Assembly (NCBI GenBank): GCA_016782755.1
Contig: JADHXY010000007.1
Coordinates: 1 to 33,089 of the forward strand
Length of the DNA: 33,089 nt
Reading direction: 5' to 3'
Source: Phycisphaerae bacterium
GTDB lineage: Bacteria; Planctomycetota; Phycisphaerae; Sedimentisphaerales; Anaerobacaceae
Made by a program: the position numbers and the translations under genes. Of this stretch, positions 1 to 33,089 are shown one piece after another; the stretch's first letter is position 1; every line of letters begins with the position of its first letter. The notes beneath the pieces are model-generated. The model had not been told where the DNA came from and did not search any database. It saw only the letters and a list, made by a program, of their open reading frames with translations.

Positions 1-475
1 GATGGACATTAAAGCTGAGCTTAGCAAGCCAGGTCGAGACCCGCGAAAACAGTTCGAGCTGTTCAGTTTCACCGAAGGAATCAACAAGATTGGTGATTTG
101 GAAGTTGGAATGGAATTGCCTGGGATTGTAACGAACATCACCGCATTCGGTGCATTCGTTGATGTTGGCGTTCATCAGGATGGGCTTGTGCATATCAGCG
201 AGCTTTCAGATAATTTTATAAAAGACCCTGCCGACGTTGTCAAAGTGCATCAGAAAGTTAAAGTACGTGTGCTGGAGATAGACATCGCCAGAAAACGAAT
301 ATCAATGAGCATGAAAAAAGATCAGACGGAGAGCAAAAAGACCGTCCGCAACGAAAAACATCAACCCGTAAAACCGGACAAAAAGCAAACAGTCCCAGCT
401 CACCCAGCAAAGCCAACAAAGAACAACAATCCATTAGGTAATACGCTTGCTGCAAAACTAACCTTCGGCTCATAG
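1..475 (+). CDS. tex: Tex-family transcription accessory protein, C-terminal part (5' end outside window)
   Basis: This is the last ~157 residues of a Tex/YhgF protein; the reading frame enters from the left edge, so the Met at position 2 is internal. The first part (DIKAELSKPGRDPR) matches the short linker that precedes the S1 domain in Tex. An S1 RNA-binding domain follows at about residues 32-105 of the visible part, with the typical GIVTNITAFGAFVDVG and DGLVHISEL strands and the RKRISMSMK end. A Lys/Pro-rich tail of about 50 residues closes the protein. Tex is a cytoplasmic nucleic-acid-binding protein linked to transcription. It converges on the histone-like gene, with a hairpin between them. 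The identification rests only on the C-terminus. Confidence 0.9.
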   Translation, partial: MDIKAELSKPGRDPRKQFELFSFTEGINKIGDLEVGMELPGIVTNITAFGAFVDVGVHQDGLVHISELSDNFIKDPADVVKVHQKVKVRVLEIDIARKRISMSMKKDQTESKKTVRNEKHQPVKPDKKQTVPAHPAKPTKNNNPLGNTLAAKLTFGS

Positions 476-548
476 CTTTGGCGTGCGGTGCAAATATGTG
501 CGTCATGAAGACTCGGGGGATGTATTCAATGTAGAAACTGAACAAGAT

Positions 549-585
549 TAAAAAAACCAACCTCCTTTCAAAGATTGGCTTTTTT
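549..585. terminator. Bidirectional terminator-like hairpin between convergent genes
   Basis: An A-rich arm ending in CCAA (about 550-560) can pair with TTGG plus a T run (575-585), with one bulged C and a loop of about 14 bases. It lies between tex on the plus strand and the histone-like gene on the minus strand, and has a T run on either strand, so it could end both transcripts. Confidence 0.55.
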
Positions 586-610
586 GACTACCAGAGATAC
601 AGACGACATC

Positions 611-844
611 TTACAAATCCTGAGGTTTGACGGTACTTCTCCTATTTGCCTTGGTTCTTTCAATAGCAGCATCCAGCAGACAATAGACCTGACAGCTTAA
701 TGCAGCAATAGAATCTGAAGAACTCATCATACCTTTGCTCTTAACATAAGCCTTTACTTTACTGGCTACAACCAATACTTCCTTACAGGAACATTTCTGT
801 GCCGTTTTCTGTGCAGCCTTTTTTGCTACTTTTTTCTTTGCCAT
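611..844 (-). CDS. Small histone-fold protein with Lys/Ala-rich N-terminal tail
   Basis: 77 residues. Residues 1-17 are a basic tail of AKK/AQK repeats. From residue 22 the pattern EVLVVASKVKAYVKSKG, then a long helix (about 43-68) and a loop RRSTVKPQDL, follows the layout of a histone fold: alpha1, alpha2, then the L2 loop with R-x-T-V-x-P-x-D resembling the RKTI..ED of archaeal histones. The protein stops right after that motif, so alpha3 is missing or reduced, as I recall for some bacterial histones. The ATG has a good ribosome site (AAGGAAG about 9 bases upstream). The likely role is DNA binding or compaction. No homology search was run; the fold call is from pattern recognition. Alternative: another small DNA-binding protein. 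Confidence 0.7.
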   Translation of the reverse strand: MAKKKVAKKAAQKTAQKCSCKEVLVVASKVKAYVKSKGMMSSSDSIAALSCQVYCLLDAAIERTKANRRSTVKPQDL

Positions 845-1028
845 TTCTTTTCTTCCTTGAATAAGACTATTATCCTAAAAAGCTAACGATTAGCTTCTAC
901 GAGATTCTAAGGGCTATTTTGACTGTTTTAAGTGAATTAGGCAATGAAAAAATGGGGTATTAAAAATTGTTTTAGCCGTTTCAACATCATTTATCGTAAC
1001 GCCAGCTTGCAGCCGGCAGTTTCCCGTT

Positions 1029-1466
1029 TTATTCGCCAACGTCTTCTTTCCACAACTGCGGATGATTCTCGATAAACGTCTCCATGAGCCGCCGGCATTC
1101 GGCATCATCAACAATGACCAGCTCTACGCCGCGATCTCTCAGATAATCTTCCGGCCCGCGAAACGTGTGGTTCTCACCGATTATGACCCGCCCGATTCCG
1201 TAGAGCAGCACGGCTCCGCTGCACATATCGCAGGGCGATAAGGTCGAATACAGCGTTGCCCGGCGGTAATCGACCCCCTTGAGCCGTCCGGCATTCTCTA
1301 TGCAATCCATCTCCGCATGTAGAATCGCACTGCCGTTCTGCACTCGCCGGTTATGCCCGCGCCCAACGATTTTATCATCAATCACCAGCACCGACCCGAT
1401 CGGGATACCGCCTTCGGTCCGTCCCTGTTTGGCTTCTTCAATGGCCGCTTCAAGAAATTTATCCAT
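1029..1466 (-). CDS. Cytosine deaminase, yeast Fcy1-like (CMP/dCMP deaminase fold)
   Basis: About 145 residues. It carries the zinc signature of the cytidine-deaminase superfamily: HAEMDCIENAG, where His is the zinc ligand and Glu the proton shuttle, and SPCDMCSG with two Cys ligands. Similarity to the yeast cytosine deaminase runs along the whole chain, including GGIPIGSVLV, GRGHNRR, TLSPCDMC, VIIGEN and the end QLWKEDVGE, which mirrors the yeast C-terminus. Expected reaction: cytosine to uracil plus ammonia in the cytoplasm (pyrimidine salvage). The ATG at 1466 is preferred because GGGGAAG lies upstream; an in-frame ATG at 1484 has no ribosome site. It is on the same strand as the histone-like gene, 184 bases apart. 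A guanine deaminase or related function is possible but less likely given the C-terminal match. Confidence 0.85.
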   Translation of the reverse strand: MDKFLEAAIEEAKQGRTEGGIPIGSVLVIDDKIVGRGHNRRVQNGSAILHAEMDCIENAGRLKGVDYRRATLYSTLSPCDMCSGAVLLYGIGRVIIGENHTFRGPEDYLRDRGVELVIVDDAECRRLMETFIENHPQLWKEDVGE

Positions 1467-1500
1467 TACCTTTTTCTTCCCCATTTCGTTTTTATCGCTT

Positions 1501-1520
1501 AGAGCCGCAACTGCGGCTCT
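1501..1520. other. Short perfect hairpin upstream of the deaminase gene
   Basis: AGAGCCGCA and TGCGGCTCT are perfect 9-base complements around a 2-base loop. It sits just upstream of the minus-strand deaminase gene, in the gap before the RecQ fragment. Its role is unknown; an operator or an end-of-transcript hairpin are both possible. Confidence 0.4.
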
Positions 1521-1704
1521 CTGTAGTGTGGCAGTTTTTGTTCAATGTTGCAGGCTCGTTTTAAGAAAAATCTGTTTATTAGTGAATTCCGAACTTATTA
1601 TCACAAGATTATATCAGAAAGACAGGCACTGCGAAAGCATTACAAGTCTTATAGCGGCGTTTTTTGTGGCAAAAAAACACGTTTTTAGTTATGATGCGGC
1701 TCGT

Positions 1705-2541
1705 ATGAAGAAGATTGAAAAAGCATTAGCCCAATATTGGGGATTTGAGACTTTTCTGCCGTTGCAGAGACAGGCCATGGAGTGCATCAGCCGTGGTATT
1801 GATTCGATTGTAGTTCTTCCCACCGGAGGTGGCAAATCTTTATGTTTCCAGGCACCCGCGGTGACAATGCCGGGGCTTGCGGTTGTAGTTTCTCCCCTGA
1901 TTTCTCTAGTCGCACAGAAAATACTTTCCTGCATTGTTCGTCTTGAGCAGATGTTTGGCGGCGGCTATGTTTCTTTGGTATTGACTGGCTCCAGGGATAA
2001 ACGGATCGTGGAAAATAATCATGATACGCTAAGTACTTACGGTCTGCTCAGCGATTATTCAAAACACACTGTGCACGATTGGATTGAACAGCTTACCGGC
2101 CAGGACTATATTGAGAAGTATGGTGAATATAATGTTCTGACAGTTACGGAAAAAGGACGCACCGTTTTAAAAGGCCTGCAAACTCCACGCCTACTCAAAC
2201 CAGTCATTCAAAAGGCCAAAGTCAAACTATCAAAGGCTGTTACGGATTCATGGGAAGGTGTAGATAAGGAACTGTTTGAGGCCTTAAGAAAATTGCGATC
2301 AAAGCTTGCCGGCAAAAAGAAAATCCCCGCGTATGTAGTTTTTAGTGATGCCGCACTTAGAGATATGGCCAGGAAAAGACCAGCATCTCTTGACACCTTC
2401 CTTAATGTCAAAGGAGTGGGAGAAAAGAAATACAAAAAATATGGAGAAACGTTTATTACTGCTATTAAAGATTACTGTTTTGAGCATTCATTAAATAGAG
2501 GTAATTCAGTTAACGATAATGAAAAAGACTCTCAGAATTGA
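1705..2541 (+). pseudogene. recQ: RecQ-like helicase with the motor core deleted
   Basis: 278 residues against roughly 600 for a normal RecQ. Residues 1-68 are the RecQ N-terminus: the Q-motif region (FLPLQRQAM), Walker A LPTGGGKS with Lys44, and VVVSPLISL. The next residues (from about 70) AQKILSCIVRLEQMFGGGY already belong to the RQC winged-helix domain, followed by an HRDC domain at about 190-265 (KELFEALRKLR, PAYVVFSDAAL, KGVGEKKYKKYG). Helicase motifs II-VI (including DEAH), motif V/VI Arg residues and the zinc site, some 320 residues, are absent, yet the frame is kept. It should not unwind DNA but could still bind it. ATG at 1705 is the first in-frame Met next to the family start; no strong ribosome site is seen. 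An assembly collapse is possible. Confidence 0.85.
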
Positions 2542-2560
2542 AATCCGAATGAATAAGAGA

Positions 2561-2740
2561 TTAGCTTATCATTTTAACGATTGCATTCTTCAATTCGTCC
2601 GAGAGTGTGGGCCAAACCGTAACAATCCGTACAAGTCCGCCGTCTTGAGGTAAGTTTTCCAGTAAGACGGTTTTTGCCTTTTCTGTAAACCATTCGGTAT
2701 CATCAACTTGCGATTTCGTGGTATCGACCTGTCGTTCCGA
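2561..2740 (-). pseudogene. C-terminal remnant, resembling the tail of an integrase-associated protein
   Basis: Reading the minus strand from about 2740 to the stop at 2561 gives an open stretch of about 58 residues ending in VRIVTVWPTLSDELKNAIVK. A tail of the form AWPTLP..I+.AI+.L is common at the end of proteins found next to site-specific recombinases in Planctomycetes genomes (recalled from memory, not searched). There is no start codon or ribosome site, and the frame closes upstream at a TGA, so this is a fragment. Confidence 0.4.
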
Positions 2741-2811
2741 TGGTCAAATATCTTAAAAAAGCTTCGGACATCCGGAAATTTTTCATATATAGTGCTTGAC
2801 CGCACTGACTG

Positions 2812-3021
2812 ATGGCGTACGGTTATAAACTGTTTGCCACACATTTTGTGAGCGTATGGCCAAATCCTCCCCAAATGAGCAACGGACAATCCATCCGTAG
2901 GTCAAATATTACCGGCCTTCAGAATGCCCTGTGGAAGCTCGGTGGTGTTCCTCAATACCACAGACCGACAATCTCAGGTGCGCGATCAATCCGGTAGTTA
3001 AAAAGCACAAATGGGCGTTTT
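2812..3021 (+). pseudogene. Remnant of an IS21-type transposase (IstA)
   Basis: The plus strand encodes GLQNALWKLGGVPQYHR (about 2916-2966), which fits the IstA catalytic region (GLQxALWxLGGxPxxHRTDxLSAA). After HR the frame must shift by one base to continue as TDNLRCAINPVVKKHKWAF, ending near 3020. The flanks are not recognisable and no inverted ends or istB were found, so only a small piece of the element is left. Confidence 0.55.
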
Positions 3022-3199
3022 GATCCCGTTTCAGATCAGGAGTCTGAGCCGGAAGAGTTTATTAATGTGCAGAATTTGGGATGTTTCTATTCCGTTACAT
3101 CAGTCCACTACCAACTGAACCTGTGGACAATTTAATCATATTTGATTTTGAACTCATTTCAGCTTAGAATAAACTGATTGGGATTTTTTTGAGATAGAT
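3022..3199. other. Gap before the phosphoesterase, no feature recognised
   Basis: Together with the two remnants above this makes a 658-base stretch (2542-3199) without an intact gene. The last 180 bases hold no convincing reading frame, hairpin or strong promoter; they carry only the presumed leader of the phosphoesterase. Confidence 0.5.
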
Positions 3200-4111
3200 A
3201 TGCGATCAATCAGTACAAGAAGAAAGTTAGTCGAGGAAGAAGGACACCGGCACTCCATAAAGAGGGGTTGGAGGTGGAAGCTGCATTTCGAGAACATCCC
3301 TTTGCTTGTTCGTTTTTTCTCTTTCTTACTGAGGACCAGTTTTACCAAAGTCATAGGAATGCGAAATGCGATGGATGTAAGGCTGAATGAAGTGCACTTT
3401 GCTTTTAGTGACCTTCCAGCAGGATTTGATAATACACGGATACTGCTGGTGACAGATCTACACATAGATGGTATGGATGGGTTGGCGGAGATGATAATTA
3501 CAACCTTAGGCGATGTTGAGTATGATTTTTGTATTCTGGGAGGCGATTATAGTTTTGGGTGCAATGATGACCACGGTTTAGTGTGCGAGAGAATGAGGAC
3601 AATTGCTGAATTTCTTGGCCGTAAATCCAGGGTTTTCGGCGTATTGGGCAACCATGATAAGTATAAAATTGGACAGCTTCTGAATGAATGTGGCGTGGAG
3701 ATATTACTAAATGAAACTGTGTGTATAGAGAAGGGAAGTGATAAGATATATATAGCAGGGCTTGATGACAACCACTATTATGGTGCAGATGATCTCGAAC
3801 TGGCTGATAAAGGCATTACGGACGGCGCATTTAAGATAATGGTCTGCCATTCACCTGAACGGTACCTGGAGGCAGCAGATTCGGGGTATTCGTTGTACTT
3901 ATCTGGCCATACGCATGGTGGACAGGTTTGTTTGCCTGGCGGTGTAGCGTTAGTTACTTCCGCAACCGTTCCGCGAAGACTGGTCAAAGGCAGGTGGACA
4001 TATCAGGGAATGAGTGGGTACACGTCACGAGGAGTTGGAACATCGGGGATTACAGTACGTTACTTTTGTCCGCCGGAGATGACGGTGGTTACGCTCAGGC
4101 ATGGCATGTAA
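3200..4111 (+). CDS. Calcineurin-like metallophosphoesterase (YaeI/YkuE type)
   Basis: 303 residues. The dinuclear metal site of the family is complete: DLHI (D-x-H), GGDY (the Asp of the GD motif), GNHDK, CHSPE and GHTHGGQ near residues 235-242. The last motif plus the preceding membrane-proximal segment (LLVRFFSFLLR, about 35-45) resembles the YaeI/YkuE group, which act on phosphodiester or pyrophosphate bonds of lipids or nucleotides at the membrane. The exact substrate cannot be read from the sequence. The first 55 residues are basic and poorly conserved, so a later start such as the Met near residue 54 cannot be excluded. The gene is monocistronic and converges on the VAKKK-repeat gene. 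Confidence 0.88.
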   Translation: MRSISTRRKLVEEEGHRHSIKRGWRWKLHFENIPLLVRFFSFLLRTSFTKVIGMRNAMDVRLNEVHFAFSDLPAGFDNTRILLVTDLHIDGMDGLAEMIITTLGDVEYDFCILGGDYSFGCNDDHGLVCERMRTIAEFLGRKSRVFGVLGNHDKYKIGQLLNECGVEILLNETVCIEKGSDKIYIAGLDDNHYYGADDLELADKGITDGAFKIMVCHSPERYLEAADSGYSLYLSGHTHGGQVCLPGGVALVTSATVPRRLVKGRWTYQGMSGYTSRGVGTSGITVRYFCPPEMTVVTLRHGM

Positions 4112-4204
4112 GCAAGCACGAATTTCCACCAATCAACAAATGGATGCTTAGAATAACTTGGTGCCTCATAATCAGAATGTCAAATTCAGACTGACCCAAA
4201 CTGT

Positions 4205-4254
4205 AAACAACATAAAGCCATCAATGCATGTACAATGATGGCTTTATGTTGTTT
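4205..4254. terminator. Perfect 19-bp hairpin between convergent genes
   Basis: Bases 4205-4223 (AAACAACATAAAGCCATCA) are exactly complementary to 4236-4254 around a 12-base loop. The arms end in A or T triplets on both strands, so it can act as a bidirectional terminator for the phosphoesterase (plus) and the VAKKK-repeat gene (minus), whose stop is 15 bases away. Confidence 0.7.
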
Positions 4255-4268
4255 GAAATCTCAGATGC

Positions 4269-4406
4269 TTATTGCTTTTTCTTAGCTACTTTCTTCTTGG
4301 CAGTTTTCTTCTTAGCGACTTTCTTTTTTGCAACTTTTTTCTTAGTTACTGTCCTCTTAGCCACTTTCTTCTTTGCTACCTTTTTCTTTGCTTTCTTCTT
4401 TGCCAT
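4269..4406 (-). CDS. 45-residue lysine/alanine repeat protein (VAKKK repeats), histone H1-tail-like
   Basis: The product consists almost only of Lys, Ala and Val: MAKKKAKKK followed by six to seven copies of a five-residue unit VAKKK, with one variant unit VAKRTVTKKK in the middle and a final Gln. It has no hydrophobic core and should be unfolded until it meets DNA or RNA; it resembles the C-terminal domain of histone H1 and the short H1-like proteins of some bacteria. It is a real gene rather than a shadow: a strong ribosome site AAGGAGAG lies 8 bases before the ATG, and the stop is followed by a perfect hairpin. It shares the MAKKK start with the histone-fold protein 3.4 kb away. Length may vary by repeat number. 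Confidence 0.75.
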   Translation of the reverse strand: MAKKKAKKKVAKKKVAKRTVTKKKVAKKKVAKKKTAKKKVAKKKQ

Positions 4407-4565
4407 TTCAAGCTCTCCTTGCAATTAAAATAGTTTTAGTAGACTGACTCAACTCCATTAAGTCATTTCTTCAGAGTATTATGGCATTAACAATATGTTT
4501 TTCAACAAAAAAAATGAAAGTGGGAAATTTTGTGGCTATAAAGCAAATAAATTCTGCCGGTTTTT

Positions 4566-6074
4566 TCAAAGACTATCTCCATCTTCATCTTGTTTCTGCT
4601 CGGTCACGAGGCCTTGTTCCAGTTTTCTGGCATATTCAACACAGTATCTTGCCCAGGGCTTGGCTTCGAGTCTGGCCTTGGATATCGGCACACCGGTAGC
4701 TTTACAAGTGCCGTAAGTTTCCTGCTCGATACGCTCCAGAGCATCTTCGATTTTCCTCAGCAGTTTCCTTTCATTATCCATCAATCCCAAAGCAAATTCC
4801 TGTTCGTAGTTATCAGTCCCTGCATCGGCCATATGGATAGGCATACTTGAGATATCTCCATCGGAGGCTTTAAGAGCCTCTTCCTCTATTTCACTTACAT
4901 TACCAATTATCTCCTGGCGTTTTTTCAGCAAGATTTGCCTGAAATGTTCAATGTCAACCTTCTGTCCGGTATCTACCGTCGCATTGCTGTAGCCATACTC
5001 TTCTATTAAAGTCTCAATAAGTTCTTTAACAGAAATGATTTTATCTACCCGATAAGTGTTAGCTCCCGCGAAAGCAAATCCGTTTTCAAGATCACCCTTT
5101 TTTGCATTCGCCAACGCAAGAGCGATACAATACGGCACATTTTTAAAATCACAACTTTTCAGACACTTCCAGGGACACTTGAAAGTTTCCTTAACTCCTG
5201 ATGAGACCCGCTCAAGAAACTCATCTCGGATGGCTCTTCCAGGCAGTCCTACGGGGCTGTCAATTATGACTATGTCTTCTTTCTTGCAGTTTAAATACGC
5301 ATCCTTAAATTCCTGAAACGCATCACATTCACGAGTTGCGACAAACCTGGTTCCCATCTGCACACCCTGAGCACCTAACTGCATAAACTTATGAATGTCC
5401 GCACCAGTGTATATTCCTCCCGCTACGATCACTGGGACGCTTTTAATAAACAATTTTTCATAGGGTTTTATTGCAGTGATTACTTCCGGCAGTATCTTTT
5501 CCAGCGCATAGTCGGGGTTGTCAATCTGCTCTTTTTTGAAACCAAGGTGTCCACCTGCTAATGGTCCTTCTACAACCACCGCATCGGGTATGTGGTTAAA
5601 CTGTTTTGCCCACGATCTAAATATAATCTTGGCAGCCTTAGCGGAAGATACGATAGGGACGAATTTAGTAGGCAGTTCCCCTAATTTGTCCAGTGGCAAT
5701 GAGTTTGGAAGCCTTATTGGAAGGCCTGCTCCAAGAAAAAGTATATTCGCTTCCTCTTGCACTGCACATTGCACAAGGTCGTCGAAATCTGAAATGGCTA
5801 CCATTATATTTACGCCAATGACCCCGTCTGTCTTGGCTTTTGCTTTTTGGATTTCTTCCCGCAACGCTCTTTTGTTTGCTTCTTTAAAATTTGTTTTGAG
5901 GTCCGGCTCAAACATCCCGATCCCAGCAGTAGCGATAACACCTATCCCGCCGGCATTTGCAACCGCAGAAGCTAAACCTGATAGTGAGATTCCGACCCCC
6001 ATGCCTCCCTGGACAATTGGTATATCAGCTTCCCAATCTCCTATCCGTAGCACTGGCATCTTTTTATAACTCAT
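4566..6074 (-). CDS. Nitronate monooxygenase fused to a DksA/TraR-type domain
   Basis: 502 residues from the ATG at 6074, chosen because AGGAAAC lies about 10 bases upstream; a TTG at 6098 is in frame but less likely. Residues 5-358 are an FMN-dependent nitronate monooxygenase/2-nitropropane dioxygenase TIM barrel: VQGGMGVG, VVVEGPLAGGHLG, VIVAGGIYTG, GVQMGTRFVAT, and a Cys-rich end (CPWKCLKSC). Residues about 374-485 are a DksA/TraR domain: a coiled coil (EHFRQILLKKRQEI ... NERKLLRKIEDALERI) and the YGTC..TG.PI...RL.A.PWARYC signature. Only two of the four zinc Cys remain (457 and 478; the partners are Thr and Tyr), as in other reduced DksA-like proteins. The monooxygenase oxidises nitronates or works as a FabK-like reductase; the DksA part would bind RNA polymerase. 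The fusion is unusual. Confidence 0.85.
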   Translation of the reverse strand: MSYKKMPVLRIGDWEADIPIVQGGMGVGISLSGLASAVANAGGIGVIATAGIGMFEPDLKTNFKEANKRALREEIQKAKAKTDGVIGVNIMVAISDFDDLVQCAVQEEANILFLGAGLPIRLPNSLPLDKLGELPTKFVPIVSSAKAAKIIFRSWAKQFNHIPDAVVVEGPLAGGHLGFKKEQIDNPDYALEKILPEVITAIKPYEKLFIKSVPVIVAGGIYTGADIHKFMQLGAQGVQMGTRFVATRECDAFQEFKDAYLNCKKEDIVIIDSPVGLPGRAIRDEFLERVSSGVKETFKCPWKCLKSCDFKNVPYCIALALANAKKGDLENGFAFAGANTYRVDKIISVKELIETLIEEYGYSNATVDTGQKVDIEHFRQILLKKRQEIIGNVSEIEEEALKASDGDISSMPIHMADAGTDNYEQEFALGLMDNERKLLRKIEDALERIEQETYGTCKATGVPISKARLEAKPWARYCVEYARKLEQGLVTEQKQDEDGDSL

Positions 6075-6222
6075 ATTTTTTTGTTTCCTGTCAGTCAACC
6101 TGTATAATTATCCGGGACTTTGCAAAGAACTCAGCACCTGGACTTGTCCACAGTATAAAACAAAACGCTCCTTTTTAGAAGCTTAAAATAAGTTGACTTT
6201 CTGATCAAGCTGGTTTAAGCTG

Positions 6223-6231
6223 TGATAGAAT
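6223..6231 (+). promoter_or_regulatory. Candidate extended -10 promoter of lipoprotein copy 1
   Basis: TGATAGAAT fits an extended -10 element (TGnTATAAT). It is kept unchanged in the second copy (6825-6833) while neighbouring bases differ. The -35 region is weak. It lies about 60 bases before the start codon. Confidence 0.35.
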
Positions 6232-6289
6232 TGATTTCTACGGCAGGGATAATGGAATATACTGATAATTTTACGAAAGGATGGAAAAT

Positions 6290-6637
6290 ATGAAAAAACT
6301 GTCTATTTTAAGTTGCGTTTTGCTGTTGGCGATGGCTTTGCTTGTCCCAGGCTGTAAAAAGAAAGAGGACGCCTCGGATAAGGAGCAGAAGTCAGAGGTT
6401 AAAGTCTCTGCCGAAGAAACCGTCAAGGCTTCTGAAGAGAAGACGGATGAAATTTCTACTGAAAAGGTAGCTGAGGCTCCTGAGAAAAAAGCTGATGAGG
6501 CATCTGCCAAAGAAGCCGCTAAGACTTCTGAGGAAGAACCTAATAAAGCTTCGGCTGAAGAAACTGCAGAGACCTCAGACGAAAAAACAGATGAAGTTTC
6601 CGCTGAAAAAGCTGAACAGGCTTCCGAAGAAAAGTAG
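6290..6637 (+). CDS. Small acidic lipoprotein, duplicate A
   Basis: 115 residues. The N-terminus is a lipoprotein signal (MKKLSILSCVLLLAMALL) ending in the lipobox LVPGC, so the Cys should be lipidated and the protein anchored to a membrane. The mature part is low-complexity, built from Glu/Lys/Ala/Ser units such as SAEETVKASEEK and SEEEPNKASAEE, and should be extended or helical and flexible. ATG at 6290 is preferred over the one at 6281 because GAAAGGATGG gives a properly spaced ribosome site. The role is unknown; a spacer or periplasmic linker is possible. It is a paralogue of the gene at 6892. Confidence 0.75.
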   Translation: MKKLSILSCVLLLAMALLVPGCKKKEDASDKEQKSEVKVSAEETVKASEEKTDEISTEKVAEAPEKKADEASAKEAAKTSEEEPNKASAEETAETSDEKTDEVSAEKAEQASEEK

Positions 6638-6824
6638 CGGGCAAGGTTCGACAGAAAGACACAAAGGAAACCAGCCATTCATTCTTCGAAGAATAGATAT
6701 AGGGCACCGAGAAGAAACGAAAAGCTGCAAGCTAAACATCTGGATTTATCCATAGTGTAAAACAAAAAGCTCTTTTTTAGAAGCTTAAAATAAGTTGGCT
6801 TTCTGACCAGGCCGGTTTACGCTG

Positions 6825-6833
6825 TGATAGAAT
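6825..6833 (+). promoter_or_regulatory. Candidate extended -10 promoter of lipoprotein copy 2
   Basis: TGATAGAAT, identical to the element in copy 1 and at the same distance from the start codon. Each copy may thus be transcribed on its own. Confidence 0.35.
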
Positions 6834-6891
6834 TGATTTTTACGGTAGAGATAATGGAATATCCTGATAACTCTACGAAAGGATGGAAAAT

Positions 6892-7374
6892 ATGAAAAAA
6901 CTGTCTACTTTAAGTTGTGTTCTGCTGTTGGCGGTTGCTTTGCTTGCCCCCGGCTGTAACAAGAAAGATGATACCTCGGATAAGGAGCAGAAGCCAGAAG
7001 CTAAAGTCTCTGCCGAAGAAACTGTCAAAGCTTCTGAAGAGAAGGCTGATGTCACTTCAACTCCTTTAGATTTGCAGTTAGGACCTCTTAGGGATACTAC
7101 CTTTGATATTAAGGCGGGTAATGCCCCAAACTCCGTCGATTTCAAATGGCAATTCCCTGAGCACAAGTTTTTTGATGTAAAGACAGACAAACCGTCAAGT
7201 CTTTTAGATTCCCCCACGGGTTTCCTTGCAGACAAGACTTTCACCCCCAAGACCACCAAGGCTTCTGAGGAAGAACCTAATAAGGCTTCGGCTGAAGAAA
7301 CTGCAGAGGCCTCAGACGAAAAAACAGACGAAGCACCCGCTGAAAAAGCTGAACAGACCCCAGAAGAAAAGTAG
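6892..7374 (+). CDS. Small lipoprotein, duplicate B with an extra central module
   Basis: 160 residues. The signal peptide and lipobox (LAPGC), the first acidic repeats and the last 45 residues match duplicate A closely. In the middle, about 30 residues of A are replaced by about 70 non-repetitive residues (from TSTPLDLQLGPLRD to FTPKTT) with aromatic and proline residues (FKWQFPEHKFF), which look like a small folded or binding segment rather than a spacer. Start chosen as in copy A, with GAAAGGATGG upstream. No function recognised. Confidence 0.75.
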   Translation: MKKLSTLSCVLLLAVALLAPGCNKKDDTSDKEQKPEAKVSAEETVKASEEKADVTSTPLDLQLGPLRDTTFDIKAGNAPNSVDFKWQFPEHKFFDVKTDKPSSLLDSPTGFLADKTFTPKTTKASEEEPNKASAEETAEASDEKTDEAPAEKAEQTPEEK

Positions 7375-7500
7375 CACCCAAAGTTCGACAAAACCAATAG
7401 TTCTTTTGACTTGCGGGACTATTTGCAACAGCACATTAATCAGCATTGTGGTGTACGTATGTGCCTGTTGATGGCAGGTGTGCCGGATGCTAATAAAGAA

Positions 7501-7689
7501 CTACCCGTTTGTTTTTTTCTCCCTCTTTTCACGTTGAATTGCTTCGTAGACCTCTCTTCGATGAACCGGTATAGTCTTAGGTGCCGTTATGCCAAGGCGA
7601 ACCTTATCACCACGGATGTCAACGATGGTAATCTCAACATCATCGCCGATCATAATCGATTCGTCTTTTCGCCTGCTCAAAACCAGCAT
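7501..7689 (-). CDS. csrA: Carbon storage regulator CsrA
   Basis: 62 residues, the usual length. It begins [20 protein letters not shown] and has the RLGITAPK and [12 protein letters not shown] segments. The N-terminal LVLSRR strand and the VHRREV region form the RNA-binding faces of the dimer, and Arg at the VHR position is present. CsrA binds GGA motifs in mRNA leaders and changes translation or stability. No fliW or flagellar gene is next to it. It converges on the lipoprotein pair and has a 450-base gap upstream. Confidence 0.96.
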
Positions 7690-8142
7690 TTTTTAATTCC
7701 TCTTGCGAGACGGCCATATTCAAATGTTTTTCGAAAAGACCCTGCCAAATCTTGAAGACAAACATTTAGGTGTAGTTATCTTTTCGGCTAATTTCAGGGG
7801 TATAAATAGATGTTTTTGCTAAGCATGATGCATTAATAACCCCTTCGGTCCTGTTGCTGAATGCAATTATACCATGATAAATCACGATTTTCTGAAAAAA
7901 TCCTGGGTGCCAAAGATTTCACAGTTTTAAAATGTTTTTTTACCGCTCCCGATATAACAGGCTTGCGGCGAATTGCCTTGCTATTTCTCAAGTTTTGGCT
8001 AAAATACTTCAAAAGCAATGGTTGACAATAAGGGCGATCTGAGTTTGGGAAAAATTGCAGAGTTTATGGCGACAATCGCAATAGAGTTTGTAAGTCAAAT
8101 AAAAGGATAGAGTAGTTTTTGTAAAAAGGAGCAAAGGACAAA
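7690..8142. other. Divergent intergenic region csrA / groES
   Basis: 453 bases without a gene. It must hold the promoters of csrA (minus) and groES (plus). No CIRCE inverted repeat (TTAGCACTC-N9-GAGTGCTAA) was found, so HrcA control of groESL is not supported. A TTGACA at about 8022 has no good -10 at the right distance. The region just before groES has the ribosome site AAAGGAG. Confidence 0.6.
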
Positions 8143-8430
8143 ATGAAAATTCGACCGTTGGCTGACAAGGTACTTGTGCAACGCCTTGAGGCGGAGGCTA
8201 AAACGGCTGGTGGTATAGTTCTGCCGGACACCGCCAAAGAGAAGCCGCAAAGAGGCAAAATAGTAAGCGTAGGCAAAGGCAAGGTACTCGATGATGGAAC
8301 CACCAGAAAGTTGGAGGTTAAAAAAGGTGACAATATCCTTTTCTCAAGCTATGCAGGGACAGAGATTAAAATTGATGGCAAAGAGTATTTGATCATGTCC
8401 GAATCTGACATTATGGCTGTAATCGAGTAG
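8143..8430 (+). CDS. groES: Co-chaperonin GroES
   Basis: 95 residues, normal length. It starts [18 protein letters not shown] and contains the mobile loop ([16 protein letters not shown]), the GKGKVLDDG roof region and the end [14 protein letters not shown]. It caps the GroEL cavity during folding. An AAAGGAG-type ribosome site precedes it; groEL follows 64 bases downstream, the standard operon order. Confidence 0.97.
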
Positions 8431-8479
8431 GGAAAATAATAAACAGCGTGCACCATTTAAATGGCGTACTGATTCTTAA

Positions 8480-10114
<1,635 letters not shown>

Positions 10115-10227
10115 GTGGCTGATAGCTAAGGCAAACGAATACTGCTGCGTGTCCAGACGCTTCTGCCCAAGTTGCAAACCTTTTAACAAGCAAGGTATTA
10201 AGCCTTGCCAAGCCTTGTCTTTGGAAG

Positions 10228-10249
10228 GTTCTTCCTTGACAGGAAGAAC
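10228..10249 (+). terminator. Terminator-like hairpin after groEL
   Basis: GTTCTTCCT and AGGAAGAAC form a perfect 9-bp stem with loop TGAC, followed by TGTTTTCT. It lies 114 bases after the groEL stop. A shorter GCAAGG/CCTTGC hairpin precedes it. Confidence 0.6.
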
Positions 10250-10373
10250 TGTTTTCTGTACATTCATCTGTTTCTGTGGTGACAGCTTATTGGAATATAT
10301 GGTTTACTAAATGGGTTTTCTTGTGGAATTTTAAGGTGTAAAAAATATTAGTCAATGAAAGGAACAAAAGATT

Positions 10374-11531
10374 GTGAATAAAATTAAAATCGGGATTGTT
10401 GGTGTGGGTAACTGTACAAGTTCGTTACTCCAAGGTATTGAGTACTATAAAAACAAGAATAGCAAAGATGTTATCGGACTAATGCACTGGGACATCAATG
10501 GATATAAACCATATGATATCGAAGTGGTAGCTGCGTTCGATATCGACAAAAGAAAAGTTGGAAAGGACGTCAACGAAGCCATATTCGAAAGGCCAAACTG
10601 CACCACAGTATTTTGTAAAGATATGCCCAAAACCGGTGTTGCGGTGAAAATGGGTAAAATTCTCGATGGTTTTTCGGATCATATGAAGGGTTATGACGAT
10701 GACTACACCTTCGTGCTCAATGGTGAGCCTGAAGCGACGAAAGAGGATATCGTCCGAATCTTGAAGGAATCCGGCGCTGAGATACTATTAAATTACCTCC
10801 CTGTTGGTTCTGAGGAAGCTGCAAAGTTTTATGCCGAATGTGCTCTGGAAGCAGGTGTGGCGTTTATAAACAATATACCTGTTTTTATAGCAAGCAATGC
10901 AGAATGGGCAAAGAAGTTTGAAGAAAAGAACATACCAATAATAGGCGATGACATTAAGGCCCAACTTGGCGCGACAATTACTCATAGAGTCTTAACCGAC
11001 CTCTTCAATAAAAGAGGGGTAAAGTTAGAAAGAACTTACCAACTCAATACAGGCGGAAATACTGATTTCCTCAATATGCACAAAAGCAGCAGGCTCGACT
11101 CCAAGAAAATATCAAAGACAGAAGCTGTACAGTCTGTTACCACCAATAGATTGGCTGGTCGTAATATTCACATTGGCCCAAGCGATTATGTTCCATGGCA
11201 AGATGACAACAAGGTCTGTTTTATCAGGATGGAGGGTAAGCTCTTTGGCGACGTGCCGATGAACCTGGAATTGCGGCTGAGCGTGGAAGACTCGCCAAAC
11301 TCGGCAGGTGTTGTCATTGATTCAATCAGGTGCTGCAAGCTGGCCCTTGATAGAGGCCAAGGCGGTATCCTGGACGGTCCATCGGCATATTTCTGCAAAC
11401 ATCCACCGTGCCAGTATACCGATGATCAGGCCTACAAGTTGGTTGAGCAGTTTATAGCTGATGGAAAAGAGACTGTAGCTGATGAAAAGCCTGATCGTAC
11501 CTTCGAAGAAATGCAACAGATTACAAAATAG
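10374..11531 (+). CDS. ino1: myo-Inositol-1-phosphate synthase
   Basis: 385 residues, the length of the prokaryotic enzymes. The NAD-binding Rossmann start is KIGIVGVGNCTSSLLQG; the catalytic part has LLNYLPVGSEEA, GDDIKAQLGATITHRVL and LNTGGNTDFLNM, which are family signatures, and a Lys-rich active site region near KSSRLDSKKISKT. It converts glucose-6-phosphate to 1L-myo-inositol-1-phosphate in the cytoplasm, the first step of inositol metabolism. The start is GTG at 10374 with AAAGGA upstream. It is followed 134 bases later by the enzyme that uses its product, so it heads an inositol-phosphate cassette. Confidence 0.95.
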   Translation: MNKIKIGIVGVGNCTSSLLQGIEYYKNKNSKDVIGLMHWDINGYKPYDIEVVAAFDIDKRKVGKDVNEAIFERPNCTTVFCKDMPKTGVAVKMGKILDGFSDHMKGYDDDYTFVLNGEPEATKEDIVRILKESGAEILLNYLPVGSEEAAKFYAECALEAGVAFINNIPVFIASNAEWAKKFEEKNIPIIGDDIKAQLGATITHRVLTDLFNKRGVKLERTYQLNTGGNTDFLNMHKSSRLDSKKISKTEAVQSVTTNRLAGRNIHIGPSDYVPWQDDNKVCFIRMEGKLFGDVPMNLELRLSVEDSPNSAGVVIDSIRCCKLALDRGQGGILDGPSAYFCKHPPCQYTDDQAYKLVEQFIADGKETVADEKPDRTFEEMQQITK

Positions 11532-11665
11532 ACATGCTGGCCAGGGGCTTTAGTAAAACGATATTGGACTGAAGGTCGGCCCGTTCTTACGGTAATCCCA
11601 CCGAATGAAGCAGCTTGTAATGTGATAGAAGAATTCGTTATTGGTAAACGTGAGGGCTAAGAAAA

Positions 11666-13030
11666 ATGAAATGCCTTATACTTGCCGCAGGCAAAGGAAG
11701 CAGATTGGCAGCAAGGGGTGATTCAAAGCCCCTTGTTTCGTTTCTGGGGCTTACTCTCATTGAGCGGGCCATTCTGGCTGCACAAAGCTGCGGTCTTACG
11801 GAGTTTTATATTGTAATCGGCTGCAACGGCGAAAAGGTAAGGGTATTCTTAGATAAATTCAGCCGGGAGAAAAACCTGAATATTACCCATGTCATAAATG
11901 AAGATTGGGAAAAGGAAAACGGTCTATCTGTTCTTAAGGCGAAGGAATTATTGGATGAAAAATTCATTCTAATGATGGTCGATCACATTTTTGACAGGGA
12001 TATTCTGGTCAAGCTGACACAACAGCAGATACAAGAAGGTGAGGTGATATTAGCTGTTGACTCAAACGTAAATTCAAACAGCATGGTTGACATTGACGAT
12101 GTCACAAAAGTACATATCGAAGACGGCAAAATCCTTGACATCGGCAAGGACGTCTCTGAGTATAATGCATTTGATACGGGTTTTTTCCTTTGCAGCCCTT
12201 CGATTTTTGCAGCCATTGAGACAAGCATTGACCGTAATAATGATAGTACGCTTTCGGGCGGAATAAGGATACTGGCCAACGCTGGTGCCGCCCGGGCACT
12301 CGACATATCTGGAAAATTCTGGATTGATTTAGATGATGAAAAAGCCCTGCGCAAAGGCGAAAAGTGTTTATTGGGCAAACTAAAAAAGCCGTCCGATGGC
12401 CCCGTCTCTAAGCATCTCAACAGGTCCATATCTATTAGTCTCACACGATGTCTGGTCAAAACGAAAATAAGCCCGAACCAGATATCTTTTCTGTCGTTTA
12501 TCCTTTGTGTAATAGCCTCGGCCCTATTTTTTGAAGGTGGCTATCTCACTCTTCTCGCGGGGGCTATCCTCGCCCAAATCGCATCTATAATTGATGGCTG
12601 CGATGGGGAAATAGCAAGATTGAAATTTCAAACCACAGACTTTGGAGGTTGGTTTGATGCAGTATTGGATAGATATGCTGATGGTTTTCTTTTATTTGGT
12701 TTAACGTATCATGTTTATTTAATGAATAGCACTTTCTTGCATATCACCATTGGTTTTTTGGCAATCATGGGATCCTTTATGAATAGTTACACGGCAGACA
12801 AGTATGATGGTTTGAGGAATGGCTTGCTGAGTAAACGAATCGGTTCAAAAGGTTTTTCTTTCAGAATAGGTCGTGATGTTAGAACGCTCATCATATTCAT
12901 TGGTTGTTTAATAAACCAGCCTCTCTTTATCCTAATCTGGATTGGTACCATAGCGAATTTGGAAAATATCCGAAGAATAGTGGTTTTAAGTAAAGTTGAA
13001 AAATATAGTTTGCTTAAAAAAGAAGATTGA
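11666..13030 (+). CDS. Bifunctional inositol-1-phosphate cytidylyltransferase / CDP-alcohol phosphatidyltransferase (IPCT-DIPPS type)
   Basis: 454 residues in two domains. Residues 1-235 are a sugar-phosphate nucleotidyltransferase (ILAAGKGSRL, DSKPLV, VDHIFD), which would make CDP-inositol from CTP and inositol-1-phosphate. Residues about 255-445 are a membrane CDP-alcohol transferase with the full signature: Asp310, Asp313, Gly314, Ala317, Arg318, then GGWFDAVLD, and several membrane segments. This domain order is that of the enzyme making di-myo-inositol phosphate-phosphate in thermophiles such as Archaeoglobus and Rubrobacter. The acceptor could be inositol-1-phosphate (a solute) or a lipid; the sequence does not decide. 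The upstream synthase supplies the substrate; the HD protein overlaps its 3' end. Confidence 0.88.
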   Translation: MKCLILAAGKGSRLAARGDSKPLVSFLGLTLIERAILAAQSCGLTEFYIVIGCNGEKVRVFLDKFSREKNLNITHVINEDWEKENGLSVLKAKELLDEKFILMMVDHIFDRDILVKLTQQQIQEGEVILAVDSNVNSNSMVDIDDVTKVHIEDGKILDIGKDVSEYNAFDTGFFLCSPSIFAAIETSIDRNNDSTLSGGIRILANAGAARALDISGKFWIDLDDEKALRKGEKCLLGKLKKPSDGPVSKHLNRSISISLTRCLVKTKISPNQISFLSFILCVIASALFFEGGYLTLLAGAILAQIASIIDGCDGEIARLKFQTTDFGGWFDAVLDRYADGFLLFGLTYHVYLMNSTFLHITIGFLAIMGSFMNSYTADKYDGLRNGLLSKRIGSKGFSFRIGRDVRTLIIFIGCLINQPLFILIWIGTIANLENIRRIVVLSKVEKYSLLKKED

Positions 13031-13583
13031 AAAGATTATCAAAAACTCCCTGGTTCCTGAAGACCCGATACACTCAAAAAACACCCTGGAGTGGCTGCTT
13101 AAATTAAAGCCTGATGCTGATGAAGCTTTACAGATCGCCGCTTTAGCTCATGATATAGAAAGAGCTATCGAGAAACGTAAAGTGAAGCGGAAAGATTATA
13201 AAGATTACGATGAGTTCAAGAATGCTCATGCATTAAATAGTGCTAATATCTCGGTAGAAATAATGAAAGAGTGTAACGTAAGTACAGAATTGACTGATGA
13301 TGTCTTTGGCCTGATACGCCTTCACGAAACGGGAGGTTCCAGGCGTGTAAACATATTAAGAGGTGCCGACGGCATCTCCTTTTTTCATGTCAATCTCCCT
13401 GAATACTTCAACCGGAATGGTAAAAAGGAAACAGAAAAAAGGTGGTTTTGGGGTTATAGGAGATTATCAGAGAAAGAAAGAAAAATAATTGCCAGGTTCA
13501 ATTATCAGGATGAAGAACTTAACGCTCTCGTAGCGGCTTGGAATAAGATGGTGGTTTCTGGTAGTGTATATTGGGAAGTTTAA
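12996..13583 (+). CDS. HD-fold hydrolase-like protein in the inositol cassette
   Basis: About 195 residues if translation starts at the TTG at 12996, inside the end of the previous gene (35-base overlap); no clear ATG exists near the family start, so the N-terminus is uncertain. Metal-ligand pattern of HD-domain phosphohydrolases: His26, His52-Asp53 (ALAHDIERA), His78 (NAHALN), His110 (RLHETGG) and Asp125 (GADGISF). It resembles DUF4202-type proteins. In the di-myo-inositol phosphate route a phosphatase must remove the extra phosphate, and this protein is in the right place, but this is inference. Translational coupling to the upstream gene is likely. Confidence 0.75.
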   Translation: MKNIVCLKKKIEKIIKNSLVPEDPIHSKNTLEWLLKLKPDADEALQIAALAHDIERAIEKRKVKRKDYKDYDEFKNAHALNSANISVEIMKECNVSTELTDDVFGLIRLHETGGSRRVNILRGADGISFFHVNLPEYFNRNGKKETEKRWFWGYRRLSEKERKIIARFNYQDEELNALVAAWNKMVVSGSVYWEV

Positions 13584-13604
13584 CTTTTCTTTAAGGACAA
13601 AGCA

Positions 13605-16600
13605 ATGGAAGCTGAAGAAAAACTTGAAGCTAAACCCAAAAAAAGAACCAGGACAAGAATACTGAAGCTGGCGTTGGTGATAGTCGTTATTTTGATTCTG
13701 CTGCTGGTATTTCTGCTGCCTGCGTTTGTGTCGAGCGAAAAAGGGCGGAAAACAATCTTAGCTAAAATCAATAATTCTATCGATGGCAGGACGGATTTCT
13801 CAGGCCTTACAATGAGTTGGTGGAAAGGCGTAAAGGTAACAGATTTAAGCTTCGAAGATAATGCGGGACAAGTCATGGTCAAGGTAAAGCAGATTGCCAC
13901 AACACCTCATTACGCTTCCATTCTGCTTGGCAGTCTATCCTTCGGCGAAACAGTAATAGAGAAACCGGAAATAGATATAAATCTCAAAGACTCGCAGTCC
14001 CAGAAAGCCGAAGGTTCTAATCAAAAGACCTCGGTAGACAAAAAAACACAGCCAATCATCCTGCCAATTAAAAGAATCGATCTGGTTGTCAATGAGGGCA
14101 GCCTGAAAATTACCAGTTCAAATGCCGAAACTGTTGAGCTTTCGCAGATAAACTCCAAGCTGAATCTCAATCCGCCGGGCCAACAGACAAGTTTCGATAT
14201 AGATATGACTGTAGTTGATAAAGATAAAAAGTCAAAAATCAGTGCAACCGGCCAGGTTACTCCCAGCACAAAAGGATGGGGTCTTAAAGGAACAAACGGC
14301 AATCTTACTGTTGAGATCAACGATCTGGATATCGGTTCTTTAGAACCCCTCTTTGCACTTGCTGGGATCGAAGTTCAGGCCAACGGGAGCATTTCGGCCC
14401 AGGTAAAGAGCGAACTCAAGGATGGGCAAATTGAAAACTTAAGTGGAATCGTCAAGGGCAAGGCTTTGGATATAACCGGCCCAGGATTTAGAGGAGACCG
14501 GTTTAAGAGTGACGTCTTGAATATTGATATAGAACTGGCAAGCAAACCTGGGTTGATAAATGTGGACAGTCTGCAAATTCACAGCGATTGGGTCGATGCA
14601 AAAACAAGCGGGGTTGTTCCTACAACGTTCAAATCGTTGGCAGAATTTCTTGAGGCTGATTCCATTTATAATTTAGAGGGTACTCTAAAATGTGATCTGG
14701 CTAAAGCTTTATCGCAAATGCCTCATACCTTCGGTGTTAGAGAAGGGATAAAGGTAACTTCCGGACAGCTAATCGGTGATGTCAGGACTCTAACCAAAGA
14801 TAATCGAAGGATGATTAGCGGCCAAGCCAGTCTTGCAGGACTGCAGGGGATAATTGAGGGTAAAACTGTCATTTTATCGGAACCAGTAAAGGCAGAGGTG
14901 AAAATAACATCAAGTGATTCCGGCATAACTTTTGATAAATTAGAAGTTTCCGCTCCGTTTGCCAGGCTCAATTGTACAGGAACCGGGGAATTGCTGGAAT
15001 ACGATGCAGAGATTAATCTGGCTACGTTTCAGAGCCAGTTGGGACAATTTATAGATATAGGTCAATACAAAATAGCCGGTGAGATTCTGAGTAAAGGTAC
15101 CGTGTCTATCAAGGAAAAAGAGATTGCCGCGGTCGGTTCAGCGGTTGTTAAGGAGCTTCGTTTGAGTTCGCCGGAAGATATAAGTGCGTTTGAGCCGAAG
15201 GCCGATATGTTTTTTTCGGCAACTATTGAACGTGACAAAAACATCCTTGATATTAAGTCTGTAGAAGCTAAGGCAAGTTTTGGCAAGATCAGTATAAAAG
15301 ATGCAAGCATACCATTAGACAAAAAATCCGCAGAACCTATGGAACTTGATATCTCTGCAGAAGTTGACCTGGCGGGACTTGTGCCGTTTGTGGTATTATT
15401 AGCCTCTTTCCCGGCTGATATGCAATTAGAGGGGACCGCGGTATCCAATCTTTCTATCCAAGCCAAAAAGGACAGCTACCATATAACAACCGATGCGACA
15501 GAGATTAAGAATCTGAAGATCGTCTCTCCGGGACAGAAGCCATTTGAGCAAACCAAGATTTCAGTTACTTTTGATGCCAAGATTAATCCTGATAAGAAAG
15601 CTATTGAATTTAAGCTGACAAGTCCTCAAATAAAGATCAAAGGCGACCTGCAGCAGATTATCAACGAAGAGAAGACAAAACTGCAGGGCCGAGCAGACTG
15701 TGAATATGACTGGTCGGCTGTTAGTGCTGTTGCGAGACCCTTTTTGCCGGAAGGTTTGAAACTTGAGGGAGACCGAAAGGATACTATTAATTTTTCCAGC
15801 GAATATCAAACCGGCCAGACAGATAAGCTGCTGGCCAACCTTAACACGGAAGGTAAACTGGGATTTGCAAAGGCCGGCTTCATGGGGTTGGATTTTGGCC
15901 CTGCCGAGGTGGATATCCAGGTCAAGAAAGGACTTCTGGAAATCACTCCATTTTCCACAACAGTTAATAACGGCCAATTCAACTTTGCCGGTGGAGCTGA
16001 CTTTAAGCAGAAACCGACGCTATTTAAGATAGCAAAGCCAATTCATATAGTTAAGGATGTACAGATCAACGAGGAAACTACAGAAAAGCTTTTGATGTAT
16101 GTAAACCCGATTTTTGCCAACGCCGTAAACGTCAGCGGTGTGGCGGATTTTAATTGCGAACGCCTTGCGATACCATTAAGTGATACTCCGGGGAATGAAC
16201 TTGAAGTAATTGGCACAATATCGATAAGTCAACTGCGTTTGCAGGCATCGGACTTACTCGGACAAATCCTTACAGCTTCAGGGGCAAGCTCGCAGGGCCA
16301 AAACATCACCCTCCATCCTACAAGATTCGTTTTGCAGAAGGGTTTTCTTCGATATGATGATATGCAAATAGATGTCGATGATAAACCTATTAACTTCAGG
16401 GGTGTTATCGGCGTGGATGATAAGAGCCTGGATATGACTGTGACTTTGCCTTATTCATTGAAGTCGGGGCCAAGCAGTAGCAGGATATCGCTGCCACTTA
16501 GAGGTACTATCGATAAGCCTGAGATTGACTTGGGAAAACTGCTTGAGGGACAGTTAAAAGAGCAACTGGAAGAACAATTAAAGGAGCATTTGGAAGGCGA

Positions 16601-16646
16601 AGTAGGCGAAAAGATAATCGAGGGCCTTGAAGGACTGTTTAAGTAA
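13605..16646 (+). CDS. Large AsmA-like envelope protein
   Basis: 1013 residues. A basic cytoplasmic start is followed by one membrane helix (about 20-43), then a very long periplasmic part made of repeating beta-strand segments with Asp/Lys alternation. The early segment after the anchor (FSGLTMSWWKGVKVTDLSFED) and the C-terminal part (LSLP-LRGTIDKPEIDLGKLL) are typical of the AsmA/DUF748/TamB superfamily, thought to form a groove that carries lipids between membranes. The end is a helical LKEQLEEQLKEHLEG tail. Its start has AAGGACAAAGC upstream and lies 21 bases after the HD gene, so it is in the same operon. The cargo is unknown; a link with inositol lipids is only suggested by position. 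Confidence 0.82.
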   Translation: MEAEEKLEAKPKKRTRTRILKLALVIVVILILLLVFLLPAFVSSEKGRKTILAKINNSIDGRTDFSGLTMSWWKGVKVTDLSFEDNAGQVMVKVKQIATTPHYASILLGSLSFGETVIEKPEIDINLKDSQSQKAEGSNQKTSVDKKTQPIILPIKRIDLVVNEGSLKITSSNAETVELSQINSKLNLNPPGQQTSFDIDMTVVDKDKKSKISATGQVTPSTKGWGLKGTNGNLTVEINDLDIGSLEPLFALAGIEVQANGSISAQVKSELKDGQIENLSGIVKGKALDITGPGFRGDRFKSDVLNIDIELASKPGLINVDSLQIHSDWVDAKTSGVVPTTFKSLAEFLEADSIYNLEGTLKCDLAKALSQMPHTFGVREGIKVTSGQLIGDVRTLTKDNRRMISGQASLAGLQGIIEGKTVILSEPVKAEVKITSSDSGITFDKLEVSAPFARLNCTGTGELLEYDAEINLATFQSQLGQFIDIGQYKIAGEILSKGTVSIKEKEIAAVGSAVVKELRLSSPEDISAFEPKADMFFSATIERDKNILDIKSVEAKASFGKISIKDASIPLDKKSAEPMELDISAEVDLAGLVPFVVLLASFPADMQLEGTAVSNLSIQAKKDSYHITTDATEIKNLKIVSPGQKPFEQTKISVTFDAKINPDKKAIEFKLTSPQIKIKGDLQQIINEEKTKLQGRADCEYDWSAVSAVARPFLPEGLKLEGDRKDTINFSSEYQTGQTDKLLANLNTEGKLGFAKAGFMGLDFGPAEVDIQVKKGLLEITPFSTTVNNGQFNFAGGADFKQKPTLFKIAKPIHIVKDVQINEETTEKLLMYVNPIFANAVNVSGVADFNCERLAIPLSDTPGNELEVIGTISISQLRLQASDLLGQILTASGASSQGQNITLHPTRFVLQKGFLRYDDMQIDVDDKPINFRGVIGVDDKSLDMTVTLPYSLKSGPSSSRISLPLRGTIDKPEIDLGKLLEGQLKEQLEEQLKEHLEGEVGEKIIEGLEGLFK

Positions 16647-16764
16647 ACCGGGCGAAGGAACTGCCATGGTGAATATTGGGCTTGGTTGTGTAGGTCAAGT
16701 GTCATATGAGAAGATCATTTCCAAGAGTTAATTGTTATTGACTCCGCGATTGGATATTGAAGAT

Positions 16765-17422
16765 ATGGAAGAGAAAACAGAACAACCAGCAAGCGAGTCG
16801 AATTCACAGCAGCCAAATCGGTTAAAGACAACACTTCTGGCCTGTCCAGAAGGCCGTCTTTTGCTGGTCGGAGTCGCCTTGGCATTTATATACACTTTCT
16901 GGCTCGGAGTTAAGTTGCTGTTTTCCCCGGAAGATTCCCAGATTCTCATCGGAATGACCGCTACTCACGTCATGTTTGGCCGAGCTGCCGGCATGGCCTT
17001 TGGATACTCCCTGGCCCTTGGACACAGCACGGTCATCACGAACTGCATAATAATTGAAACAATTCTGGTACTTATTTTCTATCCATTGTTTGTGCTCAGC
17101 TGGCAACGCCTATTAGTGATCGACTGGCTCAAGAACATGTTCGAGCGTACCCGCAAGGCTGCTGAGGCCCGCAAGGGTATGGTCCGAAGGTATGGCATCA
17201 TCGGGCTATTTGCTTTCGTCTGGTTTCCTTTCTGGATGACCGGTCCGGTAATTGGCTGTGTGATCGGGTTTCTGCTGGGCCTTTTTTCTGCGTCAGTTCC
17301 ATGATCGTGTAGCATCCTATAGTTCATACGCCGCTATGGTCCTTATGGCATTATTGGTCATTATTATTATCATCGGACATCTCCTGTACCGAACCATCCA
17401 CGAAAACAAACCCAAGACTTAA
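16765..17422 (+). pseudogene. Small multidrug-export-like membrane protein, frameshifted
   Basis: The frame from ATG 16765 runs to a TGA at 17302-17304 (about 179 residues) and has three or four membrane helices, an ERTRKAAEARKGMVRRYGIIGLFAFVW segment and GPVIGCVIGFLLGL, which resemble the Sm_multidrug_ex (PF06695) family. Skipping one T in the run of six at about 17282-17287 joins it to another frame (LRQFHDRVASYSSY ... LMALLVIIIIIIGHLLYR) that ends at 17422 and supplies the missing last membrane helix. So the gene is probably interrupted by a one-base insertion, either real or a sequencing error. A TTG at 16732 is an alternative start. Substrate unknown. Confidence 0.6.
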
Positions 17423-17567
17423 CTCGGATATGAGTTTCTTGGATTTGGCAAATAAAGCAGGCTGGCAGGACTAATGTTAAATGGCGGATACTAACTGGTT
17501 GCAATTATGGATTAAATGCTGTAGATTATGCCTGTGTTTAGAGTTCAAAGATAAAAGGATGTGAAAA

Positions 17568-18326
17568 ATGGCTGAAAAGACAAACAATCTGGATTTAGAT
17601 AGTCTGCGTGAGGAGATTCGTGATCGCATAAAGATTTTTTCTGAGAAGGTCATATCCGCTTTTGGAGACAATCTTCAGAATATTACCATCGTTGGCAGCA
17701 GCTTGACAGAGGATTTCAAGCCCGGCCAAAGTGACATTAACACAGTTCTTGTTCTTGGCAGGCAAAGTCTTGATTCACTTAATACGCTGGCACGTATGGC
17801 AAGGTCAATGAACAAAAAAGGAGTCGCGGTTCCGCTTTTGATGACATCTGAGTACATTGAACGCAGCCGGGATGTGTTCGGCATCGAGTTTCTGGATTTT
17901 CAGTTGACCCATAAAACGATTTACGGAGACGACCCTTTTGCATCACTGACGATTGCCAAAGCAGATGTTCGGCTTCAATGTGAGCGGGAGTTGAAGGCGA
18001 CACTTATCAGGTTGCGACAGGGTTATATCGCGGCGGCGGCTAATAAGCGGCTTGTCCGTGACATTCTGGCCTCTGCTGCAGGCGGATTAGTGCCGTTATT
18101 GCGTGCGATGTTGTGGCTAAAGGACATCGACAGGCCTGTGCTTGCTGAGCAGGTATTCACAAAGGCAGCCTCTGAATTCTCAATTAGGGCTGATTCTTTG
18201 ATAGATGCCAAAAAATGGCGACACAAAAAAGCTTCTCTGCAAAAAAGTGACGTTACAAGTGTTTTCGAGTCAATTTACGCAAACGTTGAGCAATTAGCTT
18301 TTATCGTTGACAAACTTGAGGTTTAA
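17568..18326 (+). CDS. Nucleotidyltransferase-fold protein, possibly inactive
   Basis: 252 residues. Residues about 38-65 (ITIVGSSLTEDFKPGQSDIN) follow the GS-x(8-12)-D-x-D pattern of minimal nucleotidyltransferases, but the second acidic residue is Asn, so activity is doubtful. The rest is helical with no recognised domain. The ribosome site AAAGGATG is near the ATG. The stop is 5 bases before the start of the TPM gene, so the two are cotranscribed. The role is unknown; a regulator or partner of the TPM/LemA pair is a guess. Confidence 0.65.
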   Translation: MAEKTNNLDLDSLREEIRDRIKIFSEKVISAFGDNLQNITIVGSSLTEDFKPGQSDINTVLVLGRQSLDSLNTLARMARSMNKKGVAVPLLMTSEYIERSRDVFGIEFLDFQLTHKTIYGDDPFASLTIAKADVRLQCERELKATLIRLRQGYIAAAANKRLVRDILASAAGGLVPLLRAMLWLKDIDRPVLAEQVFTKAASEFSIRADSLIDAKKWRHKKASLQKSDVTSVFESIYANVEQLAFIVDKLEV

Positions 18327-18331
18327 ATTTT

Positions 18332-19120
18332 ATGCGGCGACCGGTTTTAAACTTAGTAGCAGTGATACTGATAATCTCGGCTCCGGTAGCGGTCTGCTAT
18401 GGCAAAGCCGATTTGCCAATGCCTCGCCATTATGTTGAAGATTATGCCAACGTGATAAATGACTCAGATGAGCATTCGCTAAATGGGATACTGCAGGAAT
18501 TAGAGCAAAAGACAGGTGCTCAATACATCATTCTGACAGTAAAAACAACCGAAGGTGTCCCCATCCAGCAGTTTTCCATTGAACTAACGGACAAGTGGAA
18601 GCTTGGCCAGAAAGGGAAGGATAACGGAATGCTGTTCGTTCTTGCCGCCGCCGACAGAAAATATTGGTTCAATACCGGTTATGGACTGGAGGGTTTTATA
18701 ACAGACCAGTACTGTGGGCAGGTAGGTAGAGAGGTGTTGGTGCCGTTCCTTAAAAAAGGAGATTATGGCAAGGGGATATATCAAGCCAATTTGCAAATAG
18801 TCCAAAGAATAGCTAAGCAGTCCGGCGTGGTCTTAACCGGTATGCCCAAGCTTAAATCTGTTCCGGGCAGGCTGAGAAGAAGAGGATTGCCCTGCGGTGC
18901 CTTGCCGCTTTTGCTTTTAATGGTTATATTGTTTAGCGGCCGTGGCCGTGGAATGGGAATGTTGTTTTTTTTACCACTTATGTTAGGCGGATTTGGCGGT
19001 GTCGGCGGTTATGGCAGGAGCGGCTCGTATGGCGGAGGTAGCTTTGGCGGTGGGTCCGGTGGGTTCGGCGGTGGTATGGGCGGCGGATTCGGTGGAGGTG
19101 GAGCCGGGGGGAGTTGGTAG
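18332..19120 (+). CDS. TPM-domain protein (YgcG family) with Gly-rich tail
   Basis: 262 residues. A signal peptide (about 1-25) is followed by a TPM_phosphatase domain (about 33-165) with the typical opening VEDYANVINDSDEHSLNGIL, GAQYIILTVKT, GKDNGMLFVLAAADRKYWFNTGYGLEGFITD and the VLVPFLKKGDYGKGI stretch. A membrane helix (about 189-219) leads to a Gly/Ser/Phe-rich tail ending GGGGAGGSW. Such proteins sit in the cytoplasmic membrane with the TPM domain outside and are often found beside LemA, as here (gene 30 bases downstream). The function is not settled; photosystem repair in plants and stress roles in bacteria are reported. Confidence 0.88.
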   Translation: MRRPVLNLVAVILIISAPVAVCYGKADLPMPRHYVEDYANVINDSDEHSLNGILQELEQKTGAQYIILTVKTTEGVPIQQFSIELTDKWKLGQKGKDNGMLFVLAAADRKYWFNTGYGLEGFITDQYCGQVGREVLVPFLKKGDYGKGIYQANLQIVQRIAKQSGVVLTGMPKLKSVPGRLRRRGLPCGALPLLLLMVILFSGRGRGMGMLFFLPLMLGGFGGVGGYGRSGSYGGGSFGGGSGGFGGGMGGGFGGGGAGGSW

Positions 19121-19150
19121 ATAAATGACAAATTGTGGAGGCATAACAAA

Positions 19151-19738
19151 ATGAGAAATTCCGGTAAAGTATGGGTTGTCCTGGTTGTAATTCTTGCTGT
19201 GGTATTGCTGGTCGGCATAGGGACATTCAGGTGGTATATCTCCGGCTATAACAGAGCGGTCGGTTTTGATGAAGGAGCCAAAACCGCATGGTCGAACGTG
19301 GACACTACTCTGCAGCGTAGGCTGGATTTGATACCTAATCTCATTGAAACTGTCAAAGGATACGCATCACACGAAAAAGAACTGTTCGAGAATCTCGCAA
19401 AGTCCCGCGAAAAATATTTCCAGGCAGATACCAGGGCAGGCAAAATTGAGGCCTCAAATGAGCTAAGCGGATTTTTGTCACGACTGCTGGTGCTTCGGGA
19501 GGCATATCCTGATCTAAAGGCCAACCAGAATTTCCTTGCCCTCCAGGACCAGCTTGAAGGCACAGAGAACCGGATAGCCGTGGCACGAACCAGGTATAAC
19601 GAAGCAGCCAAACTGTTGAACTCCTATACGCGTGAATTCTTCGGTTCATTTTTCTGCGGCAAAGCGGGCGTAGAGAAAACGGAATATTTCGAAGCGTCCG
19701 AGAAGGCAAAAACAGAAGTGCCCAAAGTGCAGTTTTGA
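19151..19738 (+). CDS. lemA: LemA family protein
   Basis: 195 residues from ATG 19151, which has GGAGG about 10 bases upstream. An N-terminal membrane helix (about 8-31) is followed by the LemA helical domain: YNRAVGFDEGAKTAWSNVDTTLQRR, DLIPNLIETVKGYASHEKELF, the YPDLKANQNFLALQDQLEGTENRI segment and ARTRYNEAAKLLN. LemA is a membrane protein of unknown exact role, common in Gram-negative bacteria and usually coupled to a TPM protein. The end after residue 165 (FFGSFFCGKAGVEK) differs from the more usual short NAxxR tail. Confidence 0.93.
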   Translation: MRNSGKVWVVLVVILAVVLLVGIGTFRWYISGYNRAVGFDEGAKTAWSNVDTTLQRRLDLIPNLIETVKGYASHEKELFENLAKSREKYFQADTRAGKIEASNELSGFLSRLLVLREAYPDLKANQNFLALQDQLEGTENRIAVARTRYNEAAKLLNSYTREFFGSFFCGKAGVEKTEYFEASEKAKTEVPKVQF

Positions 19739-19763
19739 TTGTATTAGCCGAGACAACCATAAT

Positions 19764-20021
19764 ATGAAAAGAATTTGCCTGAACTGTAAATATTTTCGTT
19801 CGCAAGGTGAGATACGTTTTTTTGGTGTGTGTCAGTGCGATCCGGACTCAGCCTGGTATAAAGAGCGCATAAACGGCAAAGATGAACTTGGCAAAAGAAC
19901 GGGAAGACATGACTCTTGTGATAAATTCAAGCCAAAGCAAAAAACCCGACAAGGGGGAGTTGGCTACAAAAGAAATATGCTAAAACTAACCGCATCAAGG
20001 ATTTACTATGCATCTTGTTAA
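19764..20021 (+). CDS. Small Cys-rich protein, paralogue of the one at 23858
   Basis: 85 residues. Cys pattern: C5-x2-C8 (ICLNCKYF), C23-x-C25 (GVCQC), C52 (DSCDKFKPKQ). The same pattern ICxNCxYF ... GxC ... DSCxxFKxKQ occurs in the protein at 23858, so they form a small family, probably a zinc-binding mini-domain. It starts 25 bases after lemA and converges on the ABC cassette. The last 25 residues look unstructured. Function unknown. Confidence 0.7.
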   Translation: MKRICLNCKYFRSQGEIRFFGVCQCDPDSAWYKERINGKDELGKRTGRHDSCDKFKPKQKTRQGGVGYKRNMLKLTASRIYYASC

Positions 20022-20041
20022 AATAATTCCAATACTTGTAG

Positions 20042-21631
20042 TTAATTTTTCTGTCTTATCCATATCATTATGCCGCTAACAGCAATAAGGATAGGCATGA
20101 GCGTAAGGATAACGGCAATTATGCGTTTTTGTTTACTGGCCAAATCAAGCCGTTCGACTTTTATTTCTTTCCGGTTGAGGAACACCTTGTACTCCAATTC
20201 AGACAACCAGTTAATAACATTAAGCCCCATCTCAGCGTTGCTGTAATGTTCAATATAGGCGTTGCTCAGAAAATCAGCATCAGTAAAAACCACTATTCGG
20301 GTATCAGAGGTGTCGTTAGCATCTTTAGGCTCCCAAATAGCATATGCGAAAGGAACTGGGCCCGGGCTGTCGAGGGCTTTGTCGAATTTCACATTTAAGG
20401 TTCTGTCGGTTTCGCCCCAGCTGGTTTGTGCTGAGGAGGTTAGTACTATAGGAACTGTTTTGATTGAATCTCGTCGATTTTCATAAGTTGAAATGGATCT
20501 TGGCCTTACATAAAAAGTGTAATCCAAACCTGCGGTGATGGCCTTATGTGGTACATAATTACGCGTAGCAGGACATCCAACATCCGAGCCGGCATGACTT
20601 TTTAAATCAACTACAATATCGTCTGCTACCATTACCCCCCAATTATTAAGAATACTATTCAAGGATGGATTTTTATGCCTTTCTTCCTCTGTCAAAGGTC
20701 TATCGGGAGTCGTAACAATAATATGTTCAATTAAGAACAATGCATCACCACCTTTTTTCAAATATTCTTCTATAATCCCTTCTTCTTTTTCTGTTAGAAC
20801 ATTATGAGGTCCCGGTATAATCAGAACATCACAATCTTCGGGGACTGCTCCTGTAACTCCAAGCATAATTTCCTTGCTGCTAATGCGATTCGATGATAAC
20901 AATTTCACCAAATCACTTAATCCCTTTTCTCCCTCATCAAAGATGCCGTATTCCTTGTGTCCCGTAAGGAAATATACATTGCGAGTTTCTCTGGTTACAC
21001 GAACAATGGCATTGGTTAGTTGTTCCTCCGATAACGGCTTTTTCGTAAAATCAACATCTCTTCGTTCGCTGCCTGACTGGATAATAACTTTGTTTTCTTC
21101 GCTGTTTATGATATTGCCAAATTGGGCGGCACGGCCTATTTGAACGATAGGGTCAATGATTTCGGTTTTAATTCTACCTTTTGAAACTCTTTTGTATTCT
21201 TCGAAAATATCTTCCAGATATTTTGGCGGCAATCCAACAAAGAAGGCCGTCAACTGGACATCTCGCGTAAGCCCTTCAATATAATCTATTGTGCTTTCCG
21301 TTAAAGTATGCTGGCCGGTCTTAGTCAAATCCCATCTCAATTTACAAGTGTAGGCTAAGAAGTTTATTCCAATAGAAAAGATTATCGACAGGAAAATAAC
21401 CAGTATGACAATACCATATTTTTTCCAATGTGATACTTTTGAAGATTTCGGGGATGTCCTCTTGATATTTAGAAAGCAAAACAACAATAAGACCACACCC
21501 AATAAAGCAATTGATACAGCTAAGATGCTAAAATGCTGCTCGATATAAGAAATAGATAGGCCATACGCCAGACAAGCAGAGCCTGCACCAAAGAAAACAG
21601 ATGAAACTTTACAATTCTTGCTTAACGCCAT
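20042..21631 (-). CDS. GldG-like substrate/auxiliary subunit of an ABC system
   Basis: 529 residues. Two N-terminal membrane helices (about 10-55) and a third near 74-92 are followed by a large extracytoplasmic part with the family features LRWDLTKTGQHTLTEST, ELT-type segment DIFEEYKRVSKGRIKTEIIDP and YFLTGHKEYGIFD, the DVLIIPGP loop and the EEYLKKGGDALFLI stretch, then a C-terminal helix (about 500-525). This is the ABC_transp_aux/GldG group. It overlaps the permease gene by 10 bases, so translation is coupled. In Bacteroidota the related GldA-GldF-GldG set is tied to gliding; in this organism the substrate is unknown. Confidence 0.88.
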   Translation of the reverse strand: MALSKNCKVSSVFFGAGSACLAYGLSISYIEQHFSILAVSIALLGVVLLLFCFLNIKRTSPKSSKVSHWKKYGIVILVIFLSIIFSIGINFLAYTCKLRWDLTKTGQHTLTESTIDYIEGLTRDVQLTAFFVGLPPKYLEDIFEEYKRVSKGRIKTEIIDPIVQIGRAAQFGNIINSEENKVIIQSGSERRDVDFTKKPLSEEQLTNAIVRVTRETRNVYFLTGHKEYGIFDEGEKGLSDLVKLLSSNRISSKEIMLGVTGAVPEDCDVLIIPGPHNVLTEKEEGIIEEYLKKGGDALFLIEHIIVTTPDRPLTEEERHKNPSLNSILNNWGVMVADDIVVDLKSHAGSDVGCPATRNYVPHKAITAGLDYTFYVRPRSISTYENRRDSIKTVPIVLTSSAQTSWGETDRTLNVKFDKALDSPGPVPFAYAIWEPKDANDTSDTRIVVFTDADFLSNAYIEHYSNAEMGLNVINWLSELEYKVFLNRKEIKVERLDLASKQKRIIAVILTLMPILIAVSGIMIWIRQKN

Positions 21632-22332
21632 AATCGATTCTCAATACCAAATCTTGTTAAAATCAAACAGAAAATGATTCCACTTAAATAATAAACCACA
21701 TCTGCGATGGTAATAAGGCCAACTGTAAAATTCCCTAAATGACTCCATGTGCCTGCGTATCGAATCACCGCTTCCATAGGGCCACTGAGAGAATTAGTAA
21801 AACTTATCGAAAAATATAATAAAAACAAAATTGCGTATGAACTTATCGCTGCGATAATTTGATTGCGTGTCCACGATGATGTCAATATGCCGATAGCAAG
21901 GAAAAAGGATCCTTCCAGCCAAATACCTAAAAAACCTGTTAGTATAGACGCCCGGTCAGGCTGGCCGAAATATTCAATAATAAAATAGTAGGTAACCGTC
22001 ATGATTATTATTAATGTAAAGAAGATCAAAGAGCCCAAATATTTACCTAAAACGATGGCGGTATTTGTTATTGGTGAAGTCATTAAGAATTCTATTGTTC
22101 CTGTCAGCTTCTCTTCAGAAAATATTTTCATGGTTAAAAGCGGAATAAGAAAAACAAACATAAACTCCATAACCTTAAAAACATCACGCAAGGATGCTTC
22201 CCTGTTTTGATCGATAATCATATAAAAGAAAACATTGAATACGGAAATCGTGAGGATCAGTACAATGTATGCAATAGGCGACTTGAAATAAGCCGTCAAC
22301 TCCTTTTTGGCTATCGCAAAAACTTTATTCAT
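21622..22332 (-). CDS. ABC-2 type permease (GldF-like)
   Basis: 236 residues with six predicted membrane helices: the opening MNKVFAIAKKELTAYFKSPIAYIVLILT is the typical ABC-2 permease start, followed by VFLIPLLTMKIFSEEKLTGTIEFLMTSPI, a cytoplasmic motif seen in GldF-type subunits. It should form the channel with the ATPase upstream. The start overlaps the end of the ATPase gene by 8 bases, and GAGGAAA precedes the ATG. Confidence 0.92.
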   Translation of the reverse strand: MNKVFAIAKKELTAYFKSPIAYIVLILTISVFNVFFYMIIDQNREASLRDVFKVMEFMFVFLIPLLTMKIFSEEKLTGTIEFLMTSPITNTAIVLGKYLGSLIFFTLIIIMTVTYYFIIEYFGQPDRASILTGFLGIWLEGSFFLAIGILTSSWTRNQIIAAISSYAILFLLYFSISFTNSLSGPMEAVIRYAGTWSHLGNFTVGLITIADVVYYLSGIIFCLILTRFGIENRLWR

Positions 22333-23074
22333 TATTTTCCTCAGATGTTTCAGAATGTAATTTCACAAAAACCTCCTCAAGAGTCGATTCGGCGCATTGA
22401 TCGTCACTATAATCTTTCAAGAGCATATCCAGCGATTTATCAACAATAATTTGGCCAGATCTGATAATTAATACTCTGTGGGCGATTTGTTCAATTTCGG
22501 AAAGAATGTGTGTACTTAAAATGACGGTTCTTTCATACTCCAGACTTTTGATCAGTTTGCGTATCTGAAGATTCTGAATGGGGTCGAGTCCACTTGTTGG
22601 CTCATCCAAAATAAGTAATTCCGGCTTATTAATTATGGCCTGTGCAATCCCTACACGTTGCTTATATCCTCTTGACAAAACTCCGATAGTTTTATCCCTT
22701 ACCTCGCCGATGTTGCATTCCTCTAAAACTTCATTAATACGGTTACGCCGACCTCTGGCGGGCACATCTTTTATCTCCGCTGCGAATTTAAGGTAGTCGC
22801 TCACTGTCATATTTGAGTAAAGCGGTGGGGTCTCCGGCAAATATCCTATTTTTTTTCGGATAGCCAGTGAATTCTTTTCAACGTCGTCACCCCCTATTAC
22901 AACCTTACCTGAACTGGCAGGTAAATACGAAGTCAGGATACGCATTAATGTTGTTTTGCCTGCACCATTCCGGCCTAAAAAACCAACGATTTCTCCTTTT
23001 TTAATTTCGAAAGAAACATCTTTTAAGGCCTGGAATCTGCCAAAGTATTTTGTGACATTTTGGGCTAAAATCAT
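22325..23074 (-). CDS. ABC transporter ATPase (GldA/CcmA-like)
   Basis: 249 residues with a complete nucleotide-binding domain: Walker A GRNGAGKTT (34-42), Q-loop at GYLPETPPLY, signature LSRGYKQRVGIAQA, Walker B LLILDEPTSGLDP and the H-loop STHIL. The signature is LSRGY rather than LSGGQ, as in many ABC-2 export ATPases. It powers the permease/GldG-like pair that follows. The three genes overlap by 8 and 10 bases, so they are one translation-coupled operon. Confidence 0.95.
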   Translation of the reverse strand: MILAQNVTKYFGRFQALKDVSFEIKKGEIVGFLGRNGAGKTTLMRILTSYLPASSGKVVIGGDDVEKNSLAIRKKIGYLPETPPLYSNMTVSDYLKFAAEIKDVPARGRRNRINEVLEECNIGEVRDKTIGVLSRGYKQRVGIAQAIINKPELLILDEPTSGLDPIQNLQIRKLIKSLEYERTVILSTHILSEIEQIAHRVLIIRSGQIIVDKSLDMLLKDYSDDQCAESTLEEVFVKLHSETSEENNE

Positions 23075-23149
23075 AATTGTCTCTGATATATAAATTCAGG
23101 TTTTCATCCAAATAACATTGGAAAAAATAAATAATAACCATGCTCTGTT

Positions 23150-23383
23150 TCAGTTAAGCTCGATACGATCACAATAATCCCTGGCATTTGTCAGGAGATC
23201 ATTTATTTGGTATTTCATATTTGCGTTTTGAGGGTCTGCAATAGCAGCCTCAAGACGCTCAATCATGTCTCCAAGTTCAGCCAATAACGGCTCCTTGTCT
23301 TCCTCGTCCAGATCACGCTTATCAAGAGTCCCTTCAGTCTCTTGCAGATATTCTATAATTTCGTCAATTTCTGCTTGGTTCAT
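23150..23383 (-). CDS. Small acidic protein upstream of the ABC operon
   Basis: 77 residues, rich in Glu and Asp (DKRDLDEEDKEPLLAELGDM), all-helical in appearance and with no recognised domain. It starts inside the last 20 bases of the pseudo-receiver gene and lies 75 bases upstream of the ABC ATPase. The acidic helices suggest a binding partner, perhaps of the receiver-like protein. The length and clear overlap with its neighbour support it as a real gene. Confidence 0.6.
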   Translation of the reverse strand: MNQAEIDEIIEYLQETEGTLDKRDLDEEDKEPLLAELGDMIERLEAAIADPQNANMKYQINDLLTNARDYCDRIELN

Positions 23384-23762
23384 GATTATTAAACTCTTTT
23401 TTCATTTGCTCAATTTTATCACACAGTTCTTCTTCTTTGAAAGGGGTTATGATAAACGTTGCATTCCCCATACGCTTAACGGCAGAGCCCTGGGTTATCT
23501 CATATCGACTGATCACAAGTAATATCGGCACCGCTGAAGTCCCGGGAGAATTCCGAAGTTGCTCACATATCGCCAGCGTACTCTTTTCGCTCTTCTGGGC
23601 GTATACGACAAACAATCCTGACGTTGCAGGTTTGGAAGATACTGCTGTTCCATCATCGTTCAAAGATTCAGCCACGCATTGCCAATCGGAAAGGCACTGC
23701 TTAACATGGTCAAATTCCTTTTCCGATGCCCCGACAACAATTACCTTGGAACTATCTATCAT
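23364..23762 (-). CDS. Degenerate response-regulator receiver domain
   Basis: 132 residues, the size of a single receiver. The fold pattern is visible: VIVVGASEKEFDHVKQCL (strand 1, helix 1), LFVVYAQ (strand 3, where the phosphoacceptor Asp should be), AICEQLRNSPGTSAVPILLVIS (helix 3, strand 4) and ATFIITPFKEEELCDKI (strand 5, helix 5). The phosphoacceptor Asp and the conserved Lys before Pro (Thr here, IITPF) are missing, so it cannot be phosphorylated in the usual way. The start has AAGGA before it. It overlaps the small acidic gene, suggesting a two-protein unit. Confidence 0.68.
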   Translation of the reverse strand: MIDSSKVIVVGASEKEFDHVKQCLSDWQCVAESLNDDGTAVSSKPATSGLFVVYAQKSEKSTLAICEQLRNSPGTSAVPILLVISRYEITQGSAVKRMGNATFIITPFKEEELCDKIEQMKKEFNNHEPSRN

Positions 23763-23857
23763 AATTTCATTCCTTCGCTGAGGACCTTAGGTACAACAAT
23801 CTCTTTTCACATCTTTCCAGTCTCTCTATCAAAACAATATCTCCATAAGAACAGCAT

Positions 23858-24028
23858 CTATGTAGCCTGCTTCTGTTTAAACCTGCTGCATGAATCTGTT
23901 TCTTGTCTGGAACTGCCGGTTGCAGATTCACCACATTCTGCCCCATCTTGTCCCGATGGCTTTTCACAATACCCGCAATCTAAGCCAATGAGCAAAAAAT
24001 ATTCACAATTTTTACAAATTTTTTCCAC
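23858..24028 (-). CDS. Small Cys-rich protein, paralogue of the one at 19764
   Basis: 56 residues from the GTG at 24028. Cys pattern: C5-x2-C8 (ICKNCEYF), C18, C21 (CGYC), C32, C47 (DSCSRFKQKQ). The core ICxNCxYF and DSCxxFKxKQ matches the protein at 19764. It is probably a zinc-binding mini-protein. An in-frame TTG at 24130 would add 34 unconserved residues and is less likely. Function unknown. Confidence 0.6.
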   Translation of the reverse strand: MEKICKNCEYFLLIGLDCGYCEKPSGQDGAECGESATGSSRQETDSCSRFKQKQAT

Positions 24029-24286
24029 CTCAATAATAACTCCAACAAATCCTACACTATTAGAACCACATAAGCCGCCATGATTATACAAAATTATCGT
24101 GTCCACGCAAGATTTGGTTAGATAGAACAAAGGAAACGTCGAACAGTCTGAGCTTTTGGCCGATATGTGATAAGTTGGTCAATATCCCGACCAGATAGAT
24201 ATTTACTATCAGGCCCGATGGCCTTAGAATTGAGACCGGTTTTATAAGAAGATTAAAATAATCGGGTATGATGGATAAAAAGACAT

Positions 24287-24829
24287 ATGTGGGCAATATT
24301 TCAACCGACCATTCATTTTATTACGCATCGAATACTACACGTTGATGACTCTCCCCACAGAATTGCCATGGGCGTCGCACTTGGTTTGCTCGCAGCATGG
24401 ACACCTGCGATGGGCCTGCATATACTGTTAGCACTTTCATTGACTTCTATGATAGGAGCAAACAAATTTGTTGCCCTTACCTGCGTGTGGGTATCAAATG
24501 TTTTTACTGCCTTCTTCATATATTACCCCAACTACCTGGTCGGATGGTATCTTCTAAGCCGTTTTCGCAACGAGCAGGCACTTACACATGAAGAAGTTGT
24601 TGTATTGTTCAAGGACCTTTTCGCATTCGACAGCATTATAACCTGCTTTTATAGGACTGATTTCTGGCAGGAGCTTTTGACTTTGCTAATGAATATTGGG
24701 GCTGAGTTGTGGGTGGGAGGTCTTGTCATAGGGGGTGCTATTTCTATTACAGCCTATTTTGCTTTCTATCATCTCATCAAGTGGTATCGCAAAACTTATC
24801 CGCACAGGAGAATTGCCGGACATGGATAG
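24287..24829 (+). CDS. DUF2062 membrane protein
   Basis: 180 residues. It has the DUF2062 layout: an N-terminal part SPHRIAMGVALGLLAAWTPAMGLHILLAL, a second helix pair around WVSNVFTAFFIYYPNYLVGWYLL, and a C-terminal helix pair (LWVGGLVIGGAISITAYFAFYHLI). Inner membrane. Members often sit next to glycosyltransferase genes, as here (the glycosyltransferase starts 131 bases downstream), and a role in polysaccharide or lipid carrier handling has been proposed. The exact function is unknown. Confidence 0.87.
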   Translation: MWAIFQPTIHFITHRILHVDDSPHRIAMGVALGLLAAWTPAMGLHILLALSLTSMIGANKFVALTCVWVSNVFTAFFIYYPNYLVGWYLLSRFRNEQALTHEEVVVLFKDLFAFDSIITCFYRTDFWQELLTLLMNIGAELWVGGLVIGGAISITAYFAFYHLIKWYRKTYPHRRIAGHG

Positions 24830-24960
24830 AAGGTGAACCTTCTGGATTTTCTTTGACTTACATGGTAAACTCTTTAACAAAGAGTGATTTGCTTAGTATG
24901 ATCTGGTCAGATTTAAGAGTAAGAAAAAATAGACCACAAGAAAGGATTAAAGATTTCGCC

Positions 24961-26490
24961 ATGCCATATAATATCCGCATTGTGAGCACATATCCGCCAC
25001 GAAGGTGCGGCATAGGCACGTTCTCGCGTGACTTGGCCAACGCCCTGGAACACTTTACCGGTGAAATCGGCCATATTAGAGTAGCGGCAATCGACAATAA
25101 TAAGATGCCGTATCACATTCCTGTCGATCTCGTCATTGACCAGTATAATCCAGAATCCTGGCACAAAGCGACCGCTGATATAGCAACCAGGGCACGTGAA
25201 AGTGCCAACCCAACTATCGTATTATTGCAACATGAATATGGACTTGACCCTGACAAGGATGGCAACGAGGCAAAAGGTGGTAATTTCGTCACTATGGCAA
25301 AGACGTTCAGCCAACAAGGGCTTTTGACCATAGTCTATTTGCACACTCTTCTTGATAACCCGGATTCACATCAAAAAAAGACTCTGCAAAACCTGGCCGA
25401 TTACAACGACGGATTTATTGTTACAACAGAACAAGCGGTTGATATACTCGAATCGGATACATATAAAATCAACCGCTTAAAAATAAAGCATATAGACCAC
25501 GGAATTAGGATACTAACCCCCTCTCAATCTGATAGATTGACGATAAAAAAGGAATACGGATTTGAAAACAGGATACTAATTTCAACTCTTGGGCTTCGCT
25601 CACCTGACAAAGGGATACAATACAGCATTGGAGCTTATGCCAGATTTTTAAATGAATCATGTACGAAGGACCAAAGAGAAAATATCGTTTATTTGATTGC
25701 GGGCCAGTGCCACCCTGAATTTATTAAAGCAGATGATGGTAGATTCTACAGAGAATATCAAGCAATAATAGAACAATCCCTTAAAGACTCGGGGCTGCGA
25801 TGGTGCGAGGTCAAAGAACTTGGCACTGGTAGTTTTAAGGATTATGACATTGTCTTTTACAACGTTTTTTTAGATGAAGACACTCTCATGAAACTTTACA
25901 GTGCTACAAATATCATGGTCCTGCCTTATCTCAATATGCGGCAAATATCAAGTGGAATATTGGCAGATACCCTTGGGGCGGGAAGAGTAGCGATAGCAAC
26001 TAAATTCACATATGCATTTGAACTGATCAGTCCTAAGATGCGAGGCAGGAAAGGTATTATTGTCGACAAACATGCCAGGGGGATTCTTGTCGATCCGGGT
26101 GAGCCTTCAATCGAACAAATAGCTCAGGGATTGGACTATCTTGTTTTCGATAGAGATAAACGCCTGAGAATGGAAAACCGTGCTCACGAAAGAGGTCATC
26201 GGATGCGATGGGACAACGTTGCTTGGGAGTTGTTACAACATGTTGAATTCCTTCAATCCAAACGTCAGGAAGCACCCAGCAGAGGAATGCAATTGATCAG
26301 AAAAAAGTGTCTATTTTCGCAGAAAAAAATACCAAATTGCTCATCAAGCGGCAGTCGTAATTTACAGGTTTTCTTGTATTGCTTGCTGTGCTTCCATTAC
26401 CTTTACGATCTTGACAAATCGCTTGACCATTGTTACCGCAGGCCATGTACGGTTACGCCGTTTGATATTTGCTTCGTGCCAGTCAAATAG
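24961..26490 (+). CDS. Glycosyltransferase, GT4-like, with altered C-terminus
   Basis: 509 residues from ATG 24961. The N-terminal domain opens with IVSTYPPRRCGIGTFSRDLA, the donor-side loop of a GT-B group of bacterial glycosyltransferases; ILLQHEYGL and the C-terminal domain with LISTLGLRSPDKGIQ, the region YSATNIMVLPYLNMRQISSGILADTLGAGR (catalytic acidic region replaced by QISSGI-type loop) and VDPGEP follow. The core ends at about residue 440; the last 50 residues are a Cys-rich tail read from the complement of the neighbouring gene, overlapping it by 129 bases. One extra A in the run of seven at about 26333 would end the protein at 26360, two bases before that gene. Substrate unknown. 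Confidence 0.8.
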   Translation: MPYNIRIVSTYPPRRCGIGTFSRDLANALEHFTGEIGHIRVAAIDNNKMPYHIPVDLVIDQYNPESWHKATADIATRARESANPTIVLLQHEYGLDPDKDGNEAKGGNFVTMAKTFSQQGLLTIVYLHTLLDNPDSHQKKTLQNLADYNDGFIVTTEQAVDILESDTYKINRLKIKHIDHGIRILTPSQSDRLTIKKEYGFENRILISTLGLRSPDKGIQYSIGAYARFLNESCTKDQRENIVYLIAGQCHPEFIKADDGRFYREYQAIIEQSLKDSGLRWCEVKELGTGSFKDYDIVFYNVFLDEDTLMKLYSATNIMVLPYLNMRQISSGILADTLGAGRVAIATKFTYAFELISPKMRGRKGIIVDKHARGILVDPGEPSIEQIAQGLDYLVFDRDKRLRMENRAHERGHRMRWDNVAWELLQHVEFLQSKRQEAPSRGMQLIRKKCLFSQKKIPNCSSSGSRNLQVFLYCLLCFHYLYDLDKSLDHCYRRPCTVTPFDICFVPVK

Positions 26491-27201
26491 ACACGGTACC
26501 GCTACTCTCTCTTGCCCCTTATGTTCCAGATCATTGGCCAAAAAGGTTAGCGCATTTGCGATGAGAACAGGTACTCTTACTTTACGTGCTGCATCATCAT
26601 CTTTGGCTCGGCATTGCAAAACAGACCCTGCTACCAGGTATTCCCGGCAGACAATCGGTCTTTGTGCATAAATTGTGCATAACTCATCCTTCAGAAAGGG
26701 GCAAGGCAGCTTCTTGTCGAAATACCATTCGGCGATCTCCATCAATTGCTGTTCACTTATAGTATTGGCATTAAAGGACTTATCAAAACCACGGTATTTC
26801 GATAGTTGTTTTTGATATGGTTCCGCTATCTTGAGGCAGTACTGTTTTATGTTGTTAAATTGTTCCTGCGGCATCTGTATAATCTCGTCCATTATGCGGA
26901 ACGCTTCAGGAACAGAAAGAAGGGTAAGGTAATGACAACATACCACGCAGCCCCTGTCACATGGAACAGCAAGTCCGTTACCCTCCAGATTTGTCTGCAC
27001 AGACTGGATTATCCTGGCAGAAAGCGATCTTGCCATGGGTACGATGTCCGCCAGCCTTGCCTGCGTATCCTCAACCCCAATCCTAAATTGTACCGGTTCG
27101 CCATAAATATCAAGGTCAAGGCTGATAATCTCCACGCCATTACCTAAATTATTTATGCTCTCCGATTCCTCCAGCACCGTTATAGGTGAATTCTTAACCA
27201 T
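26362..27201 (-). CDS. YkgJ-family CxxxCxxCC protein (putative metal-binding)
   Basis: 279 residues from ATG 27201, which has AAGGGA 5 bases upstream; a GTG at 27222 is possible. The family cluster is clear: CDRGCVVCCHYL (about 81-92), CPFL and CTIYAQRPIVCREYL, the CxIYxxRPxxCR signature of the zinc- or iron-chelating domain. A later CLFDWHEAN may be specific to this subgroup. The reaction is unknown. It converges on the glycosyltransferase gene with an apparent 129-base overlap. Confidence 0.85.
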   Translation of the reverse strand: MVKNSPITVLEESESINNLGNGVEIISLDLDIYGEPVQFRIGVEDTQARLADIVPMARSLSARIIQSVQTNLEGNGLAVPCDRGCVVCCHYLTLLSVPEAFRIMDEIIQMPQEQFNNIKQYCLKIAEPYQKQLSKYRGFDKSFNANTISEQQLMEIAEWYFDKKLPCPFLKDELCTIYAQRPIVCREYLVAGSVLQCRAKDDDAARKVRVPVLIANALTFLANDLEHKGQERVAVPCLFDWHEANIKRRNRTWPAVTMVKRFVKIVKVMEAQQAIQENL

Positions 27202-27423
27202 TAATCCCTTCTGTTCTGCCACTTTAACCGCTCTAAGTTTTATAAAGTCATAAACATGATGTAGTTATACACTTATTCTGGTTGTTAATCAACGAAGAAA
27301 GGGAATAATAACAGACGGGCATTCAGGGGAATTTGTCTCAACTGCTGGTGACAAGACAGCTCCATTCCGTTGGAGATTTATGTTTAAGTTTGCACGCCAC
27401 CTGCAGGAAGCAAGAAAAGGGAT

Positions 27424-27440
27424 CGTTGCTATTTGCAACG
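27424..27440 (-). terminator. Terminator-like hairpin after the cold-shock gene
   Basis: CGTTGC and GCAACG form a perfect 6-bp stem around a 5-base loop, 12 bases after the cold-shock stop codon, followed on that strand by a short T-rich stretch. Confidence 0.5.
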
Positions 27441-27452
27441 GAACTTTTAATT

Positions 27453-27659
27453 TCAACAGGGACGCACTTTGGTCGCACATGGCCCCTTTTCGCCTTCGCC
27501 AATTTCGTATTCGACCTTCTGCCCCTCGTTAAGCGTTGCTCGTCCTTCAGACTGGATTTCTGAGTGATGAACAAACAAATCATCGTCATCATCATCATCG
27601 GGAAGGATAAAACCGTATCCTTTTTTTTCATTGAACCATTTTACGGTACCTGTTTTCAT
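27453..27659 (-). CDS. csp: Cold-shock domain protein with an Asp run
   Basis: 68 residues, the normal length. It holds RNP1 (KGYGFI, 13-18) and RNP2 (LFVHHS, 28-33) and the aromatic GTVKWFN. The loop between these strands is seven aspartates (residues 21-27) encoded by GAT/GAC triplets (27579-27599), where most family members have a mixed D/G segment. The protein binds single-stranded RNA or DNA and acts as an RNA chaperone. AAGGAGAAG lies before the ATG. The acidic loop could weaken nucleic-acid binding or tune it. Confidence 0.94.
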
Positions 27660-27995
27660 GCGTTCTTCTCCTTAGACCTTTCCATTTCTGCCTACAGGGT
27701 TAATATTTTCTTTTGAGAGCACCTTTTGGGGCTATATGCATCTCTGATCAAAACTAATTCTATACCAAAAGTGAAGGCGTAAGTAAACGATTAATATGCC
27801 AGGATTTCTGGTAACAGGCTCCAGACGCAAGAATTCAACCAAAAGCTGAGGTACAAGTCTTATCTGTCAAAGTAAGATCGGGATTTGAGATAGTGTTTTA
27901 AAAACTGTTCGATTATGAATCAAGATTGCCGAAACGTCTCTCTTGCTGGAAAATCCTGCGATTATATAGTGACAGCCATATTGAGTACTTTTCTT
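27660..27995. other. Intergenic region before the cold-shock gene
   Basis: 336 bases between the lipoprotein stop (27996) and the cold-shock start. It holds the leader of the cold-shock gene (on the minus strand), with the ribosome site near 27672. No gene, riboswitch or strong hairpin was recognised in it. Confidence 0.5.
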
Positions 27996-28826
27996 TTAAA
28001 ACACATTTAAGTAAACTCGCAATGAAAGTAATGACAACACAATTGTGTGAGAAGCAGTGGGTTTGAGGATCGTGGACTGGCCGTCATAGGTCAGTTCCTT
28101 GGAATAAATTCCCCAACTGCCATCTTCTAATTGGGCATTGACGATAGTACGAATCCAGTTCGCAGCATCCTTAGCTTTTGGCTTTTTGAAACATAGCAAT
28201 ATTGCAGCTCTTTCAGCATATAGATCGGAAAAAGAGTTATCCGTCAACTGTTCCTGGAGTATTTGCTCCAATATACCTTCCCTCTTGTTCCTAAGCGGCC
28301 CTGGAAGTTCCAAGCCAGTTTGTTCTGCCCACTCCAGGACAAGAAACTGGTGGGTGAGAATATAGCCGGATTCTTCGGTTGCCAGAAAATTATTAATAAA
28401 TGAAATCGCACGTTCCTCAGGCCTCCCAAATGGAGCGAGCACATAGCCATAAAAACGGGAAAAACCAGAACATGGATCTGCAGGCAAATCGACACGAGAA
28501 ATATTAGGGTCGATTAAACGCATGAAAGAATTTCCTCCGAGACTCGCTGCCTTGTCGTTTACAAACTGTTGAAGTGCCTCATCCGGAGTCAATTTCAATA
28601 TTTCCCGCAAAACCCATATCTCATCAACAGACGAAACTGGTTCCCGCATAATCGCTGCAATGCCTGAAGTATACGCTTCCGCCGCTTGTGTTCGGAGTAT
28701 TGTGAGATTAAGTTTGCTGACAGATGCCTGTTCTATACAGCCTCCTATGCCAGTGAGACATACCATGACAGGCAGAAGAACGACAATGGCTTTTTTAACA
28801 GTACTGAAACGTTCCTTGGTTGACAT
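27996..28826 (-). CDS. Predicted lipoprotein, unknown function
   Basis: 276 residues from ATG 28826, which has AAGGA 8 bases upstream. The signal peptide (about 10-28, AIVVLLPVMVCLTGIGG) ends at Cys with the lipobox TGIGGC, so the protein is probably lipid-anchored. The rest is helical; LEDGSWGIYS near the end resembles the QxDGSWG repeat of terpenoid-cyclase/prenyltransferase (alpha-alpha toroid) folds, so a toroid is possible but not proven. It lies 75 bases after the DUF502 gene on the same strand. Function unknown. Confidence 0.68.
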   Translation of the reverse strand: MSTKERFSTVKKAIVVLLPVMVCLTGIGGCIEQASVSKLNLTILRTQAAEAYTSGIAAIMREPVSSVDEIWVLREILKLTPDEALQQFVNDKAASLGGNSFMRLIDPNISRVDLPADPCSGFSRFYGYVLAPFGRPEERAISFINNFLATEESGYILTHQFLVLEWAEQTGLELPGPLRNKREGILEQILQEQLTDNSFSDLYAERAAILLCFKKPKAKDAANWIRTIVNAQLEDGSWGIYSKELTYDGQSTILKPTASHTIVLSLLSLRVYLNVF

Positions 28827-28901
28827 TCTGGGTTTCCTTTTGCTACATAACAACTGAAAACTACGACAAGACGAGACAAATAGTCAGCTTGGGTTTTTAA
28901 G

Positions 28902-29441
28902 TCATTTCCCTGAGACTCCGCCGGAGACGACAAATGCCATCGCCTCAGAACTATCAACATCAATTGGTGTAACCCTCTCAGATGGGAAAATCAATACCGA
29001 GCCGGCAAAGTTGTATGACTGTGGGAAATAAACCGCCACCTGATCAGATAAAGATAAGAATTCCAGATCGTCTCTTGTGATAAATCCCACTGCCTTAGCT
29101 CCCCCCGGCGTCAGTTCAACAATGGCCGGCTTGTCAAAACTTTTCTTATCACCGGCGAACGCTCCGATTAAATCCTTGATAGCTGAATACAGCATTTTAA
29201 CCACCGGCAATTTGGTAAAAAGCCCGTCAATGAGGGTGAAAAACTTCTTTCCAACGAAATTCGATGCCAAAAAGCCGATCAACGTGATAAACAGTATCGT
29301 AATGAGCAGGCCCAGACCTGGAATGGGAATCTTTAACAGGCCGTCGAGCTTTGTAAAGGCCAGAACGATAGTGAAAACGGTTAATGCTGCCGGGACAAAA
29401 ACCAGAAGGCCTTTGAGAAAATAATTCATCAGACGTTTCAT
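28902..29441 (-). CDS. DUF502 membrane protein
   Basis: 179 residues. It has the layout of DUF502: two membrane helices (about 8-30 and 42-62), the conserved TKLPVVKMLYSAIKDL helix, the ELTPGGAKAVGFIT segment and the VAVYFPQSYNFAGSVLIFP loop near the C-terminus. Probably an inner-membrane protein with a soluble C-terminal part; function unknown. The nitroreductase gene lies 24 bases upstream, so they are likely cotranscribed. Confidence 0.9.
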   Translation of the reverse strand: MKRLMNYFLKGLLVFVPAALTVFTIVLAFTKLDGLLKIPIPGLGLLITILFITLIGFLASNFVGKKFFTLIDGLFTKLPVVKMLYSAIKDLIGAFAGDKKSFDKPAIVELTPGGAKAVGFITRDDLEFLSLSDQVAVYFPQSYNFAGSVLIFPSERVTPIDVDSSEAMAFVVSGGVSGK

Positions 29442-29465
29442 TTAACTTTCTCCTTTTTGCCGATA

Positions 29466-30011
29466 TTAACAATATTTATTGTAGCCTAGAATTTCATCTA
29501 TACTTTTTCTTTTTTTACGGGGAAGTTTTTCGTCAGCGGAAAAACCAACAGAAATTATAAGCTCTACTTTTTTAAGCTTAGGGATTGAAAGTATTTTCTT
29601 TACCTTCTTCTCGTTGAACCAGCCAAGCATACAGGTTCCCAGCCCTTCCTCCACAGCTTGAAGACAAAGATGTTCAGCAGCTATTCCTATATCCATCAGG
29701 CTGAAGTTTTTCTTTTTAACGATACCTCCAAATTTAGCAAATATTTTCTGCCTTTCGGAAACTATTAAAATCAGAACAGGAGCTTCAAAGGCAAAATGAT
29801 TAAAATCCAGTATCCCTTCAAAAGCCGCATTTGCCAACTCTTTTATAAACTTGAGATCATCAACTACTATAAACTTCCAGGGCTGTGAATTACATGCAGA
29901 AGGAGCCAATCTTGCTGCTTCGATACATCGATTGATTTTTTCTTGTGGAACTGGCGTATTTTTATAATTTCTGACACTGTATCTTTTATTTGCTAAATCC
30001 AAAAAACTCAT
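29466..30011 (-). CDS. Nitroreductase-family flavoprotein
   Basis: 181 residues from ATG 30011, which has AGGAAGG just upstream. Family motifs: the FMN-binding start ANKRYSVRNYKNTPVP, SACNSQPWKFIVV, and the central GIAAEHLCLQAVEEGLGTCMLGWF. Such enzymes reduce nitro, quinone or flavin substrates with NAD(P)H and FMN; the short length places it with the small dimeric members. Substrate not determined. First gene of a short minus-strand group with DUF502. Confidence 0.92.
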   Translation of the reverse strand: MSFLDLANKRYSVRNYKNTPVPQEKINRCIEAARLAPSACNSQPWKFIVVDDLKFIKELANAAFEGILDFNHFAFEAPVLILIVSERQKIFAKFGGIVKKKNFSLMDIGIAAEHLCLQAVEEGLGTCMLGWFNEKKVKKILSIPKLKKVELIISVGFSADEKLPRKKRKSIDEILGYNKYC

Positions 30012-30387
30012 ATCTTCCTTCCTGTCTTGTCGGAATAAATTCATTTTTCCCGGTTAAAATCAAAATTATAACATTCTCTTAACTTACCATCTCTTGTCGT
30101 CTTTAGCATTCGATGAAATTGTGATTTTAGTAGCTCCTGTTATCTTACTGTCATTCAGCTTTCTTTCAAGAATGGTTTTGTTCTATTGTAATGCGAAGGC
30201 TCATGGCGATAGAAGAAGATTGTTGTAACTGTCAAAAAAACTGGTTTTTCTGAGGTGAAAGGGTTAAACTCTATTTAAGTTAGCCGCCGGAGCCGGAAAA
30301 TTTATTCAAATCCAGGCTGTGGGGCTGACAATAGCTTTAAAGACTTTTTGTTAACAGGGCATCAATTAGCTAATCCTGGAGGCTGAA
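30012..30387. other. Divergent intergenic region nitroreductase / mltA
   Basis: 376 bases without a gene. It must hold the promoters of both neighbours. A GC-rich stretch around 30284-30297 could fold weakly, but I see no known riboswitch, and no other feature. GGAGG lies 6 bases before the mltA ATG. Confidence 0.5.
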
Positions 30388-31599
30388 ATGAAAATCAAAA
30401 TATCACTTTATTTATTGCTGTTGCTGTTAACCATTACAGTTGGTTGCAGAACTCAAGTAGAGCAGATTGTTACTAAGCCTCCTTATGACAGGCCTTTATT
30501 ACCCGGTCAACAAGCACTAAGCAAGATAACAAATCCCTCGCAAGTCCCAGACTTCACCTTGGCTTGTCTTGATTTGCGGGAATTAAAGCTATCTATCGAA
30601 AAGAGTCAGAATTATCTCAGGAAACCCTCGAGTGAACAGTTTTTCCCGGTGAGCGGTATTACGCACCAGCGGGCAGTGGATAGTTTAGCGGCCTTTTCTG
30701 ATCTTTTAGATTCTGGCTTGAGAGGAACCGATTTAAATGCTGCAATCAGGGATAAATTTGACGTTTATATATCAGTCGGTTGCGATAATCAGGGTACGGT
30801 ATTATATACTGGTTATTACACTCCTATTTTCGAAGGTTCGTTTGAGCCGGGGAAAGGCTTTACGTATCCATTGTATAAACAGCCGGATGATTTGGTTAAG
30901 GGACCTGATGGTGAGATACTTGGTCGACGCTATGGTGATGGCAAAATCGAATCGTATCCACCACGGGCTGTTATTGAGGATGCAATGTTACTTAGAGGAA
31001 AAGAGTTGGTCTGGCTAAGGGATCCATTTGAAGTTTATATCGCACATGTCCAGGGCTCAGCAAAGATAAGATTGCCGCATGGCGAGATCGCCACTGTAGG
31101 CTATGCTGCAAACAATGGCCATGAATATAAAAGTATTACCGAGGCACTGGTAAAAGATGGCAGGATAAGCAGCTCACGAATGAGCCTGGCAGCAATGATA
31201 GCTTACTTCAAAAATCACGTTACCCAGGTAGCATGGTATACACGCATGAATCCGAGATTTGTTTTTTTTAGGAAAGAAGAAGGTGAACCACGGGGTAGTT
31301 TAAACGAGCCGGTAACACCGATGAGAACCATTGCTACGGACAAGTCGATTTTCCCACGTGGCTGTTTAGTGTTTATTTCTACTGTTCTGCCACAGGTCAA
31401 AAATGGACAGGTTGTTTTGCAGCCTTACAGCGGCTTTGCATTAGATCAGGATACCGGCGGAGCAATCCGTGCTCCGGGACGTTGTGACATATATATGGGA
31501 CAAGGTGATACAGCGGGTGAACTTGCAGGACGGACTTACCAGGAAGGTAAACTATACTATTTGTTTTTAAAGTCAAAAGATTCTTTTGCTCAATATTAA
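30388..31599 (+). CDS. mltA: Membrane-bound lytic murein transglycosylase A
   Basis: 403 residues. The lipoprotein signal (KIKISLYLLLLLLTITVGC) ends at Cys20. The catalytic domain is the MltA type: GYYTPIFEGS (about 147-156), SYPPRAVIE (about 189-197), a long insert domain, then a 3D-type segment with FALDQDTGGAIRAPGRCDIYMGQG-like residues split over about 352-375, where Asp in ALDQDTGGAI and the later DIYMG are the family's catalytic region. It cleaves peptidoglycan to anhydromuropeptides from the outer-membrane side. GGAGG is 6 bases before the ATG. The M48 peptidase follows 49 bases downstream. Confidence 0.93.
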   Translation: MKIKISLYLLLLLLTITVGCRTQVEQIVTKPPYDRPLLPGQQALSKITNPSQVPDFTLACLDLRELKLSIEKSQNYLRKPSSEQFFPVSGITHQRAVDSLAAFSDLLDSGLRGTDLNAAIRDKFDVYISVGCDNQGTVLYTGYYTPIFEGSFEPGKGFTYPLYKQPDDLVKGPDGEILGRRYGDGKIESYPPRAVIEDAMLLRGKELVWLRDPFEVYIAHVQGSAKIRLPHGEIATVGYAANNGHEYKSITEALVKDGRISSSRMSLAAMIAYFKNHVTQVAWYTRMNPRFVFFRKEEGEPRGSLNEPVTPMRTIATDKSIFPRGCLVFISTVLPQVKNGQVVLQPYSGFALDQDTGGAIRAPGRCDIYMGQGDTAGELAGRTYQEGKLYYLFLKSKDSFAQY

Positions 31600-31648
31600 T
31601 CATTCGCCTATGTGGCCTATGTGACTTAATAAAGGAGAGCACGCGAAA

Positions 31649-32380
31649 GTGAGCAGCTTATTCTACAATATAGGCAAGATGGTCGGCCCAAGAGTTCGCA
31701 AGGTTAAGTGGATATGGCAATCAATAACTGCCAGTGAAGCTGACACTATCAAGGCAGAACACGAAGTCGGCCAAGACCTGGCACGTGAAATCAGGAATCG
31801 GATAGAACTTGACACAGAACCGCAGGCTGGGCAAATGTTAAACAAAGTGGGTCGTCATCTGGCCACTTGCGTCGCCAATAAGTTTCGCACATTCAGTTTT
31901 GAAGTTATCAAAGGCACTGAACCTAACGCTTTCGCCCTCCCAGAGGGATTTGTCTTCGTGACCAGGTCACTGCTGGAATTATGCGATTGGAACCAGGACG
32001 AGATTGCTTTCATCCTTGGACATGAGATGGGCCATGTTATCCGAGGACATGCGATGGGTAGGATCATCGCTAATTCGGCAATTGCTGTTGGGGCCACGCC
32101 CATTCGAGGTCTCCTCGCGAGTTGGCTCGGCAAAGTGGGCGTGGAGTTCCTTGAAAGCGCGTACTCGCAAGATCTGGAGTTAGAAGCTGACACACTCGGG
32201 GCACGTTTGGTTGCCGTTGCCGGCTACGATCCTCACGCCACAATGCAATTGCTCTCACGCCTGAGTGAACTGAACCAACCCGCTAAGCAATCCAGTCTTG
32301 GGAATTATTTTTCCTCTCACCCGGCCTTTGACGTCCGTATCCACAATGTTGATCATCAGCTGCATCAGCGATGCAGCTGA
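31649..32380 (+). CDS. M48-family metallopeptidase
   Basis: 243 residues from the GTG at 31649, which has AAAGGAG about 12 bases upstream. The zinc site is complete: HEMGH (about 127-131) and the third ligand Glu in ELEAD (about 178). The preceding PNAFALPEGFVFVTRSLLEL is the usual strand before the HExxH helix. No signal peptide or membrane helix is evident, so it may be a cytoplasmic member like the BepA/LoiP core without the anchor, or the true start is different. Likely a quality-control protease; substrate unknown. A hairpin overlaps the end of the gene. Confidence 0.88.
   Translation: MSSLFYNIGKMVGPRVRKVKWIWQSITASEADTIKAEHEVGQDLAREIRNRIELDTEPQAGQMLNKVGRHLATCVANKFRTFSFEVIKGTEPNAFALPEGFVFVTRSLLELCDWNQDEIAFILGHEMGHVIRGHAMGRIIANSAIAVGATPIRGLLASWLGKVGVEFLESAYSQDLELEADTLGARLVAVAGYDPHATMQLLSRLSELNQPAKQSSLGNYFSSHPAFDVRIHNVDHQLHQRCS
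32356..32380 (+). terminator. Perfect 11-bp hairpin overlapping the M48 stop codon
   Basis: TCAGCTGCATC (32356-32366) pairs exactly with GATGCAGCTGA (32370-32380) around a 3-base loop, and the right arm ends on the last base of the stop codon. A T-rich stretch follows a few bases later. It could end M48 transcription; the FAD-dependent dehydrogenase converges from the other side. Confidence 0.5.
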
Positions 32381-32494
32381 CGCGACTATTTTCCCCTTGC
32401 GGCTATGACAAACAGCCCCTATAGAATATGTTAGTTACAGCCGTTGGGACTCCGGCATTCCCCCTCGGCTACCTCCGCTTGAAGTTAAGTTTTG

Positions 32495-33089
32495 TCAGGT
32501 TTTGAGTTGGCCCGAAGAGGTTTTGTCATTACTGATGGCTTCAGCTATTTTGATCCCATCGACGGCTGTGGAGATTATTCCGCCAGCGTAGCCAGCTCCT
32601 TCACCGGCTGGGTATAAGCCTTTAATAGCGGGGCTTTGGAAAGTCTCATCCCTGACAATCCTTATTGGTGAAGAACTTCTCGATTCTACTGCGGTCATAA
32701 CCGCATCGTTCCCATTTCCGTTGAAACTCAACGCCAGCCAGAGGGCTTGTGCTTCCAAAATCCCGCGGGGTGACACCTACTAACAGGGCGCTATTTGCAT
32801 TAGAATTATTTCGAGAATAACGGCTCATACCGTTTGTTACTATGCCTCCGGGTTCAGATGAAGAAGCGATTACCTCTCCACCGGGGTACATACAGAAAGT
32901 ATATGCAGAGCGAGCATTCTCACAGTGGTGGACCAATTTATAATCAGCTGCCCCCAGCAGTGGATGCGATGCGAATTTGCCGTACTGGGCCTTGTCTATC
33001 AGGCTTTGCGGATGCTCAATACGAACACCTATTGAAAAGGGCTTTGCTTCTATAGGTATGTCCAGTTGGGCCAGCATTTCGAATGTGTC
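32495..33089 (-). pseudogene. FAD-dependent dehydrogenase (COG2509-like), internally deleted and frameshifted
   Basis: Runs off the right edge, so the 5' part is missing. The upstream frame encodes PIEAKPFSIGVRIEHPQ, YTFCMYPGGEVIASSSEPG, VTNGMSRYSRNNSNANSALLVG and GVEFQRKWE, all COG2509 landmarks. The C-terminal part lies in a second frame: NDAVMTAVESRSSSPIRIVRDE and GLYPAGEGAGYAGGIISTAVDG, the FAD-binding end. The two join at about 32705-32720 with a loss of roughly 100 residues and a change of frame, so no complete product can be made. Members are uncharacterised flavoproteins with two Rossmann-type motifs. The deletion may be real or an assembly fault. Confidence 0.75.

Follow-up and report, generated by a model that had tools for sequence, protein, structure and literature searches.

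Does a short gene near one end of a Phycisphaerae contig encode a histone with a basic tail, and would such a protein pack DNA in this bacterium? The question arose from an initial annotation, made from the letters of a 33,089-nucleotide stretch of DNA (hereafter the window), which read a tailed histone fold at positions 611-844. The source genome is 1.86 Mb in size and 84.6% complete, and its relatives are Phycisphaerae/Sedimentisphaerales within the Planctomycetota. Here, we describe the gene and its product, and then compare them with relatives in the family and with characterized histones.

The gene and its start

The gene lies on the reverse strand (611-844) and has 77 codons, encoding MAKKKVAKKAAQKTAQKCSCKEVLVVASKVKAYVKSKGMMSSSDSIAALSCQVYCLLDAAIERTKANRRSTVKPQDL. 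The ATG start is preceded by a leader (845-865, reverse strand) with a Shine-Dalgarno-like AAGGA about 10 nt upstream, and the frame is closed by a stop codon 33 nt upstream. Just 3' of the gene, a terminator-like hairpin is followed by a run of T (550-585, reverse strand); two such sites were found in the window versus 0.4 expected. The position of the hairpin, read from 585 to 550, suggests that transcription ends behind the histone gene.

A mis-called start could create an apparent N-terminal tail, and we rejected this explanation. Codons 1-39 contain no ATG or GTG in between, and the sole TTG, at codon 24, is already inside the fold. Since there is no alternative start before codon 24, the tail must be translated, given a normal start of the gene.

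Several other genes in the window were recorded. The ORF at 1705-2541 (forward strand) is a RecQ remnant, in which the start of a DEAD domain is joined directly to RQC and HRDC domains; the helicase core thus seems to be largely missing, and the ORF is probably a pseudogene. At 4566-6098 (reverse strand), a nitronate monooxygenase is fused to a DksA/TraR zinc-finger domain, and a copy of this fusion with 76% identity is found at locus L042, about 3 kb upstream of its histone. By eye, neighboring ORFs at 10374-13030 (forward strand) look like an inositol-phosphate synthase and a fusion of a nucleotidyltransferase with a CDP-alcohol phosphatidyltransferase, which hints at inositol lipid synthesis.

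Fold and family assignment

The histone fold was borne out by both structure prediction and profile search. The closest match was HLp, the FtF histone of Leptospira perolatii, which has been crystallised (9QT0, 9QT1, 9QT2; PMC12701072): phmmer aligned residues 20-76 of the window protein with 9QT0 at E=2.8e-16, and a profile built from 41 relatives matched it at 7.7e-27. The AlphaFold2 model has helices at residues 27-36 (alpha1) and 44-66 (alpha2), with block means of pLDDT of 84-95 across the core (residues 21-77; 614-784, reverse strand). Its best Foldseek matches are 9QT0 and 9QT1, with an rmsd of 0.7-0.8 Å (0.7 Å for 9QT0), a TM score (target) of 0.96, and 52-53% identity; the VIA comparison gave Z 7.9. 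Pfam gave no match at E up to 1, including PF00808, PF00125, and PF09123 (DUF1931), and NCBIfam has no family for this protein. The Pfam histone models weakly matched a few of the relatives and scored the whole group poorly.

The third helix had been described as absent. It is indeed truncated, but one turn remains at residues 74-76, in the motif PQDL, before the chain ends at residue 77; this is the case in all alpha3-truncated histones, whose defining trait is an alpha3 cut to 3-4 residues (PMC11390915). Nucleosomal histones of archaea and eukaryotes have a full alpha3 of about 10 residues, whereas the window protein stops after one turn.

The core also carries the residues that define the FtF group. 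With window positions numbered as HLp position + 14, the HLp tetramer residues R49, N53, and R55 correspond to R63, N67, and R69, and the RD clamp (HLp R55 and D62) to R69-D76; HLp T57 corresponds to T71. These fit the R, N, and RxTxxxxD pattern of FtF histones (HMM positions 48, 52, 54, 56, and 61), the five positions at which the published profile is strongest (PMC11390915). None of the five (R63, N67, R69, T71, and D76) varies in 70 distinct sequences or in the 41 that were aligned. The HLp DNA contacts A13, S14, K15, K17, K21, and T57 are all identical in the window histone (A27, S28, K29, K31, K35, and T71), while T27, G29, and T56 are replaced by S41, S43, and S70. At the HLp interface, S52, T61, and F63 are replaced by A66, Q75, and L77, which are typical of the planctomycete relatives. 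Sequence and model together show a core equipped with residues that would serve the RD clamp, dimer-dimer contacts, and backbone DNA contacts.

HBb (Bd0055) of Bdellovibrio (8CMP, 8FVX) has the same alpha3-truncated fold, with an rmsd of about 1 Å to our model, and is the next-best sequence match (phmmer E=6.5e-6 for 8CMP), so the window histone might instead be a dimeric DNA-bending protein of that type rather than a tetrameric wrapper. We consider this very unlikely: HBb is dimeric and lacks the dimer-dimer R and N, having S and D in the phmmer alignment at the positions of R63 and N67, both of which are present here and invariant in the 70 sequences. The profile likewise scores HLp at 96.5 bits versus 51.5 bits (8.3e-13) for HBb. 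The archaeal FtF histone HTkC (9F2C) shares the FtF fold at 34-36% identity (phmmer E=0.0093). Altogether, the window protein is a bacterial FtF alpha3-truncated histone, kin to HLp, of a kind already described and largely ordinary.

The protein has four cysteines, at residues 18, 20, 51, and 55. The first two form a CSC motif that closes the tail; C55 is common among relatives, while C51 is unique among the 70 sequences, replacing the usual D, N, or E.

The N-terminal tail

The first 20 residues (785-844, reverse strand) form a basic tail with a net charge of +7, where the initial annotation had read a tail of 17 residues, and similar tails recur in dozens of homologues. The pLDDT falls to about 50-55 over this stretch in the AlphaFold2 model, so that the tail is probably disordered. 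Across 71 distinct relatives, the stretch ahead of the fold ranges from 1 to 35 residues and reaches at least 11 in about half; a 61-residue value (L069) is the product of start-codon choice and was left out of this range. Nearly all tails of at least 11 residues are Lys/Ala-rich and basic. Of 343 long ORFs from the loci of these histones, none has a comparable K/A-rich N-terminus, and the basic tail of the window histone is beyond chance. With about half of the relatives tailed and none of the control ORFs, the tails are genuine and common in the group. Parsimony counted eight tail-state changes, on a tree from the 57-residue core that has too few columns and leaves many forks open.

The tail had been called unusual for a prokaryotic histone. 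Prokaryotic histones at large are described as usually tail-less (Hocher 2023, PMC10627809; Hu 2025, PMC12701072), and that general statement explains the surprise; it does not hold for bacterial FtF histones, which often have tails, most of them with positive charge (Schwab 2024, PMC11390915), nor for the relatives examined here. Archaeal FtF histones, HTkC's group, are generally without tails (PMC11390915). The likeness to eukaryotic tails is one of charge only.

FtF histones with N-termini of the opposite charge were also seen: those at four loci (L062, L063, L064, and L067) are acidic, e.g., MFEETPAAPAA.

A second histone and a conserved gene order

Histones were found in 68 of the 89 genomes of the family, and HU-type proteins in 81 of 89, including the genome of the window. 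In one genus (g40; genomes G072-G080), the histone is in none of nine genomes and HU-type proteins are in all nine, an apparent lineage loss of the histone. Planctomycetota has already been named as an FtF phylum (PMC11390915) and as a clade where histones persist (PMC10627809).

The genome of the window encodes a sibling histone of 63 aa, with six residues ahead of the fold, on another contig (C23; 1498-1689 of locus L002). The sibling sits in a gene order conserved across about 60 loci, in which a 112-aa protein without a Pfam family and a DUF2007 protein are divergent, followed by the histone and then a family-4-type (GT4) glycosyltransferase. The glycosyltransferase was matched in 63 loci, at a median of 64% identity, which confirmed the gene order. 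At this position, the histone is short in 31 cases and tailed in 17 across genomes, a few of these records possibly being near-duplicates. The window histone lies outside the conserved order. A link to the SMC/MAP neighborhood described for Leptospira was rejected, since inspection by eye revealed it at neither of the genome's two histone loci.

The core of the window histone is 88% identical to that of a tailed histone from another planctomycete (L032) but shares 66% identity with that of its sibling; in the tree, it belongs to a group of 19 rows, mostly tailed, with support of 95/83. Forcing the two copies into one clade was 28 log units worse but was not rejected (p-AU 0.108), a result compatible with transfer as well as with an old duplication. 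A tailed copy outside the locus together with a short copy inside it also occurs in three other genomes (G051, G052, and G085); four have two short copies (G018, G030, G067, and G069), and many have a single copy, tailed or not.

Under one reading of this arrangement, the tailed copy would be a duplicate, either decaying or specialized, that has no general packing role and leaves the short copy at the conserved locus as the working histone. In its favor, the window copy does not share the conserved gene order, a RecQ gene close by seems to be a remnant, and C51 stands in place of the usual D, N, or E. The functional residues are all intact, however, the start, Shine-Dalgarno sequence, and terminator-like hairpin are in place, and other genomes likewise carry tailed copies away from the conserved locus (L006, L028, L022, and L091), so we judge a decayed or specialized duplicate unlikely.

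Comparison with characterized systems and proposed mode of action

The window histone resembles HLp in its fold, one-turn alpha3, RD clamp, R/N/R tetramer residues, and DNA-contact lysines, at 52-53% core identity. HLp as studied has 63 aa and a short N-terminus, whereas the window histone has a 20-residue Lys/Ala tail and four cysteines; the HLp species is without HU, whereas the genome of the window encodes both HU and a second histone. The tailed FtF histones described from Planctomycetota and other bacteria (PMC11390915) share its family, phylum, and positive N-terminal tails. The window copy differs from them in lying outside the conserved neighborhood and in coexisting with a short copy.

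We hold with high confidence that the window protein is an FtF alpha3-truncated histone, which would act as a wrapping tetramer. The HLp tetramer wraps about 60 bp with no sequence preference (PMC12701072). By homology, four copies of the window histone are predicted to form a ring-shaped tetramer of two dimers, which would bind DNA without sequence preference and wrap about 60 bp. The lysine-rich tail may add electrostatic contacts to the wrapped or neighboring DNA, and the tailed copy may function alongside the nearly untailed copy and HU, or in mixture with them.

An extension compatible with wrapping by such tetramers is that tailed and nearly untailed copies join in mixed tetramers, making the number of tails per particle adjustable. 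Both copies are present in one genome, each with the full set of interface residues, and pairs of a tailed and a short histone recur in the same three genomes named above; many genomes, however, encode just one histone, tailed or not. We regard mixed tetramers as possible but somewhat improbable.

The VAKKK peptide

A chromatin-like packing of DNA had been proposed for this lineage from the histone together with a VAKKK protein 3.4 kb away. The second ORF exists (4269-4406, reverse strand) and encodes a 45-aa Lys/Ala-rich peptide that is HC2/H1-like in composition only. Neither this peptide (E=0.1) nor a similar one of 67 aa on another contig (C104; 4e-7) reaches the Pfam cut-off for HC2 (PF07382). 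HC2/H1-like proteins resemble the histone tail and the free VAKKK peptides in composition, whereas no match to HC2 was obtained with the core of the histone. Free peptides of this type were found in two of the 89 family genomes, G043 being the only other one matched, in a search that is weak because of low complexity. These sequences hint that the lineage has basic peptides that bind DNA. Thus, DNA packing by the window histone is likely, given its homology to HLp, but a tie of the VAKKK peptide to the window histone is not supported: peptides of this type were rarely found in this low-sensitivity search, HU is present, and the peptide is generic.

At one further locus (L073), a tailed histone gene that is divergent and has a GTG start (3956-4168) is preceded, about 85 bp upstream, by a gene for a 34-aa Lys/Ala peptide (3767-3871).

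Implications

More speculatively, some Phycisphaerae might have a two-component chromatin, in which a locus-bound short FtF histone is joined by a dispersed tailed variant, arising by duplication or transfer, and perhaps by linker-histone-like Lys/Ala peptides, with tail dosage tuning compaction; we think this rather unlikely. After the papers of 2023-2025, the window gene alone is unsurprising; its contribution is a clear example of a bacterial FtF histone from a planctomycete. Histones at a single conserved gene position have tails that range from almost none to 35 residues. The presence of tailed and nearly untailed copies in one genome is mildly interesting and offers a natural comparison for the role of bacterial histone tails.
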